A stretch of DNA of 64,000 nt from Hyphococcus flavus (lineage in GTDB: Bacteria; Pseudomonadota; Alphaproteobacteria; Caulobacterales; Parvularculaceae). Made by a program: the position numbers and the translations under genes. This document shows positions 1 to 64,000 of this stretch, piece after piece (position 1 is the stretch's first letter; the number at the start of each line of letters is the position of its first letter). The notes beneath the pieces were generated by a model. The model was not told the DNA's origin. It made no database searches and saw only the letters and a program-made list of their open reading frames with translations. The stretch spans positions 3,301,501 through 3,365,500 of the forward strand of contig NZ_CP118166.1 of assembly GCF_028748065.1 (NCBI RefSeq), in the 5' to 3' direction.

Positions 1-2046
1 GAAAACCCCGGCACGTTTCCGACGCCGCTTGGCGCGAGCGAGCGGATCGAAATCGTCAAGGGACCGACCCCGGCGATTTACGGTGCGGGCCGTGTCGGCG
101 GGCTGTTGAATATCACGCCGCTCACCGCCCGAACCGCGAAGGAAGTTCGCGATGAAGGTCATTTGCTTTCACTAAGCGGAACGCTTGGGTCCTATAACAA
201 GCGCATTATCCGCGGCGATGGCGGTATCGCATTTGACCTTGGCGGCTATGACGCAGGCCTTTACGCCCATGCCGAATACGAAAATTCAGACAGTTTTTAT
301 CGCGGCATTGAGCCTGAACGAACCCTGGTGCAATCGGCGTTCACGCTCGCCGGCGATAATATCGAGATGGAGCTTGGCGGCGCTTTTTTTTCCTCAAACG
401 GCTACAAGCAAACGCCAGGCTGGAACCGCGTAACGCAAGACCTGATTGACAACGGCGTTTACATCACTGGCCGCGACACTGATCTTGCCGACCTGAATGG
501 AGACGGCAAGCTGACGCCTGATGAAGTAGACGCCGCTGTAGGGTCTTTCTTCGGCACATCCAACATCCGGCAATTCGTCGATTTTGGCGTCTTTCCCGCT
601 CCGGCTTTCGAACTCGATACCGGCGTCGGAACGGGAACCCTCAGCGCGCGCACCGTTTTTATTTCCAATAACGATATCGCCGACGCCGAGACCTTAACTG
701 CCTATGCCGATCTCGGATGGTCCGCCGGCAATGGCGAGCTTCGCATACAAGGCTTTTTCGACTCGATGGAAAGCGCGCTTTATCAAAGTTACGGTTTTGC
801 GGCTGAGTATATTTCGGATGTTTACGAACTGCGCGGCAGTTATGCGTTCGGCTGGAACATCGGACCGGTCGTTATTGATTCAATATTCGGCGCGTCATGG
901 CGGTCCTATGACAACACGACCCGTCAGACTTTTCTGTCAGGCTATCTTGTCCTTGACCGGCGCGATCTGACCGTTGGACCGGCGGGCAATGATATTTTCG
1001 ACGATCCTTTCTCCGTGGAGCCGAACGGCATCGACTGGGACACCGATCTTGATAGCCGCTGGACCGATCTCGCCTTTTTTACGGCGAATGACGTCGCGCT
1101 AACGGATCGGTTTCATTTGCTCGCCAGTTTGCGGCTCGACCGGTTTTCCGCCTCATCGATTAATACGGGCGCGACGATTTTCGATCCTGGCCTTGGCTTC
1201 ACGCAGTTCGAAGCCGATGAATTCACGCCAAGCTATGAATTCTCCCTGCGATATGACGCGCTCGACTGGCTCTCATTCTATGGAACCTACGCTGAAAACA
1301 ATGCGCTCGAAACAAACGACGGCGGCGGCATTGAAGTCGACCGGATCGCGCAGGGAAACTTTGTGGCGGATTCCGACCTTTTCGAAGCCGGATTGAAAAT
1401 AAAACGCCGCGATCTTGTAGGCTCGCTCGCTTTTTACGATCAAAACCGAACCCGACAGGACCCGTTCGGCAATCTCGATGAGGAACAATCAAAAGGAGTT
1501 GAAGGAGAGCTGCGTTATCTTCTTAGCGACGCCTTCAGCCTCAACGGTGCGGTCACCTGGCAACAAACTGAAGTCAGCGCGCCAGGACAATGCGGCTCCG
1601 GAAACGGGGAATTTGTCGTTATCCCGCCAGTACGCGCTGGCGTTTCACCCTTTGACGGTTATGGCGGTCTCTTCGCGGCGCTGAACGCGTCTTGCCTGGC
1701 GGAGCTTCAGGATGGATACGTTCGCAATACGGCCCCGGAATGGCTCGCCTCAGGGTTTCTCACCTATACTGGCCCGTACACCGATGTCGGCTCCTTTGGC
1801 GCATCGGCAGGCGTTGTTTATGTGGGCGAGACAGGCGGAAAAATTGACGGCGCCGTCACCCTGCCCGACTATATTCTCGCAAAGGCGGCGTTCTTTTACG
1901 AATTCCGCAACCTGTCGCTGATCGTCAACATCGATAACCTTTTCGATAAACGCCATTTCATCCCGGTGCAGAATGTCTATGAGGAAGTCGGCGCCCTCCC
2001 CGGCCGCGGGCGCGAATTCTCCGTCACTCTTACAGCACAGTTTTAG
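1..2046 (+). CDS. TonB-dependent outer-membrane receptor, 5'-truncated by window edge
   Basis: The open frame runs from base 1, so the signal peptide and first part of the plug lie outside the window. The first visible residues (ERIEIVKGPTPAIYGAGRVG) are the conserved end of a TonB plug domain. The rest is a beta-barrel with many aromatic-alternating strands, and the protein ends in phenylalanine as outer-membrane barrels do (final residues LTAQF). The role would be energised uptake of a siderophore, vitamin or oligomer across the outer membrane. Bases 490-525 encode a loop matching the EF-hand calcium pattern (DLNGDGKLTPDE), which is unusual in this family. An MFS gene starts within about 10 bases of the stop, so the two are probably one transport operon. 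The substrate cannot be read from the sequence. Confidence 0.9.
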   Translation, partial: ENPGTFPTPLGASERIEIVKGPTPAIYGAGRVGGLLNITPLTARTAKEVRDEGHLLSLSGTLGSYNKRIIRGDGGIAFDLGGYDAGLYAHAEYENSDSFYRGIEPERTLVQSAFTLAGDNIEMELGGAFFSSNGYKQTPGWNRVTQDLIDNGVYITGRDTDLADLNGDGKLTPDEVDAAVGSFFGTSNIRQFVDFGVFPAPAFELDTGVGTGTLSARTVFISNNDIADAETLTAYADLGWSAGNGELRIQGFFDSMESALYQSYGFAAEYISDVYELRGSYAFGWNIGPVVIDSIFGASWRSYDNTTRQTFLSGYLVLDRRDLTVGPAGNDIFDDPFSVEPNGIDWDTDLDSRWTDLAFFTANDVALTDRFHLLASLRLDRFSASSINTGATIFDPGLGFTQFEADEFTPSYEFSLRYDALDWLSFYGTYAENNALETNDGGGIEVDRIAQGNFVADSDLFEAGLKIKRRDLVGSLAFYDQNRTRQDPFGNLDEEQSKGVEGELRYLLSDAFSLNGAVTWQQTEVSAPGQCGSGNGEFVVIPPVRAGVSPFDGYGGLFAALNASCLAELQDGYVRNTAPEWLASGFLTYTGPYTDVGSFGASAGVVYVGETGGKIDGAVTLPDYILAKAAFFYEFRNLSLIVNIDNLFDKRHFIPVQNVYEEVGALPGRGREFSVTLTAQF

Positions 2047-2055
2047 GAGCGCGTG

Positions 2056-3294
2056 GTGTTCATAAATTTTCGGGCGGCAGCCCTGTTTATCATTCTTAGT
2101 CTGATCTTTTTCCATATCACGGCATCGACATTCGCGTCTCTCGGGGTGGTGTTGCCTGCCATGATCAGCGAGCTTGAATGGAGCTGGACCGAGGCCGGTT
2201 TCGGTTTCACCGCGCTCGCGCTTTTTACCGGATTGTTCAGTCCGGTCGCCGCCACCAGCCTCAAACGGCTTGGCCTGCGCGGCAATTACGCCCTTGGCGG
2301 TTTTTTAATGGCGTCCGGCTTCGTCATGCTAGCCGTGACGAAAGGGCTTATGCTCTATCTGGCGGCGGCATCGTTTCTCGGCGCCGGTTTCGCGTTGCTG
2401 GCGAATGTGCCGAGCGTGTTCGTCGTCTCGCAAACAGTCACTAAAAAATCCCGCAATTTCATGATCGGAACGTATCTCGCCGCCGGTGGTTTTGGCGGCG
2501 TCGCCGGACCGCTCATCGCCAATGGCATTCTCGAAAGCGGCGCTGACTGGCGGCTTTTCTGGAAGCTGACTTTAATTTTCGTCGTCGTTCTGACGGTTCT
2601 GTTTCTGGTTTTTGCTGATCGCCGTTTGCTCGAAAACGCGGAAAGCGACGATGATAAAACGCAGCCCGCCGCGCGCGGCGCCGAAGCGCCTGCCCGAGAC
2701 TGGACCGTCGCTCAGGCGCTGCGATCTCCGGCTTTTTACGTTATCGGCGGCGCCTTGATGGCGGCCTATTTTTGCGGCGTTTCCGTCTCAAGCTGGGCGG
2801 TCACCCACCTAACCGGCCTAGGCCTTTCCGCCGGTTTCGCCAGCGCCATGCTGAGCCTCCACGCTGCATCCAATGCGCTTGCGCGCGCCGCCGGCGGCAT
2901 CGCGGTGAAGGTCATTCGCGCCCGTTACCTCCTGCTGAGCGGGCTCGCAGCAGAAGCAATCGGCATGATCGCGCTTTCAATGGCCTCCGATCCCGCGACA
3001 GCGATTCTTTTTGCGGTTTTCGAAGGCTACGCGTTCGGCATGATCCTGTTTGCAACGACCGTTCTGCAAATCGAATATTTCGGCCTTAAAAACTCTCCGG
3101 CGATTTTGGGCGCCATGAACCTGTTCGCCACTGTCGCCATGCTGGGGCCGACGCTGACAGGCGTCACCGGCGATATTTTTGGATCGTTCTCGCCGATCTT
3201 TATCGCCTACGGCGTTATAGCAGGGGTCCTGGTCCTTGCCGGATTGTTTATCCACAACCCGAATGAGCCCGCTGATAGAAGCGACGCCGTATAA
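2056..3294 (+). CDS. MFS transporter
   Basis: A 412-residue polytopic inner-membrane protein with about twelve hydrophobic segments and a charged central loop near residue 200 (ESDDDKTQPAARG), the usual MFS 6+6 layout. Two in-frame GTG codons lie at 2053 and 2056. The AGGAG at 2045-2049, overlapping the upstream stop, sits six bases from 2056, so that start is preferred. Tight coupling to the upstream TonB receptor suggests the pair moves the same compound first through the outer and then through the inner membrane, or exports a related one. No substrate-specific motif was recognised. Confidence 0.82.
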   Translation: MFINFRAAALFIILSLIFFHITASTFASLGVVLPAMISELEWSWTEAGFGFTALALFTGLFSPVAATSLKRLGLRGNYALGGFLMASGFVMLAVTKGLMLYLAAASFLGAGFALLANVPSVFVVSQTVTKKSRNFMIGTYLAAGGFGGVAGPLIANGILESGADWRLFWKLTLIFVVVLTVLFLVFADRRLLENAESDDDKTQPAARGAEAPARDWTVAQALRSPAFYVIGGALMAAYFCGVSVSSWAVTHLTGLGLSAGFASAMLSLHAASNALARAAGGIAVKVIRARYLLLSGLAAEAIGMIALSMASDPATAILFAVFEGYAFGMILFATTVLQIEYFGLKNSPAILGAMNLFATVAMLGPTLTGVTGDIFGSFSPIFIAYGVIAGVLVLAGLFIHNPNEPADRSDAV

Positions 3295-3300
3295 AGAAAA

Positions 3301-3320
3301 AGGCGGCCCGAAGGCCGCCT
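3301..3320. terminator. Bidirectional intrinsic terminator
   Basis: Perfect 8-bp inverted repeat AGGCGGCC / GGCCGCCT with a CGAA loop between two convergent genes. On the minus strand it is followed by TTTTTCTTTAT, so it should stop the receptor gene at 3348-6701. On the plus strand the T-tract is weaker (CTTCCC). Confidence 0.75.
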
Positions 3321-3347
3321 CTTCCCACCATACTCTAACCAGAGGGA

Positions 3348-6300
3348 TTAGAAGTCGTAGCGAACGCCGAACTGAACCGCCCAAACAGAAGGGTTAACTT
3401 CCTGCTGGAGTTCCGGATCTTCGAATGCGCTGATAATGTACTGGCCGCCGGAGATACCGCCGAGCTCATAGACCTCAACGCCTTCAGCCACATTGCCGCG
3501 ATCCCAACGCTCAAAGACGTTCATGCCATCGTCAATCAGATTAAGCGCATTCTCGATATCTACGAAAACCTGGAACCTGTCGCTGCCAAAGAAACCAGGA
3601 ATATCCTGCGAAATCCGGATATCCATGTCTTTGAACCACGGATCTTTAAATGCGTTACGCGGTGCGATCTGTCCCGCATATTCGCTCAGGCCGCTTGAAT
3701 CCAAGAACGCGAAGAGTGCATCAACATCAGCCGCACTTAGCATGGACGTATCGATCAGCGGATCGCTTGGACCTGTCGGCACGTAAAGAAGGCGGCGTGC
3801 TTCATCATCACTATCGCCCAAGAAGTCATCAGCATCATCTTGGAACACGTAGCTAAAGCGATTGCCGGAACGTGCATTGAAGAAGATATTCAACCGGGTC
3901 GGATAGTCTTTAATGAACTCCTGACTGAACCGAGCCGCCATCGTGAAGTTATGATTGTTCACGAACTGTGACGGCGCGAGGAAAGCCTGGTTCGGTGTGA
4001 CCACGGCAACTTCTTCAAAGCTAGAGCCAGCCGTCGAGCTGTTACTTGGGTTAACGACTTCAGCAGTTGAATAGGCATAACCTACCATAAAGTCGAACGC
4101 GCCTGGGCTATTGCCAAGGTTGTATTCGAAACGCTTAGCGAACGCGGCCGAAATATTTTGCGTAAAGCCGCCATCGCCAATTGCGTTGGTGAGTAGGATA
4201 TCCTCATCAGTGAATCCAGAGTCACACAGACCGCTATCGGAAAGATCCGACCCTGCAAAACCCTGGCGGATACCGAGGAATGTCGCGTCGCAACCCGCGT
4301 TAAGCGGATTAACGTTGTTGATAATCGGACGACCATCAGGCGCTACCTCACTTGTCGGAGTCAACTGGAGGTTAACCCAATCAGTCGGGTTTTTCAGTTC
4401 AGAACGTATGAAATCGATCTGAACATTCCAGTCGTCGAAGAAGCCGCCACCGCCGGTAAAGTTGGTGTAGTGCGACAGACCAACGTTGTAACGAAGAACT
4501 GATGGCAGTTTGAAATTCGGGTCCACTGCGTTCACTGCCGCTCCGTTTTGCGTAGCTTCGGCAATTTGCTGTGAAGTGATGCAGGCAGGAATGCCCGTGA
4601 ACGTACCACCCGAAACAACTTGTAAGTCAGACATGTTACAAGCTGGGTTACCCGAGTTACCCGAACCAATGGCGCCGCCAAAGTTCTGGTAGTTGTTGGC
4701 GAACCAAACACTTGGGTCACCGCCAGAGAATACGCCTACGCCCCCACGGAACTGCGTTTCACCAAATATTGTTTCGCCGGCATCATAGTTCACACCGAAA
4801 CGCGGTTGAATGATATCTAGCCCGTCAAAAGCCTTGGTGTTGGAAAAGCCGTATTTCTGGAAGAATACTGGGTTAAACCTTGGGTCGTCGTCTGAACCAT
4901 AATAGTCGTAACGCAGACCAACGGTAGCAATCAGGTCGTCTGTGACCTGAATCTCATCCTGAACGTAAGCCGTGTAGATGGTGCGGCGGAATTCAGCTGC
5001 TGCATCATTAATGTCGCCGGTGAAGGAACCGCTACCAGTAATCTCAGACGCAAGACCAGCTTCAAAGTCTGCAAGTGAGTCGAAAGTGATCGTTCCGGTC
5101 GCATCGGGTACGAAGAGGTTGAAGACATCAAACTGATCAACCTCGATACCTGCTGTCAATGTGTGGCGACCTGTGACCCAATCAGCTTTGAACTTGATCT
5201 GATCAAGCTGGGTTTGCAGGTCATTCGCGGAGCGGAAGAAGCCAGGGCCAGAAAGAACCGCACCAGTGTCACCATTATTCATGATGTTTTCAATGAGAAT
5301 CCGTGGTTTTGGATTTCCATCTTGCGCTTCACCGCCACCCACAGGGCCTTGAATATCTTCAACATCGAGTCGAGAGACACGGATTTCAGTAGAAAAATTA
5401 TCCGTCCATTGTGAAAACAGGCGAGCTGAATAGTTCTCGCTATTCGTACCCTCGTTTTCAAAGTTGTCGAAGAACGTGAAATCAGCATCAAATCCGAGGT
5501 CATCAGGATCCTGACGCAGTTCGCGAAGCCGTGAGTAGGTTAGCTCAAGACGATGATCATCATTGATTGCCCAGTCTACCCGACCAAGAATACGACGGCT
5601 TTTGTCGGGAAGGTTTCGGGCAAAGCCCATCGCATCACGGCCATAAACTGTCTGGAGCGTATTTGCGATATCATTGGCAACGCTCTCCGGCAGGTAGTCT
5701 AGTTCGTTGGCGAAGCCCGCGCCGAGGGGGCCGGTATCGACAGTAGAACCACCATCCTGCACTTCTTCGTAAGCGCCAAAGAACCAGAGGCGGTCTTTGA
5801 TGATCGGCCCACCAAGTGATGCGCCCCAGTTCCAATCTTTAAACTCACCAGACCGAACTGTATTTCCATCGATCGTTTCGCCAGTTAAGTCACCATTATT
5901 GAAAACGCCGAATGCGCCGCCATGAAATTCATTGGTGCCGGCCTTGGTAACAACGTTGATGTTACAACCGGAAAACTGGCCATACTCAACATCGAACGGA
6001 GAAAACTCGACAGATGTCTCGCGAACAGCGTCAAATGGAATAGGCAGGTTATTACGGTTCGGAAAACCAGAGTCGTTCAGACCGAAACCGTCTGCATTGC
6101 GAACACCATCGATCGTGAAAGAGTTGGAACGGAAGTTGCCGCCAAGGCAGCTAATGGAATCATTGTTGTTCTCATCAATCGTAACGCGTGGATCGAGACG
6201 GATTACGTCGCGAATGTCGCGGTCGATGGATGGAAGGGATTCGAGGGTATCAAGGTCGAACGAAGCGCTTGGACCAATCGCTAATTCAGAAACGTTCGAG

Positions 6301-6701
6301 CGTGTCGCTGTAACGATAATCTGGTCTGCACCCGCAGCGGCAGAACTCAAATTGAACGTCAAGGATGTAGAAGAGCCAAGGTTTGCTCGAATATTCTCAA
6401 ATCGCTGGGATTGATAACCGCTCAATGATGTCGTCACTGTGTAAGGACCGCCGACTGGCAACCCGCGCGCAGCAAAGGAGCCATTGTCATCGGTCGTCAA
6501 GGTCCTCGTTGCACCGGTCCGTGTATCAATGACCATGACCTGTGCACCTGCAGCCGGAGCACCGCTAGGTAGCAGTACCGAGCCACGAATTTCAGATGTT
6601 GTTTGCTGGGCGTGCGCAGGCGTCGGTGCGACAACGGTCGAAAAGGCCGTTGTTAGCGCGATCGCCGCTACGCCAGCGGAAAGCGTGTTCGAAAGTTTCA
6701 T
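3348..6701 (-). CDS. Oar-like TonB-dependent receptor with N-terminal carboxypeptidase-regulatory-like domain
   Basis: 1117 residues. The start at 6701 has a GGGGA ribosome site eight bases upstream and gives a clean signal peptide ending AHA before QQTTSEIRG; an upstream in-frame ATG at 6743 lacks this logic. After the signal there is a carboxypeptidase regulatory-like beta-sandwich (about 35-120, SGAPAAGAQVMVIDTRTGAT), then a plug (about 140-270, with FTIDGV and NINVVTKAGTNEFHGG), then a large barrel ending VRYDF. This is the Oar/large-TonB-receptor architecture used for oligosaccharide, peptide or protein substrates. Two plug cysteines (SCLGGNF and SGCNINV) could form a disulfide. Base composition looks somewhat more AT-rich than neighbouring genes. 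A PhoB-box-like repeat lies in the upstream region. Confidence 0.9.
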   Translation of the reverse strand: MKLSNTLSAGVAAIALTTAFSTVVAPTPAHAQQTTSEIRGSVLLPSGAPAAGAQVMVIDTRTGATRTLTTDDNGSFAARGLPVGGPYTVTTSLSGYQSQRFENIRANLGSSTSLTFNLSSAAAGADQIIVTATRSNVSELAIGPSASFDLDTLESLPSIDRDIRDVIRLDPRVTIDENNNDSISCLGGNFRSNSFTIDGVRNADGFGLNDSGFPNRNNLPIPFDAVRETSVEFSPFDVEYGQFSGCNINVVTKAGTNEFHGGAFGVFNNGDLTGETIDGNTVRSGEFKDWNWGASLGGPIIKDRLWFFGAYEEVQDGGSTVDTGPLGAGFANELDYLPESVANDIANTLQTVYGRDAMGFARNLPDKSRRILGRVDWAINDDHRLELTYSRLRELRQDPDDLGFDADFTFFDNFENEGTNSENYSARLFSQWTDNFSTEIRVSRLDVEDIQGPVGGGEAQDGNPKPRILIENIMNNGDTGAVLSGPGFFRSANDLQTQLDQIKFKADWVTGRHTLTAGIEVDQFDVFNLFVPDATGTITFDSLADFEAGLASEITGSGSFTGDINDAAAEFRRTIYTAYVQDEIQVTDDLIATVGLRYDYYGSDDDPRFNPVFFQKYGFSNTKAFDGLDIIQPRFGVNYDAGETIFGETQFRGGVGVFSGGDPSVWFANNYQNFGGAIGSGNSGNPACNMSDLQVVSGGTFTGIPACITSQQIAEATQNGAAVNAVDPNFKLPSVLRYNVGLSHYTNFTGGGGFFDDWNVQIDFIRSELKNPTDWVNLQLTPTSEVAPDGRPIINNVNPLNAGCDATFLGIRQGFAGSDLSDSGLCDSGFTDEDILLTNAIGDGGFTQNISAAFAKRFEYNLGNSPGAFDFMVGYAYSTAEVVNPSNSSTAGSSFEEVAVVTPNQAFLAPSQFVNNHNFTMAARFSQEFIKDYPTRLNIFFNARSGNRFSYVFQDDADDFLGDSDDEARRLLYVPTGPSDPLIDTSMLSAADVDALFAFLDSSGLSEYAGQIAPRNAFKDPWFKDMDIRISQDIPGFFGSDRFQVFVDIENALNLIDDGMNVFERWDRGNVAEGVEVYELGGISGGQYIISAFEDPELQQEVNPSVWAVQFGVRYDF

Positions 6702-6779
6702 GTGTGAAATCCCCAAGCTGGAACAAAGATGCCGCAACCCCATTGCGGCTCAATACGCGACAGGCCTTAGGTAAAGGAG

Positions 6780-6797
6780 ATGACAAACAGATGACAA
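6780..6797 (-). promoter_or_regulatory. PhoB-box-like direct repeat upstream of the Oar-like receptor
   Basis: Read on the minus strand, the site is TTGTCAT-CTGT-TTGTCAT: two identical 7-mers with an 11-base period. The Pho box consensus is two CTGTCAT-type repeats separated by four bases, so each half matches at 6 of 7. It lies about 80 bp before the receptor start, where an activator would be expected. The rest of the 6702-6996 gap holds no gene I can support. Confidence 0.5.
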
Positions 6798-6996
6798 TAC
6801 GGAGCGGTTTTCTTTAAATTTCTGCGACGTTTTGGCATTTCGGCCTGCCGACGCTCGTGTGGAAAATAAAGGCGTTTAAAGCAAAGGCTTAAAAGCCATG
6901 GGGCAAATCCTCCGGATACGGACGCCACAGCTCGCCTGAAATGCGTTGAAAAGTGTGCGCGAACGGCCACACATTTATGCAGGTAAAGTTATAGCG

Positions 6997-8742
6997 TCAC
7001 ATCCGCTCTGGCGCTTCGAGGCCAAGCAGATCGAGCAATAGGCCCAGCCTCTCCCCCACCATGATCGCCAGCGACAACCTTGAAGCGCGGATCGCTGCGT
7101 CAGCCTCATCTATGATGCGGCAAGCGGCATAGAATTTTGAAAACGCCTGCGCGAGCTGGAAGGCGTAATCACACAGGATATGCGGCATACGCTTTTGATA
7201 AGCCTCGCGCAGGGCATCCCCGAAATTCAACAGCATTAGCACAAGGTCGCGTTCTTCCGGCGCATGGATAGACACAGGACCTGGCTCGCCGGCGTTTGCA
7301 GCCTGCACCTTGGCGACGATTGAGCGAACCCTGACGCTGGCATAGAGCAGATACGGCCCGGTTTTGCCTTCAAAAGCCATGAACCGGTCAAGGTCAAAGA
7401 TGTAATCACTCGTTCGCGGGTTTGAGAGATCGGCGAATTTCAGCGCGGCCACGCCCACTTTTCTGGCGACATCGAGTGTCTCTTTCTCGTCGAAATCCTC
7501 GGCAAAACCATTCTCCGACAGGCGCTCAAGGGCCTTTTCTGTCACCATATCGATGAAATCGCGAAGCTTGAGCGTGCCGCCCGCGCGGGTCTTGAACGGC
7601 TTTCCGTCTTTGCCGTTCATGGTGCCGAACCACAAATGCTCCAGCTTTTCTTCTGGAAAGTAACCCGCGAGATCGACCGCCCGGAACACCTGTTCAAAAT
7701 GCAGCCGCTGGCGGGCATCGACAACATACAGAATGCGATCAGGGGCCAGCTCTCGTTTCCGATCGACGATGGTAGCGATATCAGTCGCGTGATACCCCAC
7801 CGCGCCCTGAGAATTCAGGAAAATGATCGGCGGCATCTCTTTCTTGTCGTCGTCGCGAGCCACACGGATGATCTGCGCGCCGTCAGATTCTTCTATTACT
7901 CCCCGCTTGGACAGATCTTGCGTTAACTCCGGAATGAGCGGGTCAGCATCCGCCTCACCTTTCCAAAGATCAAACTCAACGCCGAGGTCGTCATAGTCCT
8001 TGCGCATGGCTTCGACGGAAAGGTCTACAAAGCGCCGCCACAGCGCGCGATAGCCCGGTCTCCCCGCTTGCAGCGCTTTCGTCGCCTTACGGGCCAAGTC
8101 AGCCCGCGCGGGATCTTCCTTGCAGGCGGCTGACGCCAACGGATACATCTCTTCCAGGTCAGCGAGCGTGATTGGCGGCGCCGATGGAAACGGTCCCGCA
8201 GCCCCTTCTTCGAAAAACGCAAGCTCTGGCTGGCAGATTTCAAGCTCAGAGATAAGCTGGCCCATCTGCAGGCCCCAATCGCCAAGATGAACATCGCCGG
8301 TGACATCGTCTCCAACAAAACGGCAAATGCGTTTAAGGCTCTCGCCGATAATCGCAGCGCGCAAGTGACCGACATGCAGGGGCTTGGCGACATTGGCGCC
8401 GCCATAGTCAATTACAATTTTTTCAGGCGCAGGCTTTTTCCATTCACCGCCCTCTTCAAGACTTGCCGCAAGATAGTCGTCAGCAAGCTTCAGGTTGATA
8501 AAACCTGGGCCCGCCACCATGATTTCAGAGAATTGCGCGGCTTTACTCAAACGCGCCTTGATCGCTTCAGCGATCTCTCGCGGGTTTTTCTTTGCTGCTT
8601 TCGCTGCTGCGAGTGCGCCGTTGCATTGAAACTGCGCAAGATCCGGCCGATCAGCGGGTTTTACAGCGCCAAGCTCAGCCGCAAGGCCTTCGCTGACGAA
8701 TGCTTCGCCAACGAGTTTCGACAACTGATCCTTTAAGGTCAT
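6997..8742 (-). CDS. argS: Arginyl-tRNA synthetase
   Basis: 581 residues, normal length. It charges tRNA-Arg with arginine in the cytoplasm. Visible signatures are the N-terminal tRNA-recognition domain (residues about 1-100), the class I HIGH-type motif HVGH at 123-126 within VAKPLHVGHLRAA, and a C-terminal anticodon-binding helical domain ending LLGLEAPERM. A canonical KMSKS is absent, as in many ArgS enzymes; the equivalent loop is around KPFKTRAGGTLK. Its ATG overlaps the stop of the upstream lipoprotein gene in an ATGA, so the two are translationally coupled. Confidence 0.96.
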   Translation of the reverse strand: MTLKDQLSKLVGEAFVSEGLAAELGAVKPADRPDLAQFQCNGALAAAKAAKKNPREIAEAIKARLSKAAQFSEIMVAGPGFINLKLADDYLAASLEEGGEWKKPAPEKIVIDYGGANVAKPLHVGHLRAAIIGESLKRICRFVGDDVTGDVHLGDWGLQMGQLISELEICQPELAFFEEGAAGPFPSAPPITLADLEEMYPLASAACKEDPARADLARKATKALQAGRPGYRALWRRFVDLSVEAMRKDYDDLGVEFDLWKGEADADPLIPELTQDLSKRGVIEESDGAQIIRVARDDDKKEMPPIIFLNSQGAVGYHATDIATIVDRKRELAPDRILYVVDARQRLHFEQVFRAVDLAGYFPEEKLEHLWFGTMNGKDGKPFKTRAGGTLKLRDFIDMVTEKALERLSENGFAEDFDEKETLDVARKVGVAALKFADLSNPRTSDYIFDLDRFMAFEGKTGPYLLYASVRVRSIVAKVQAANAGEPGPVSIHAPEERDLVLMLLNFGDALREAYQKRMPHILCDYAFQLAQAFSKFYAACRIIDEADAAIRASRLSLAIMVGERLGLLLDLLGLEAPERM

Positions 8743-9296
8743 TTTATATTCGGAAATTTCAAGCTTTTGCCGGAACGATTATAGATCGCCTGTTCAGGCG
8801 TTACCGCAAAACCGACAATAACTTCGAAATTCAAACCGGAGATATTCTCATCTCTGCGCGGAATAACAATTTCATCTACATCGACGCGTTTAACCTGAAC
8901 GTCTTCATCGTCATCCCATTCAATCGGAACAGCGAATTCTTTTTTGGCGATCACTTCGGAATTCGTGCGGGTAACGGCGACAAAGTACTTGAAAACTTTC
9001 TGATTGTCGGTCGCCTTGGGGCCACGGCCGAAGGCGAGATCAATGGACACTTCCATTTCGATTGGGTTGTCCGTGTAATAGCGGCAGGCGCTGCCGACAT
9101 CGACGATCTCTCCTGAGTAGGTGATATTTTCGGCTGCTTGCTGCCCCTCGAAATCGATGAACCGGGCAGCTTCGCTAAGAACGACAATATTCGGACATGG
9201 CGCCGGATTGGCCTCCTGCGAGGCGCGATATTCGTCAGACGATGCACAGGCTGATGCGGCTGCGGCGATTAGCGCTGGTGCGAGGAGTTTGTTCAT
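8739..9296 (-). CDS. Putative lipoprotein of unknown function upstream of argS
   Basis: 185 residues. The N-terminus MNKLLAPALIAAAASACASS looks like a lipoprotein signal with cysteine 17 as the lipidated residue. The mature part is small, beta-rich and charged, with no motif I recognise. It overlaps argS by four bases (ATGA). Divergent from ispH, with the shared promoter region at 9297-9460. Function unknown; probably a periplasmic envelope lipoprotein. Confidence 0.75.
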   Translation of the reverse strand: MNKLLAPALIAAAASACASSDEYRASQEANPAPCPNIVVLSEAARFIDFEGQQAAENITYSGEIVDVGSACRYYTDNPIEMEVSIDLAFGRGPKATDNQKVFKYFVAVTRTNSEVIAKKEFAVPIEWDDDEDVQVKRVDVDEIVIPRRDENISGLNFEVIVGFAVTPEQAIYNRSGKSLKFPNIK

Positions 9297-9460
9297 GGAC
9301 GCGAACCCTTATATTCAATCATGAAATCGCCTTAACGCCGCCTTGTAGCCGCCGCGCTGGCGTCCTTACATGTTCAAGCGGTTCTCGTAGCGTCTCGCCG
9401 CTTGTGGCGCAACGCCTGAGGGAGCCCGGCAGCCAGGCAATGAAGGAGAGCGGCCAGGAC

Positions 9461-10432
9461 ATGACAGCGCCTCGCCCCCAAGCCACTGACGACCTATCCA
9501 TTTTAACTGTGAGATTGGCGTCTCCACGCGGTTTTTGCGCTGGTGTCGAACGCGCCATCAGGACTGTTGAGGATACGCTGTCGCAATATGGCAGGCCTGT
9601 ATTTGTGCGCCACGAAATCGTCCACAATGTTCACGTGGTGTCCCGGCTTGCCGCCATGGGAGCCGTGTTCGTCGAATCACTAGACGAGGTGCCCTCGGAC
9701 CGGCCCGTTGTGTTTTCCGCCCACGGGGCGCCAATATCCGCACATCAAAAAGCCGACAGTCGGCATTTGGTTAAAATAGATGCAACCTGTCCGCTGGTTT
9801 TGAAGGTCCACAATCAGACACGCCGTCACATCGCCGCGGGCCGCCATGTCATTCTCATAGGCCATGCCGGTCATCCTGAAGTTATCGGCACCATGGGCCA
9901 GGCCCCTGATGGCGGCAGTATCACGCTGATTGAAACCGAAGATGAAGCATCTAAGGTATCCCTTCCTGATGCTCCCCTCGCTTATGTAACGCAGACTACC
10001 TTATCGGTTGATGAAACCCGGGGCATCATTGACGTGTTGAAAAGCCGCTTTCCCGATATTGCGGGACCTGCGAAAGAAGATATCTGTTACGCAACGTCGA
10101 ACCGGCAGGCGGCGGTAAAAGCTACAGCGCCGGGAACCGATCTCTTTGTTGTCATTGGATCGGAAACTTCGTCTAATTCAGTCCGGCTTGTTGAGACAGC
10201 GCTTGCAGCGGGCTCAGCAAAAGCAGTCCTGACGGATGGCGCGGACTCGTTTGACTGGTCTCTATGTGATGCCGCCCGATCAATCGGCGTCAGCGCTGGC
10301 GCATCTGCACCGGAAGAGCTGGTGGAAGCTTTTTTGACGACACTCGCGAAAAAGAGGCCAATCAAAATAGAATCGGTCGAAACAGCAAAAGAAAACATCG
10401 TCTTCAAACCGGCGTTACGCCTTGCAAGCTAA
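9461..10432 (+). CDS. ispH: 4-hydroxy-3-methylbut-2-enyl diphosphate reductase (IspH)
   Basis: 323 residues from ATG 9461, preceded by AAGGAGAG; an in-frame ATG 21 bases upstream is the alternative. It catalyses the last step of the methylerythritol phosphate isoprenoid pathway, making IPP and DMAPP with a [4Fe-4S] cluster. The three cluster cysteines are visible: Cys26 ([11 protein letters not shown]), Cys110 ([11 protein letters not shown]) and Cys209 ([11 protein letters not shown]). The conserved histidine stretch [10 protein letters not shown] follows the first. Length and motif spacing are normal. rnhA follows after 23 bases and is probably co-transcribed. Confidence 0.96.
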
Positions 10433-10455
10433 CTTTTTCTTTTCTGGATGTTACC

Positions 10456-10884
10456 ATGATCGAAGTCTTCACTGACGGCGCGTGTCTCGGCAATCCCGGT
10501 CCTGGCGGATGGGGCGTTCTTATCGTGGACGCTAAAGAGGAACACGAGCTCAGCGGCGGGGAAGAAAACACAACCAATAACCGTATGGAACTGCTGGCGG
10601 CTATTCAGGCGCTGGAAGCGACGTCGGCTGACCGCCCGATCATCTTGCACACAGACAGCCAATACGTAAAAAACGGCATCACGACCTGGATCCACGGTTG
10701 GAAACGCAATGGCTGGAAGACATCCGCCAAAAAGCCCGTCAAAAACCGGGATCTGTGGGAAACCCTCGACGCGCTAATCCAGAACCGTGAAATCGACTGG
10801 CGCTGGGTCAAAGGTCATGCCGGACACGCGGGCAACGAACGAGCAGACACGCTCGCCAGCACGGCGGCTCAGAAATTTTCCTAG
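10456..10884 (+). CDS. rnhA: Ribonuclease HI
   Basis: 142 residues. It cuts the RNA strand of RNA/DNA hybrids, removing primers and R-loops. All four metal-binding acidic residues are present: Asp7 (VFTDGAC), Glu45 (NNRMELLAA), Asp67 (HTDSQYV) and Asp131 (NERADTLA); the catalytic histidine region is KGHAGHAGN. Typical bacterial type 1 length. It follows ispH by 23 bases and converges on the peroxiredoxin gene. Confidence 0.96.
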
Positions 10885-10907
10885 AACCGCCGTGTGAGAA
10901 GATAGGT

Positions 10908-11390
10908 TTAAAGTTGTCCAAGCATGTGGTCAGCGCTCGAAACGTCGAACGCGCCTGGTTGTTCAACATTCAAATGCTTAACGACGCCATCTTCAATAAC
11001 CGCTGAAAACCGCTGTGAACGCTCGCCCATGCCGAAGCCTTTGCCGTCCATAGTCAATCCAAGCGCACGAGCGAAATCGCCATTTCCGTCAGCCATCATC
11101 TCAACCTTGCCGCCGGCATTTTGATCCTTGCCCCATGCATCCATGACGAAAGCGTCGTTCACGGACATGCAAACAATCTTATCAACGCCTTTTGATTTAA
11201 ACTCCTCAGACTTTTCAACAAAGCCGGGAAGATGCTTGGCGGAACATGTCGGGGTAAAAGCGCCAGGCACGGAGAATAGCGCAACTTTTCCGCCCCCAAA
11301 TAGTGCGCCGGTTTCCGCTTCCTGAGGTCCCTCGGCCGTCGCCAGCATGACTTTTACGTTCGGTATTTTATCACCAACAGATATGCTCAT
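10908..11390 (-). CDS. Peroxiredoxin (Prx5/redoxin type)
   Basis: 160 residues. It reduces hydrogen or organic peroxides through a peroxidatic cysteine, here Cys49 in the signature PGAFTPTCSAKHLPGF. The second cysteine (KIVCMSVND) is in the position seen in atypical or glutaredoxin-dependent Prx5 enzymes. Start ATG has GGAGG six bases upstream. It is transcribed divergently from the YqgE gene across a 124-bp region that contains a long inverted repeat. Confidence 0.93.
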   Translation of the reverse strand: MSISVGDKIPNVKVMLATAEGPQEAETGALFGGGKVALFSVPGAFTPTCSAKHLPGFVEKSEEFKSKGVDKIVCMSVNDAFVMDAWGKDQNAGGKVEMMADGNGDFARALGLTMDGKGFGMGERSQRFSAVIEDGVVKHLNVEQPGAFDVSSADHMLGQL

Positions 11391-11428
11391 AGGGATCCTC
11401 CATAATTTTTGAAACGTGGGCGCGTTGT

Positions 11429-11488
11429 AGGGCTATGAACCGGCTCAGTCCACCTGTTTCCACGCATCAGCACGGCTTGCATAGCCCT
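11429..11488. promoter_or_regulatory. Inverted repeat between divergent peroxiredoxin and yqgE genes
   Basis: Nine-base arms AGGGCTATG (11429-11437) and CATAGCCCT (11480-11488) lie 42 bases apart in the divergent intergenic region. Each arm reads CATAGCCCT in the direction of its own downstream gene, so these could be matching -10 regions or a regulator site. No good -35 partner was seen. Confidence 0.35.
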
Positions 11489-11514
11489 TAGCTGCACCTT
11501 ACTTTCTCATAGAT

Positions 11515-12141
11515 ATGACAGAGGCCGATCACGAACGCGAAAATAGCGAGCAGGACTTTTTGGAAGGCCAAATCCTAATCGCCATGCCGAATATGGGCGA
11601 TCCGCGGTTTGACCGATCCGTCATTCTGGTCTGCGCCCATGATGAAGAACACGCCATGGGCGTGATCGTCAACAAGCCGCTAGACGATGTTGATCTCGCT
11701 GAACTTCTTGAGCAGCTAAAGATTGAACCTCAACCTGGGGCGGATGAAACGCCGGTTTATTTTGGCGGGCCTGTTCAAACGGAACGCGGCCTCGTCCTTC
11801 ATACGCTCGACTATAAGATCGAGACGACGCTGGCGTTGGACGATCATTTCGGACTGACGGCGAGCCGTGACATTCTCGTCGATATCGCCGGCGATGAGCC
11901 TAAACGCGCCGCGCCGCGAAAGTATTTGCTCGCCATTGGTCACGCCGGTTGGGGTCCAGGTCAGCTCGAACAGGAAATTTCAATGAATGCCTGGGCTCAT
12001 TGCGATGCGGATGAAGAAATCATTTTTAATGGCGCACAAGAGTCCGTTTGGAAACGCGCGCTCTCTAAACTCGGGGTGACGAGCGCGATGCTGTCACGAG
12101 AATGGTCGTCAGCCCGCGACGATGGTGAACCGCTAAATTAG
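11515..12141 (+). CDS. yqgE: YqgE/AlgH family protein (UPF0301)
   Basis: 208 residues. The N-terminal signature GQILIAMPNMGDPRFDRSVI followed by AMGVIVNKPLDDV, the middle FGGPVQTERGLVLH and the later LLAIGHAGWGPGQLEQEI are diagnostic of the YqgE family. The family has a conserved fold but no established enzymatic activity. It stands alone here, divergent from the peroxiredoxin and convergent with the EAL gene. Confidence 0.92.
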   Translation: MTEADHERENSEQDFLEGQILIAMPNMGDPRFDRSVILVCAHDEEHAMGVIVNKPLDDVDLAELLEQLKIEPQPGADETPVYFGGPVQTERGLVLHTLDYKIETTLALDDHFGLTASRDILVDIAGDEPKRAAPRKYLLAIGHAGWGPGQLEQEISMNAWAHCDADEEIIFNGAQESVWKRALSKLGVTSAMLSREWSSARDDGEPLN

Positions 12142-12161
12142 TATGCCTCTGCGTGACAACG

Positions 12162-14360
12162 CTACTGGCTTTCTCCGCCAAACAATCGCCAGCGATTGTG
12201 TTTGCGATCAAGCACGTCGTTTTCGCCGCCGCCGCTGAAATCCACTTCGATCTTACGTTCGAATGGTTTTTCCGTTTCTGAGAATTCGGCGCTGTCTTCT
12301 GCGGGGGCTGGCTCTTGCACGTCAACCGCCGTTTCACCTGTTTGCGGTTGCGCTTCCCGATCGAGCGGAGAGGCGGCTAATAATTTCAGTTTGTCAGCGA
12401 CCGCGACATCTTCGGGCGCTTTTGGTGATAATGATTGGGTCTCAGAAACTTTTTCAGATTTGATTTCAGGCGTTTCAGTCATCACTGGTTTGCCGAACTG
12501 AAATCCCTGCCCGTAGGCGCAACCCATCTGTTTGGCTTTTTGCGCGGCATGTTTAGATTCGACGCCTTCGACGATGACTTTTAGGCCAAGATCTTTTCCA
12601 AGCGATACGAGCGCATTGACAATCTTTGCGCCGTCGCCGCCGGAATCGAGATCGCCGGTAAACGATTTGTCGATTTTCAGAAAGTCGAAGTTATATTTTC
12701 TAAGATTGGACAGGCAGGTAAAACCCGACCCGAAATCGTCAAACGCCAATGCAACGCCAGTATTTTTCAATTTCTTGAAGACGTTTGCTGCAAGTTTGAC
12801 GTCAGAGATTGCATCCGCCTCGGTTAGCTCGAGCACGAGCGAATGTTTCGGCAGATCATATTTTGAAACAACGTCACGGACGGCTTCGAGAAAACCGTCT
12901 TCGCGAATTTGACCCCATGAGACATTCATCGCGACAAACAGATCTTTGCGTTTTTCTTTCTGCAATGCATCCGAAAGAAACGCCGCAGCCTGTTGCAGCA
13001 TGGTATTAGCAAGCGCACCGCCCTGCCCGGCGCGTTCTGCGGCTTTCACGAACAGTTCCGGGCCTTCATCCGCGCCATCCTGCTGATCGCGCCAACGGGC
13101 CAGTGCTTCGTACCCTGCAACCTTTTCATTATCGAGCGTCACGATCGGCTGGAACGCTGCAACAATATCGCCCTTTTCAAGCGCCGCAGACAGTTTCGCC
13201 GTCATGTGACCAGACGCCGATGGCACGATTGCAGCTTCTGTCGCCGAACGCAGACTTGTTTCATTTACGCCGTTTGACGAGGCGCCAGAAACCACTGGCT
13301 CGACAAACGCAACCAAGCGTTCAAGCTGACCGGATTCCTCGTTGGCTGCGCGCGCCCCGCGAATTCTGATCAACCGCCCGTCGAAAAGTTTCAAACTGGA
13401 GTCGAACGGGCCATCGAGCGGTGACAAGACCTCTGAGTCAAACCGTGCTGCGTCATCGGCATGAATGAAATTTCTGAGAGCGTCCGGCGTAAACGGCGCA
13501 CTTGAATCCGCCCCAAGAAGCGATGGCAGCGACGGCGTTTGATCTACTGATTGCGGGCTCCAGTCCCAGATGCCAACGCCGGAGTAATCGAGAACGCGCG
13601 CTATCTGGCTGTCGAGCACAATTTCGGCTCGTTCGGTAGTTGCGCTATGTTGAGCTCGACCTTCAAAATTTTGATTGGAGTGAAAGCCAAGGCTCTCCGA
13701 CGTTACAACACCCGACAGCGCAGGCGCGCCGCTCTCGGTCAGCGCCACGATACTGGCGGAAATAACGCCAAGGGTGAAAAGTCCGTGAGAGGCGACGGCG
13801 ACAGCGGCGGACTCGCCCCCGAAAAGACCAAGGACCGGCGCGGCGGCGGCGAGCGCGACACCCGGCAGCACAAGCCGTGCGCCGTTATCGCCCCGCAATG
13901 ACTGAAGAGCCGCCAGTATAACGGCAAAGCCGCCGACGCCGATTAACGCCATGCGCATCAAAGGCGCGAGGTCAATGCGGTCGAAGAAGTTGATTACACC
14001 CATCCCGCCAAGAACGAGAGCGGCCGTGAACATCACGCCGCCAAGCAACGCATTGTAACGGGCCGCGCCAACGGAAGCTGAAAGGAAAACAATCGCCCCG
14101 GCGGCAAACAGCGCCTGAAGCATCACCACGCCTTCAGAAGATAAGCCGGAGAAAAAACCAAGCCAGGAAAGTTCCAGGGCTGCCGCCGCGGCGACCATGA
14201 CCAGTGCGCAAACCGCAAGCCCGCTTCTGCGAATGGCGGCGTAGCCCGCCAGAAACGCCATGGCGACGATAAACGCACCCGCTAATGCGCCGCGAATAAG
14301 ATCCGCCTCGCCTAGTCCAACTGTTCCCTCAGATATTCCGAAAACACTGACAGCAATCAT
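12162..14360 (-). CDS. Membrane-anchored EAL-domain c-di-GMP phosphodiesterase
   Basis: About 732 residues; ATG 14360 is preferred over an in-frame GTG at 14372. The N-terminal 220 residues form about seven or eight membrane helices. A PAS-like stretch follows around 260-345 (VGIWDWSPQ, FIHADDAARFDSEV). The EAL domain is near 385-635. Catalytic residues are all visible: YEALARW, the Asn of MNVSWG, Glu of ELTEAD, the DD of AFDDFGSGF, Lys of LKIDKSF, Glu of IVEGVES and the Gln of GQGFQFGKP. It should therefore hydrolyse c-di-GMP to pGpG. There is no GGDEF partner domain. The acidic, low-complexity tail is probably disordered. Confidence 0.88.
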   Translation of the reverse strand: MIAVSVFGISEGTVGLGEADLIRGALAGAFIVAMAFLAGYAAIRRSGLAVCALVMVAAAAALELSWLGFFSGLSSEGVVMLQALFAAGAIVFLSASVGAARYNALLGGVMFTAALVLGGMGVINFFDRIDLAPLMRMALIGVGGFAVILAALQSLRGDNGARLVLPGVALAAAAPVLGLFGGESAAVAVASHGLFTLGVISASIVALTESGAPALSGVVTSESLGFHSNQNFEGRAQHSATTERAEIVLDSQIARVLDYSGVGIWDWSPQSVDQTPSLPSLLGADSSAPFTPDALRNFIHADDAARFDSEVLSPLDGPFDSSLKLFDGRLIRIRGARAANEESGQLERLVAFVEPVVSGASSNGVNETSLRSATEAAIVPSASGHMTAKLSAALEKGDIVAAFQPIVTLDNEKVAGYEALARWRDQQDGADEGPELFVKAAERAGQGGALANTMLQQAAAFLSDALQKEKRKDLFVAMNVSWGQIREDGFLEAVRDVVSKYDLPKHSLVLELTEADAISDVKLAANVFKKLKNTGVALAFDDFGSGFTCLSNLRKYNFDFLKIDKSFTGDLDSGGDGAKIVNALVSLGKDLGLKVIVEGVESKHAAQKAKQMGCAYGQGFQFGKPVMTETPEIKSEKVSETQSLSPKAPEDVAVADKLKLLAASPLDREAQPQTGETAVDVQEPAPAEDSAEFSETEKPFERKIEVDFSGGGENDVLDRKHNRWRLFGGESQ

Positions 14361-14598
14361 TTGCCCCGACACCCCAAATTTTACCCTCTAGCCGCGAAAT
14401 TGCGGCGCACCTGAACAGGTCCCCGCCAGAAACCGGCTTGCAAAACGCACGCCCGATCCCGCTTGCGCTAACCATGGCCAGCGCCTCGCCCTCAGGCATA
14501 TCTTCACGTGTGTGTGACTTTATCGCAAGGCCCAAGCACGCCCGGAAAACAACTTTTTCACACGGTTCAACGCAAAATTGCGCTCGTAAACGATATTT

Positions 14599-15189
14599 CT
14601 ATTTAGAGACGCGGTCTGCAGCCGTGACCGCGTAAATCAGGTGGTCTCGCCAGGCGCCATTAATCTTAAGATAATCGCGCGCCAGCCCTTCTTTTTTGAA
14701 GCCGCACCGCTCCAAGAGTTTTTGCGATGCAATATTTTCAGGCTGACACGCGGCGATGACCCGATTGAGACTGATCGCGTCGAAAAGGTGGTCAAGCATC
14801 GCCGCCACCGCCTTCGCTCCATAGCCGAGACGCACATAGGGCGCCCCGATCCAATAGCCGAGAATGCCGGACCTGGAAGCGCCATAGCGAACATTTGTCA
14901 AGGTCACACCCCCGACCATGACCCGATCGTCACGCCGGAATACTGACAGTGAAAGACCACCGCCACGTTTTGCGTCTTTCGCCTGAGACGCCAGCCGTCT
15001 CTTAAAAACCGCAATCGAAAGCTGGTCAGGCGCCCAGTCTTCCTCCCAGGCAATCAAATGCTCGCGGCTGATCTCCCGCAGTGAAGCCCATTGTTCGTAA
15101 TCGGATAGTTTCGCCGTACGCAGATAAACGGGATCGCGCACAAGAATTGGATCAAACGCCGGATGGCTGGGCGACTTCGTCAGAAACAT
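14599..15189 (-). CDS. RimJ-type GNAT N-acetyltransferase
   Basis: 196 residues of the GNAT fold. The start region VYLRTAKLSDYEQWASLR, the acetyl-CoA segment LGYWIGAPYVRLGYGAKAV and the C-terminal ENIASQKLLERCGFKKEGLA are typical of ribosomal-protein-alanine acetyltransferases. It probably N-acetylates a protein such as a ribosomal subunit, but the substrate is not determined by sequence. It lies 39 bases after the M16 peptidase gene in the thrC operon, a familiar order in alphaproteobacteria. Confidence 0.87.
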   Translation of the reverse strand: MFLTKSPSHPAFDPILVRDPVYLRTAKLSDYEQWASLREISREHLIAWEEDWAPDQLSIAVFKRRLASQAKDAKRGGGLSLSVFRRDDRVMVGGVTLTNVRYGASRSGILGYWIGAPYVRLGYGAKAVAAMLDHLFDAISLNRVIAACQPENIASQKLLERCGFKKEGLARDYLKINGAWRDHLIYAVTAADRVSK

Positions 15190-15228
15190 GAGTTCAGTTT
15201 ATACCGTAGTTTAGTCCCAGCAGACCAC

Positions 15229-16479
15229 TCAATTATCCGCAAACAAATTCGAAACTGAGTGCAGATTCCCCGGACCGACTATTGAAACGGCGCATGGTCC
15301 GTCGAACGCGCGCAAGGCACAGCGTTTCAGATCGTTAGCAGAGATGTCGTCTATCCGCTGGAGAATTTCTTCCGGGGTCATAAGCGCTCCATAAACGAAA
15401 AGCTGGCCCGCTGCAGCTTCAATCCGGCTTGCCGGACTTTCAAGCCCAAGCATAAGTGATGACCTAAGCAGCGCTTTTGCCCGTGCGATTTCCTGATCAT
15501 CAAGCGCACGCGTCGCATCTTCCATTTCATGCCGGATGATCTCTGCACTCTCCGTTATGTGTTCAGCTTCTGCGTTCACATAGGCGCCAAACAATCCTGA
15601 CTGCTCAAATCCATCGGCAAATGCGTACACCGAATAGGCAAGCCCGCGCTCTTCGCGTATTTTCTGAAACAGTCGGGACGACATGCCGCCGCCTAAAATA
15701 TCGGCTAACAAGCGCGTTGCGAAGAAATCGTCATGGGCCGACGCAACGCCGGGAAACGCAAGCGCCAGATGAGTTTGCTCGATATCGCGATCAGCGTGAC
15801 GCACGCCGCCGTGGAATTTAGGCTGCGTTCTCGTCAACGGCTCGCCTTTGTCAGGCATCGCGCTGAAATATTCTTCAGTCAGCATCAACAGGGATGCTTC
15901 ATCAACAGCGCCCGAGGCGGCAATGATCATCTCCTGCGGACGGTACCAGCGATCCATAAACTTGCGAAGAGAGTCCGGCGTTTGCGCTCGAACGGTCTCG
16001 GGCGTTCCCAAGATGGTCCGCCCCAGCGGGTGATCTTTCCAGGTGACTTCAGTGAGCAGTTCAAACACGACATCATCTGGGGTATCCGCGACCTCGCCGA
16101 TTTCCTGAATGACAACTTCGCGTTCCTTTTCAAGTTCTCCCTCGCTGAAAACCGGATTCTGTAAAATGTCTGCGACAATATCGGCGCCGGTCGCAAGATC
16201 GTCTTTTAATAAACGCGCATAATAGCCGGTACGTTGATGCGATGTCGCGGCGTTGAGATATCCACCAACGGATTCAATTTCCTCGGCTAGCGAACGAGCG
16301 GTTCGTTTTTTTGTTCCCTTGAACGCCATGTGTTCAAGAAGATGAGCGACGCCATGCTCGCCCGCGCGCTCATCCATGCTTCCCGCTTTGACCCAGACGC
16401 CGAACGCGGCCGTTTGAAGGCCGGGCATGGGGTCGGCGATAACACGAACGCCGTTGCTTAAGGTGTGTATTGTGGTCAT
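15229..16479 (-). CDS. M16-family zinc peptidase (mitochondrial-processing-peptidase-like)
   Basis: 416 residues. The inverted zinc motif HxxEH is present as HLLEH at residues 46-50, with the downstream glutamate region EREVVIQEIGEVADTPDD. The second half is the related non-catalytic domain, including FQKIREERGLAYSVYA. It is a pitrilysin-type endopeptidase that folds as a clamshell and cuts peptides. Its ATG overlaps the thrC stop in ATGA, so it is translationally coupled to thrC and followed by the GNAT gene. Confidence 0.92.
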   Translation of the reverse strand: MTTIHTLSNGVRVIADPMPGLQTAAFGVWVKAGSMDERAGEHGVAHLLEHMAFKGTKKRTARSLAEEIESVGGYLNAATSHQRTGYYARLLKDDLATGADIVADILQNPVFSEGELEKEREVVIQEIGEVADTPDDVVFELLTEVTWKDHPLGRTILGTPETVRAQTPDSLRKFMDRWYRPQEMIIAASGAVDEASLLMLTEEYFSAMPDKGEPLTRTQPKFHGGVRHADRDIEQTHLALAFPGVASAHDDFFATRLLADILGGGMSSRLFQKIREERGLAYSVYAFADGFEQSGLFGAYVNAEAEHITESAEIIRHEMEDATRALDDQEIARAKALLRSSLMLGLESPASRIEAAAGQLFVYGALMTPEEILQRIDDISANDLKRCALRAFDGPCAVSIVGPGNLHSVSNLFADN

Positions 16480-17885
16480 GCGGAGCCTTTGGCGAAGAGA
16501 TCATTGACGATGGACTTTATTGCATCGGCGGCGGCTGGCGCCTTGCGCATCTCTTCCGGTCTATCGAACAAATCCGAATATGCTTTCGGCAGCGCCGGCG
16601 TTCTGCCGGTTGCTTGTTCAACCGCTTCGGGAAATTTCGCCGGATGCGCCGTTGAGAGGGTTATTATCTTACCGGAAATAACACCTTCACCACGCAAACG
16701 GATCGCGGCGGCCCGCGCGACCGCCGTATGCGGATCGATGAGATCGCCAGTTGCTTTCTCATGTTGCGCGATTTCAGCGAGTGTTTCCTCTTCGGAGACC
16801 GCTGCTGAGACAAAGTCTTCACGGATCGCTGCAAGCGTTGCATCGTCAATCCGCATGGAGCGTTTGTCCGAAAATTTCTCCATCAAGTCGCGCAACGCTG
16901 TGTTATCCCTCCCTTTAGCTTCAAACAGCAGTCGCTCAAAGTTCGATGCAACCTGAATATCCATGGAAGGCGACGCTGTCGGTCTCACTGTAGCCGGTGT
17001 GTAATCGCCCTTGCTGATGGCCCTGTGGAGAATGTCATTGGCGTTCGCGGCGACGCCAAGTTTCGCAACCGGCAAGCCCATTTTCTTGGCTGCGTAGCCG
17101 GCGAAAACGTCGCCGAAATTTCCCGTTGGTACGACAAAACTGACGGGCTCATCTTTTCCCGCAACGCTTGCCCACGCAGTGTAGTAATAAACCGTTTGCG
17201 CGGCGAGCCTTGCCCAATTGATGGAGTTTACGCCCCCAAGCCGAACCGAACGGACAAATGTTTCATCAGCAAAAAGCGCTTTCACGATCGCCTGGCAGTC
17301 GTCGAAAGAACCATCGACGGCAATGTTGCAGACGTTTGGCGCGATGACGCTGGTCATCATCCGCCGCTGCACCTCGCTGACGCGGCCTTCAGGATGCAAA
17401 ACGACAATATTCACGCGCGCGCAGGATTTTAGTGCTTCGATCGCTGCTGACCCCGTGTCGCCCGAGGTCGCGACAATAATAGTCAGCGTTTCATCGCGTC
17501 GCGTCAGCGCGGCGTCAAAGAGCCGTCCCAGGATCTGCATGGCGAAATCCTTGAACGCCAAGGTGGGACCGTGAAACAGCTCAAGAATATAGTCATCATC
17601 GCCAACCTTGCGCAGTGGCGCAACCGCCGGATCGGCAAAGCCGCCATAAGCATCAGCGGTCATTTCGTGCAGCAACGCTGAATCAACTGCATCACCTGCG
17701 AAAAAAGAAAGAATTTCCGCCGCGGCTTTTGCATAAGGCATCTCACCGATGCGGCGCGCCTCGGAAACTGTCAGGCGCGGCCATGCCTCAGGCATGTAAA
17801 GGCCGCCGTCCGGCGCAAGGCCGGCCAGTAAAGCGCCCTCAAAATCGACAGCGCTCGCGCGCCCGCGTGTTGAGATGTATTCCAT
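16476..17885 (-). CDS. thrC: Threonine synthase
   Basis: 469 residues. It converts O-phosphohomoserine to threonine with pyridoxal phosphate. The PLP lysine is Lys112 in TLAFKDFAMQ; the phosphate-binding loop VATSGDTGSAA and VPTGNFGDVFAGY are clear. The opening MEYISTRGRA is the standard start of the long proteobacterial enzyme class. First gene of a coupled thrC/M16/GNAT operon. Confidence 0.96.
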   Translation of the reverse strand: MEYISTRGRASAVDFEGALLAGLAPDGGLYMPEAWPRLTVSEARRIGEMPYAKAAAEILSFFAGDAVDSALLHEMTADAYGGFADPAVAPLRKVGDDDYILELFHGPTLAFKDFAMQILGRLFDAALTRRDETLTIIVATSGDTGSAAIEALKSCARVNIVVLHPEGRVSEVQRRMMTSVIAPNVCNIAVDGSFDDCQAIVKALFADETFVRSVRLGGVNSINWARLAAQTVYYYTAWASVAGKDEPVSFVVPTGNFGDVFAGYAAKKMGLPVAKLGVAANANDILHRAISKGDYTPATVRPTASPSMDIQVASNFERLLFEAKGRDNTALRDLMEKFSDKRSMRIDDATLAAIREDFVSAAVSEEETLAEIAQHEKATGDLIDPHTAVARAAAIRLRGEGVISGKIITLSTAHPAKFPEAVEQATGRTPALPKAYSDLFDRPEEMRKAPAAADAIKSIVNDLFAKGSA

Positions 17886-17900
17886 GGGCCGTGTCTTGGC

Positions 17901-18938
17901 TTAACCGGCCGTTTTAGGCAAATCGCAAAGCAGGAATTTTTCGTCGTAAACCGTGCCGATCAGCAACTTGCCGTCAGCCGGCGCGGCGACCGTAGACGCT
18001 GAAAGCTCATCACCCTCATTCCGATAGACTGTAACGGGCTCACCATCTTCACCGATCACCAGCACTTCGGAAGGGGCAGTCGCGGAAGGGCTTTTTGCCA
18101 GAGCCGGCAGTCGTAAAGGCTTTGGCAAAGCGCCGACCCAGACCTTGCCAGACGAATCGACGCTCACATTATCCGGAGAAGATTTGAGATTGATCGTATT
18201 AGCCGGCGTCAGGGAACCAGAGGCCGGATCGCGCCTGAAAACCTGCACCGCCTTGCCTGAAGTTTCGGCGACGTAGACGCTCTCCCCGTCCGGGCCAAGC
18301 GCAATACCATTCGCGAAACGCAAGCCCTCCGCCACATGTTTCCAGATCGCGCCATCAACAAAATAGACATCGCCTGAGCCGGTACGCATCAAAAAATGAA
18401 GGCTTGCGATTCGCGCCTTGCGGCCCGGCCGGACATCGTTGGTCACGTAGAAGCTGCGCGCGCTTGTCGCTGCGACACTGTTTGGACTGTTAAGCCGGCG
18501 CTCGGAAAAAGTGTCCAGATGCTCAAGATCGCCATTTTCAAGCACATCATAAACTTCAACGGACGGGCCGGCGTCGTTAACGACAAACAGCCTGCGGGTT
18601 TCACCGTCCTCGTAATAATCAATACCGAGCGGGCGAAACGCCTCCGGCACGCCCATGGTCCGGTCGCGAAAACCATTTGACGCCAATGGATCGCTAAGAT
18701 CGAAAACATGGATTGCGCCGCGGGCATCCTCCGCGCGACGGTCGAGCGATGAAATAAAGGCCTGCTGACGGCGCTGATCGACGCGAATATCTTCAGGTCC
18801 TGGAATGCCCGTGACAGGAAGGCAGGACGCCAGAGGCGCCGGCTCAATAGAAGAAAAATGGTTAAAAGACCGCAGGTTCAGGGCGACAACACCCCCGGCC
18901 AGCACAACAAGACCTACGAGGAACAACCAGATACGCAT
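17901..18938 (-). CDS. Paraoxonase/SMP-30-like six-bladed beta-propeller, membrane-anchored lactonase or arylesterase
   Basis: 345 residues. One N-terminal hydrophobic helix (WLFLVGLVVLAGGVVAL) acts as an uncleaved anchor or signal. The rest has paraoxonase/SMP-30 calcium-site motifs in order: GIPGPEDIRVD, SPNSVAAT, FANGIALGPDGE and SSPDNVSVDS. Such enzymes hydrolyse lactones or aryl esters with a central calcium. Substrate is not deducible. It lies 15 bases upstream of thrC on the same strand and might be co-transcribed with it. Confidence 0.78.
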   Translation of the reverse strand: MRIWLFLVGLVVLAGGVVALNLRSFNHFSSIEPAPLASCLPVTGIPGPEDIRVDQRRQQAFISSLDRRAEDARGAIHVFDLSDPLASNGFRDRTMGVPEAFRPLGIDYYEDGETRRLFVVNDAGPSVEVYDVLENGDLEHLDTFSERRLNSPNSVAATSARSFYVTNDVRPGRKARIASLHFLMRTGSGDVYFVDGAIWKHVAEGLRFANGIALGPDGESVYVAETSGKAVQVFRRDPASGSLTPANTINLKSSPDNVSVDSSGKVWVGALPKPLRLPALAKSPSATAPSEVLVIGEDGEPVTVYRNEGDELSASTVAAPADGKLLIGTVYDEKFLLCDLPKTAG

Positions 18939-19130
18939 TAAACCGGCCAGAATAGGGCGACGAACGCAAAAAACGGACGAAATCTTCGTTCCGACCCTAA
19001 CATCGGCTTCTGGCGGCTTCTAGGCGTTGAATCTCACATTTAAGGGGTTGCGCAGGTTCGGCGGCTTGCGTATATGCCCCGCTCTTATCCGAATTCGAAC
19101 TACTGGGACGCTTGCGCGAAGGCCGCCGTT

Positions 19131-19355
19131 ATGAAGAAAGAAACTCATCCAGACTATCACACCATCAAAGTGGTGATGACGGACGGCTCCTCGTTTGAAA
19201 CCCGCTCGACTTACGGGTCTGAAGGCGCGACCATCAATCTCGATATTGACCCGCTCAGCCACCCTGCCTGGACCGGCGGTCCACAGCGTGTCGGCGAACG
19301 CGGTCGCGTTTCCAAATTCAATCAGAAATTCGGCAGCTTCGGTCTCAAGAAGTAA
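19131..19355 (+). CDS. rpmE: 50S ribosomal protein L31
   Basis: 74 residues from ATG 19131 ([20 protein letters not shown]), with GAAGG eight bases upstream. A longer frame starting at 19074 adds 19 residues unlike L31 and is rejected. It has no CxxC zinc ribbon, so it is the zinc-independent form. It converges on DUF1465 with only three bases between stops. Confidence 0.95.
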
Positions 19356-19358
19356 ATT

Positions 19359-19874
19359 CTATTTACGGCTGGCGAAGGCTTTGAGGAGCGTGCGCTGTTG
19401 CGCGGCGGCGTCATTCTTTACTTCCGCGCTGACCTGTCCTGTGAACAATTCACCATCCAGCCTGCTGATACGGTTATAAAGCTGTTGCGCGGCGTCGATC
19501 AGAGTCACCAGCATTTCCGGCAAGCCCTCTGACTTGAACTCAACCTTTGATGCTTCGGTCGGCGAAAGCCGGTATTTTGACTCGCTCGCTTCGCTGAGCG
19601 CCATCTCCCCTTCGCGCACGGCGCGCAAGACCAGCAGCCAGGACGCAATCTGCATCAATTGAGTCGTCAGGCGCATGGATGCGCCCGCATATGTCAGCGC
19701 TGCATCTCTGGGTAATTGCTTTGACGCTTCACGTCCTTCGCCGTCGAGATAGTTAGCGGTTTCCTCAACCAGCGCCATGCCCTCGCGAAAGGTGCGCGCG
19801 AAAAGTTCCGATTGAACGAAACCGGCAGGACCGTTGGGTGTTATTTCATTGGCGTTCGAAGACATGGCGTCCAT
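19359..19874 (-). CDS. DUF1465 family protein
   Basis: 171 residues, mainly helical, with the family-typical ANYLDGEGREASKQLPRDAA and MRLTTQLMQIASWLLVLRA. DUF1465 is an alphaproteobacterial family often found beside rpmE, as here. No catalytic motif is visible and the function is unknown. ATG 19874 is used; ATG 19865 is a possible alternative. Confidence 0.85.
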   Translation of the reverse strand: MDAMSSNANEITPNGPAGFVQSELFARTFREGMALVEETANYLDGEGREASKQLPRDAALTYAGASMRLTTQLMQIASWLLVLRAVREGEMALSEASESKYRLSPTEASKVEFKSEGLPEMLVTLIDAAQQLYNRISRLDGELFTGQVSAEVKNDAAAQQRTLLKAFASRK

Positions 19875-20036
19875 TTATATCCCGCAATCTCAGGATGCCC
19901 GCCTGCGGCAGCGCTGGCAAGGCGTCCCATTCTAATTCCCACAACTCGCCATGCGCGATACGCCTTGACGATTTTCATTCATCGTTGAACAGGTTTCAGC
20001 AATGCTTATGCCAGCAACCATAAAGGGAAATCGCCG

Positions 20037-20738
20037 ATGAGTTTCGTCATTGGCGTCGATGGTTGCCGTGCCGGCTGGGTCGCGGCGCGCGTTAACCTTT
20101 CCACCGAAAATATGGATGTGTTTGTCGCTGCGAAATTCGATGAACTCCTAAACCTTAACGCGCGCATGCTCATCGTTGATATGCCGATCGGCCTTGCGGA
20201 TAATGGAAAACGCGCCTGTGAGGCATTGGCGCGTCAACGATTAAAACCGTTGCGGCATTCCAGCGTTTTCTCCTCCCCGCGCCGGCCAATGCTCGCCTTT
20301 GACACATACGAACAGGCGAACAGTTGGGGTAAAGCGCAAACCCCGAGCAGCGGGCTTTCAAAACAGGCCTGGATGATCCTGCCGAAAATCCGCGAAATAG
20401 ATGATGCGATCAATGCTGACGACCAGCAGCGTATCGGCGAAGGTCATCCGGAAGTTGCTCTCTGGCGGCTGAATGACGGCGCACCTTGCCGCTATCCAAA
20501 ACGCACAAGAGAAGGACAGCTTGAACGAGCCGGTCTGCTAACCGCTTCGGGCGCGGAAACGCCGGAATACCATTATCAAGCGCTGAAAGAACAATACGGC
20601 GCGAAAGTCGGGGTGGATGATGTTTTTGATGCTTGTGCGCTGGCGCTAACAGCACGCGCACGCCTTGATGGCGAAGCTGTTCATTTGTCCGACGGTGCGA
20701 AAGACGCGCGTGGCCTTATCATGGAAATCTGGGGCTGA
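20037..20738 (+). CDS. DUF429 domain-containing protein
   Basis: 233 residues. The opening FVIGVDGCRAGWVAARVN, then LIVDMPIGLAD, SVFSSPRRPML, KQAWMILPKIREID, and EGHPEVALWRLN are DUF429 signatures. The fold resembles RNase H-like nucleases, with conserved acidic residues (GVD, VDMP), but activity is unproven. AAGGGA precedes the ATG. Single gene converging on the membrane protein genes that follow. Confidence 0.87.
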   Translation: MSFVIGVDGCRAGWVAARVNLSTENMDVFVAAKFDELLNLNARMLIVDMPIGLADNGKRACEALARQRLKPLRHSSVFSSPRRPMLAFDTYEQANSWGKAQTPSSGLSKQAWMILPKIREIDDAINADDQQRIGEGHPEVALWRLNDGAPCRYPKRTREGQLERAGLLTASGAETPEYHYQALKEQYGAKVGVDDVFDACALALTARARLDGEAVHLSDGAKDARGLIMEIWG

Positions 20739-20740
20739 AA

Positions 20741-21691
20741 TTACTGTCCCGTTTTAAGCTGGCGGTAGATAATCCCCTGAAACGAAAGCTGCAGGCCGAC
20801 CACAAAAACCTGATAGGCAAGGCTCAGCGCAACGCCGATAATGCTGAAGAGCGAGCCGATAAACCCGAGCGAACCGCCAAGCGTAGACATCACCTCGACA
20901 AAACTCATGGCGAGACTGAACGCCATCGCCATGGCGAAAAGCGCCAAAATAAAGAGCGCGCTAACGCCGAAAAGCGGCCAGAAATAACTGGATGTCAGAC
21001 GATAAGCGCCGAACAGAAGCAGCCTGTTTTCAGCCGCCGAGCCCGCAACAAATGGCGCAAGCTTGATGTTGATGAAAATCAGCACCGGCGCGGCGATGAG
21101 ACCACCGAGCATAACGCCGCCAATTGGCGCCGCCATGGCTTGCATCTCTTCTTCGCTTGGCTGGAAATTTGGATCCTGCCCCGCCTGCATCACCAGTGAG
21201 AAAAACTCCCTGCTTGAGGAAAAGAAATCTCCAATTGACGCACCGGCAAACGTCAGTCCGAGCAGCACCGCAAGGAGGACAGTTCCGTAGTTAATCAGAG
21301 TCAGGATAATTTGCGCAACGAAAACGCGCTGCGCCGGGCCGTCGAAACGGAGCTGCACGAAGCCTGGTCTATCTTCCCCAAGAGCCACAAGGCGGTAAAT
21401 CGATGCGAATGCGCCAGCCAACACCGCCATCATCAGCACGCCGCCAGCCAGCCCGGCCAGAATGGCGACAGCTGGCGAGACGTTTAGGATTTCATCGAAG
21501 CCTGAAAAGTCAGCGGCTTTTTCCGCCGCTTCCAGCGCCTCCACATCAAAAACAAATTGAAACAGCCCCCAGGTTATCAACCCGGCAATGATAAGCGGCG
21601 CCCAGGCGAAACGGAAAACGCTGGACCAGCGCTGCATGCCGAACTGAAAGGTTTCGTTCAAAACCTCGCCGACCACCAGGCGTCCAGACAT
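20741..21691 (-). CDS. Polytopic membrane protein, paralogue of the adjacent upstream gene
   Basis: 316 residues with about six membrane helices. ATG 21691 has AGGAG eight bases upstream; the in-frame GTG at 21700 overlaps that site and is rejected. The start (GEVLNETFQFGMQRWSSVFR followed by FAWAPLIIAGL) resembles the start of the neighbouring protein (GDALNFGGRRLETIARVAWL), so the two are probably ancient tandem paralogues. A run of glycines and small residues in the last helices suggests tight packing. No known transporter or enzyme motif. It follows its paralogue by about 30 bases and is likely co-transcribed. Confidence 0.72.
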   Translation of the reverse strand: MSGRLVVGEVLNETFQFGMQRWSSVFRFAWAPLIIAGLITWGLFQFVFDVEALEAAEKAADFSGFDEILNVSPAVAILAGLAGGVLMMAVLAGAFASIYRLVALGEDRPGFVQLRFDGPAQRVFVAQIILTLINYGTVLLAVLLGLTFAGASIGDFFSSSREFFSLVMQAGQDPNFQPSEEEMQAMAAPIGGVMLGGLIAAPVLIFINIKLAPFVAGSAAENRLLLFGAYRLTSSYFWPLFGVSALFILALFAMAMAFSLAMSFVEVMSTLGGSLGFIGSLFSIIGVALSLAYQVFVVGLQLSFQGIIYRQLKTGQ

Positions 21692-21722
21692 GGCTTTCAC
21701 TCCTGCTGTTTCGTAGAGGCGT

Positions 21723-23030
21723 TTATGCGCCTGCTTCGCTCTCCCGGTAAAGCCGACCGTAAAGGCCTGCTGTTACGCCGAAGGAGAAAAACGACCAGAC
21801 AAGATTTATGATGATTTTCGTAATATTCCAGACCCAAATAAAAGTGGGCAACACCCATTCTGCGGTAACGCCGCTATTAACGAGACGGCTTGAGACCGCC
21901 GTTGCGTTGTAAAGCATGTTCACCATCCACGGCAGAAGCCTGCCGAGGAAAAGACCGTTGATAACAACAATCTGGACAAAAATGAGAAGCATCCCGATCA
22001 ACGCCAGAATGACCCAGAGCCTGATGATGTTCCAGCCTCGTGTCACTCTCAGCGTATTGCCAAGGCCCAGCGAGCTACGGCAGACGGCAACGCCGGGATA
22101 GGCATACAGCCGCAGATTGAAGTAATTGACCAGCAGGTAGGCAACGATGCCGAAAATGAGAATGGCGTCGACTGGCGAGCCGGCGAGGTTTTGCGCCGCC
22201 TCCCCGCTTAGGCCGGCGATCTGTTGGTAGCTCTCCAATATTTCCTGCCGGAAAAACAGGTATGCCCCGCCAAGAAAAACAACCGTCATAAGCAATGTTG
22301 TGAGCGCGCGCAAAAACGCGTTGCTATTTACGGATGCATTAGGCCTGTTTTTTGGAGAGAAGTGTAAGAACACGACGATCCACAGCAATATTGCGAAAGG
22401 CGCCGCGAATACGGAAGGCAGGGCGTGACTATAAAGCCAAGCCATGCCCTGATCAGTCAGGGTTGCGCTTGCGGTCGATATCTCAATTGTATGAAGACTG
22501 TTTGGATCAGGAAACGTCGCCACCGTCTGCGCCAGAGCCTCGACGATATATTTTAGCGAATAGTATGAAGCCCCGGCGATGGGACCGAAAACCAGCACCG
22601 CAACAAACAAGAAACTAAAAATACCGGCCACAATAAACCGCAATTGATCCGGACCGAATGGCGCGCGAATGACACCGGGCGAAGGCTTTTCACCCAGCCC
22701 CGCATAACGGATCAGCGGCGCCATGAAAGATGCGGCAAGCAGAGTCTGCACAATTATATTACCGGCGGTAATGGCCCACATGGCGTCGGCGTTGTTTTCA
22801 AATCCTCGGGCGGCGTGTTGGCCAACAAGCTGTTGTGCACTGAGAAATGACGGAATGTCTTCAAAAGTGATCAGTCGGCCCGCGATAACCGACAAGTAGC
22901 CAAAGATCGCAACCATATTGGCGACAAGAATCAAAACCATCGGCAGCCACGCCACACGAGCGATGGTCTCAAGACGGCGGCCGCCAAAGTTCAACGCGTC
23001 GCCAATAACAGGGAAAATACGCAATCCCAT
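21723..23030 (-). CDS. Polytopic membrane protein of unknown function
   Basis: 435 residues from ATG 23030, which has GAGGGG five to six bases upstream; the GTG at 23045 is less likely. About seven or eight membrane helices, with a long central extracytoplasmic loop rich in polar residues (VATFPDPNSLHTIEIS). The beginning resembles that of the next gene. No conserved catalytic or transport motif was recognised. First gene of a two-gene membrane operon. Confidence 0.72.
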   Translation of the reverse strand: MGLRIFPVIGDALNFGGRRLETIARVAWLPMVLILVANMVAIFGYLSVIAGRLITFEDIPSFLSAQQLVGQHAARGFENNADAMWAITAGNIIVQTLLAASFMAPLIRYAGLGEKPSPGVIRAPFGPDQLRFIVAGIFSFLFVAVLVFGPIAGASYYSLKYIVEALAQTVATFPDPNSLHTIEISTASATLTDQGMAWLYSHALPSVFAAPFAILLWIVVFLHFSPKNRPNASVNSNAFLRALTTLLMTVVFLGGAYLFFRQEILESYQQIAGLSGEAAQNLAGSPVDAILIFGIVAYLLVNYFNLRLYAYPGVAVCRSSLGLGNTLRVTRGWNIIRLWVILALIGMLLIFVQIVVINGLFLGRLLPWMVNMLYNATAVSSRLVNSGVTAEWVLPTFIWVWNITKIIINLVWSFFSFGVTAGLYGRLYRESEAGA

Positions 23031-23190
23031 CCCAACCCCTCTCACGCCAGTTCGCTGGCGGATTTTGCCAGTAGGCTAACCGGAAATCACCGGCTTGGCC
23101 ACTGGAACCAAAGTCCGGCGTTAACTACGTTTGTCGCAGATGATAGGCGCCCATTTGCGCTGGCGTAATTCTCAACTAGAAGCGGCCTCC

Positions 23191-24591
23191 ATGACTGAGA
23201 AAACAATTCATATTATCGGCGCCGGCCTCGCCGGGTCTGAAGCCGCCTGGCAGGCCGCCAATTCCGGCGCCCATGTGACGCTGCATGAGATGCGGCCCGT
23301 GCATCAGACAGAAGCGCATCACACCGATGGCTTTGCCGAACTCGTCTGTTCGAACTCGTTTCGTTCCGATGACGCCGAGAATAATGCTGTCGGCTTGCTG
23401 CATGAAGAAATGCGGCGCGCCGGTTCGCTGGTCCTGCGTGCAGCCGATAATAACAAAGTGCCCGCCGGCGGGGCCCTCGCCGTTGACCGCGACGCATTCT
23501 CGGCGGCAGTGACGGACGCGATCAACAACCATCCCAACATCGATGTCGAGCGGGAACAAATCGACGCCCTGCCGCCAGAAGAATGGGACAATGTCATTAT
23601 CGCCACCGGCCCCCTCACGGCGGCGCCTTTGGCTGAGGCTATTCGGAGCTTTACTGGTGAAGAGTCGCTCGCGTTCTTCGATGCAATCGCGCCGATCATT
23701 TATAAAGAAACAATCAACTTCGACATCGCCTGGTACCAGTCACGCTACGATAAAGTCGGGCCTGACGGCGACGGCGCGGACTACATCAATTGCCCGATGG
23801 ATGAAGATCAGTATGCGCAGTTTCTGAATGCGCTGCTCACGTCTGAGAAAACCGAGTTCAAGGATTGGGAAAAATCGACGCCATACTTCGAAGGGTGCCT
23901 TCCCATTGAAGTGATGGCGGAGCGCGGCCCCGAGACTTTACGTTTCGGACCGATGAAGCCGGTCGGCTTGACTGACCCGCGCACGGGGAAACGCCCGCAT
24001 GCTGTCGTTCAACTGCGACAGGACAATGCAATCGGCACGCTCTATAATATGGTCGGTTTTCAAACGAAGCTGAAATACGGTGCGCAGACGGATGTTTTTC
24101 GGTTGATACCCGGACTTGAGAAAGCCGAGTTTGCGCGTCTTGGCGGCATTCACCGGAACACATTCCTGAATTCACCCAAGCTGCTCGATGAAAATCTGCG
24201 GCTGAAAAAAGCATCGCGACTTCGCTTTGCAGGACAAATAACGGGTGTTGAGGGTTACCTTGAAAGCGCGGCGATCGGATTGCTGGCCGGACGTTTTGCG
24301 GTAGCCGATACCAAGAATGAAATGGCCGCGTTGCCCCCACCCACGACTGCGCTCGGCGCGCTATTGAATCACATCACAGGCGGGCATATATCGGACAGCG
24401 GCGGCAAGACGTTCCAGCCGATGAATATTAATTTCGGGCTCTTTCCCGATCTTGAAGCGCCCCGAAAAGATGCAGACGGCAACCGGCTGCGCGGGAAAGA
24501 ACGCGGGCGCGCCCGCAAGCGGCTGATCACGCAGCGAGCGCTGCTCGATCTTGCCGGCTGGCTCGACAGTAAGCATCTCGCTGCGGAATAA
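23191..24591 (+). CDS. trmFO: Methylenetetrahydrofolate-tRNA (uracil-5-)-methyltransferase TrmFO
   Basis: 466 residues from ATG 23191; upstream in-frame ATGs are not preceded by family-like sequence. TrmFO makes ribothymidine at tRNA position 54 using methylenetetrahydrofolate and FAD. The FAD-binding [14 protein letters not shown] (residues about 9-22), the conserved [28 protein letters not shown] and the C-terminal [13 protein letters not shown] are diagnostic. The catalytic cysteines fall in CSNSFRS and in the NCPMDEDQY region. Single transcription unit. Confidence 0.95.
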
Positions 24592-24613
24592 GATATTAAG
24601 CAAGGTCAGGAGT

Positions 24614-24643
24614 GGGCCGCGACAAGTTACCTCGCCGCGGCCC
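24614..24643 (+). terminator. GC-rich hairpin after trmFO
   Basis: Perfect 8-bp arms GGGCCGCG (24614-24621) and CGCGGCCC (24636-24643) with a 14-base loop, 22 bases after the trmFO stop. It is followed by C-rich rather than T-rich sequence, so intrinsic termination is only a possibility. Confidence 0.35.
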
Positions 24644-24740
24644 CCCCGACGTGCAGCAGGGGGAGAACACCGCACAGCCGGGAAACTTTCATCATTCTGA
24701 TCGCCAAGCCCCCTCGCCTTGCCGAACTCGCAAAAAGCAA

Positions 24741-24758
24741 TTAGGTCATTTGACCTAA
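24741..24758. promoter_or_regulatory. 18-bp palindromic operator upstream of the TetR gene
   Basis: Perfect inverted repeat TTAGGTCA-TT-TGACCTAA, 26 bases upstream of the TetR start. Size and symmetry fit a TetR-dimer site, and its position fits autoregulation. A TTGACC inside it (24750-24755) could be a -35 element, but no convincing -10 was seen. Confidence 0.6.
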
Positions 24759-24784
24759 ACAAACGGCCATTTAGGGGGGGACTG

Positions 24785-25531
24785 ATGGCGCCGTCAACAG
24801 ACAAGTCTGGGACAACGCCGAAAAAAGAGGGTAGCAGCGGTGCTGGCGTAACAACAGGCAGCGTTAAAGCCGCGCATGACGCTATTGCGTACTCCTCACA
24901 TTTGCATGAGTGTTTAAAAGATCGCCCGACAATTCGGATGTCTGACGGCAAACCCGGCAGGACAAGAGAAACCATCAAACGAATCATTGAGGCGGCACTC
25001 AAGACTTTTACAAGAGACGGTCATGCTGGACTGACATTACGCAATGTCGCCGACGAAGCCGGCATAGCCGTAGGCAATCTGACCTATCATTTCCCCACCA
25101 AAACTGCGCTTATCGAAGCAATGTTGCGCGAAGCCCTCGCCGATTATGTTGAAGATCATTTTGCCACAATAAACGGCGATCATAACTCGCCGCTTGAGAT
25201 TCTGATGAGTGTAGTCGAATTCTATGTTCGCAACAGCCGCAGCGATTACCGTTTTTTCTTCCAGGTTTGGGGATACGCCGCCAGCGATGACCAGGCACGG
25301 CGCCTCGTTCACAGCCTTTACAGGCCCATTGCGCAATTTGTGTATTATCTTGTGCGCGCCGCAAATCCGGAACTGAACCACATGCAAATCCGGCGCGCGG
25401 TGGCGCAAATTTCAGCCCTTGAAGAAGGAATGAAATTGCTGATTGGGCTGGAGCCGGAAGAGAACGATCTCTTCGCAACCGCAGAAGAAGATCTGCAGGC
25501 GCTGACAAAAGCCATCATCCGGCTGGCTTGA
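24785..25531 (+). CDS. TetR family transcriptional regulator
   Basis: 248 residues from ATG 24785, preceded by AGGGGGGG; an upstream in-frame ATG at 24719 would put the operator inside the coding region. The first 55 residues are a Ser/Gly/Lys-rich extension of unknown role. The helix-turn-helix is at about 58-110 (LRNVADEAGIAVGNLTYHFP). The C-terminal half is the ligand-binding and dimer domain. The ligand is unknown. The palindrome upstream and a pirin gene 31 bases downstream suggest an autoregulated two-gene unit. Confidence 0.85.
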   Translation: MAPSTDKSGTTPKKEGSSGAGVTTGSVKAAHDAIAYSSHLHECLKDRPTIRMSDGKPGRTRETIKRIIEAALKTFTRDGHAGLTLRNVADEAGIAVGNLTYHFPTKTALIEAMLREALADYVEDHFATINGDHNSPLEILMSVVEFYVRNSRSDYRFFFQVWGYAASDDQARRLVHSLYRPIAQFVYYLVRAANPELNHMQIRRAVAQISALEEGMKLLIGLEPEENDLFATAEEDLQALTKAIIRLA

Positions 25532-25562
25532 AGACTGCCGCCAACCCGTCCAAGTTGTTTTT

Positions 25563-26453
25563 ATGACTGCAATAGAAATGATCATCGAACCGCGAACCCG
25601 CGACCTTGGCGGTTTCACCGTCGGGCGTGTCCTGCCTTACGCAAAACGCCGCACAGTCGGACCGTTTATATTTTTCGACGAAATGGGCCCGGCGCAGTTT
25701 GAACCGGGAACCGGCATTGACGTCCGCCCTCACCCGCATATCGGCCTGGCGACGGTCACCTATCTGTTCTCGGGCGAGATCCGTCACAAAGATGATCTTG
25801 GTTACGATCAGGTGATCCGTCCCGGGGACGTCAACTGGATGACAGCGGGACGCGGCATCGTCCATTCCGAACGCACAGATGATGCGCTACGGCAAAGCGG
25901 CCAGCACATGCACGGCATCCAAAGCTGGGTGGCTCTCCCGAAAGAATTCGAAGAGACGGAGCCGTCGTTTCATCATCATCCGAAAGCAACGCTTCCTGTG
26001 ATCGAACGCGATGGTGTTTCAATGCGCCTTATCGCAGGCTCGGCCTATGGTGAGAAATCGCCAGTAAAAACATTCTCACCGATATTTTATCTGGGTGTTG
26101 AAGCGTCTGCCGGTACGGATATTCCCCTTACAGATGAATACCAGGAGCGGGCAATCTATGTCCTTTCCGGACGCGTGGAACTCGATGGCGAAGCACACGA
26201 TGCAGGCCGCATGATCGTTTTCACTGATGGCGCCGCGCCGCAGATCAAAGCCATTGAAGATGTAAAAGTCATGCTGCTCGGCGGCGCCCCCATCGGCAAG
26301 CGGCACATCTGGTGGAATCTCGTCTCCTCTGATCAGCAGCGCATTGAAAAAGCAAAAGCCGACTGGAAAGCCTCAGCCGATGCGAATTTCGAGGACAGCG
26401 TGTTTTCATTGCCGCCCGACGAGAGGGAACATATTCCGCTGCCGGAGGGGTAA
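25563..26453 (+). CDS. Pirin family protein
   Basis: 296 residues, two cupin domains. The N-terminal cupin has the pirin metal-site residues in RPHPHIGLATVTYLFSGE, and GRGIVHSER carries another metal ligand. The second cupin is near 170-245 (FSPIFYLGVEASAG; YVLSGRVELDGEAHDAGRMI). Bacterial pirins can act as quercetin 2,3-dioxygenases or redox-sensing co-regulators; which applies cannot be told. It follows the TetR gene and is probably controlled by it. Confidence 0.9.
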   Translation: MTAIEMIIEPRTRDLGGFTVGRVLPYAKRRTVGPFIFFDEMGPAQFEPGTGIDVRPHPHIGLATVTYLFSGEIRHKDDLGYDQVIRPGDVNWMTAGRGIVHSERTDDALRQSGQHMHGIQSWVALPKEFEETEPSFHHHPKATLPVIERDGVSMRLIAGSAYGEKSPVKTFSPIFYLGVEASAGTDIPLTDEYQERAIYVLSGRVELDGEAHDAGRMIVFTDGAAPQIKAIEDVKVMLLGGAPIGKRHIWWNLVSSDQQRIEKAKADWKASADANFEDSVFSLPPDEREHIPLPEG

Positions 26454-26469
26454 GATTCTAATACGAAGA

Positions 26470-26505
26470 AATAAAAAATCACCCCGAACCTAGCCCGGGA
26501 GGGTG
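26470..26505 (-). terminator. Possible terminator for the AT-rich orphan gene
   Basis: On the minus strand, CACCC and GGGTG arms (26501-26505 and 26480-26484) enclose a GC-rich loop and are followed by ATTTTTTATTT. The stem is short and the loop long. Confidence 0.3.
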
Positions 26506-26519
26506 CTTTAAATTCGCAC

Positions 26520-27080
26520 CTAACTAAAAACTACCAGAGTAGCGGGCGCCAAGTTTTTCAGAATCTGCGAACTCAACGCGCTGAGATTTTCTTTTTTTCT
26601 TTTCAGGTCAAACTTCGGATTACTGATTAATCCATGATAGTCGTTCACCGTAACGCCAATATGACTTGAAAGGCGCCGCTCTAGCAAAGCACTTATCAGC
26701 ATCATCCAAGATTTAATCTCATCGCCTTGGTAAAGTGACAAACTTTCCAAGGCTCTCTCGTTCTTCTGCTGAGTCTTTTTTAGATCGTTCAAACGCCGCT
26801 GAATTTTTGCGGCGGACCAACCTTTTTTTTGCAAGTCATCTCGAATTGATTCTTCGTAGCCACCAATGTGTTCCTCCGTGAGGCTGAACCCAGAACCTAA
26901 AGCCGTGCCGCAATCGCAATGCGCCGTGCATGTAAAAAAATAGTTTTCATTCTCACTAACGCCTTTGGGCTGATCATCTTTATCCATCAAGTTCAATGCC
27001 AAGCGGTGTTGCGTAAACAAAGCTCGGCACCCATCAAGATCGGCAGTCGTGGGTAAAGTGACTGAAATATACGTGCACAT
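26520..27080 (-). CDS. Hypothetical protein, AT-rich orphan
   Basis: 186 residues, not recognised. The gene is visibly more AT-rich than its neighbours. The sequence shows a cluster of potential metal ligands (Cys51, His54, Cys55, Cys57 in FTCTAHCDCGT), a helical, Lys/Gln/Arg-rich middle that could be coiled (AAKIQRRLNDLKKTQQKNER), and no signal or membrane segment. It stands alone between pirin and DUF1192. AT-richness and lack of operon partners suggest recent acquisition. Confidence 0.7.
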   Translation of the reverse strand: MCTYISVTLPTTADLDGCRALFTQHRLALNLMDKDDQPKGVSENENYFFTCTAHCDCGTALGSGFSLTEEHIGGYEESIRDDLQKKGWSAAKIQRRLNDLKKTQQKNERALESLSLYQGDEIKSWMMLISALLERRLSSHIGVTVNDYHGLISNPKFDLKRKKENLSALSSQILKNLAPATLVVFS

Positions 27081-27114
27081 TATCGCAATGACGTCTTAAC
27101 TGTTAAAAACACCC

Positions 27115-27309
27115 TCAGAACTTAAACAGCTTTTCGGCTTCGTCGCGGGTTGAGCCGCGATCTTCTTTCGCGGCTTCGCAACGGCTGATCTCCGCCTTTA
27201 GATTCTCGATGCGCTCATCCAGATCACCGACGGAAAGCGCGTAAAGATCCTGCTTGGCCAGGTATTTTAAGGTCATGTCCGGCTTTTCATTGAGCGGCTC
27301 GTCGTCCAT
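27115..27309 (-). CDS. DUF1192 family small protein
   Basis: 64 residues from ATG 27309 (MDDEPLNEKPDMTLKYLAKQ), with GGGAG upstream; a longer frame from 27357 is rejected. The helix SVGDLDERIENLKAEISRCE is the DUF1192 core, a short coiled-coil-forming alphaproteobacterial family of unknown function. Typically found beside and divergent from a quinone oxidoreductase gene, as here. Confidence 0.82.
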   Translation of the reverse strand: MDDEPLNEKPDMTLKYLAKQDLYALSVGDLDERIENLKAEISRCEAAKEDRGSTRDEAEKLFKF

Positions 27310-27386
27310 GGCGCGTCTCCCAATCGTTGCAAGAGGCCCCGGACTTTGCGAGATCATACGCCTGAACGCAAGAACAGGTGCTTCTT

Positions 27387-28382
27387 ATGACTGGCGAGTA
27401 TCCCCAATCCATGCAGGCAATTGAAATCTCAGAACCCGGCGGGCCAGAGGTTTTACGGCTGGTGAGCCGCTCGAGCCCTGTTCTCACACCAAACGAAGTG
27501 CTGATCCGTGTCGCCGCCGCTGGCGTCAATCGTCCTGACGTGTTGCAGCGCATGGGGCTCTATCCGCCGCCGCCTGGCGCCAGCGATTTGCCAGGCCTTG
27601 AAGCCGCCGGCGAAATAGCTGCGATTGGCGGCGATGTTCGTGACTGGAAAGTTGGCAACAGAGTTTGCGCGTTGCTGACCGGCGGCGGTTACGCGGAATA
27701 TGCGGCGGCTGACGCCGGGTCGTGTTTGCCCGTTCCCAAGGGGTTGTCTTTCGAAGAGGCGGCCGCCCTTCCCGAGACCGTTTTCACCGTCTGGGCTAAC
27801 GTCTTCGATGATGCGCAATTGAAAACAGGAGAAACACTGCTCGTTCATGGCGGAACGAGCGGCATTGGCGTGACCGCCATCGCGATGGCCAACGCCTTCG
27901 GCGCGAAAGTCATCGCCACGGCGGGTTCGAATGAGAAACGCGATGAATGCCTAAAGCTCGGCGCCGCGAAAGCATTCAACTACAAGGAAGACAAATGGGA
28001 AGATGAGATCGCGAAACTCGGCGGCGCCGACGTGGTGCTCGATATGACTGGAGGCGATTTTGTCGCCCGTAACCTCGCCTGTCTCAATCCCGGCGGGCGG
28101 CATGTTTCCATTGCTTTCCTGCGCGGCGCTGACGCTACGATCAACATCATGAACATCATGAGACAGCGGCTGAAACTTTCCGGCTCAACTATGAAGGCGC
28201 GCTCATTCGAGGACAAAGGCCGCCTCGCACGAGACATACGCACGAAAGTCTGGCCGCATGTGGAGAGCGGCGCAATCAAAGCCGCGATCGATAGGGTCTT
28301 CCCGCTGGCAGAGGCCTCCAGCGCCCATAAACACATGGAATCAGGCGCTCATATCGGGAAAATCGTCCTCAAAACCGCTTAA
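27387..28382 (+). CDS. NAD(P)H quinone oxidoreductase (PIG3/zeta-crystallin type)
   Basis: 331 residues, medium-chain dehydrogenase fold without zinc ligands. It reduces quinones with NADPH. The N-terminal AAGVNRPDVLQRMGLYPPPP, the GLEAAGEIAAIGGDV loop, and the Rossmann segment LVHGGTSGIGVTAIAMANAF are family-typical. ATG 27387 is chosen because of the AGG eight bases before it; ATG 27411 (MQAIEIS) is an alternative. Divergent from DUF1192. Confidence 0.9.
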   Translation: MTGEYPQSMQAIEISEPGGPEVLRLVSRSSPVLTPNEVLIRVAAAGVNRPDVLQRMGLYPPPPGASDLPGLEAAGEIAAIGGDVRDWKVGNRVCALLTGGGYAEYAAADAGSCLPVPKGLSFEEAAALPETVFTVWANVFDDAQLKTGETLLVHGGTSGIGVTAIAMANAFGAKVIATAGSNEKRDECLKLGAAKAFNYKEDKWEDEIAKLGGADVVLDMTGGDFVARNLACLNPGGRHVSIAFLRGADATINIMNIMRQRLKLSGSTMKARSFEDKGRLARDIRTKVWPHVESGAIKAAIDRVFPLAEASSAHKHMESGAHIGKIVLKTA

Positions 28383-28535
28383 TTTCACCTTGGCGGCGCG
28401 GGTCAAAGCGTCTATATGGCCCCCAGCACACGCTTTCCCCGACAATCCGGCGGTTAGCGCGGCTCCCAAAGCCCGGGGGCCGCATAAGAAACTTTTTGCG
28501 CGCCGTCATTCGGCGCCTGCTATTGGAGACATATC

Positions 28536-29225
28536 ATGGCTGATCGTCCGCTCATGCCAATCGCCACTGCCGTCTGGCTGATCGACAACACGTCGCTTAC
28601 TTTCGATCAGATTGCAGACTTCTGTGCGTTGCATCCGTTACAGGTGAAAGGGATTGCGGACGGCGATGTGGGCGCAGGCGTGCGCGGCATTGATCCGATC
28701 ACGACACATCAGCTAACGCGCGATGAAATTGAAAAAGCGCAAGCTGATCCTGAGTATCGGCTCAAAATCTCGCGTCCCAAAACCATCGTCGCCGACAAGC
28801 CGCGCAAGGGACCACGCTATACGCCAGTGTCAAAACGGCAAAACCGGCCTGACGCTATTGCCTGGATGGTGCGTAATCACCCTGAAGTTTCCGATGCTCA
28901 AATCGGCAAGTTGCTGGGGACGACGAAAACAACAATTCAGGCCGTACGCGATCGCACACACTGGAATACAGCGAATCTGGAACCGCGTGATCCTGTCGGC
29001 TTAGGTCTTTGCACCCAGGTCGACCTTGACGCCGTCGTGCGCAAGGCCGCCGCCAAGAAAGCGAAACTGCAACAGGCCGATCCGCAGCAGGCGGAAGGTC
29101 CATCGCTTGATCCCGTTAAGGACGAAACGCCAGCCGAGGAACCAGCTGAAGAAGATACCAACAAGAAATTCGATCCAGCGAAAGTCTTTGCCGATTTCAG
29201 CACTGACTCATCAGAGAATAGCTAG
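28536..29225 (+). CDS. trcR: DUF1013 family cell-cycle regulator (TrcR-like)
   Basis: 229 residues. DUF1013 is an alphaproteobacteria-specific family; the Caulobacter-type member is annotated TrcR, a cell-cycle transcriptional regulator. Signatures are MPIATAVWLIDNTSLTFDQI, FCALHPLQVKGIADG, and the helix-turn-helix-like SDAQIGKLLGTTKTTIQAVR (about 114-133). The C-terminus is an acidic disordered tail. TTGGAGA precedes the ATG, and a 6-bp GC hairpin (28500-28516) lies in the leader. Its stop TAG overlaps the opposite-strand SDR stop in the palindrome CTAG. Confidence 0.87.
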   Translation: MADRPLMPIATAVWLIDNTSLTFDQIADFCALHPLQVKGIADGDVGAGVRGIDPITTHQLTRDEIEKAQADPEYRLKISRPKTIVADKPRKGPRYTPVSKRQNRPDAIAWMVRNHPEVSDAQIGKLLGTTKTTIQAVRDRTHWNTANLEPRDPVGLGLCTQVDLDAVVRKAAAKKAKLQQADPQQAEGPSLDPVKDETPAEEPAEEDTNKKFDPAKVFADFSTDSSENS

Positions 29226-30001
29226 GCTTTTTTCCTTGGCGCGCTGGCGCTGTTAACCGCCAGTTTGCCGCCATCAACATAAACAGTCTGTCCGGTGACA
29301 TAGGACGCAGCATCACTGGCAAGAAAAAAGACAACCTCGGCGACTTCGTCCGGGTCTCCGATACGGCGGAGCGGCGTCGCATCGCGCTCCCGGTCACGTT
29401 CAGAGTCTTCGGACATCTCGCCCTTGATTGCGCCGACACCGACGAGGTTCGCGCGAATTCCATGTGGCGACAGAGCCAGGGCCACCGCTTTCGTCAGCTG
29501 ATGCAGCCCGCCCTGCGAAGCCGCAAACGCCACGTGATCTGCGGCTGCAGTGACCGCTTCAACTGAACCGATATTGACGATGGCGCCCGGCGGTTCATTG
29601 GAGTCGCTATTGTCCAACCTTTTTATAAACTGTTTTGCGACTGCCTGGTTGATCAGGAACGCGCCGCGAATATTGGCTGCAACGACACGATCGAAATCAT
29701 CTTCGCTCGTCTCCAGAAAAGGCGCCGAAAACTGCTGCATGACAGTGTGCGCCAGAATATCAACACGACCATAAACATCCTTTGCTTCTGCAATGACGTT
29801 ATGCACATCCAGGCGCTTTGACATATCGGCGTGCACAAATGCCGCGTTTACGCCTTTGTCGATTATTTCTTCCGTAAGCGATTTACCGGCGGCTTCATCC
29901 GGGTCCGCCAACAAAAGATTGTCGCCGGCCTCTGCGAACCGGCGCGCGCAGGCCGCACCAACGCCTTTCGCGGCCCCTGTGACGATCACTGTTCTCTGCA
30001 T
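29222..30001 (-). CDS. SDR-family protein lacking the catalytic Tyr and Lys
   Basis: 259 residues from ATG 30001. The Rossmann glycine motif TGAAKGVG is at 8-15, the structural NIRG asparagine at 110, and the catalytic-site serine at 146 (VNIGSVEA). Where classical short-chain dehydrogenases have YxxxK, this protein reads FAASQ: Phe159 for Tyr and Gln163 for Lys, confirmed in the DNA (codons TTT and CAG). The usual PG after the active site is also altered (VGVGAI). It probably binds NAD(P) but should not perform standard dehydrogenase chemistry. The stop overlaps trcR's stop by CTAG. An upstream in-frame start at 30052 is less likely. Confidence 0.85.
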   Translation of the reverse strand: MQRTVIVTGAAKGVGAACARRFAEAGDNLLLADPDEAAGKSLTEEIIDKGVNAAFVHADMSKRLDVHNVIAEAKDVYGRVDILAHTVMQQFSAPFLETSEDDFDRVVAANIRGAFLINQAVAKQFIKRLDNSDSNEPPGAIVNIGSVEAVTAAADHVAFAASQGGLHQLTKAVALALSPHGIRANLVGVGAIKGEMSEDSERDRERDATPLRRIGDPDEVAEVVFFLASDAASYVTGQTVYVDGGKLAVNSASAPRKKA

Positions 30002-30125
30002 AGTACAGTCTTCCAAATAAAATGGCGGCGTACTTTCCCGTACGCCGCTCACTGAATTTTACACCATGTTGGTGCGATTGTTTATTTCAAAATCAGGCGG
30101 ATGAAAATCCGCACGCATCAATTTG

Positions 30126-30308
30126 CTAATTGAGCGTTTTACTTTGTGATCGCAGCTCTTCCAACTGATCCTTAATCTTGAGTTTCTGACGTTTCAGCTC
30201 CACTAGGCGAAGTTCATCATGTCCGGGATGTTTGCTTTCGGACGAAATCGCCGCCTCCAGCTCCTGGTGTCGCCTGTTGAGCGTATCCATGTGAGCTTTA
30301 ATCGCCAT
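30126..30308 (-). CDS. YdcH/DUF465 family small protein
   Basis: 60 residues from ATG 30308, with AAGGAGG seven bases upstream. Coiled-coil heptads throughout (ELEAAISSESKHPGHDELRL, VELKRQKLKIKDQLEEL); the RLVELKRQKLKIKDQL end is the DUF465 signature. Function unknown. Divergent from ubiX. A second, longer DUF465 gene lies at 31609-31950. Confidence 0.82.
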   Translation of the reverse strand: MAIKAHMDTLNRRHQELEAAISSESKHPGHDELRLVELKRQKLKIKDQLEELRSQSKTLN

Positions 30309-30463
30309 ATTCGGCCTCCTTCTGGCTGTGTGGAAACACTCAGGATTAAAACATGGGATGCCCCTTCTTGTCATCAACCCTTGTATCGATTTGAGTAACC
30401 ATATTGTCTTTGATGCAGTTACCCCTTGCGCTATAGTCTTTCCGACAACATATTGAGATTGTT

Positions 30464-31057
30464 ATGAAATCTCATCGCCGACTCATCATTGGCGTGACCG
30501 GCGCATCCGGCGCTGTTTACGCAAAACGCGCGCTGGAAGCGTTGCGGGAAACCGATGTTGAAACTCACCTGGTTTTAAGCCGGGCCAGCGAGATGACGAT
30601 TCGCTACGAACTCGACATTTCCGGGGCGGAATTCGCAAGCCTCGCCGACCATCGTTACGCCATTGGCGATGTCGGCGCGCCAATAGCTTCAGGCTCATTC
30701 AAAACAATCGGCATGCTGATCGCTCCGTGTTCGGTAAAAACCATGTCTGAAATTGCAACGGGCGTGACCAGCAACCTTCTTAGCAGGGCTGCCGATGTTG
30801 CCTTAAAAGAACGCCGCAGGCTGGCCCTAATGGTGCGTGAAACACCCCTGCACCTGGGGCATTTGCGAACGATGACACAACTTGCTGAAATTGGCGCGAT
30901 CATCGCACCGCCATTGCCGGCTTTTTACGCCGAACCGCAAAACATGGCTGAGCTTGTGGATCAGTCCGTCGGGCGTATGCTAGACCTTTTTGACATTGAA
31001 ACGCCGCTTGCCCGCCGATGGGGCGAAGATCTTGAAAAAGGGCGGCGCGATCATTGA
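30464..31057 (+). CDS. ubiX: Flavin prenyltransferase UbiX
   Basis: 197 residues. It transfers dimethylallyl to FMN to make prenyl-FMN for the UbiD decarboxylase in ubiquinone synthesis. Signatures: IIGVTGASGAVYAKRALEAL at the start, APCSVKTMSEIATGVTSNLL, and LMVRETPLHLGHLRTMTQLA. The following gene overlaps its stop at TTGA. Confidence 0.95.
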   Translation: MKSHRRLIIGVTGASGAVYAKRALEALRETDVETHLVLSRASEMTIRYELDISGAEFASLADHRYAIGDVGAPIASGSFKTIGMLIAPCSVKTMSEIATGVTSNLLSRAADVALKERRRLALMVRETPLHLGHLRTMTQLAEIGAIIAPPLPAFYAEPQNMAELVDQSVGRMLDLFDIETPLARRWGEDLEKGRRDH

Positions 31058-31566
31058 CGGCGAACGCAGAAAACCCCTTCTGGCGCTGGTCACTCGATAT
31101 TTACGGACGTAAGCCGATTGAACAGCAGCTCCTGAATCTACAGGACCAATGCGGTTTTGATGTGAATATCATTCTGTGGTGCTGCTGGCTTGCAGCAGAA
31201 GGTAAAGCCCTCACAGCAAGTTCACTGGGCAACGCCATTGAAGCGAAGCGGGAATGGACCGCCGAAGTCATCCACCCGCTTCGCGCCACAAGAAGGTATC
31301 TGAAATCAGTTCAATACGGAGGAACGAATGAGGACATCGCCAGGCTTCGCAACCACATCAAGGCTGCGGAACTAGATGCGGAAAAACATGTCCAAAATGT
31401 ATTGTTTGAAAGAAGCGATATCGACGCCCTGCCCGCACAGAAAAACAAGGAAAAACAGGCTTTCGATCACCTAACTCTCTATGCAAAATTGCTTGGAGCC
31501 TATCAAAACCCGGCATTTTCGGAAGATTTGCTTCACATTCTTGTCGATAATGTTTTCGAACAGTAG
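31054..31566 (+). CDS. TIGR02444/DUF2390 family protein
   Basis: 170 residues, helical. The start NPFWRWSLDIYGRKPIEQQL, then DQCGFDVNIILWCCWLA, fits the TIGR02444 family of unknown function. The start is TTG at 31054, overlapping the ubiX stop by four bases, so translation is coupled. Nothing else in it predicts an activity. Confidence 0.82.
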   Translation: MTANAENPFWRWSLDIYGRKPIEQQLLNLQDQCGFDVNIILWCCWLAAEGKALTASSLGNAIEAKREWTAEVIHPLRATRRYLKSVQYGGTNEDIARLRNHIKAAELDAEKHVQNVLFERSDIDALPAQKNKEKQAFDHLTLYAKLLGAYQNPAFSEDLLHILVDNVFEQ

Positions 31567-31608
31567 CAACATGGCCTAGCGCGGGGCGCGCTCTACCAGG
31601 GAAGGTCA

Positions 31609-31950
31609 ATGACGGACGATAAACCGCCTGAACATGGCTGCGGAAAGGCGGCAAACGGCGACAAGCCACAGACCGGAAAACCAGTAGCGAAACTGACAGC
31701 AACGTTGCTGACTTCAGAACGGTTTGAGGCGCGAGATGAGAATTTTGACGGCGCCAATGATGAAGCGTTGGTGATCCGTCTCGCGCAGTTCGAAGAAGAG
31801 CACCGCGACCTTGATGCAGCCATCACGTCGCTTGAAGAAAACTCACCTTACGAAAGGCTGACGATTGCGCGCCTTAAAAAGAAGAAGCTTCAAATCAAGG
31901 ATCTGATTCAGGAAATAAAAGACGCGATGCTGCCTGACATCATCGCATGA
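31609..31950 (+). CDS. DUF465-domain protein with N-terminal extension
   Basis: 113 residues. Residues about 50-108 are a DUF465 coiled coil (LAQFEEEHRDLDAAITSLEE followed by IARLKKKKLQIKDLIQEI). The first 50 residues are a polar, Pro/Lys-rich extension absent from the 60-residue paralogue at 30126-30308. It follows the TIGR02444 gene by 42 bases in the ubiX operon and converges on the GGDEF gene with only three bases between. Confidence 0.78.
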   Translation: MTDDKPPEHGCGKAANGDKPQTGKPVAKLTATLLTSERFEARDENFDGANDEALVIRLAQFEEEHRDLDAAITSLEENSPYERLTIARLKKKKLQIKDLIQEIKDAMLPDIIA

Positions 31951-31953
31951 CCT

Positions 31954-32670
31954 TTAACCTGCGTTCTTGCGCGATTTTACGTCATACATGGCGCTGTCAG
32001 CGCGCTCCATGGTCTCGTCAACGGAATGGCCTTTTATGATTTCCACCACGCCGCAAGACACGGACGCGGTAAATGCATCACCTTTCCATGAGACCGGCGA
32101 CGCTGAAACGGCGCGAGACAATTCTTCTGCTTTATGTTCCGCTGTCGCTTGATCGGCTTGCGTCAACAACAATCCAAATTCATCGCCGCCTAATCTTCCG
32201 AGTACGTCGGTTTGCCGAATATTTGAGGAAATGACACTCGCGATATGGCGCAACGCCGCATCACCGGCATGATGCCCCATGGAGTCATTGATTTTTTTGA
32301 GATCGTTCAGATCAATGAAAACGAGGCTGGCGCGCATATCGTACCGGTCAATCATCGCCATTGTACGGTCGAGTTCGCGCACGAATGCACGCCGGTTGAA
32401 AACGTCCAACAAAGGATCGCGATCAGCGAGTTTTTCGAGATTGCCGACCCGGTCGCGCGCCTCGGCCAGTTCCGCACGCAGTGACTGAACCTCGCTCATT
32501 AGCGCCGTCAACGCCTCGCGCACTTTCGGCGTCAGTTCAGCTTCCGGCACGCCGGAAATAACCGTTTGGTCCGATAAAGTTGTAACGCCCTCGCTGCGCA
32601 CTCCACCCGCTGCCGGCCTCCGGCCGACTTTAACGCCAGCATAGGCCTTTGACGCGTCGCCAATCTTCAT
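31954..32670 (-). CDS. Diguanylate cyclase with N-terminal coiled coil
   Basis: 238 residues from ATG 32670. Residues about 55-85 are a coiled coil (LMSEVQSLRAELAEARDRVG), followed by a full GGDEF domain (about 85-238) with the intact active site RLGGDEFG. The inhibitory I-site RxxD is present as RQTD, five residues before GGDEF, so product inhibition is expected. It makes c-di-GMP from GTP in the cytosol. There is no sensor domain, so dimerisation by the coiled coil probably keeps it active, as in DgcB-type enzymes. Confidence 0.92.
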   Translation of the reverse strand: MKIGDASKAYAGVKVGRRPAAGGVRSEGVTTLSDQTVISGVPEAELTPKVREALTALMSEVQSLRAELAEARDRVGNLEKLADRDPLLDVFNRRAFVRELDRTMAMIDRYDMRASLVFIDLNDLKKINDSMGHHAGDAALRHIASVISSNIRQTDVLGRLGGDEFGLLLTQADQATAEHKAEELSRAVSASPVSWKGDAFTASVSCGVVEIIKGHSVDETMERADSAMYDVKSRKNAG

Positions 32671-32973
32671 TTCGCTTCCCCAACGGTCTGTTTCCCAATG
32701 CAATGACCGTCACACGGGAAATGACCATAAACTGATTGCCAGCGTCCTGCTAGCGTTCGCACAGCAGCGCCCGCCCCTGGAAATCACGCAGTTGTGTAGG
32801 CGAAAACATACATCATTTCCGAGTGTTAATATTCGAATCACGGCTTGGCGCATTCGCCGCACGCTTCGCCGCAGGTCTCTTGTGACAAACGTCGCTGCGG
32901 ACCAGTTTGGTTTTTGCGGATCAGGTCGTGTGAAGTCCCCTTCTATATCGCGACCAGCTCCCGCGTCCGGTGA

Positions 32974-33022
32974 GAGGAGGCGCTAGTCCTCGCGCCCCCG
33001 TCTTAAAGGCTGGCGTCTCCTC
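32974..33022 (+). ncRNA. Structured purE leader or small RNA candidate
   Basis: The roughly 420-bp gap between the cyclase start (32670) and purE (33093) has no supported gene. GAGGAGGCGC (32974-32983) pairs with GCGTCTCCTC (33013-33022), one G-U, and AGTC pairs with GGCT inside it. Further hairpins upstream are GGCG/CGCC near 32848-32859 and CCGCAG/CTGCGG (32869-32874, 32895-32900). Some alphaproteobacterial 6S RNAs may lie upstream of pur genes, but I could not confirm 6S features such as the central bubble. Confidence 0.3.
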
Positions 33023-33092
33023 GTTCCGAACCTTTGCTTGCACCTTCCCTCCCCGCTGCTATAAGCGCCGTTTTTCTGCGGCGGAGATATTC

Positions 33093-33590
33093 ATGGCTGC
33101 GACCGGCAATCAGCCGAAAATCGGCGTCATCATGGGCTCGCGTTCGGACTGGCCGACCATGAAACGCGCTGCAGAGATGCTTGATCAACTGTCGGCGCCT
33201 TATGAGACGATGATTGTGTCGGCGCACCGCACGCCCAAGCGGTTGTACGAATACGCTCAAAACGCGAAGGCGCGCGGCCTGAAAACGATTATCGCCGGTG
33301 CGGGCGGCGCCGCTCACCTCCCCGGCATGGTGGCCTCGCTGACGCCGCTGCCGGTGATAGGCGTGCCGATCCAGTCAAAATCACTCAAAGGGCTCGATAG
33401 TTTGCTGTCGATCGTGCAAATGCCGGCTGGGGTCCCCGTCGCCACAGTAGCGATTGGCGAAGCAGGTGCGGCTAACGCCGGCATATTGGCCGCTTCCATT
33501 CTTGCAACAAATGATGACAAGCTCGCCAAACGCCTAGAGGAATGGCGTGAAAAGCAAACCGCTTCTGTTGCAGAAACCGTCGAAGACTAG
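33093..33590 (+). CDS. purE: N5-carboxyaminoimidazole ribonucleotide mutase (PurE)
   Basis: 165 residues from ATG 33093 (GGAG six to seven bases upstream); the longer frame from 32970 adds unrelated residues. It converts N5-CAIR to CAIR in purine synthesis. [33 protein letters not shown] and [18 protein letters not shown] are the class I PurE signatures. purK follows by 13 bases. Confidence 0.96.
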
Positions 33591-33603
33591 CGCTGCGGAC
33601 AGC

Positions 33604-34701
33604 ATGATCGTCGAACCAAATGGAACTATAGGCATACTCGGCGGGGGCCAGCTTGGCCGCATGCTGGCCAATGCCGCATCGCAGTTAGGCTTGCGCACGC
33701 ATGTCTTTTGTCCCGAGGAGAGTTCGCCGGCGTTCGAGGTTTGTGCGGGTATTACTGTCGCCGCCTATGACGACCAGGCATCGCTTTCTGCCTTCGCCAA
33801 GGCCGTAGATGTCATCACCTATGAATTTGAAAACGTCCCGGCGGACACCGTCGCTTTTCTAGAAGCGCAAGGCGCAATCGTCCGTCCCGGCGCAAAAGCG
33901 CTGAAAACCGCTCAAGACAGGCTGCATGAAAAAGAATTCGTCCGCGCCATTGGCGCAGATACCGCCGACTTTCATCCTGTTGATGATCTGAAATCTCTCA
34001 AAGCAGGTCTCGACAAGGTCGGCCGCCCGGCGATCTTGAAAACACGGCGTTTAGGCTATGACGGCAAAGGGCAAACTCGAATCACAACGGACGATTCCGA
34101 TCTCTCTGCGGCGTATGACAAAGCAATCGAATTCGCCTGGGCAGAGGTTGGGGCCGCACCATCGATTCTGGAAGGTTTCATCCCCTTTGAAAGAGAGATA
34201 TCCGTCATTGGCGCACGCAGCCATGACGGCGAGATCAGACTGTTCGATCCGGCTGAAAACGTTCATCGCAACGGCATTCTAAAAACATCGACAGTCCCTG
34301 CATCGACATCAGAAGAAACGAACGAAAAGGCGTTTACAGTCACCCGCAAGATGCTTGAGGAACTCGATTACGTGGGCGTCATCGGAGTGGAGTTTTTCGT
34401 CCTGCCGGATGGCGACATTCTGGTGAACGAATATGCACCGCGCGTTCATAATTCCGGGCATTGGACGCAAGACGCCTGCGCGGTCTCGCAATTCGAGCAG
34501 CATATTCGCGCTGTGGCCGGATGGCCACTCGGCGATCCGGTCATACATTCAAGCGCCGTAATGGAAAACCTGATTGGCGCCGAAGTGAAAAACTGGCGGT
34601 CACTGGCGCAAGAAAAAAATGCATGCGTTCATCTATACGGAAAGAGCGAGGCGCGCGATGGCCGCAAGATGGGACATGTGACGCGCTTGGCTATGAACTA
34701 G
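33604..34701 (+). CDS. purK: 5-(carboxyamino)imidazole ribonucleotide synthase (PurK)
   Basis: 365 residues. An ATP-grasp ligase that carboxylates AIR with bicarbonate and passes N5-CAIR to PurE. N-terminal TIGILGGGQLGRMLANAASQ, the ATP-grasp stretch ILKTRRLGYDGKGQ, and the metal-binding VNEYAPRVHNSGHWT are clear. The start at 33604 is 13 bases after purE; the longer frame from 33547 overlaps purE. Its 3' end overlaps COQ9 on the other strand by 11 bases. Confidence 0.96.
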   Translation: MIVEPNGTIGILGGGQLGRMLANAASQLGLRTHVFCPEESSPAFEVCAGITVAAYDDQASLSAFAKAVDVITYEFENVPADTVAFLEAQGAIVRPGAKALKTAQDRLHEKEFVRAIGADTADFHPVDDLKSLKAGLDKVGRPAILKTRRLGYDGKGQTRITTDDSDLSAAYDKAIEFAWAEVGAAPSILEGFIPFEREISVIGARSHDGEIRLFDPAENVHRNGILKTSTVPASTSEETNEKAFTVTRKMLEELDYVGVIGVEFFVLPDGDILVNEYAPRVHNSGHWTQDACAVSQFEQHIRAVAGWPLGDPVIHSSAVMENLIGAEVKNWRSLAQEKNACVHLYGKSEARDGRKMGHVTRLAMN

Positions 34702-35404
34702 AGGATCCACCGGCCGGATACCGCATCCGCGCCAGCCATTCGATCGGTTTTTTCGGATCGATATTCAGTCCACGAATTTTCGCTTTGGCTTTTTCGATCT
34801 GCATCACGTTTTCGATGCGCGCGTCCAGAAACGCCCTCGTGGCGTTTTCCTCTTCGCTATCGTCGGCCAGCCAACGTGCAAAGGTGCATGTCCACACGCC
34901 CGTCAGAATCCCGCGCTTGGAATAATAGTTGAAGTCGGTGGACTTATCGCCGAGCCCGCGCCAGATCGTATCGGCCGTCGACCAGGAGAGATTCGCCGCC
35001 AGCGGCGCATAGTGCGGCAGGGCGAGCGTCGCGGCGGCCCGGCGCGCCGCTTCCTTATGCGAGCGTAGAATGTCCAGCCTGGCACTTACAGCAAAGGCCA
35101 CCTTCTCGCGGATTTTGAGGCCCGAAAATTCCGGGGCCCTCATCCGCTCGCTCATCTCCTGATCAGTCATGGCCGACCAGAATTTCAGGGCGCTTCGCAC
35201 ACCTTCCGGAAACGCCGCTTTTTGGACAGACCTGTCGAAGCCTGCATCCCTCGCCGCCGCACTAAGCGCACCATCCGTCCAGCCGTCGAACGGCGCCCGG
35301 CTCAGTATTTCCGCCAGTATCGCTTGCCGGGCAGCCTCAAACCCATCGCCATCAGGGCTTTGAAGGGGTGTTTCCGGCTTTTTTGGGCTTTGTGTGTGTG
35401 GCAT
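34691..35404 (-). CDS. COQ9 family ubiquinone-biosynthesis protein
   Basis: 237 residues from ATG 35404; an upstream in-frame start at 35488 is possible but adds a non-family stretch. COQ9 binds lipids and delivers quinone intermediates to the hydroxylase COQ7. SRAPFDGWTDGALSAAARDA, the TetR-like helical N-terminal half, and the C-terminal STDFNYYSKRGILTGVW with TAD-type LADDS are COQ9 features. It converges on purK with an 11-bp overlap. Confidence 0.85.
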   Translation of the reverse strand: MPHTQSPKKPETPLQSPDGDGFEAARQAILAEILSRAPFDGWTDGALSAAARDAGFDRSVQKAAFPEGVRSALKFWSAMTDQEMSERMRAPEFSGLKIREKVAFAVSARLDILRSHKEAARRAAATLALPHYAPLAANLSWSTADTIWRGLGDKSTDFNYYSKRGILTGVWTCTFARWLADDSEEENATRAFLDARIENVMQIEKAKAKIRGLNIDPKKPIEWLARMRYPAGGSSSS

Positions 35405-35571
35405 TTTTACAGGCTTTCGGTGCGCCCGGTGATTGTAGACAATCGCCAGCGCCTTTGGTATAGGCCCCAACGCCTCAGGCGTCTGCATGAAACAGACGTC
35501 ATGAGCTGGTTTGTTGTTCGCGTCGCGGCCAGAGCCCGTGACGTTTTTATTTGAAAGGGAGGCGTGCCGCC

Positions 35572-35781
35572 TTGGTCCAGATCTTTGTCCGCGACAACAA
35601 TGTCGAACAGGCCCTCAAAGCGCTCAAAAAGAAGATGCAGCGCGAAGGGACATTCCGGGAAATGAAGCGCCGGAAATTTTACGAAAAACCGTCCGAAAAG
35701 AAGGCCCGCCAGAAAGCGGAAGCCGTTCGCCGCGCACGCAAGCTGATCCGCAAGCGTCTGCAGCGCGAAGGCGCGCTTTAG
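35572..35781 (+). CDS. rpsU: 30S ribosomal protein S21, TTG start
   Basis: 69 residues, [20 protein letters not shown] at the start. The start codon is TTG 35572, which follows AAGGGAGG with nine bases; the frame upstream (from 35551) contains that ribosome site, so it cannot be the start. The basic tail [20 protein letters not shown] is typical of alphaproteobacterial S21. S21 helps the 30S subunit select start regions. A terminator follows at 35841. Confidence 0.93.
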
Positions 35782-35840
35782 GGCTTTTCTTCAAATAGCG
35801 CCTTAAGCTGCTATAAATATTACATTATTTAAATATGTTG

Positions 35841-35861
35841 AGGGGGCGCTTCAGGCCCCCT
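35841..35861 (+). terminator. Intrinsic terminator after rpsU
   Basis: AGGGGGC (35841-35847) and GCCCCCT (35855-35861) with a seven-base loop, followed by TTCGTTTCC. Located 59 bases after the rpsU stop. Confidence 0.7.
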
Positions 35862-35922
35862 TTCGTTTCCTGACGCTGCATCGCATAATCAGCTATCAAA
35901 TTCAGATTTCAGGGTCTTGGAC

Positions 35923-36045
35923 ATGCGTATTTTGACGATTTTGTTTGCAATCGCTTTCTTCCTGTCAGCTTGCGAGACCATCAAAGGCGCCGGTCGCGAC
36001 ATAACCAATGCCGGTGAAGCCATCGACGACGCGGTCGATAAATAA
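35923..36045 (+). CDS. Entericidin A/B family lipoprotein (40 residues)
   Basis: A 40-residue protein that starts MRILTILFAIAFFLSACETI. The lipobox LSAC places Cys17 as the lipidated residue, and the mature part (ETIKGAGRDITNAGEAIDDA) matches the entericidin pattern of a short amphipathic helix with small residues. Entericidins are small membrane lipoproteins linked to stress-related lysis. It has no obvious strong ribosome site. No immunity or partner gene is evident next to it. Confidence 0.8.
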   Translation: MRILTILFAIAFFLSACETIKGAGRDITNAGEAIDDAVDK

Positions 36046-36079
36046 CGCCGTTTACCACACTATCGCAGCGACTCTGCGG

Positions 36080-36106
36080 ATTTTCAGCCTCGAATCGGCT
36101 GAAAAT
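36080..36106. terminator. 10-bp inverted repeat downstream of the entericidin gene
   Basis: ATTTTCAGCC (36080-36089) and GGCTGAAAAT (36097-36106) with a TCGAATC loop. It is AT-rich at the base and lies 34 bases after the entericidin stop, so it may be its terminator, although no U-run follows directly. Confidence 0.45.
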
Positions 36107-36249
36107 AACGAAAATTAAGAATTTCTTTTTCATAATCGCCACAATATCCGCTGTGGTTTGTGGCAAATGGGCGCTTGTCGGCCTGTATCCGCCTCAATAT
36201 GGTTAATGCGATCCAGAAACGAGGCTGTAGCGTGAGAAGGGGAATAAAG

Positions 36250-37338
36250 ATGAAATTGCGCGCTTTGGGGATGATAGCGCTGCTCACGGGCGTCAGCATG
36301 TCGGCGGCCTCGCCCGCCCTCGCCCAGCGGCAAATCGATGACCCCAAACTCAGCCCTATGCTGTTCGGTCCAACGGAAAAAGAAAAGCGCGAAAAAGCGC
36401 GTCAGGAACGTGAAGAGCACGAGCGCGAAATAGAAGAAGCGCTGATCCTGACATCGGAGCAGGAGCAAGACGCAAACTTGCTGGATGAGCCGAAAACGCG
36501 CCCGCTATTATTCGGCGACCACAAGGACGGCGAAGATCTGGTTGGCGGTTCGATTACGCTCGGCGAAGAAGACAATGACCGGCGTTATTTCGGGATTTTG
36601 ACGTTTCTTATTCCCGATGAAACGAACCTCTCCATCGGTGTTGGGCCCGTCTATGAGCCTGACTATTTCGGCTCCAATGATTACGAATTTAACGCCGACC
36701 CTCAGGTGTATGTGAAATTTCGCAACTTCGTCTTCCTGGATGACGATGGCGCTGACTTCGCATTGTTCGGGTTTTCCCGTTTCCGGTTTGGCCCATCAAT
36801 CAGAATTCGCGGCCGCCGCGACCAGGACGAGAACGCCGCCCTGCAGGGGCTGGGCGATGTGGGCACCACGTTTGAGCTTGGCGGCTTTGCGTCGACAACT
36901 TTCCTCGATCGTTTTGCCGTGAAGGCGAAGGTTCGCCATGGCATCAAGACCGGCCATCGCGGCACGATCGTTGATGGGTATTTGACCGCGCTGATTTTCA
37001 GGGCGGGTCCTGTTTCCTTTTCGACGAGCGGTCATGCAAGCTGGATTGGCGATAACTTTGCCGATGCGTATTTCACCGTAACGCCGGAGCAATCGGCTGC
37101 GTCGGGCGGCCTGCTAGGCGTTTATGACGCCGACTCAGGGTTCAGAAATGTCGGCGGCAGTGTGAACGCCTATATCAACATTCGTGACCGGTGGTCGCTC
37201 AATCCTTACGCCAGCTACAACTACATTTTCGACGATTACGCCGCGACGCCGATAATTTCGCAATTCGGCGACCGGAATCAATTCCGGGTTGGCTTTCACT
37301 TGATGCGTGAATTCACTTTTGGCGGTTCGGGCCGCTAG
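36250..37338 (+). CDS. MipA/OmpV family outer-membrane protein
   Basis: 362 residues from ATG 36250, preceded by AAGGGG; an upstream ATG at 36160 would bury the signal peptide. The signal is MKLRALGMIALLTGVSMSAA with cleavage after ALA (residue 28). A charged coiled segment follows (TEKEKREKARQEREEHEREI, about residues 45-75), which is unusual for the family. The barrel then shows IGVGPVYEPDYFGSNDYEF, the MipA signature, and ends in alternating hydrophobic strands. MipA-like proteins are outer-membrane scaffolds or porins of uncertain role. Confidence 0.83.
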   Translation: MKLRALGMIALLTGVSMSAASPALAQRQIDDPKLSPMLFGPTEKEKREKARQEREEHEREIEEALILTSEQEQDANLLDEPKTRPLLFGDHKDGEDLVGGSITLGEEDNDRRYFGILTFLIPDETNLSIGVGPVYEPDYFGSNDYEFNADPQVYVKFRNFVFLDDDGADFALFGFSRFRFGPSIRIRGRRDQDENAALQGLGDVGTTFELGGFASTTFLDRFAVKAKVRHGIKTGHRGTIVDGYLTALIFRAGPVSFSTSGHASWIGDNFADAYFTVTPEQSAASGGLLGVYDADSGFRNVGGSVNAYINIRDRWSLNPYASYNYIFDDYAATPIISQFGDRNQFRVGFHLMREFTFGGSGR

Positions 37339-37339
37339 A

Positions 37340-37442
37340 GCGCGTCCACAAAAAGTGTGCGCGTTTTTTGGGTTCGGACGCGCGACCACAAAAGAACCTA
37401 GACTGCGTTTTTGATTCGACAAGAAGTGAACGCAGTCTAGGT
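37340..37442. repeat. RIME-like intergenic mosaic repeat
   Basis: Two nested palindromes directly after the MipA stop. GCGCGTCC (37340-37347) pairs with GGACGCGC (37376-37383), and ACCTAGACTGCGTT (37396-37409) pairs perfectly over 14 bp with AACGCAGTCTAGGT (37429-37442). Text of this type (GCGCGTCC...AAAAGTGTGCGCG...TTCGGACGCGC) resembles the intergenic mosaic elements of rhizobia and relatives. Only one copy is in this window. Confidence 0.5.
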
Positions 37443-37466
37443 AAAAACAAGTGATATAAAAAAGAA

Positions 37467-37497
37467 AACGCGGCGCATTTCAGCGCCGCGTTTTTTT
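37467..37497. terminator. Bidirectional intrinsic terminator
   Basis: AACGCGGCGC (37467-37476) and GCGCCGCGTT (37483-37492) with an ATTTCA loop, followed by TTTTTG on the plus strand and TTCTTTTTT on the minus strand. It ends both the MipA gene and the lipoprotein methyltransferase gene. Confidence 0.88.
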
Positions 37498-37512
37498 GTG
37501 CTGATTTCGCGT

Positions 37513-38457
37513 TTATTCCGGCTTGCGGAACTTCAGCGTCATACGGTCAGATTCGCCAATTGCTTCCATCTCGGCCCGAAGCTCAGGGTTATCCCGGCTT
37601 GTTCCCAACGACGGCGGCAACCGCCAAACGATATCATCAGTTGTCGGCTGATCAGCCGGATTGGCATTAATCTCACTGGAGTCGACAAGTTCAAAACCGG
37701 CGTTTTCAAATACTGACACGACCTGTGATTGCTTGACGTAACCAGCGTTGCCGATCGCCCATTCGTCTGGCGAATCTTCAGACGCACGGTGCTGAACCAC
37801 GCCGACAATGCCGCCAGGTTTGAGAACCATATTGATGTCAGCAAGCGCTTCAGTGAAAAAGCGGCCTTCCTCAAGCCGGTTGAAATGGTGCGCGGCGCGC
37901 ATCATCAGCACGACGTCTACGGTACCAGCCATGCTCTCCGGCGCAGAACCAAAAACGAAGGCGTCTACTGCCGGACCATTTTCTCCTGCAGCCGCTTCAG
38001 CCGCAGCAACATACTGATCGGCCCAGCTTCTTCTGTTTTCCAGAAACTCTTCCGTGGCGAAGTTCGTAAACAACGGCCACATTTCCATGGAATAGTCAGC
38101 GCCGATTATCTTTCCGTCTTCACCGAGATACGGGATCAGAATATTACCGTACCAGCCAGGCTCGCCCGGCAGGGAATCGACAACTGTCATGCCCGGCTCG
38201 ACGCCAAAAAATTCCAGCGTCTCTTTTGGATTACGATATTGATAACGTGCTTTGACGTCATCGGACTGTGCGGCAAGAACCGCGTCAAGCTTTTCCGACG
38301 CCGTCATCGCATCACTGGCTTCATCGTTGGTTTCAACGACTTCGGTTTCGCTCGTCATCTCAGATGTATTTGAATCAGATGATTCAGTCGTGCTGCCTGA
38401 TTGTTGACCACAAGCAGCAAGGGCGAGCGCCGCGGCGCTCGTAAGTAGGTATTTCAT
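37513..38457 (-). CDS. Class I methyltransferase-like lipoprotein
   Basis: 314 residues from ATG 38457. The signal MKYLLTSAAALALAACGQQS has a lipobox LAAC with Cys16 as the lipidated residue, followed by a Ser/Thr/Glu-rich linker. Residues about 85-310 have a class I SAM-methyltransferase topology (GMTVVDSLPGEPGWYGNILI for motif I, GADYSMEMW for the acidic strand, LKPGGIVGVVQHRA for the late strand). Motif I is altered from the usual DxGxGxG. An exported methyltransferase is puzzling because SAM is cytoplasmic; the domain may bind another ligand or act as a scaffold. Confidence 0.8.
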   Translation of the reverse strand: MKYLLTSAAALALAACGQQSGSTTESSDSNTSEMTSETEVVETNDEASDAMTASEKLDAVLAAQSDDVKARYQYRNPKETLEFFGVEPGMTVVDSLPGEPGWYGNILIPYLGEDGKIIGADYSMEMWPLFTNFATEEFLENRRSWADQYVAAAEAAAGENGPAVDAFVFGSAPESMAGTVDVVLMMRAAHHFNRLEEGRFFTEALADINMVLKPGGIVGVVQHRASEDSPDEWAIGNAGYVKQSQVVSVFENAGFELVDSSEINANPADQPTTDDIVWRLPPSLGTSRDNPELRAEMEAIGESDRMTLKFRKPE

Positions 38458-38585
38458 GCGTGCAACCCCTAATTTGTGGTAGGGGGCTTGTACCAAGGCC
38501 CGGCAAATTCGCCAACAAGGGCTATTCAAGCCGCATCAGGGACGCGCCGCCATGGCCCTTCACGTTTCTGTGAGAGTTTCCAGAC

Positions 38586-39986
38586 CTATAGCGCCTTTAC
38601 GATCTCCTCGCACATTTTCTTGGCGTCGGAGAAAAGCATCATCGTGTTGTCGCGGAAGAACAATTCGTTTTGCACGCCAGCGTAACCGGACGCCATGCCG
38701 CGTTTGACGAACAGCACAGTTCCGGCGTTCTCAACGTCGAGAATTGGCATGCCGTAGATAGGCGACGCTGTATCCGTTTTCGCCGCCGGGTTGGTTACGT
38801 CGTTGGCGCCGATAACAAACGCCACATCCGCCGTCCGGAATTCGGCGTTGATGTCTTCAAGTTCGAAAACTTCATCGTAAGGCACCTGCGCTTCCGCCAG
38901 CAGCACGTTCATGTGACCAGGCATGCGGCCGGCAACCGGATGGATGGCGTATTTCACTTCGACGCCTTCCTTTTTCAGCTTGTCGGCCATTTCCTTCAGC
39001 GCGTGCTGGGCCTGCGCCACCGCCATGCCGTAACCGGGAACGATGATTACCTTGTTAGCGTTCTTCATGATGAATGCCGCGTCGTCAGCAGAACCCTGCT
39101 TGACCGGACGTTCTTCACCGTCGCCTGCGCCGGCAACTGCATCCTCTCCGCCGAAACCGCCAAGAATGACGGAAACGAAGGACCGGTTCATACCTTTGCA
39201 CATGATGTAAGACAGGATGGCGCCCGATGAGCCGACAAGCGCGCCGGTGATGATCAGCGCCATGTTTTCAAGCGTGAAGCCAATGCCTGCCGCCGCCCAG
39301 CCGGAATAGGAATTGAGCATCGAAACCACAACAGGCATGTCGGCGCCGCCGATAGGGATGATGATCAGGAAGCCCAGAATAAATGCGAGCAGCGTCAGCC
39401 AGAAGAACACCCATGCCGACTGCTCAAAGGTCATCAGCATGCCCATGAGCAGCACTATCGCCGCGGCGAGCGCAAGATTGATCACATGGCGCGACGGCAA
39501 CAGGATCGGTTTGCCGGACATATTGCCGTTCAATTTCGCAAAAGCGATCACCGAACCGGAAAAGGTGATAGCGCCGATAGCCACCCCGAGCGACATTTCA
39601 ATAATCGATTGAAGGTGGATGTGTCCCGGCTCGCCAATGCCGAAAGCTTTCGGCGCCAGAAACGCCGCCCATGCGATAAACACCGCCGAAAGACCGACAA
39701 GCGAGTGGAACGCCGCCACAAGCTGCGGCATGGCCGTCATCGGAATTTTGCGAGCGATATAAGCGCCCGGCACGGCGCCGGCGGCAACCGCCAGAAGAAC
39801 CAGAAACCACGTGCCGAACCCTTTGTTCTCAAGCACGAACAAGGTCGTCACGACGGCTATGCCCATGCCGATCATGCCGAAACGATTGCCCTGGCGCGAT
39901 GTTTCCGGCGAGGAAAGCCCGCGCAACGCAAGAATGAAAAGAATGCCTGCGGCGACGTAGAGAAGCGCTGGAAGATTATCAGCCAT
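38586..39986 (-). CDS. pntB: NAD(P)(+) transhydrogenase beta subunit (PntB)
   Basis: 466 residues. It carries proton-channel helices (about residues 1-270) and the NADP(H)-binding domain III (about 285-466, with VIIVPGYGMAVAQAQHAL and IHPVAGRMPGHMNVLLAEA). It couples proton entry to transfer of hydride from NADH to NADP. Downstream of PntAB with six bases between, last gene of the operon. Confidence 0.96.
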   Translation of the reverse strand: MADNLPALLYVAAGILFILALRGLSSPETSRQGNRFGMIGMGIAVVTTLFVLENKGFGTWFLVLLAVAAGAVPGAYIARKIPMTAMPQLVAAFHSLVGLSAVFIAWAAFLAPKAFGIGEPGHIHLQSIIEMSLGVAIGAITFSGSVIAFAKLNGNMSGKPILLPSRHVINLALAAAIVLLMGMLMTFEQSAWVFFWLTLLAFILGFLIIIPIGGADMPVVVSMLNSYSGWAAAGIGFTLENMALIITGALVGSSGAILSYIMCKGMNRSFVSVILGGFGGEDAVAGAGDGEERPVKQGSADDAAFIMKNANKVIIVPGYGMAVAQAQHALKEMADKLKKEGVEVKYAIHPVAGRMPGHMNVLLAEAQVPYDEVFELEDINAEFRTADVAFVIGANDVTNPAAKTDTASPIYGMPILDVENAGTVLFVKRGMASGYAGVQNELFFRDNTMMLFSDAKKMCEEIVKAL

Positions 39987-39992
39987 GATCGC

Positions 39993-40466
39993 CTACCGCT
40001 CCTTCTTCTTGTACATCGCCAGCATTCGCTGGGTGACTAAAAACCCGCCAAATATGTTGACACTGGCAAGCGCCACTCCTGCAAAACCCAATGCTTTTGA
40101 CCAGCCGCCTGCAGCGGATTCAGTCAAATCAGCGCCCAGTGCAATCAGCGCACCGACAATCACAACCGATGAAATAGCATTGGTGACCGACATGAGTGGC
40201 GTGTGCAGCGCCGGCGTCACAGACCAGACGACGTAGTAACCAACAAAAATCGCGAGTATGAAAATTGTCAGGAGAAAAACGAAATCCGAAATGGGGCTCG
40301 CCGCCGCAAGAATAGCAAGCTGATCGGCGATAGTTCGCGCCTGCTCTGCCGCGGCGGCCGCCGTTTCGGCATTGCCTGTGGCATTCGCAGCAGCCGCCTC
40401 TGCGGCTTGCGCAGCCTGTTCAGCGGATTGCGCAGCTTCTTCGATCTGTTCTCTCTTATCCTGCAT
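39993..40466 (-). CDS. pntAB: NAD(P)(+) transhydrogenase alpha subunit part 2 (PntAB)
   Basis: 157 residues. An Ala/Gln/Glu-rich N-terminal helix (about residues 1-50) is followed by three membrane helices ([38 protein letters not shown], ending [14 protein letters not shown]). This is the separate membrane piece of alpha found in three-subunit transhydrogenases. It lies between PntAA and PntB. Confidence 0.94.
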
Positions 40467-40493
40467 GGCCTGTCGGCTCCTTTAGGGACTGAG

Positions 40494-41735
40494 CTATTCT
40501 TTTGGCGGCGATGAAACGTCTGGCGCGTCTTCGGGCGCAGCCTCATTCGTTGCATCGAGGTCAAGCGTTTCAGGTTCAGCGGCGGCTGGCGGCGCTTCGG
40601 CTTTGACTTCCTCAAACGCCGGATGAACGACCGCGCCGTCTCGCGTCAACGCAATGCCTTTGATGATGGCATCCTCAGGATCGGCGACGAATACATTCGT
40701 TTCCTTGTCGTAGAACGCCGAGACGAAGTTATAGATGTTGCGCGCGTAAAGGCTCGATGCATCAGCCGCCAGACGCCCTGGCACGTTCTTGAAGCCCAAG
40801 ATGGTCACGCCGCCGGTTTCAATCGCCTCGCCCGCTCGTGAAAGCTCTACGTTGCCGCCCGCTTCAACCGCCAGATCGACGACGACTGATCCTGCTTTCA
40901 TGCCATGCACCATGTCGGCGCTGACAAGCCTTGGCGCCGGACGGCCGGGTATAAGCGCCGTGGTGATGACGATATCCTGTTTCTTTATATGCTCGGCGAC
41001 AAATTCCGCCTGACGCTTTTGAAAGTCTTCCGACATTTCTTTGGCGTAGCCGCCTTCGGTCTCGGCTTCTTTCATGGCTTCTTCATCGACAGTGACGAAG
41101 GTCGCGCCGAGACTTTCGACCTGTTCTTTCGCAGCGAAGCGAACGTCAGTCGCCGAAACAACAGCGCCGAGACGACGCGCCGTTGCGATCGCCTGAAGCC
41201 CTGCAACACCGGCGCCCATGATGAAAACCTTCGCCGCAGCAATTGTGCCCGCTGCTGTCATCATCATCGGCAATGCGCGTCCGTAATATGCAGCCGCGTC
41301 AATCACCGCCTTGTATCCAGCAAGGTTCGATTGCGACGACAAAACATCCATCGACTGCGCACGCGTAATACGCGGCATCAAGTCCATGGCCATGGCGTCA
41401 ACACCGAGACGCGCATAAGAACCAATCGAATCCGGATCGTTGAATGGCGATAAAATTGCAATCAGTTTTGATCCGCGGCTAACGACACGCAATTCCTCGC
41501 TTGAGGGCGCAAGCACTTTGATCACCAGGTCCGCGCTTTGTGCAGCATCCGCCGCACTGGGACTGATTTCCGCACCCGCTGCTGAATAATCAGCATCTGC
41601 AAATCGCGCTGCCTCTCCCGCACCTGATTGAACGGTGACAGCAGCGCCGAGAGCGGTAAATTTTTTGACGGTCTCTGGTGTCGCCGCAACCCGGGTTTCA
41701 CCGGACCGCGTTTCTTTCAGAACGGCTATTTTCAT
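40494..41735 (-). CDS. pntAA: NAD(P)(+) transhydrogenase alpha subunit part 1 (PntAA)
   Basis: 413 residues. The NAD-binding domain I protein resembles alanine dehydrogenase: MKIAVLKETRSGETRVAATP at the start, AKVFIMGAGVAGLQAIATAR as the nucleotide-binding fold, and DVRFAAKEQVESLGATFVTV after it. The Pro/Ala/Glu-rich tail (about 385-413) is a linker. It is separated from PntAB by 28 bases. Confidence 0.96.
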   Translation of the reverse strand: MKIAVLKETRSGETRVAATPETVKKFTALGAAVTVQSGAGEAARFADADYSAAGAEISPSAADAAQSADLVIKVLAPSSEELRVVSRGSKLIAILSPFNDPDSIGSYARLGVDAMAMDLMPRITRAQSMDVLSSQSNLAGYKAVIDAAAYYGRALPMMMTAAGTIAAAKVFIMGAGVAGLQAIATARRLGAVVSATDVRFAAKEQVESLGATFVTVDEEAMKEAETEGGYAKEMSEDFQKRQAEFVAEHIKKQDIVITTALIPGRPAPRLVSADMVHGMKAGSVVVDLAVEAGGNVELSRAGEAIETGGVTILGFKNVPGRLAADASSLYARNIYNFVSAFYDKETNVFVADPEDAIIKGIALTRDGAVVHPAFEEVKAEAPPAAAEPETLDLDATNEAAPEDAPDVSSPPKE

Positions 41736-41762
41736 CTGGCCTCCAGCGGCTGAACCGCCGCT

Positions 41763-41990
41763 TTAGTGATGCGAGAAGAACATTTTCACAATGATATGGG
41801 AAAGCACGTAAACGGCGACGCCTGCAAGGATAGACAGCAAAACGCCATTCGCCATGACGAGACTGGTGAACATCATGGTGAGCCCGAGCGCGCCCGGCAC
41901 GCCGACCTCAGTCGCGGCGCCCATTATACCGTCATAGGATTTCTTGTGTTCCTCGGCGTCTTGAAGTCGTTGCGTAGCTTCGTCAGTCAT
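41763..41990 (-). CDS. aa3-type cytochrome oxidase subunit IV-like protein
   Basis: 75 residues. The motif AEEHKKSYDGIMGAATEVGV followed by one or two membrane helices (LGLTMMFTSLVMANGVLLSI) matches the short aa3-oxidase subunit IV family of alphaproteobacteria. It lies 28 bases upstream of pntAA on the same strand, a common neighbour in this class, so it is probably the first gene of the pnt operon. Its role in transhydrogenase function is unknown. Confidence 0.75.
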   Translation of the reverse strand: MTDEATQRLQDAEEHKKSYDGIMGAATEVGVPGALGLTMMFTSLVMANGVLLSILAGVAVYVLSHIIVKMFFSHH

Positions 41991-42049
41991 TAGTCACCCC
42001 GTCAATTTCCTCCATGTTTTGAAGGATTTCAGTAGGTTGGGCAAGACTC

Positions 42050-43036
42050 TCAGACGCCGAATCGCACCGGCCAGGCGCTGAGAAGCGTTCTCAAGGTCGA
42101 GATGAACGCCATGGGCTGATCCATCATCAGATGGTGATAGGCGTCGGGGATCGTGACAAACGGCGAGCGCCCGCGCGCCTGGCTTTCCAGATGCGCAATA
42201 CCGTCGCCCTGGGCGAACATGGATTTTTCCCCATAGATGAATGCGAGCGGACAGCGCGCAGCCCTTAGCAGATCCCGCTCAAAATGAATTTCGAACGTGC
42301 TCTTGGGTCCGGGGTCGAATTTCCATGTCCAGCCCTCACCCTCGCCGTTTGGCATCGGCGCTGGCCGCAGTCCCTCGCGAGCGATGTAATCGAGCAAATA
42401 TAAATGCTCGCCCGGTTGATTCGGCAGCAACCGAAAACGCGTGATCGGCTCTTCTTTCGTCGCGTAAACGCGCGCCGTGCGTTTGTCGTCCGGATTGGCG
42501 GGCTTGGCTTTAACGACCGTATAGCCCTCATGCGGGTCAGGCACGCCGAGCGGCGAGTCCACGACCACGGCGCCGCCAAGTCGTTCTCCTTCACGTTCCA
42601 CAGCCGCAAGAGTGACCCAGCCGCCAAAACTGTGACCGACCACGATGGGACGCCCACGCGAGGCGAGCCCCGCCGCATCAATGACGGAGAAGACTTCACT
42701 TACCAGAAGGTCGAGCGAATACTTGTCCCGCCAATCGGAATCTCCCATGCCGGAAAGGTCAAGCGCGGCTACACGCCGATTCTGGGCGAAGAACGGAGCG
42801 AATGGCCGCCACCAGTTCCGGTGGGCGCGCCCGCCATGAACAAATAAAAGCCCGCGCCGTCCTTCTTCGCCCCAGGCAGTGTATTTGATCTCAGCCCCCT
42901 CAACAGTGACCGATGCTTCTTCGCACGGGGCGTTAATGGCCTTTTCAAACCATTCCGGCGCTGGCGGCCTATCACCGCCAAGATGCGCCAAAGGCCGGAT
43001 CAGATCGTCGGATTTTTTTGCTTTAGATTCGCTCAT
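42050..43036 (-). CDS. Alpha/beta hydrolase
   Basis: 328 residues. The nucleophile elbow GHSFGG has Ser136. The oxyanion region HGGRAHRNWWRPFAPFFAQN lies near 68-87, an acid candidate is in IYGEKSMFAQ, and the histidine is in DAYHHLMMDQP. A classical serine hydrolase of the epoxide-hydrolase/lipase-like type; the substrate is unknown. It stands alone. Confidence 0.88.
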   Translation of the reverse strand: MSESKAKKSDDLIRPLAHLGGDRPPAPEWFEKAINAPCEEASVTVEGAEIKYTAWGEEGRRGLLFVHGGRAHRNWWRPFAPFFAQNRRVAALDLSGMGDSDWRDKYSLDLLVSEVFSVIDAAGLASRGRPIVVGHSFGGWVTLAAVEREGERLGGAVVVDSPLGVPDPHEGYTVVKAKPANPDDKRTARVYATKEEPITRFRLLPNQPGEHLYLLDYIAREGLRPAPMPNGEGEGWTWKFDPGPKSTFEIHFERDLLRAARCPLAFIYGEKSMFAQGDGIAHLESQARGRSPFVTIPDAYHHLMMDQPMAFISTLRTLLSAWPVRFGV

Positions 43037-43277
43037 GGCTCGTCAATCTTGGTTAACCTCACCTCGATAGCGCATCTTCCAACACCAGGCAAAGACTTCA
43101 TCAGCGGCTCCCCGTCAGGGTAAACAAATCCTTAATTCATCCGTGCGCCAATAAATTCAAGCATTCCTTCCAAAGAGTGCCGAAAAGCGTTTCGGAATGA
43201 CACGGATTTAAACCGTTCTTTACCGATATCACCGATGCTGGCGGCGATTTATTCAGTTTAGAAAGGTCCGCCCTGAA

Positions 43278-44762
43278 ATGGTGAAAACGATTTTAATCGT
43301 CGATGATGATCCCACGCAACGCCGCCTCATGCGCGGCGTATGCGAAAAAGCGGGCTATCCTGTTTTGCAGGCAGACAGCGGTGAGAACGCCCTGTCGCTT
43401 TTACAAAGCGAGCAAGGCGCAGATATCGCGCTGATCATGCTTGACCTTCGCATGCCCGGTCTTGGCGGCATGGAAACCCTGAAACGGGCGAAGTCCTATC
43501 AGGAAGACCTGCCGGTAATTGTTCTTACCGCACAAGGCGGCATCGACACGGTTGTCGAGGCGATGCAGCTCGGAGCCGCAGACTTTTTTGTGAAACCCGC
43601 CTCGCCCGAACGCGTCATTGTTTCGATCAAAAACGCGCTCAACATCACGACGCTTAAAGGCGAAGTTTCTCGCCTGAAGCGCAAGCGCGACGGATCCATG
43701 GCTTTTAAAGATCTTGTGGGCGAGTCCAATGCGCTGCGTCACGTGATGCGCCTTGGCGAGCGCGCTGCAAGCTCTAACATTCCAATTCTTATCACCGGCG
43801 AGTCCGGTACAGGTAAGGAAATGATCGCCCGCGCCATTCAGGGCTCGTCCGACCGCGCCGGCCGGCCGTTCATTACAGTGAACTGCGGCGCCATCCCTGA
43901 GAACCTCGTCGAGAGTATTCTCTTTGGGCATGAAAAAGGTTCTTTCACTGGCGCGAGCGCAAAACATATCGGCAAATTTCAGGAAGCCGACGGCGGCACA
44001 ATCTTCCTCGACGAAGTCGGCGAGTTGCCCGCCGACATGCAGGTCAAACTCCTACGGGTACTTCAGGAAGGCGAAGTTGATCCAATCGGCGCCAAGCGTC
44101 CGGTGAAAGTCGACGTGCGCGTCATTTCGGCGACGAACCGCGACCTCAGCGAAGAAGTTAAAAACGACGGCTTCCGCGAAGACCTCTTCTATCGTCTCAA
44201 TGTCTTCCCGATCGAGGTGCCAGCGTTGCGCGACCGCCGCGAGGACATTCCAGCGCTGATCGATCATTTCATTCAGCGCTACAACGCTGAAGAACGCCGC
44301 GACGTGCGCGGCGTGCGGCACGAAGTGATGGACGTGCTGTCAGCATTTAACTGGCCCGGCAATGTGCGCCAGCTTGAAAACACGATCTTCCGCGCTGTTG
44401 TGCTGGCGGAAAACCCGCATCTGTCAGCGGAGGACTTCCCCCTGCTCGCCGATGCTTTTGCTGAAGCCGGAATCGAATCCGGCCCGCCGATGCTGTCGCC
44501 TGCTGAATTCGAATGCCGCGATGAACAGCCGGCGCATGTATCCGCGTCAAGCAGCGCCGATACAGACAACGAAGCGTTCGCTATTTTCGACCGCGAAGGA
44601 CATTTGCGCTCCCTTCAGGAAATCGAGAAGGACCTTATCCAGGTTGCCATCGAAACCTATGAGGGCAAAATGTCGGAAGTCGCCCGGCGCCTCGGCATGG
44701 GCCGGTCAACACTTTACCGCAAACTGCGTGAGCACGATCTGGAAGTGAAACGCGCGAGCTAA
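43278..44762 (+). CDS. Sigma-54-dependent NtrC-family response regulator
   Basis: 494 residues. Receiver domain with phospho-acceptor Asp56 (IMLDLRMPG), AAA+ domain with Walker A GESGTGKE (about 174-181) and Walker B FLDEVGEL, and a Fis-type helix-turn-helix at the end (VARRLGMGRSTLYRKLREHD). The sigma-54 contact loop is GSFTGA (221-226), an Ala-to-Ser variant of GAFTGA. Upstream sequence carries CCGAAA/TTTCGG (43180-43195). No histidine kinase gene is adjacent. It resembles the TacA-type regulators of Caulobacterales, but identity is not certain. Confidence 0.9.
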   Translation: MVKTILIVDDDPTQRRLMRGVCEKAGYPVLQADSGENALSLLQSEQGADIALIMLDLRMPGLGGMETLKRAKSYQEDLPVIVLTAQGGIDTVVEAMQLGAADFFVKPASPERVIVSIKNALNITTLKGEVSRLKRKRDGSMAFKDLVGESNALRHVMRLGERAASSNIPILITGESGTGKEMIARAIQGSSDRAGRPFITVNCGAIPENLVESILFGHEKGSFTGASAKHIGKFQEADGGTIFLDEVGELPADMQVKLLRVLQEGEVDPIGAKRPVKVDVRVISATNRDLSEEVKNDGFREDLFYRLNVFPIEVPALRDRREDIPALIDHFIQRYNAEERRDVRGVRHEVMDVLSAFNWPGNVRQLENTIFRAVVLAENPHLSAEDFPLLADAFAEAGIESGPPMLSPAEFECRDEQPAHVSASSSADTDNEAFAIFDREGHLRSLQEIEKDLIQVAIETYEGKMSEVARRLGMGRSTLYRKLREHDLEVKRAS

Positions 44763-44773
44763 ATCTCGCGCGT
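44750..44773. terminator. GC hairpin between convergent NtrC-type gene and gapR
   Basis: ACGCGCGAG (44750-44758) and CTCGCGCGT (44765-44773) with a six-base loop containing the plus-strand stop codon. No long U-run follows, so termination strength is uncertain. Confidence 0.4.
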
Positions 44774-44774
44774 G

Positions 44775-45038
44775 TTATTCGCCAATCGCCGACAGGTAGA
44801 GATCGAGCAAAGCTTCCTGTTCCTGTCGGTCGGCGCGATCCATCTTGCGGATCTTCACAACCTGACGCAGCGTTTTGACGTCATACCCCTCGCCTTTTGC
44901 TTCGGCGTAGACTTCCTTGACGTCGTTCATGATCGCCGCCTTGTCTTCTTCAAGACGCTCGACGCGTTCAATGAAAGACCGTAACCGGTCCGCTGCAATC
45001 GTTGTTGCGCCTTCTACACTCGCCGATCCGTCCGCCAC
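44775..45038 (-). CDS. gapR: GapR/DUF2312 nucleoid-associated protein
   Basis: 87 residues. DUF2312 members are GapR, which wraps overtwisted AT-rich DNA ahead of replication forks and is essential for chromosome replication in Caulobacter. AADRLRSFIERVERLEEDKA, the coiled IMNDVKEVYAEAKGEGYDVK and VKIRKMDRADRQEQEALLDL are the family signatures. The start is GTG 45038, supported by AAGGAG six to seven bases upstream. Confidence 0.93.
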   Translation of the reverse strand: MADGSASVEGATTIAADRLRSFIERVERLEEDKAAIMNDVKEVYAEAKGEGYDVKTLRQVVKIRKMDRADRQEQEALLDLYLSAIGE

Positions 45039-45164
45039 GCGCTACTCCTTCAATTATCAGGATGCGGATTATTGCTCCGCTTAACTAGCCCATAGGAATA
45101 GAAAGCGGCGGCGCGCGCGCCAAGCGTAATCAACGTCAATGGGGAAAATTAAATGTCCTCGGGG

Positions 45165-45396
45165 AAAAGTCCCTCGGCCTGCCCCGGATCAAGTCCGGGG
45201 TTGGCCTCAGTGTACTTTCCCCCCGATTTAATTCGTAAAATTTGGCTCGAAGCAGTTCTTCGCCAAATTTTTCATGACCCTTTGCCCGCCCAGGGGGTGG
45301 GCGCTAGACTCGAAAACCGGCCAAAGGGCCGTCCCGAGGGCGGTTTTCACAGATTGAATTCTTGTAAAAGTACACCGAGCGAAGCGAGGGACTTTT
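45165..45396. repeat. Palindromic mosaic region
   Basis: The 369-bp gap from 45039 to 45407 has no supported gene but is full of inverted repeats. AAAAGTCCCTCG (45165-45176) pairs perfectly with CGAGGGACTTTT (45385-45396). Between them lie CCCCGGA-TCAAG-TCCGGGG near 45183-45201, flanked by GGCC on both sides, AAATTTGGC with GCCAAATTT, and GTGTACTTT with AAAGTACAC. The CCCCGGATCAAGTCCGGGG core is a widespread alphaproteobacterial intergenic palindrome. Confidence 0.6.
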
Positions 45397-45407
45397 GCAA
45401 GACGGTC

Positions 45408-45953
45408 TTATATCTCTTGACCGTCAAGTTCACGGCGCAGAACGCGGGCGCGCTGGCGCGCATTCTCATCATGCGGGTTCCATTCAAGAACCTTCTGGAA
45501 CATGTCATAGGCGTCGCGTTTTTCCCCGCCGGACAAAAGAAGCTCGGCAAGGGTCGAGCGCACGTCGAAATGGCGCGGCTCAAGCTCCAGCGCGCGGGTG
45601 AAATCCTGGATGGCGCCGGGGCGGTCCTCCGTCGCGAGCCTGACATGCCCGCGCAGCGCATACCCTTGCGCGAAATTCGGTGCGAGGCCGACGACATGGT
45701 CAAGCAAGGTCAGCGAAAGGTCGAAAGCCGCATTATCAGCGCTCAGCTCTGCCCGGGCGTAAAGCAGGTCCACCGTGTCGCTGGGGGCATCGGCCCAGAT
45801 CTCGAGGATCCGGCCCACATTTTCCTCAGCACGCAGGGCATCGCCGACCCGCAATTCCTCAAACAGGTGGTCGAGGCGCGGATCTGTCTGATCCGCGAAA
45901 GCGTGCCCTGAAAGCCCCGCCATCAACCCCAGAATGCAAAAAAGCCTTCGCAT
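45408..45953 (-). CDS. Exported TPR protein
   Basis: 181 residues from ATG 45953, giving a signal peptide MRRLFCILGLMAGLSGHAFA; an in-frame TTG at 45989 is less likely. Three to four tetratricopeptide-like helix pairs follow (FAQGYALRGHVRLATEDRPG, AIQDFTRALELEPRHFDVRS, KRDAYDMFQKVLEWNPHDEN). TPR proteins act as scaffolds for protein complexes; no partner can be named. Confidence 0.82.
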   Translation of the reverse strand: MRRLFCILGLMAGLSGHAFADQTDPRLDHLFEELRVGDALRAEENVGRILEIWADAPSDTVDLLYARAELSADNAAFDLSLTLLDHVVGLAPNFAQGYALRGHVRLATEDRPGAIQDFTRALELEPRHFDVRSTLAELLLSGGEKRDAYDMFQKVLEWNPHDENARQRARVLRRELDGQEI

Positions 45954-46021
45954 GAGCGAAAGCTTAAGGCGCAAACCCTTAAAAACCAAGGAAATTTCGC
46001 GAGCGGCAGGCTAAAATGAAG

Positions 46022-46147
46022 TTAAGCCTGCTTGGCCTTGAAGCGCCGCTGGGTCTTGTTGATCACATAGACGCGGCCCTTGCGGCGGACGACGCGGCAG
46101 TCTTTATGCCGGTTCTTCAACGACTTAAGGGACGAACGGACTTTCAT
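46022..46147 (-). CDS. rpmJ: 50S ribosomal protein L36
   Basis: 41 residues from ATG 46147 ([20 protein letters not shown]), the longer L36 form that has only one cysteine, so no zinc ribbon. The longer frame from 46249 adds unrelated sequence. No neighbour overlap; the gap to blaI (46148-46423) holds divergent promoters. Confidence 0.95.
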
Positions 46148-46386
46148 GACCAAATGCCTTTTCGGGGCGCTTACGCGCGCGTTTTGCAGTTGCGAGCGGC
46201 GGGAATTAGCCAAACAAGGCCTGAAAGTCAACGGGCGCGCAAGCACCATCCTTGGACAACATCATTTTTTGCAATTGTCCGGAAGTCCCATTGTACTGTT
46301 CGTTCTATAGGTCTGCTCTGCACTCAAAAGCAGACCATAAAAAACACACTCTAACTAGCGGAAAGAGAAATCATTCAGCAAACAGC

Positions 46387-46414
46387 TTGACTTATGTTAC
46401 CGATGTAACATATT
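46387..46414 (+). promoter_or_regulatory. blaI promoter with embedded 20-bp palindromic operator
   Basis: TTGACT (46387-46392) and CATATT (46409-46414) are separated by 16 bases. The palindrome TATGTTAC-CGAT-GTAACATA (46393-46412) fills the space between them. BlaI-type repressors bind such GTTAC/GTAAC palindromes. Predicted transcription would start near base 46421, three bases before the ATG, and there is no ribosome site, so the message is likely leaderless. Confidence 0.65.
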
Positions 46415-46423
46415 TGTCTATTC

Positions 46424-46795
46424 ATGTCACAACTCAGTAAATCCGAACTTGCCATCCTGAAAGTCCTTTGGACGGATGCGCCATTATCTGCGCGGGAAAT
46501 ACAAGAAAGAGTTGGCCAACAATTAGATTGGTCGTTTTCGACGACACGTACGACACTATCGCGTATGGTGGATAAGGCGCTGCTGCGACTGGATACGAAA
46601 CACGGCGTTCGCGTTTACACCCCCGTCGAAAGTAAAGCCCGCACGTTATCCGGCGTCATGCGCGAGTTCTTCGATACATTTTTTGAAATGAAAGGCCCGC
46701 TTCCCACGGCCGCTTTTCACGACAGCAAAATATTGTCCGAAGAAGAGTGGTTAGAGCTGGACCGTCTTCTCAATGAAAACGGCGATAATGATTAA
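46424..46795 (+). CDS. blaI: BlaI/MecI/CopY family repressor
   Basis: 123 residues. Winged-helix domain at the N-terminus (MSQLSKSELAILKVLWTDAP, SFSTTRTTLSRMVDKALLRL, HGVRVYTPVE) and a C-terminal dimer helix. It is expected to repress its own operon until cut by the M56 protease encoded next. It overlaps that gene by 23 bases. The operator lies immediately upstream. Confidence 0.9.
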   Translation: MSQLSKSELAILKVLWTDAPLSAREIQERVGQQLDWSFSTTRTTLSRMVDKALLRLDTKHGVRVYTPVESKARTLSGVMREFFDTFFEMKGPLPTAAFHDSKILSEEEWLELDRLLNENGDND

Positions 46796-48092
46796 CGCGC
46801 TGATCATTGTGCATCTATGGAGCCTTGTCGTTGCTGGCGGCGCATGGATCCTCCAGCGTGACGGTAACGGACGGGTCGGGGCGCATTTCCCGGCCCCGAA
46901 CATATGGTTCCTTCTGATCATACTTTGTTTGTTGCCGGGAGCGCTCTACTTAATCCCCCTTGGTAATGTCGTCAGCATACCAACGACAGAAGCGTTCGAA
47001 GTATTTTCCATACAAGCCAATGAGTTCTCAACAGATGGAATGAGGCCCTTAAGTTTTCTAGCGGCGTATATTGGTCTTGGCGTTTTTCTTATGGGGCGTA
47101 CGCTCTGGCGGTGGGTGCGATTGCAGAGCTTGCCTTTGGCGCCGACAGCCGAACCCGATATTTTTGCAACACCGGAGATGATCCCGCCCTTGACCCTGTC
47201 ATGGCCACGCAGAGCAGTCGTTTTGCCAAAAGGGTTTGAAGCGCAGGAGCCATTGATACGACATGAGCGTGCTCATTTACGCCACAATGATGCTGAGGTC
47301 ACGCTGTTGCTCCTGCTCTTACAGGACATAATGTTGCGAAATCCCGGGATAATTTTCCTGGTGCGGCAATGGCGTTTGGCAATTGAATTACGCGCAGATC
47401 GTGCGGCGACAAGAAACCTTACCGCACCAGAACGCAAAGACTACGCGGCGTTCTTGCTAAATATTCAGCGCCCAACCACGCGCCACAACGAAACGCTTCC
47501 CTGTCCGACTGCGCGGCTTAACTCCACACCGCACCGGCATGCGAAGATGAGACTTATCGGAATCATAGAGGATGAATCCAGCGACAAAAAGCGCCGCTGG
47601 AGTGCGGCGGTCCTTTCAACGTTTTTTGCAGCTAGCGGGATTGGTCTTTTGAGTGCTGGCGCCAAAGCCTATGAAGCTGGAGCAAATGCAGGCTCTGGTC
47701 CTGATGATTACACCCTTATCGACTACGTCAAGCAAACAGCTTTGCAAATGCCCGGCAATTGCCCCGGTCTCATTGATGATATCAAAGCGCGCGGCGTTAA
47801 AATTGAAGAGAAAGAGCTCATGATCAATGGTCGCCCCGTTCCGCATCTTACACTGAATTTGGGCACCGTCGTTCTAAATCATGATGTTCGAAAGGATGGG
47901 AGTATTCACAATCCGCGCGTTATCGATTCCACCCATCCCTGTTTCGAAGCCAATGCCAAAGCCGGCATCGCTCAATGGACGGCCGCACCACAAGAATTTG
48001 CAATCAAGGATGCAGCGGTAAAGCTGCATTTCGTAATATCAGGGGCAACGGGTGAGGAATTGAACCAGCAACTGTTCAATATTGCGCAATAA
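46773..48092 (+). CDS. BlaR1-type M56 metallopeptidase with TonB-C-like tail
   Basis: 439 residues. Three membrane helices in the first 110 residues, then the M56 zinc motif HERAH at 164-168 (IRHERAHLRHNDAE) and downstream metal-ligand region ELRADRAATRN. A fourth helix is near 275-300. The last 140 residues form an extracytoplasmic domain that resembles a TonB C-terminal domain (VVLNHDVRKDGSIHNPRVID, STHPCFEANAKAGIAQW). It lacks a penicillin-binding sensor, so the signal it senses is probably not a classical beta-lactam. It overlaps blaI by 23 bases. Confidence 0.85.
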   Translation: MKTAIMINALIIVHLWSLVVAGGAWILQRDGNGRVGAHFPAPNIWFLLIILCLLPGALYLIPLGNVVSIPTTEAFEVFSIQANEFSTDGMRPLSFLAAYIGLGVFLMGRTLWRWVRLQSLPLAPTAEPDIFATPEMIPPLTLSWPRRAVVLPKGFEAQEPLIRHERAHLRHNDAEVTLLLLLLQDIMLRNPGIIFLVRQWRLAIELRADRAATRNLTAPERKDYAAFLLNIQRPTTRHNETLPCPTARLNSTPHRHAKMRLIGIIEDESSDKKRRWSAAVLSTFFAASGIGLLSAGAKAYEAGANAGSGPDDYTLIDYVKQTALQMPGNCPGLIDDIKARGVKIEEKELMINGRPVPHLTLNLGTVVLNHDVRKDGSIHNPRVIDSTHPCFEANAKAGIAQWTAAPQEFAIKDAAVKLHFVISGATGEELNQQLFNIAQ

Positions 48093-48153
48093 CGCAAACA
48101 CCAGCTTCGCCAAAATGCAGGACTAAACTTCTCGCGCCATCGAAGGAAATATC

Positions 48154-49077
48154 ATGAAGCGAATTTCACCAACTATTGTTCTGTTTTCCACTTTTCTGGC
48201 TGCCAGTTGCGCTGGCAGTTCTCAGGCCGAAAGCGCCAATTCTGTCTCCACAGAAAGTAGCGCCGCGCTCGCTGCTTACGAAATGCCAAGAACGCACGTT
48301 GCGCCTATCAAGCAAAGCAACAAGGACAGGCAATATGAACTTTATATCAAATTGCCAGAGAACTATTCAGAAAACACCGATGCAAAATATCCCGTGATCT
48401 ATACCACTGATGCTGTGGTGCACATGGATATGCTGTCCGGTTCCACCGAGTTTTTGATGCCCAATGTTATTTTGGTGGGCATTTCCTATCAAAAAAATCT
48501 TGGAGATGAACGGGCGAATGCCAGCAGGTTTCGCGATTATCAGATGGCGGAGTACACGGATCCGGAAATTCAAGCTCGATTTCAAGGTGGGCAAGTCAGC
48601 GCTCACCTGGATTTCATTCGCAACGATGTGATTCCATATATTGAATCCAGATATCGAACAATTCCAGACGAACGCACTTATTTCGGTTATTCGCTTGGTG
48701 GCGCATTTGGCGCTTACATTTTATTCGCAGAACCAGACACGTTTAAGCATTATATTCTTGGCGCGCCCGCTTTTAATCCGCGTAGCCTCCAAATTGTTGA
48801 TGAGCTTGAAGCAAAAACCGCCCCCCACCAAGGCGAGATGAACGTCAATGTCTTTGTCGCTCTTGGTGATCTGGAAAGAGACGAAGATAAAGAAGCGGTT
48901 GATCACTTCATGTCGGTTCTGCAGCGAAGAAGTCAATCAGACATGACCCTTACCGGTCTCGAAATTATCAAAAATTCTGACCATGCCGAAGCATTCCCCG
49001 AGACCGCTATACGCGGCGTAAGATGGTTAGCGGCAATGAACAGTGAAGTAATTAGTACGCACGACGAGGAAAATTAA
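48154..49077 (+). CDS. Alpha/beta-hydrolase lipoprotein (esterase D/IroE-like)
   Basis: 307 residues. Lipoprotein signal MKRISPTIVLFSTFLAASCA with lipobox AASC, Cys19. The esterase motif GYSLGG lies near 175-180, the oxyanion region is YPVIYTTDAV and the C-terminal histidine is in NSDHAEAFPE. The family includes siderophore esterases and other carboxylesterases. GAAGGAAAT precedes the start. It follows the blaR-like gene by 61 bases in the same orientation and is probably under the same BlaI control. Confidence 0.85.
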   Translation: MKRISPTIVLFSTFLAASCAGSSQAESANSVSTESSAALAAYEMPRTHVAPIKQSNKDRQYELYIKLPENYSENTDAKYPVIYTTDAVVHMDMLSGSTEFLMPNVILVGISYQKNLGDERANASRFRDYQMAEYTDPEIQARFQGGQVSAHLDFIRNDVIPYIESRYRTIPDERTYFGYSLGGAFGAYILFAEPDTFKHYILGAPAFNPRSLQIVDELEAKTAPHQGEMNVNVFVALGDLERDEDKEAVDHFMSVLQRRSQSDMTLTGLEIIKNSDHAEAFPETAIRGVRWLAAMNSEVISTHDEEN

Positions 49078-49163
49078 AAGTAGCGGGATTATAAAGGTTT
49101 CTAATTAGGACCCGCCAACTTCATTCAAATAAAAATCTATCGTGTCTTAAAAAGGAATACATC

Positions 49164-50450
49164 ATGAACCCTTTTTCACCATTTCTAATTCTTTTCTCCG
49201 TGCTCCTGATTGCGAGTTGTGAAGGTCCTGCAGAGGCCAACATCTCCGAGGACAATGAAAATTATTCCGCGCAAGAGGCCACAGCCGACAAGGCCGAGCC
49301 GGGGTTCTGGAAAAACCCCAATGAGATCTATGTCTCAACAGAGTGGCCAATGGATGATGACGATCTTAAAATTTGGGAAGTGCCGAAACTTGAAAAAGCC
49401 TTGATCGACCCTGCACCGGCGGAAAGAAACGATGGCCTTTCGGTGGGCGAATTAGGCGTCGATGGCGGCGATAAAGACATGATTGTTAAGGTGGCTGAGG
49501 AAATCGCCGATAGCCAACACGGAAACATTGACAGCCTGCTGATTGCCCATAAGGGTAAGCTCTTATTTGAATCCTATTATTCGAACGGCCGGCTAAACCT
49601 GACCCATCCGCAAGCGTCAGCGACGAAAACATATACAAGCTTGGCGCTTGGCCGGGCTATTCAGCTTGGCTATCTGACTATGGAAGATTTGGACAAGCCA
49701 GTGATCAGTTTTCTCGACGATCTGGATCCGTCAAAGTTTGTTGAAGGCGCCGAACGGGTTACGCTGCACCATGCATTGACGATGCGCACAGGAATTCGCA
49801 TCAACGACGAGCAACGAGAAGAGTTTGAGAATAATCCCGACCAAGTAAAGAGGCAAAAATTTGTTCAAGCCATTTTCGAGCTGAGCGCGCCCATTACCGA
49901 AGAGTCGCAGAGCTCTTTTGCATATGGAAACTATGCTAGCGCCCTGGTAATGCAGGTCATCGATGCTGTCGTACCCAGTGGCGCCGAAGAGTTTGTCAAA
50001 AACGAGCTTCTGAGCAAATTAGACATTACAACGTATAGATGGCTATCTGAATTTGGGTTGCCAGCAGGGGGATGGAAATCAAGCTTTACATCTCGCGACA
50101 TGATGAAGTTTGGATTGTTGGCGGCCAATAAAGGCAAATGGAATGGCGAACAGCTGGTTTCAGAAGCCTATATCATAAAAGCCACAAGCCAAATCCTCTC
50201 CACCGGCGATGATGATATTTATGGCGGCGGTAAAGACGTCTCCAATGCGGGATATGGCTACTTCTGGTGGAGTGCAGATTTGAAATCTGGAGACAAGACC
50301 TATCAAACGCCGAATGCACAAGGCGGCGGTGGGCAGTTCATAATTTTAGTCGATGAGCTCGATATAGTCATTGTGTCGACAGCTGGTATGCGCAGTCCAA
50401 AGAGTTTGCAGCTCGCTGCGGAGAGAATTCTGCCGGCTTTTGTACAATAA
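49164..50450 (+). CDS. Serine hydrolase lipoprotein, beta-lactamase/DD-peptidase fold
   Basis: 428 residues. Lipoprotein signal MNPFSPFLILFSVLLIASCE with lipobox IASC, Cys19. The catalytic SxxK is SATK, near residue 152, and the second motif is YGN (SFAYGNYASALVMQ). The third motif region (GGGGQF) is present but unusual. It is a class C beta-lactamase-like or EstB-like esterase. It follows the esterase gene by 86 bases and ends the blaI cluster. Confidence 0.85.
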   Translation: MNPFSPFLILFSVLLIASCEGPAEANISEDNENYSAQEATADKAEPGFWKNPNEIYVSTEWPMDDDDLKIWEVPKLEKALIDPAPAERNDGLSVGELGVDGGDKDMIVKVAEEIADSQHGNIDSLLIAHKGKLLFESYYSNGRLNLTHPQASATKTYTSLALGRAIQLGYLTMEDLDKPVISFLDDLDPSKFVEGAERVTLHHALTMRTGIRINDEQREEFENNPDQVKRQKFVQAIFELSAPITEESQSSFAYGNYASALVMQVIDAVVPSGAEEFVKNELLSKLDITTYRWLSEFGLPAGGWKSSFTSRDMMKFGLLAANKGKWNGEQLVSEAYIIKATSQILSTGDDDIYGGGKDVSNAGYGYFWWSADLKSGDKTYQTPNAQGGGGQFIILVDELDIVIVSTAGMRSPKSLQLAAERILPAFVQ

Positions 50451-50587
50451 ACTCGAAAAGGCTGGGTGCGGTCTGGAACAAAAAATACAACTCCCTTCGT
50501 TTATTCCTGCTGTTGCCGCGTTGGGGCCAACCCCTCCATTATGACCGCAATGAGCATATAATAGAAGCAACCTTCAGGCGCCGGACC

Positions 50588-50686
50588 TCACCCCTGCTCC
50601 CGCTCGATATAATCGTCGATCACGCGTTCGAGCACGGTCATGGGCACGTTGCCGCCGAGGACCACGGCGTCGTTAAAGCGGCGGAA
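50588..50686 (-). pseudogene. Remnant of a DUF885 gene 3' end
   Basis: The 91 bases 50596-50686 match 51930-52020 at 88 positions, in the same orientation, so they are a copy of the last part of the DUF885 gene. Read on the minus strand it gives FRRFNDAVVLGGNVPMTVLE and a stop. Beyond 50686 the similarity ends. The rest of the 50451-50806 gap has no supported gene. Confidence 0.85.
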
Positions 50687-50757
50687 AGTCCTCAGAACTG
50701 CGACTAAGAATGCCCTAACCGCAGAAACGACGCCGCCCTCAGGGTTGTAAATCCTTG

Positions 50758-50786
50758 TTGACTTTGGCCCTCCAGAACACGAAAAT
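50758..50786 (+). promoter_or_regulatory. Putative sigma-70 promoter for the 50.8-kb orphan gene
   Basis: TTGACT (50758-50763) and GAAAAT (50781-50786) with a 17-base spacer, about 20 bases before the orphan gene start. Confidence 0.4.
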
Positions 50787-50806
50787 GTTACCTAATCCTA
50801 GGGGGG

Positions 50807-51301
50807 ATGATCGTGACTAAAGCGATTTTGGGATTATTGGGGCTTCAAACAGTACTATTGCTGGTGTTGACGTTTCGCATTGCGGATCTTGAGCGCATCG
50901 ATTCGACAACAAGAGCTTATGCAGAAGAAAGAACCCTTCCCTTACAGAATAACGACCGCGCTGCAGCGCGCCCTCAATCCGTTGGTCTGAGTGCGGAGGA
51001 AATTCGAGAAATCGTTCGCAGCGAAATGGCGTTAGCCGTTTCGGAAATCACGGTCGCGCAATCTTCCAACAGTGCGGCCACGCCGCAACGCCAGCCATTG
51101 ATTGACGAACGGCAAATAGAATTGATGCGCGCCTCGGTTGAAGCAGATTTAAACGCGATGCGTGCCACTGGCCGCTCCACCCCTAGTGAAATGGCGGCGC
51201 TACAGTCCAAGATTGCGAAGCTGCCGCCACGAGAGCGTAAAGCCGCACTCGATCGCCTGACCAAAGCAATCAACGATGGGTATATAGACGCCCAGCTTTA
51301 A
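50807..51301 (+). CDS. Hypothetical membrane-anchored coiled-coil protein
   Basis: 164 residues, not recognised. One N-terminal membrane helix (AILGLLGLQTVLLLVLTF) and a long helical, polar remainder (LSAEEIREIVRSEMALAVSE, TPSEMAALQSKIAKLPPRER). The AGGGGGG at 50800-50806 touches this ATG, but sits six bases before an in-frame GTG at 50813, so that GTG may be the real start. It lies between two direct copies of the DUF885 3' end. Confidence 0.7.
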   Translation: MIVTKAILGLLGLQTVLLLVLTFRIADLERIDSTTRAYAEERTLPLQNNDRAAARPQSVGLSAEEIREIVRSEMALAVSEITVAQSSNSAATPQRQPLIDERQIELMRASVEADLNAMRATGRSTPSEMAALQSKIAKLPPRERKAALDRLTKAINDGYIDAQL

Positions 51302-51328
51302 AACTTAACAGCAACTGAGGAGTGTATG

Positions 51329-51775
51329 ATGAAATTAACAAAAGTGGGCGCAGGCGCAACTGTCGCCCTTACATTGATGGCGACTGCGGCGTTTGCCGGC
51401 CTTCGCCAGCCGGCGCCAGTGGCCGTCGACCTTGATGCGCAATTTGCTTCAGGCGACCTCATCACAGCCGCTGACGCCAAGAACGACGAGGTCTTTATCG
51501 GTTGCGGCACGCGCAACTTTGACGATGGCGTCGGAGGCGTTTTCAGGTTCGCGTTTTGCCAAGCAGCCGACGCTGAAGGGGATCGGGTTGTTTGCAACAC
51601 GTCCAATCCGGAACTCGTTCAAACAATTCGGGAAATCAATGATAGCGGCTACATTCAGTTTTCCTGGACCGATGACGGCGCTGGCAACTTGACTTGTTCG
51701 GCAACCGGCTTCTCCACGCAGTCGTTCTATGCGGACAAGCACTCAAAAGGAAACCAAAAGGGTAACGAGCGCTAA
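51329..51775 (+). CDS. Hypothetical secreted protein with four cysteines
   Basis: 148 residues from ATG 51329, with GAGGAG six bases upstream; the ATG three bases earlier is possible. Signal peptide MKLTKVGAGATVALTLMATA with cleavage after AFA. Mature part is about 125 residues with four cysteines (FIGCGTRNF, RFAFCQAADAE, RVVCNTSN, LTCSATG) that could form two disulfides, and an aromatic YIQFSWTDD motif. No known family recognised. The C-terminus is Lys/Gly-rich. A strong terminator follows. Confidence 0.72.
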   Translation: MKLTKVGAGATVALTLMATAAFAGLRQPAPVAVDLDAQFASGDLITAADAKNDEVFIGCGTRNFDDGVGGVFRFAFCQAADAEGDRVVCNTSNPELVQTIREINDSGYIQFSWTDDGAGNLTCSATGFSTQSFYADKHSKGNQKGNER

Positions 51776-51803
51776 TATTCTCGCCTTTATTTACTGTCGC
51801 CAG

Positions 51804-51835
51804 AAAAAACCGGCCCTTTATGGGCCGGTTTTTTT
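51804..51835 (+). terminator. Intrinsic terminator after the secreted orphan gene
   Basis: AACCGGCCC (51808-51816) and GGGCCGGTT (51822-51830) with a TTTAT loop, preceded by A-run and followed by TTTTTG. The A/T ends make it usable from either strand. Confidence 0.88.
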
Positions 51836-51921
51836 GTGAATTTGTTCAGGGCGTACAATCGCTCTCACCTCGCGCTGCAGGCCACTCACTGAAAGCGAAA
51901 ACGATGAAAAGTCAATTTAAC

Positions 51922-53742
51922 TTACCCGCGCTCCCGCTCGATATAATCGTCGATCACGCGTTCCAGGACGGTCATGGGCACGTTGCCGCCGAGGACCACG
52001 GCGTCGTTGAAGCGGCGGAAGTCGAACTTATCGCCCAGCGCCGCTTTTGCTTTCTCGCGCAGCGCGACAATCGCCGAATGGCCGACCTTGTAACCGCAGG
52101 CCTGACCCGGCCATGCACAATAGCGGTCAACCTCGCTCTGAACTTCGTCCGGGTTCGACCCATTATTCACAACGAAAAAGTCGATGCCCTGTTGCCGGGT
52201 CCAGCGCTTGGCGTGGAGGCCGGTGTCGACCACCAGACGGCAGGCGCGGAAGGCGAGCGATTGCAAGTATCCCAGCCGGCCAACGGGGAAGTCGTCATAA
52301 ACGCCAAGCTCATCGGCGATCCGTTCCGCGTAAAGCGCCCATCCTTCCGAATACGCATTAAACGCCAATAGCGAGCGGACCAGCGGTTGCTTGAATGTGT
52401 ACTCGCCCTGCCAGACATGGCCGGGGATCGCCTCGTGATAGGTAAGGTCTTGCAGCGTGAATGTCCGGTGAAGATCGGGCGTGCGTAAATTTATCCAGAA
52501 ATGACCGGGCTGAGTGCCGTCGATAGAGCCGGCGCCGCCATAGGCGCCGGGGGCGCCGTCCTCAACATCGGGGGAGATGCGCGTCACCTCAAGGAAACCG
52601 GGGACGAGCGTTTCAAACGCCTGCGGCATCAGCCCGCGAATTTCCTCCAGCTTTTCGTCGATGAACGCCATGATCTGCGCCCGGCCCTCGTCACCGTCTG
52701 CAAACTGATAGCGCGGGTCGTCGTAAAGCGCGGCCATACGCGCGCCAACGGGGCCGTCCTCATAGCCGATGGATTTGAGGATCGGGTCCATTTGCGCGTG
52801 CAGGCTGGCCAGTTCATCAAGGCCCATCTGGTGGACTTCGTCCGGGGTCATGGTTGTCGTGGTCGCCGCTTTCAGCGCCCAGGTATAATAGGCCTCGCCA
52901 TCGGGCTGGGCCCAAACGCCGGCGCTATCCGTTGCCTGCGCTTCCAGCGCTTCAAGGGCCGCTATCTGGCGTTCCATGGCGGGTGCGATTTTGTCTTCGG
53001 CGATGGCGCGCGCCTGATCGCTGTAGTCGCCGCCAAGGTCCGCGGCGCGGGTCGCCAGCGAGGTGACGATACCCCAGTTTTCTACCGGCGCCGCGCGGCC
53101 CGTGCGCAACTGGCCCAAGGTTTTCGCCATTAGAAAATCCGGCAGGATGACGCCGCGCGCGCCGTCGGCCGTAATGCGCTCCGATTCACCGTCGAGCTGT
53201 CCGGCGTAAGCTTCCATCCGCGCAAGGTAAGCGTCGGCGTCTTCGCTTGTTTCAATCTGGTGGGCGGAATCGAGGAACGACGGAATATCCACAAACGCGC
53301 CGGTATTCTGCGCCACCACATAAGGCGACGGCCGGTAAGACCAGTTCGAATTCAACAGCGCCATGTCGCCATTGGGGAAGTCGAACCCTTCAGCCGCCGT
53401 TTCGAACACCGTGCGGATCACATCGACGTTCAACGCCTCGCCCGCTTCCATATTGGACGTGTCGACTTTCTTAAGGCGGGCGAGCATGTCGCGCACATTG
53501 CTTTCAATCGCCGCCTGCCCTTCAGGGGACTGGTCAGACAGTTGCGATTTCAGTGCGCTGTATTTTCCATTGTCGATGCCGGCGCTCGACGCGGTTTCCG
53601 GATAGGAATTGAGCAGCAGGTCGGTCACGTCATCGAGAAGGTTTGTTTCCTCGTCGCCGCCTCCCTTCGAACAGGCTGGCAGGACCGACATCGCCGCCGT
53701 AGCAGCAGTTGTTTGAAGAAGCGTGCGGCGCGACATATTCAT
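51922..53742 (-). CDS. DUF885 family Tat-exported lipoprotein
   Basis: 606 residues from ATG 53742 (GGGGA eight bases upstream). The signal MNMSRRTLLQTTAATAAMSV is twin-arginine, and LPAC (Cys24) is a lipobox. The metal motif HEAIPGH is at 436-442 with a further GWALYAE downstream, as in DUF885 peptidase-like enzymes related to M32/M3 folds. It is likely a periplasmic zinc peptidase. The last 91 bases are duplicated at 50596-50686. Confidence 0.88.
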   Translation of the reverse strand: MNMSRRTLLQTTAATAAMSVLPACSKGGGDEETNLLDDVTDLLLNSYPETASSAGIDNGKYSALKSQLSDQSPEGQAAIESNVRDMLARLKKVDTSNMEAGEALNVDVIRTVFETAAEGFDFPNGDMALLNSNWSYRPSPYVVAQNTGAFVDIPSFLDSAHQIETSEDADAYLARMEAYAGQLDGESERITADGARGVILPDFLMAKTLGQLRTGRAAPVENWGIVTSLATRAADLGGDYSDQARAIAEDKIAPAMERQIAALEALEAQATDSAGVWAQPDGEAYYTWALKAATTTTMTPDEVHQMGLDELASLHAQMDPILKSIGYEDGPVGARMAALYDDPRYQFADGDEGRAQIMAFIDEKLEEIRGLMPQAFETLVPGFLEVTRISPDVEDGAPGAYGGAGSIDGTQPGHFWINLRTPDLHRTFTLQDLTYHEAIPGHVWQGEYTFKQPLVRSLLAFNAYSEGWALYAERIADELGVYDDFPVGRLGYLQSLAFRACRLVVDTGLHAKRWTRQQGIDFFVVNNGSNPDEVQSEVDRYCAWPGQACGYKVGHSAIVALREKAKAALGDKFDFRRFNDAVVLGGNVPMTVLERVIDDYIERERG

Positions 53743-53899
53743 TGGAATTTCCCCATCCTGGTGATTTTTGCGCGCAGCGTGCCGCAAAGCGCCGGGCATT
53801 GCAATTCGGATCGCTTAGGATCCGCGCCATAAGCCCTTTCGCGTCAGAATGTGTTACAAGCGTCGCCGTTATGTTGCGTCAGGGATTCGCGGAGGGAAG

Positions 53900-55039
53900 A
53901 TGAGTATCGACCGCAGACATTTCGTTATGGCTGGCGCCGGGGCGCTTGCATCGGGCTGCTCTCTTACCGGCGGGAGCCAGCAACAGATGGGCTTTGCCAA
54001 GGCGCCATTACTCTCGCCTCTCAACGTATCAGAGGGCGCCGTTACGAAAGTTACGGTCTGTACACGTCCTTTTCGACCGGCTGGACCGCGGCTGGAAGCC
54101 GAAGCCATGGACGGCAAAAAGATCGTGCATAATTACGGCCATGGCGGTTCCGGCTGGTCGTTGTCATGGGGGTGCGCGAACGACGCGACGGCGCTGGCGT
54201 TAGAAGACGGACCAAAAGCCGTCGCGGTCATCGGCGCGGGCGTCATGGGACTGACGACGGCTCACAAGCTCGCCGAGAGCGGCGTTCCCGTCACCATTTA
54301 TGCAAAAGAATTTCCGCTGGAGACACGCTCGGCAAAGGCAAGCGGCGTGTGGTCGCCGTCAAGCCGCATTGGCCTTTCCAGCGCTGTAAAAAACGGTTTT
54401 GAAGATCGCTGGGAAAATTGGGCGCGCGCATCCTATGGGGTTCATCAGCAATTTGTCGGCGCGGCGGCGGCGCCGGTGGAATATGTAACGCAATACGCAC
54501 TTTCCAACGGCCAGTCATCGTCGACGCCTGCGCGTCATGACTTTCTGCATTTGGGGCGGCGCGTTCGTGATCTGATGCCGCGCGGGTCGGCAGTGTCGCA
54601 AGAACAAAACCCGTTCCCCGTCGAGCGCGCCTATGGCGGACTTTGGATGAGTTTCAATGTGGCGAGTTACGCCAACCATCTGACGCGCGATTTTTTGTTA
54701 CGCGGCGGACGCATGGTGCGCCGTGAATTCCCTGACCGCGCGGCGATTTTATCGTTGCCGGAAAGCGTCATCGTGAATTGTACGGGGTATGACGCCAAAC
54801 GTCTTTGGGGCGATGACAGCCTTATTCCCGTCCGCGGACAGATTAACTGGCTAGCGCCGCAGCTTTCAGCGCGTTATGCACTCTTTTACAACGAGGTCTT
54901 CGCTATCTCCCGTCGCGACGGCGTTGTGGTGCAATATGTCGGCGCCAATGACGACTGGGGCATGGAAGATGAGGGTGAAACGCCGGACAGAGACGAGACC
55001 ACCAGGGCGCTGGGTATTCTCGCTCCGCTTTTTTCTTGA
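53900..55039 (+). CDS. D-amino-acid-oxidase-like flavoprotein, circularly permuted
   Basis: 379 residues from ATG 53900 (GGAGGG upstream). The C-terminal FAD motif of D-amino-acid oxidases comes first here: RPFRPAGPRLEAE (56-68) and HNYGHGGSGWSLSWG (77-91). The FAD-binding GAGVMG, normally at the N-terminus, follows at 112-117 (AVAVIGAGVMGLTTAHKLAE). It then continues with SGVWSPSSRIG, YGGLWMSFNV and NCTGYDAKRL. A Tat-like start (RRHFVMAGAGALASGC) suggests export. It probably oxidises an amine or amino acid to an imino acid and peroxide. Confidence 0.82.
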   Translation: MSIDRRHFVMAGAGALASGCSLTGGSQQQMGFAKAPLLSPLNVSEGAVTKVTVCTRPFRPAGPRLEAEAMDGKKIVHNYGHGGSGWSLSWGCANDATALALEDGPKAVAVIGAGVMGLTTAHKLAESGVPVTIYAKEFPLETRSAKASGVWSPSSRIGLSSAVKNGFEDRWENWARASYGVHQQFVGAAAAPVEYVTQYALSNGQSSSTPARHDFLHLGRRVRDLMPRGSAVSQEQNPFPVERAYGGLWMSFNVASYANHLTRDFLLRGGRMVRREFPDRAAILSLPESVIVNCTGYDAKRLWGDDSLIPVRGQINWLAPQLSARYALFYNEVFAISRRDGVVVQYVGANDDWGMEDEGETPDRDETTRALGILAPLFS

Positions 55040-55057
55040 ACCGGCAGTATGGCCCTG

Positions 55058-56110
55058 TCACTTCCTTGACGGCTGTATCCCCGTGAGAAGTCCTTCAGCC
55101 GAGAACGGCGATGTTTCATCGCTCGAGATTGTGACTTTCGCTACATCGACCAAACCATAACGCACCCCCGCCCGGTTCGTTCCCGCATCGCCCGCTGCGT
55201 TCAACCGCCACAAATTCTCCGCCTCTTCGCCATCAAAATCCTGATTGAGCGTGAACGGAGATGTGTCGCCGTGAATTACAAGCACAGGCTTTTTGAATGC
55301 TTCGGCTGAGTGTTGCAGCGCGCGCCTGAGATCAGTGAACGCATCGCAAGGGTGCTGATCGCTTTCAGCCGCGCTGTCGCACATCACATCATCGGGCTTA
55401 TCAGCGATATCGGTCGGGTCGGCCTGAAAAGCGATCACCACGGCGCTGGCGTTTTCATCGGCCGCTTTCTCAAACCCCTCATCCAGCCAGGCTAAGTTCG
55501 CCGCATCGCGTTGGTTCGCTGCCGCCGCCGCATCCGCTATCGCATCGACCGTCACCCAGTCGCGTCCGTTGTTGGTGCCGGTTACATGCATCGTCAAAAA
55601 CCGAACGCCGCCATAGGCCCATGTGGCGTTCTCTTTCAAAGCTTCCTGCCTGCGATAACCAAAAGCACCCGCTCCTGCCGGAATGCCCGATGCAAATCGC
55701 GCGCGCACGATCTCGAGCCGTTCAAGGTCTGAATACTTTTCGCCAGTGTCGGGATCTGTATGGCGATCGCAGTCGGTCCATTCATTATCGCCCGGCGTAT
55801 AGAAAACAGGGATCGGGCTGAGGTCGTTCATCACCTGTTCAAGCCTGTCATCGAACTGTTTCAGGCACTGTTGGCCGCCGCCCTTGTAGTCGCCTACATG
55901 AATGACGAACGTATAGCTCTGCGATTTGATCAGCGGCAGCGCTTCATTCAGCATCGCCTCATCCTGCGCCGAATAAGGCGTGTCACCGATGACAATGAAG
56001 GAAAAGCCCGGTTCATTGGCGGCAGGGGCTGGGCTCTGCGCGCATGCACCCATCGTTAAAGCGCTGAGACCCGCACCACATAATGTCCAGTTGAAATTCC
56101 TATTCCTCAC
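55058..56110 (-). CDS. Metallophosphoesterase-like lipoprotein
   Basis: 350 residues from GTG 56110 (GGGGGA about seven bases upstream). Signal with lipobox MGAC, Cys23. Calcineurin-like motifs in order: FIVIGDTPYS, FVIHVGDYKGGG, YTPGDNEWTDC and VIHGDTSPF. The metals would bind through Asp, His and Asn of these. Probably a periplasmic phosphatase or phosphodiesterase. It converges on the flavoprotein gene. Confidence 0.83.
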   Translation of the reverse strand: MRNRNFNWTLCGAGLSALTMGACAQSPAPAANEPGFSFIVIGDTPYSAQDEAMLNEALPLIKSQSYTFVIHVGDYKGGGQQCLKQFDDRLEQVMNDLSPIPVFYTPGDNEWTDCDRHTDPDTGEKYSDLERLEIVRARFASGIPAGAGAFGYRRQEALKENATWAYGGVRFLTMHVTGTNNGRDWVTVDAIADAAAAANQRDAANLAWLDEGFEKAADENASAVVIAFQADPTDIADKPDDVMCDSAAESDQHPCDAFTDLRRALQHSAEAFKKPVLVIHGDTSPFTLNQDFDGEEAENLWRLNAAGDAGTNRAGVRYGLVDVAKVTISSDETSPFSAEGLLTGIQPSRK

Positions 56111-56204
56111 CCGTTTTCCCCCGTAAAAATTTCATCAATCATACAACGCCAAGACAATAGTAATGCAAGGCGGCCCTGGATCGAACCTAACAAAAACACG
56201 CAGC

Positions 56205-56915
56205 TTAAACCGCCCGCCCCAGCGCGCCGCCAACCATATCGGGCGCAAGGTTTTCCGCCGTAATCGGATAGACGCCATCCGCACCCATCACCCAGGCGAC
56301 TGGCGCGCTAAATAGTTTCGCATACGCACGGTCAAGAATGTTCAGGCCACCTGTATAGGCGCCCATGGCGGGCATAATCATTCTATCACTGCTAACCACG
56401 AAACACCGCCGGCGTAAAATTCGCCCTTCGCTCACCACGCGCGCGCAAGGGTGAAGGTGCCCGGCGATTTCACCGGGCGCATTTTGTACCAGCGGTTCAT
56501 GACGAAAAGTCAGCGCGCCAATTTGCATTTCTATTTCGCATGCTGCAGCAAACCGCGCTGGCGGTTCTGGATCATGGTTGCCGAGTATCCAAAGCCACGC
56601 CGTCTCTCGCATGAGCTTTTCCAGAGACGACGCATCTTCTTCATCCATGCGGTCTTCGGCATCCTCGTCATGAAACGCGTCGCCGAGGGAGATCACTCGT
56701 TTTGGCGCGTATTTCCTGATCAGCGCAGCAAGACGCATCAGCGTTGTGCGCGTGTCATAAGGCGGCAGCATGACGCCGCGCGCCGCAAAGCTCGACCCTT
56801 TTTCGAAGTGCAGGTCGGAAACGATCAGCGTCTCTTCGCGCACCCAATAGATTGCGCCAAGGGGATCGGGCGTTAAGGCTTCGCCATGAATGGAAATCGC
56901 ACCGGGATGACTCAT
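56205..56915 (-). CDS. pdeM: Ligase-associated DNA damage response endonuclease PdeM
   Basis: 236 residues. Metallophosphoesterase motifs VSDLHFEKGSSFAARG, ISLGDAFHDE, WILGNHDPEP and AGHLHPCARV. The family sits with an Lhr-type helicase and an ATP-dependent ligase in DNA repair clusters. The helicase is here, but no ligase gene is in the window. Confidence 0.9.
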   Translation of the reverse strand: MSHPGAISIHGEALTPDPLGAIYWVREETLIVSDLHFEKGSSFAARGVMLPPYDTRTTLMRLAALIRKYAPKRVISLGDAFHDEDAEDRMDEEDASSLEKLMRETAWLWILGNHDPEPPARFAAACEIEMQIGALTFRHEPLVQNAPGEIAGHLHPCARVVSEGRILRRRCFVVSSDRMIMPAMGAYTGGLNILDRAYAKLFSAPVAWVMGADGVYPITAENLAPDMVGGALGRAV

Positions 56916-56984
56916 GCGCCTGTTTTAACGCATTCTCTCCTGATCGAAAGCTACAAATTTAAACAGTATGAAATAAACTGGCGC

Positions 56985-57182
56985 TCAGGTTTTGCCGGTT
57001 TTAACTGATGACGGATAATAGTCGTCATAAAGGTCTTCTATTACAGCGTCGCGGATGGACGATCGCGGCTCTTCTGAACTGTCTGCCTTCGTAGCCACAT
57101 TCGTCCAGACGAGGACACTGCGCCGCGAGGTTCGCGTCGGCCGACTATCAGGTTTTATATTGCGCCAGGGATTTATTTTCAT
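56985..57182 (-). CDS. Small hypothetical protein between pdeM and lhr
   Basis: 65 residues, not recognised: basic N-terminal half (NIKPDSRPTRTSRRSVLVW) and acidic C-terminal half (IEDLYDDYYPSSVKTG). Weak GGGG ribosome site. May not be a real gene. Confidence 0.4.
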   Translation of the reverse strand: MKINPWRNIKPDSRPTRTSRRSVLVWTNVATKADSSEEPRSSIRDAVIEDLYDDYYPSSVKTGKT

Positions 57183-57351
57183 GCCCCAAGTAAAAGCAGA
57201 GGTTTTAATATGGTCAAGAAAAAATTAGTTAACGCGACGTGCAATAAGTACGCTTACGGATTAAGTGTTAACGGTTCGGTTTGAAAACAGGGCAGTAAGA
57301 GCAGACGTTATTTCATAACTTTTCCAAATATCGCACCCGTGAAAAATAAAC

Positions 57352-59826
57352 TCACTTTCCCATCGCTGCTGCAATGACGTCATCAGACGCAGCTTTCAGC
57401 ATTTCTTCGGACGCTGATTTCGCCACTGTCTCCCGACCGATCTCCAGCATCACTGGCACGGCGAGCGGCGACACGCGATCCAACGGCGACGACACCACCC
57501 TGCCCTTGGCGCGCGTCAGCATCGCCTGTAAGCGCCCCACATCCATGAACCCGCCAGACGCATCGTCCCATGCGGCGCGCAACAGCAGATGGTCAGGTTC
57601 GTGTTCGCGCAAGACGTCATAAATAAGGTCGGCGGAGAAAGAGACCTGCCGGCCGGTCTTTTCCTGGCCCGGATATTTTTTTTCGATCAGCCCGGCGATG
57701 GTGGCGCAGTTACGGAATGTGCGTTTCATGACGATGGCGTCCGCGGTCCATTCCTCCAGATCGTCGCCGAGCATGTCTTCATCAAACAGCGCAGGCATAT
57801 CCACATCCGACATATCCTGACGCGACCAGACCGACAGCGCATACTCTGTCGGGACGAAACCGATGGGTTGCTTGCCGAGCCGTTCGAGCCGCCGCGTCAC
57901 CAGCATGCCCAGCGTTTGATGGGCGAGCCAGCCTTCGAACGGATAGCAAACAAGGAAATAACGTTTTTTGTAGGGGAACGTTTCGACCAGCAGTTCGTCC
58001 GGCTTTGGAATCAGCGCGACCTCGCGCTGTTTTTCCAGCCAGTCGCGCACCTGATCCGGATAGGCTTTCCAGCTTTTCGTATCGTAGAGCATGCGGCGCA
58101 CGCGGTCTGCAAGATATGTTGACCACGGATATTTGTTGCCGCCCCAGCTCGGTAGTTTCGGGCTTTCCGACGTGGTGCGGGAAACGACAGCATCGTTTCC
58201 TTCGATCCGCTCGAGCCGCAAAACCTCGCCGGCGAAATAAAACGCGTCGCCGACATTGATGGTTTCAAAAAACCATTCCTCAATCGTTCCTAACTTTCGC
58301 CCCGGCCGTTTGGGGCCCGCCCTGCCCGCCAAACGAATGTTGATTTCCGCCGCCGTTGTGATCGTCCCCACATTCATCTTGTATTGTTGAATGGCGAGCT
58401 TGTCGCGAGCGCGGTATTTTCCTTCCGCCGTCTTTACGATGCGGCGGTAGCGTTCGTATCGTTTGAGCGCGTAACCGCCGGTGGCGACAAACGCCACAGC
58501 ATCGTCGAAGTCCTTGCGCGGCAAGTCCGCATAAGGAGACGCTGCACGTATTTCGCTAAACAACTCATCCGCATCGAACGGTTCGGCGCAGGCCATGCCG
58601 AGAATATGTTGCGCCAGCACGTCAAGCGTGCCTTTGCGCGGCGGATCGCCGTCAAGGGCGCCTTCTTCAATCGCCTGTTTCGCAGCGATGCATTCGAGCA
58701 CCTCCATGCGGTTCGCCGGAGCGAGTAAAGCGCGGCTCGGTTCATTCATGCGGTGATTGGCGCGCCCGATGCGTTGCGTAAGGCGCGAGGCGCCCTTTGG
58801 CGCCCCCATTTGAATGACGAGATCGACGTCGCCCCAGTCGATGCCGAGATCGAGTGTTGAAGTGCAGACCACCGCGCGCAAATCACCGCGCGTCATCGCG
58901 GCTTCGACTTTTCTGCGGCGGTCGACCTCAAGCGACCCGTGATGCAGGGCGATGGGCAGGTTCTCGTCGTTCAGTTTCCAGAGCGAGGCGAACGTAATTT
59001 CCGCCTGGCTGCGCGTATTGACGAAGACCAGGGTTAAATTTGACTGGCGGATTTTCTCATACACTTCCTGAAACGAATGCCGCCCCGTATGCCCTGACCA
59101 GGGGATGCGCTCTTCTGACATCAGAATATCGACTTGCGGTTTTGCCCCAGAACGCCCGCGTATGAGCTTGGCGGACCTGGTCCCGCTCACATTCTGTGGC
59201 GTCAGATAGTCGATCAGCGGTTTTGCATCCGGAACCGTTGCCGACAAACCCGCCATGCGCACATCCGGCGCCAGTTTTCGCAACCGCGCCAGCGCCAGCG
59301 ACAACAAATGTCCCCGCTTGTTCGGGATCAGTGCGTGCAATTCGTCTAGGACCACGCGCTTCAGCCCTTTGAAAAATTCACGCGCATCCGGCGATGCAAT
59401 AAGAATTGACAGACTCTCCGGCGTCGTCATCAGAATGTCAGGCGGTTTATATTTCTGCCGCTGACGGCGTGCGGGCGGCGTATCGCCCGTGCGGGTTTCA
59501 ATGCTGATATCGAGACCCATTTCGCGCACGGGCGTTTCAACATTACGCGCCACATCCACCGCAAGCGCTTTCAGCGGCGAGATGTAAAGCGTGTGCAGTT
59601 GTCCCGTGCCGGTGTTTTTCGCTTCAGCCAACTCAACAAGGCTCGGCAGAAAACCGGCCAGCGTCTTACCGCCGCCAGTCGGTGCGATCAGCAGAAACGA
59701 ATGCCCTGCTTCATCCGCCGCCAGACACTCAAGCTGATGCGCCCGCGCTTCCCAGCCGCGTGAGGCGAACCATTGTTCGAACTGAACTGGTAGTGCCTTT
59801 GTTCGTGGTTTCGCGTGGGCGCTCAT
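57352..59826 (-). CDS. Ligase-associated DEXH-box helicase (Lhr-like)
   Basis: 824 residues. Walker A IAPTGGGKT (about 47-55), DExH box DELH in LDELHALIPNKRGH, motif VI QRIGRANHR, and the long Lhr C-terminal domain (AGPKRPGRKLGTIEEWFFET). It belongs to the ligase-associated DNA damage response helicase family that works with PdeM. It lies about 170 bases upstream of the small orphan ORF, on the same strand. Confidence 0.92.
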   Translation of the reverse strand: MSAHAKPRTKALPVQFEQWFASRGWEARAHQLECLAADEAGHSFLLIAPTGGGKTLAGFLPSLVELAEAKNTGTGQLHTLYISPLKALAVDVARNVETPVREMGLDISIETRTGDTPPARRQRQKYKPPDILMTTPESLSILIASPDAREFFKGLKRVVLDELHALIPNKRGHLLSLALARLRKLAPDVRMAGLSATVPDAKPLIDYLTPQNVSGTRSAKLIRGRSGAKPQVDILMSEERIPWSGHTGRHSFQEVYEKIRQSNLTLVFVNTRSQAEITFASLWKLNDENLPIALHHGSLEVDRRRKVEAAMTRGDLRAVVCTSTLDLGIDWGDVDLVIQMGAPKGASRLTQRIGRANHRMNEPSRALLAPANRMEVLECIAAKQAIEEGALDGDPPRKGTLDVLAQHILGMACAEPFDADELFSEIRAASPYADLPRKDFDDAVAFVATGGYALKRYERYRRIVKTAEGKYRARDKLAIQQYKMNVGTITTAAEINIRLAGRAGPKRPGRKLGTIEEWFFETINVGDAFYFAGEVLRLERIEGNDAVVSRTTSESPKLPSWGGNKYPWSTYLADRVRRMLYDTKSWKAYPDQVRDWLEKQREVALIPKPDELLVETFPYKKRYFLVCYPFEGWLAHQTLGMLVTRRLERLGKQPIGFVPTEYALSVWSRQDMSDVDMPALFDEDMLGDDLEEWTADAIVMKRTFRNCATIAGLIEKKYPGQEKTGRQVSFSADLIYDVLREHEPDHLLLRAAWDDASGGFMDVGRLQAMLTRAKGRVVSSPLDRVSPLAVPVMLEIGRETVAKSASEEMLKAASDDVIAAAMGK

Positions 59827-59874
59827 ATCATTTAGTGATACTGCCTGGCATGCTTTCGAGAAAGCGACTCAGAC

Positions 59875-59910
59875 AAAAAAAGCCGGCGCAATTTGCGCCG
59901 GCTTTTCAGT
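59875..59910 (-). terminator. Intrinsic terminator of the SulP operon
   Basis: AGCCGGCGCA (59881-59890) and TGCGCCGGCT (59894-59903) with an ATT loop. On the minus strand it is followed by TTTTTTGTCT. It lies 24 bases after the SulP stop. Confidence 0.85.
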
Positions 59911-59926
59911 GTTTATGAGGCCGTTA

Positions 59927-61612
59927 CTACTCAGCCGGCACTGGCGTCGCTTCAGACGAAGCGTTGCCCTTATCGCCTTTCTTCACTTCCTCCACCGCTA
60001 TGCGCAGGGCGTCGATGCGGTTTTCGTATTTGGTGTCCGCCGGCAAACAGTGGTCGGCGTTCAGCCCCGCCAGCACCTGTTCAACCTTGGGGCTCATGCC
60101 AGTGACATAGACGGTCTTTCCGGCTTGGCGCGCATCACAGGCAATCGTCTCAACAGCGCGCGCTGCAGAAACGTCAATGAACGGCACCCGCGAGAAATCG
60201 AGGATGATTGCGTTTGCTTTGTTCTTCACACGCTCGCGCACATGGTGACCGAGATCCGCGGCGGCGCCAAAGCTTAACGGTCCGCCAAAGTCGAACATGG
60301 TGACGCGACCCTTGGCTTCATCAAGAAGCTGACGCTCTTCTTCAGAAGTGACACGCGGTTTCGTTTCCGTAAACGCCGCCAACTGGTCGTCCGCCATTTT
60401 CTTGACGAAGGCGAGCGCTGCTAGAACAACACCTACCGCCACCGCAGTGATGAGATCGACAAATACCGTCAAACCAAGGACGAGCGCCATCAGCGCCAGA
60501 TCCCACCGCGGACCTTTATGCGCACGCTTGAGATAGGCGATGTCGATAATGTCGTAACCGACCTTCACAAGAATGCCCGCCAGCACAGCGTGCGGAATTT
60601 GCGAGGCAAGCGGCGCGAGGCTGATGACGACCGCAAGCAGCAGCAACGCATGCAGCATGCCGGAAATTCTCGTCTGACCGCCGGTGCGGATATTCACCAC
60701 CGTGCGCATGGTCGCGCCAGCGCCGGGGATCGCGCCGAAAAAGCCGGCGACAGTGTTGCCGATGCCTTGCCCGATAAGCTCGCGGTCGGAGTTGTGACGC
60801 GTCCGCGTCATGTTGTCCGCGACAAGCGATGTTAGCAGCGAGTCAATCGCGCCGAGGACAGCGAGAATGAACGCCGCTTCCAGAACGATCAGAAAGCTTT
60901 CCTGACTGAACGCCGGCATGACAAAGCCCGGGAAACCTGTCGGGATATTGCCGAGGATTGGCGCACCCTTGATCACAAGACTCATCAGTGTGCCGATAAT
61001 CAGCGCCGCCAAAGCAGCCGGTACATACTTACCCCACGATTTCGGCCAGGCGAAAATAATCGCCAGCGTCGCAGCGCCGATGGTCAGCGCGGCGAAATTC
61101 GGATCCATCACAGCACCGGGGATTGCTGTTAATGCGGGAATGGTTCCGCCGCCATCAGGTTCATGACCGAACAATCGCGAGAGCTGCAACGCGATAATGA
61201 TACAGCCGATGCCGCTCATAAACCCGGAAATGACCGGGTACGGAACAAGCCGTATATACTGACCGAGTTTGAAAACACCGAACAGAATTTGCAGGATGCC
61301 TGCAAGCACCACCGCTGCGAAGACAAGCGCCGGATTGCCGCCGAGCGAGGCGTAAACACCTGCGAATACAACAACCATAGGGCCCGTCGGACCCGATACC
61401 TGTGATCCCGTGCCGCCAAACAGAGCGGCGAAGAAACCGACAAAGATCGCCCCCCAAAGACCGGCAATCGGACCTGCGCCGGACGCTTCGCCAAAAGCGA
61501 GCGCCAGCGGCAGCGCCACAACACCGGCGGTCAGGCCGCCAAAAATATCGCCTTTCAGATTTGAAAAATCCAAAAAAGGCATGCGCTTCTGTGAAGCGTC
61601 ATTCATCGCCAT
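59927..61612 (-). CDS. SulP family anion (probable bicarbonate) transporter
   Basis: 561 residues. The N-terminal 400 residues are about 12 membrane helices of the SulP fold (GLTAGVVALPLALAFGEASG, SQVSGPTGPMVVVFAGVYAS). A STAS domain follows at about 415-540 (NAIILDFSRVPFIDVSAARA). The adjacent carbonic anhydrase suggests bicarbonate as substrate; sulfate is the alternative. Last gene of an arsR/CA/sulP operon. Confidence 0.9.
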   Translation of the reverse strand: MAMNDASQKRMPFLDFSNLKGDIFGGLTAGVVALPLALAFGEASGAGPIAGLWGAIFVGFFAALFGGTGSQVSGPTGPMVVVFAGVYASLGGNPALVFAAVVLAGILQILFGVFKLGQYIRLVPYPVISGFMSGIGCIIIALQLSRLFGHEPDGGGTIPALTAIPGAVMDPNFAALTIGAATLAIIFAWPKSWGKYVPAALAALIIGTLMSLVIKGAPILGNIPTGFPGFVMPAFSQESFLIVLEAAFILAVLGAIDSLLTSLVADNMTRTRHNSDRELIGQGIGNTVAGFFGAIPGAGATMRTVVNIRTGGQTRISGMLHALLLLAVVISLAPLASQIPHAVLAGILVKVGYDIIDIAYLKRAHKGPRWDLALMALVLGLTVFVDLITAVAVGVVLAALAFVKKMADDQLAAFTETKPRVTSEEERQLLDEAKGRVTMFDFGGPLSFGAAADLGHHVRERVKNKANAIILDFSRVPFIDVSAARAVETIACDARQAGKTVYVTGMSPKVEQVLAGLNADHCLPADTKYENRIDALRIAVEEVKKGDKGNASSEATPVPAE

Positions 61613-61648
61613 GATAATACTCCGAAATGTAAATGAAGCTTGCGCGCG

Positions 61649-62314
61649 TTATGCTGCGCAGCCGCCTGTTGCGAGTTTCGCCATCTCTGCTGCGTAACGC
61701 TGATCGACCGGCATGAACTCGTTCTTGCCTTCATCAAAAGCGTCGACGCCGCCGGTTTTAATGTCGTAGACCCAACCATGCAGTTGCAAATCGCCTGTCG
61801 CCAGTCGCATGGCGACTTTCGGGTGCGTTTTTAAGTGCTGAAGCTGCAGAACCACATTTTGTTCCAGCAGCATTTTCATGCGAGCTTCATCGCTCAAACC
61901 CTCGCCTTTCGCGCCGACGACTTCGACTGCTGCTTTTGCATAGCCAAGCCATTCTTTCACGTGCGGCAAGGCGTCCAGACCCTCCGGGTTCATGGCGCCC
62001 TTCATGGCGCCGCATTCCGTATGACCGCAAATAACAATATGCGGCACGTTCAGCGCCGCCACGGCGAATTCAATCGCTGCGGTAACGCCGCCCGTGTGGC
62101 TTGTGTGCGGCGGCACGATGTTTCCTGCGTTACGAACGATAAATAGATCGCCCGGTTCGGTCTGGGTGATCATCGCGGTTTCAATGCGTGAGTCTGAACA
62201 GGTAATAAACAGCGCTTCGGGCGCCTGGCCTTTGCTGAGCTGTTCAAACAATTCTTTTTTCTGCGGGTAAACTTCGTTCTGAAATTTTACGACGCCGGCG
62301 GCGAAGCGGGGCAT
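61649..62314 (-). CDS. Beta-class carbonic anhydrase
   Basis: 221 residues. Zinc ligands Cys39, His98 and Cys101 with Asp41/Arg43: CSDSRIETAM and HTECGAMKGAM. It interconverts CO2 and bicarbonate. It lies 36 bases upstream of the SulP gene and 11 bases downstream of the ArsR gene, so the three are one operon. Confidence 0.95.
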   Translation of the reverse strand: MPRFAAGVVKFQNEVYPQKKELFEQLSKGQAPEALFITCSDSRIETAMITQTEPGDLFIVRNAGNIVPPHTSHTGGVTAAIEFAVAALNVPHIVICGHTECGAMKGAMNPEGLDALPHVKEWLGYAKAAVEVVGAKGEGLSDEARMKMLLEQNVVLQLQHLKTHPKVAMRLATGDLQLHGWVYDIKTGGVDAFDEGKNEFMPVDQRYAAEMAKLATGGCAA

Positions 62315-62325
62315 TTAACTCTCCA

Positions 62326-62691
62326 TCAGGGGGTAACTGTTTTCACGGGGGCGGACCACATACGGCGCGCCTGTTTAATGCTGGACTTTGCCGGACCGTT
62401 CAGACGGCCCTCAACAAAATCGAGCCCATCGACGATCCAGGCGGCAATTTCCGGCTGGGTCAGGTGATAGAAATGATGACGGCCGTCCCGGCGTTCTTCG
62501 ACCAGGCGGTGCGCACGCATCAAGCTCAAATGCTGTGACACGCGGGCGCCAGGCAGATCCAGCGCCTCGGCAAGCGTGTTCACGTCTTTTTCGCCTGTGC
62601 GCAGTTCCTCGATCATCCGGATGCGATCCGGATGCGCCACGATCTTGAAGATCTCGGCAAGTTCCCTGGCGACGACCTGACGGCCCGGCAT
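62326..62691 (-). CDS. ArsR family repressor
   Basis: 121 residues from ATG 62691, which has GGAG eight bases upstream; an in-frame ATG at 62730 is possible. Winged-helix domain EIFKIVAHPDRIRMIEELRT, VNTLAEALDLPGARVSQHLS and VEERRDGRHHFYHL. No CxC or other obvious metal-binding motif, so the signal is unknown; it may sense something other than a metal. A large palindrome lies just upstream, and the carbonic anhydrase gene starts 11 bases after its stop. Confidence 0.88.
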   Translation of the reverse strand: MPGRQVVARELAEIFKIVAHPDRIRMIEELRTGEKDVNTLAEALDLPGARVSQHLSLMRAHRLVEERRDGRHHFYHLTQPEIAAWIVDGLDFVEGRLNGPAKSSIKQARRMWSAPVKTVTP

Positions 62692-62747
62692 TTCATCACT
62701 CCATTCCCGCAGCGGACAGAGATACGCCATACTAGCATGCCGCTGCG

Positions 62748-62781
62748 GATATGCATATCTGCATGAATTTGCAGATATGCA
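62748..62781. promoter_or_regulatory. Palindromic operator upstream of the ArsR gene
   Basis: TGCATATCTGCA (62752-62763) and TGCAGATATGCA (62770-62781) are perfect 12-bp inverted repeats with a six-base spacer. A second palindrome, GATATGCATATC (62748-62759), overlaps the first arm. The site lies about 60 bases before the ArsR start. Confidence 0.6.
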
Positions 62782-62928
62782 GCCATTTAGAACGCCCCTC
62801 CCCAGTTTCAAGACCCGGCATGTCGATTTTTGAACGGCCCGGCGCAAGGGAGGTTCGCTTCGCCGCAAGCAACTCGTCTTAACGCATGCCCGAACTAGGG
62901 TCGCATGACCCGGCAAGGAGAACTTCAA

Positions 62929-63405
62929 TTGAAAACTGTAATTGCATTCACGGCATTCGCCCTTTCAGTCTGCGCGAATGCAGGCGCTGAAACCATGCCT
63001 GACAGGGCGGCCGACGAAACAGCGCTAACGACCATTAAACTTGAAACCTGGCCCGGCTTTTACCGGACCCAGAACGTTGAGGGCCTTGGCGCTTTCCTGG
63101 ACCCGGCTTTCGTAATCATCGGGCCGGATGGCGAACTGACAACAAAGACTCAAGCGCTTGATGGCGTGCGCGCTGCGCCATGGACGCCGTCAAACTTCCG
63201 TTACGAGATCGGGTCTTTCGTATGGCTTAACGATGACCTCGTCATCGTTGTCGGCAAAGGGAACAGCGATCGCGAGGATGCCGCCGGCCGGCCATGCGCG
63301 CATTCCTATACGTCATCGAATCTGCTGGAACGCGCATCCGATGCGCCGGAGGGCTGGCGTGCCCTTTCCAGCCACGTTTCCAACGTACAATGCAAAACTG
63401 ACTGA
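62929..63405 (+). CDS. Secreted NTF2-like/SnoaL-type protein
   Basis: 158 residues from TTG 62929: AAGGAG lies eight bases upstream and this start gives a signal peptide (MKTVIAFTAFALSVCANAGA) with cleavage near AGA. ATG 62905 would precede the ribosome site and is rejected. The mature part (TTIKLETWPGFYRTQNVEGL, FLDPAFVIIGPDGELTTK) has the NTF2-like/DUF4440 layout. Divergent from the ArsR operon. Function unknown. Confidence 0.75.
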   Translation: MKTVIAFTAFALSVCANAGAETMPDRAADETALTTIKLETWPGFYRTQNVEGLGAFLDPAFVIIGPDGELTTKTQALDGVRAAPWTPSNFRYEIGSFVWLNDDLVIVVGKGNSDREDAAGRPCAHSYTSSNLLERASDAPEGWRALSSHVSNVQCKTD

Positions 63406-63416
63406 CATTAATAGTC

Positions 63417-63447
63417 AAAAAAAGGCGGCAGTCGCCTGCCGCCTTTT
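63417..63447. terminator. Bidirectional intrinsic terminator
   Basis: GGCGGCAG (63424-63431) and CTGCCGCC (63436-63443) with a TCGC loop, A-run before and TTTT after. It separates the NTF2-like gene from the convergent membrane gene. Confidence 0.82.
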
Positions 63448-63469
63448 CGACTTTATTCTTGACGCAAAG

Positions 63470-64000
63470 CTAAAGGTTCTGCGCCGCCACCATGCAGAAC
63501 AGCATCGGGATCGACAGCACTGTATTGGTGCGCGAGAACAGCATCGCCTTTTTCGCCGAAGCGGCCTTGGCGTCTGCTGCAAGGTCCGGATGCTTGTTGT
63601 CGATATTGAGCGCCTTGATCTGGTTCGGCCAGATGATGAACCAGACATTGAACCACATGATCGCACCCAGCCACATACCGATGCCGATCAGCACATGATT
63701 ACGTACAAACCCTTCGGCAAGTCCGAGCGTCAACGCATTCAGAATGTAACCGTTCAACGTTGCCAGGATAAGGCCAGTGACGATGGTCGCCATGGCGCCC
63801 CAGCGGAACCACCAAAGCGCTTTTGGCGCAATGTGTTTGCCGATCGCCGGTTTTTGATCATCCGGGATGGATGGCATGGTCGGTATCTGAACGAAGTTGA
63901 AGTACCACAACAGGCCAATCCACATGACGCCAGCCAGAACATGAAGCCAGCGGAAGAAAAACATCCAGTACACTTGCCCGAAGCCGCCGCCCCAAACCGC
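63470..64000 (-). CDS. PuuD/urate-oxidase-N-like membrane protein, truncated by window edge
   Basis: Open frame of 177 codons to the window end; the real start may be outside. Four membrane helices visible. The opening MFFFRWLHVLAGVMWIGLLW with histidine in the first helix, WFRWGAMATIVTGLILATLN and WFNVWFIIWPNQIKAL resemble the membrane part of PuuD-type urate hydroxylases (DUF989). A cytochrome c tail is not seen here. The start may be GTG 63973 or upstream. Confidence 0.65.
   Translation of the reverse strand, partial: AVWGGGFGQVYWMFFFRWLHVLAGVMWIGLLWYFNFVQIPTMPSIPDDQKPAIGKHIAPKALWWFRWGAMATIVTGLILATLNGYILNALTLGLAEGFVRNHVLIGIGMWLGAIMWFNVWFIIWPNQIKALNIDNKHPDLAADAKAASAKKAMLFSRTNTVLSIPMLFCMVAAQNL

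What the first reader, a model, noticed from the sequence alone, without database searches (positions are those of the whole stretch)
53900..55039. Circularly permuted D-amino-acid-oxidase-like protein
The RPFRP...HNYGHGGSGW segment that ends normal D-amino-acid oxidases is at residues 56-91, ahead of the GAGVMG FAD motif at 112-117. This order implies circular permutation of the fold, together with a possible Tat export signal.
Basis: partly seen in the sequence, partly recalled or inferred. Interest (0 to 1): 0.7.

Follow-up and report, generated by a model that had tools for sequence, protein, structure and literature searches.

The report
Circularly permuted D-amino-acid oxidase family
This gene encodes a relative of the classic enzyme D-amino-acid oxidase whose last stretch has been moved to the front, and the same rearranged order is shared by a large family of bacterial, mostly exported, proteins that seems not to have been described.

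Summary
The 379-aa protein (53900-55039, +) carries the C-terminal segment of D-amino-acid oxidase (DAAO) at residues 49-99 and the N-terminal FAD part at 107-315; against solved DAAOs both match significantly, in swapped order. It is not a one-off: of 156 distinct fetched proteins with both segments, 148 (window's included) are permuted and 8 canonical; none has two copies of the moved segment. The permuted ones form one clade (supports 0.911 and 97), so the permutation probably arose once. AlphaFold2 gives one confident fold (pLDDT 92.3), and the 33 best Foldseek hits are DAAO or D-aspartate oxidase (four of these titles are cut, named by recall). An overlay of the moved segment could not be run. 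Most members, the window's included, start like Tat-exported proteins. One subclade has a cytochrome c gene directly downstream in all 12 of its tree tips. Best reading: a periplasmic DAAO-like flavoenzyme, probably a D-amino-acid dehydrogenase; the permutation is near certain, substrate and electron acceptor are inferred. My searches found no report of a permuted DAAO.

The parts
53900..55039 (+). Permuted DAAO-like flavoprotein, 379 aa, whole gene
   Evidence: Pfam DAO PF01266 87.7 bits, cut-off 27.9
53900..53959 (+). Predicted Tat signal peptide (residues 1-20): RR at 5-6, lipobox-like ASGC ending at Cys20
   Evidence: sequence; 80 of 95 window-like tree tips pass a simple Tat rule and 59 of 95 a lipobox rule
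53960..54031 (+). Flexible tether (residues 21-44)
   Evidence: pLDDT block means 48 (21-30) and 71 (31-40), residues 24-32 below 50
54032..54211 (+). Moved segment (residues 45-104), equivalent of the DAAO C-terminus: three strands and a helix; holds RPFRP and HNYGHGGSGW
   Evidence: matches DAAO 7ct4 321-371 and 320-378 with the profile; strands 48-58, 64-70, 73-79, helix 82-100
54065..54067 (+). Arg56, equivalent of the carboxylate-binding Arg of DAAO (R285 in RtoDAAO, PMC9844085)
   Evidence: R in 95 of 95 window-like, 25 of 25 group B, 6 of 6 group A, 8 of 8 canonical tree tips
54212..55036 (+). FAD domain and substrate domain (residues 105-379), equivalent of the DAAO N-terminal part; ends in helix 364-377
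54233..54250 (+). FAD motif GAGVMG (residues 112-117)
   Evidence: G112, G114, G117 invariant in A1 and A2

Best explanation
The gene encodes a circularly permuted member of the DAAO branch of the FAD-dependent oxidoreductases. Shown by sequence: the last ~55 residues of a DAAO (carboxylate-binding Arg-Pro strand, YGHGGxG loop, final helix) now stand in front of the FAD-binding strand, joined to it by a short linker, and the new C-terminus is the helix that precedes them in ordinary DAAOs. Inferred: the two parts fold back into the normal DAAO fold; the protein folds with FAD in the cytoplasm, is exported by Tat and held by a lipid on Cys20; in the periplasm it oxidises a D-amino acid or a close relative to the imino acid, which hydrolyses to a 2-oxo acid; electrons leave through a c-type cytochrome or another respiratory acceptor rather than mainly through O2. 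The permutation happened once, probably before most of the family became exported.
For: Swapped-order homology. 148 of 156 distinct proteins permuted, none with a second copy. One clade: FastTree 0.911 on 136 taxa, IQ-TREE UFBoot 97 on the FAD part alone, 64 taxa. Fold: pLDDT 92.3, pTM 0.87; Foldseek ranks 1-33 DAAO/DASPO. Conserved active-site Arg in 134 of 134 tree tips. Export. Cytochrome c directly downstream in all 12 tips of one subclade (support 0.993) inside the window's group, plus one near copy left out of the tree. Kozakia cluster: two PF00144 serine hydrolases, an S9 peptidase and a DadA-like protein upstream. Cytosolic group A: an indolepyruvate/phenylpyruvate-decarboxylase-like TPP enzyme is the next gene in 3 of 6 tips, which fits a 2-oxo-acid product.
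Against: No overlay of the moved segment was possible. The active-site Tyr is replaced (F334 here) in most of the window's group, and the first G of the canonical GG(T) is Q in 89 of 95, so substrate or chemistry may have shifted. The window gene has no cytochrome gene beside it; 133 of 145 permuted genes scored by script have none (one of these, L113, has one by eye); and none of the window's neighbours is found beside relatives. In the other 3 of 6 group A tips no same-strand TPP enzyme follows (L140 has one nearby on the other strand; L122/L123 and L143 none within the short flanks). No activity of any member is known to me.
Confidence: 0.65

Rival explanations
1. Permuted DAAO fold as above, but a true oxidase: it is exported and reacts directly with O2, releasing H2O2 in the periplasm, perhaps for defence or D-amino-acid signalling.
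For: The closest solved relatives by sequence and fold are DAAO and D-aspartate oxidase, which use O2; no cytochrome gene beside the window gene or beside most relatives.
Against: All 12 tips of one subclade have an adjacent cytochrome c gene, which points to a dehydrogenase in at least that part of the group.
Confidence: 0.3
2. Permuted DAAO fold, but the substrate is not a free D-amino acid (for example an N-substituted or peptide-linked amine, or another carboxylate-bearing amine).
For: Loss of the active-site Tyr and of the GG motif in the window's group; Foldseek also reaches opine dehydrogenase 7fgp and iminodiacetate oxidase 6pxs, though weaker.
Against: Arg56 is kept in all tips examined; PMC9844085 reports that the Tyr also varies among DAAOs; neighbours in some loci fit D-amino acids or 2-oxo acids.
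Confidence: 0.3
3. Not a permutation but an unrelated N-terminal insertion that resembles the DAAO C-terminus by convergence, with the true C-terminus lost or replaced.
For: None beyond the missing overlay.
Against: The segment alone is significantly homologous to the DAAO C-terminus (1.2e-14), the protein stops just before that segment, and spacing from the HNYGHGG motif to the FAD motif is almost fixed (35 residues in 126 of 145).
Confidence: 0.03
4. Sequencing, assembly or frameshift artefact.
For: None.
Confidence: 0.01

Closest known systems
D-amino-acid oxidase / D-aspartate oxidase (DAAO, DASPO; Pfam DAO PF01266)
   Same: Homologous along both segments; RPxR, YGHGGxG and GxGxxG present; closest folds by Foldseek.
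   Different: Segment order swapped; predicted Tat export; active-site Tyr and GG motif mostly lost in the window's group. In the 17 DAAO/DASPO rows of the profile search the best stretch is the C-segment near the chain end (16 rows) or the FAD part at the chain start (1c0i): ordinary order.
D-amino-acid dehydrogenase DadA (NF001933)
   Same: Proposed reaction: D-amino acid to 2-oxo acid with electrons passed to the respiratory chain.
   Different: Only the ~40-residue FAD stretch matches (25.5 bits against a cut-off of 383); DadA is a separate branch with ordinary order (recalled).
Glycine oxidase ThiO
   Same: FAD domain of the same superfamily (36.5 bits, cut-off 250.8); two ThiO-like proteins (235 and 246 bits) used as outgroup.
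   Different: Ordinary order; set as outgroup, both permuted and canonical DAAOs form clades apart from it.

Membership tests
DAAO family | Pfam DAO domain above the curated cut-off | tested here: met
   87.7 bits against 27.9, residues 108-374
DAAO family | YGHGGxG sequence of bacterial DAAOs (PMC9844085) | tested here: met
   YGHGGSG at residues 79-85
DAAO family | GxRPxR sequence of bacterial DAAOs (PMC9844085) | tested here: inconclusive
   RPFR at 56-59 is present, but the first Gly is Cys54 in the window; many group B and A members read GLRPxR or GVRPxR
[quoted passage not shown]
   Present, but at residues 112-117, after the C-terminal-type segment
DAAO family | Active-site Tyr (long held mandatory, shown variable in PMC9844085) | tested here: not met
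   F334 aligned with the Tyr of L181; Y in 10 of 95 window-like, 17 of 25 group B, 6 of 6 group A, 7 of 8 canonical tips (depends on the alignment)
DAAO family | DAAO fold | tested here: met
   Foldseek ranks 1-33 of the PDB search are DAAO/DASPO (29 by title; 4qfc and 4qfd, four chains, by recall), TM by query 0.51-0.57; sequential alignment, so the moved segment is not tested
DAAO family | Oxidation of D-amino acids with O2 | not testable with these tools
   Needs an assay
Circular permutation of DAAO | Both segments homologous to one canonical protein, in swapped order | tested here: met
   control: the canonical Streptomyces DAAO gives the two profile pieces in the opposite order
Circular permutation of DAAO | No remaining copy of the moved segment at the old place | tested here: met
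   0 of 186 classified ORFs (repeats and two false entries included) had two C-segments; no GHGG or HNYG in the three forward frames to 56500
Circular permutation of DAAO | Moved segment sits in the same place in space | not testable with these tools
   Coordinates not readable; VIA-align not on hand
Tat-exported lipoprotein | Twin Arg, uncharged hydrophobic stretch, lipobox Cys | tested here: inconclusive
   Pattern present by eye and regular expression; no trained predictor was run

The most novel reading that the evidence does not exclude
A single ancient circular permutation of DAAO founded a whole branch of bacterial enzymes that moved to the periplasm and were rewired from O2-using oxidases into respiratory D-amino-acid dehydrogenases served by dedicated c-type cytochromes: a textbook enzyme both permuted and re-plumbed in nature.
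Probability: 0.4. Interest if true: 0.78.

Novelty: new variant of a known kind. Interest (0 to 1): 0.62.

Why it matters
DAAO is a model flavoenzyme used in neuroscience and biotechnology, and its sequence rules (GxGxxG at the N-terminus) are used to find new members; a survey for new bacterial DAAOs (PMC9844085; passages and parts 2 and 3 of 5 read) does not use the word permutation anywhere in its main text. A natural permutation in a buried-cofactor fold, with canonical relatives still living in the same phylum (Acidobacteriota), makes it possible to test directly how FAD folding, export and electron acceptor choice depend on chain order. It also means that some D-amino-acid oxidation in bacteria may be carried out by proteins now annotated only as FAD-dependent oxidoreductase.

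Tried and rejected
Artefact or frameshift: rejected, the order is shared by 148 distinct proteins. Extra N-terminal copy with an intact C-terminus: rejected, no classified protein has two copies. Window neighbours as a functional operon (DUF885 Tat protein, metallophosphoesterase, PF00144 and PF00756 hydrolases): rejected as evidence, none matches any fetched locus but the window's own at E 1e-8 (flanks 1.5-6 kb in most loci). A pyridoxal-phosphate gene next to the Erythrobacter-type members looked like a serine racemase but is cysteine synthase CysK. Canonical DAAO in Pseudomonadota: a Tsukamurella query hit 7 of 299 genomes at E 1e-10 or better; five places overlap permuted genes and two are ThiO-like glycine oxidases (235 and 246 bits, cut-off 250.8), so none was found, but one distant query is a weak test. 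Viral contigs: the single-protein query found nothing, a canonical query nothing, the alignment three loci. First gene calling chose antisense shadow ORFs and was redone with a codon-position rule. The automatic labels marked two of 83 proteins canonical because of a GxGxxG-like stretch in their signal peptides; all 83 are permuted by HMM. Two of the 12 'CANON' entries (L080 minus-strand, L015) are other enzymes by eye and were dropped; L161 and L162 repeat L147. The ratio 148 to 8 is biased, since nearly all loci were fetched with permuted queries.

Papers: nine searches gave no report of a permuted DAAO; only PMC9844085 (passages, parts 2 and 3 of 5) and PMC12502724 (passages) were opened, the rest seen as listings.

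Full report
What is there. The ORF at 53900-55039 (+) encodes 379 residues without interruption. A Shine-Dalgarno-like GGAGGG precedes the ATG at 53900 (sequence). Pfam DAO matches residues 108-374 at 87.7 bits, cut-off 27.9; among the 25 NCBIfam models shown none comes near its cut-off.

The order is swapped. Searching the PDB by sequence, residues 49-99 match DAAO 7ct4 at 321-371 and residues 107-315 match it at 25-239. A profile of 56 relatives (A2) gives the same result with i-E-values of 1.2e-14 and 2.1e-12. Against a canonical acidobacterial DAAO the two BLASTP segments are 108-353 on 8-237 (E 2e-16) and 6-101 on 204-317 (E 8e-13; only its last ~55 columns are a clean match); a second permuted protein, L123, behaves alike. 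In a plain alignment with two actinobacterial DAAOs the window protein ends opposite the helix that precedes their GLRPxR segment.

How widespread. In the window's own family 14 of 62 genomes have a match at E 1.9e-37 or better, and in its own genus 7 of 28 (counted from the list); in the order 71 of 200 at E 1.3e-25 or better (counted from the list; the weaker matches cover only short stretches, mostly the FAD motif). These matches run in the permuted order along the query; 36 of the 40 loci fetched were read. One order genome is Brevundimonas viscosa (the contigs of L023 and L050 have the same length, 97028), so the window is in GTDB Caulobacterales by inference. In a sample of the phylum (Pseudomonadota by the same inference) 20 of 398 genomes match the profile at 1e-15. 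In the phylum of Edaphobacter (Acidobacteriota) 16 of 149 genomes match at 1e-10: ten have colinear, permuted copies (13 genes, the centre genome included) and six have pieces that prove canonical when read. In the phylum of the Opitutaceae member (Verrucomicrobiota) 2 of 145 match, one being the centre genome. All 83 ORFs taken from these 80 and the three IMG/VR loci are permuted. Among plasmids the native query hit 6 records at 1e-5; a rotated query at 1e-3 hit these and four others: three actinobacterial DAAOs in a single piece over 97-98% of the rotated order, and a haloarchaeal oxidoreductase not examined further. Over everything fetched, 148 distinct permuted (window's included) and 8 distinct canonical proteins remain after removing 28 repeats and two false entries; since nearly all were fetched with permuted queries, this is not a ratio in nature.

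One event. Sequences of permuted proteins were rotated into canonical order and aligned with eight canonical DAAOs and two ThiO-like outgroups. Of 186 sequences, 136 were kept after thinning near copies. FastTree puts the 126 permuted proteins in one clade (support 0.911) and the eight canonical ones in another (0.96). With the FAD part alone, so that rotation plays no role, IQ-TREE on 64 of these taxa (23 of the 95 window-like ones, all others kept) gives 97 for both clades. Three groups appear: A (6 tips; Rhizobium, Bradyrhizobium, Nonomuraea and others, 1 of 6 with a Tat-like start), B (25 tips, 22 Tat-like, much of the DAAO active site kept) and C (95 tips, 80 Tat-like, the window's). C had support 0.322 in the FastTree run and 96 in the IQ-TREE run; B had 0.985 and 70. 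Since A is sister to B plus C, the permutation most likely came before export was general, so export may not explain why the permutation arose; loss of the signal in A would fit too. Eukaryotic DAAOs were not in the trees.

Structure. AlphaFold2 on A2 gives mean pLDDT 92.3 and pTM 0.87; block means over the moved segment and the FAD strand are 96-99. Element order is strands 48-58, 64-70, 73-79, helix 82-100, then the FAD strand 108-111, and a last helix 364-377. L123 of group A, folded with 22 rows, gives the same order of the main elements at pLDDT 80.4 and pTM 0.82, with poor stretches at 172-203 and 338-362. Foldseek ranks 1-33 for the window model are DAAO or D-aspartate oxidase (29 by title, the four 4qfc and 4qfd chains by recall), TM by query 0.51-0.57 over 282-306 columns. 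Foldseek follows chain order, so this confirms the main body and says nothing about where the moved segment lies.

Active site. Arg56 is the equivalent of the carboxylate-binding Arg and is kept in 134 of 134 tree tips examined, canonical ones included. The active-site Tyr is kept in 7 of 8 canonical, 6 of 6 group A and 17 of 25 group B tips but only 10 of 95 in group C, where the first G of GG(T) is Q in 89 of 95 (the pig residue numbers used as column names there are recalled, and the Tyr column depends on the alignment). PMC9844085 reports that the Arg, with its neighbouring Pro, and the FAD fingerprint stay constant and that the Tyr varies among DAAOs (parts 2 and 3 of 5 read).

Context. 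The window's neighbours do not match any other fetched locus. Elsewhere there are hints. A c-type cytochrome gene follows directly, same strand, in 12 of 145 permuted genes with enough flank by script (3 short ones left out), and in L113 by eye: these are all 12 tips of one subclade (support 0.993) and L095, a near copy thinned out before the tree; they come from Acetobacteraceae, sphingomonads and unnamed Alphaproteobacteria or Pseudomonadota. On a Kozakia plasmid the permuted gene and its cytochrome follow two PF00144 serine hydrolases (the one scanned in NCBIfam is best matched by AmpH, 51.6 bits, far below its cut-off of 266), an S9 peptidase and a DadA-like protein (361 bits, cut-off 383). 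In group A the next gene is an indolepyruvate/phenylpyruvate-decarboxylase-like TPP enzyme (207-222 bits, below the cut-off of 554.5) in 3 of 6 tips (Nonomuraea, Rhizobium, Bradyrhizobium), as expected if the permuted enzyme makes a 2-oxo acid; L140 has a TPP-enzyme piece nearby on the other strand, and L122/L123 and L143 show none in their short flanks. These bear on relatives, not directly on the window gene.

How it probably works. FAD binds to the strand-helix-strand at residues 108-135; the segment 45-104 closes the other side, bringing Arg56 to the substrate carboxylate and the GHGGSG loop to the flavin. The substrate C-H is passed to the flavin as hydride, the imino acid hydrolyses, and the flavin is reoxidised by a cytochrome or another periplasmic acceptor. 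Permutation and DAAO homology are shown; the spatial place of the segment, the substrate, the acceptor and the export are inferred.

Known or new. I found no paper on a permuted DAAO (searches; the library lacks most subscription journals and bioRxiv). Proteins of this family are annotated only as FAD-dependent oxidoreductase where annotation was shown. A proteome of released proteins of Asaia bogorensis, of the same family as Kozakia (recalled), lists a 'D-amino acid oxidase' (PMC12502724, passages read); whether it is permuted was not checked.

Noticed in passing
L149 5015-6667, L150 4990-6693, L151 5008-6705: Cytosolic permuted DAAOs (group A) are followed by an indolepyruvate/phenylpyruvate-decarboxylase-like TPP enzyme in 3 of 6 tips; in Rhizobium and Bradyrhizobium an FAD-binding oxidoreductase precedes them (berberine-bridge type in L150), which looks like a small biosynthetic operon on plasmids predicted conjugative.
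   Followed up: partly
L105 3760-5349, L106 12822-13232: A Tat-type flavin amine oxidoreductase (PF01593 in L105) lies upstream of the permuted gene and its cytochrome c in L105; a similar N-terminus appears at the far end of L106.
   Followed up: partly
L121 1-5208: An IMG/VR contig carries a group B permuted DAAO whose frame breaks near its 3' end, between a phage terminase gene and ParA and HK97 portal genes. IMG/VR picks phage-like contigs, so this may be host DNA beside a prophage or gene transfer agent.
   Followed up: partly
L123 518-6391 (same protein in L122): A group A permuted DAAO follows a serine recombinase and a phage terminase gene and precedes a NUDIX and pentapeptide-repeat ORF on an IMG/VR contig.
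   Followed up: partly
window 51922-53799 (-): A divergently transcribed DUF885 protein (PF05960, 513 bits) with its own Tat-lipoprotein-like start lies about 100 bases from the ATG at 53900; not found beside relatives.
   Followed up: partly
L174, L187, L188, L189 (genome G650): One acidobacterial genome holds four permuted DAAO genes.
   Followed up: no
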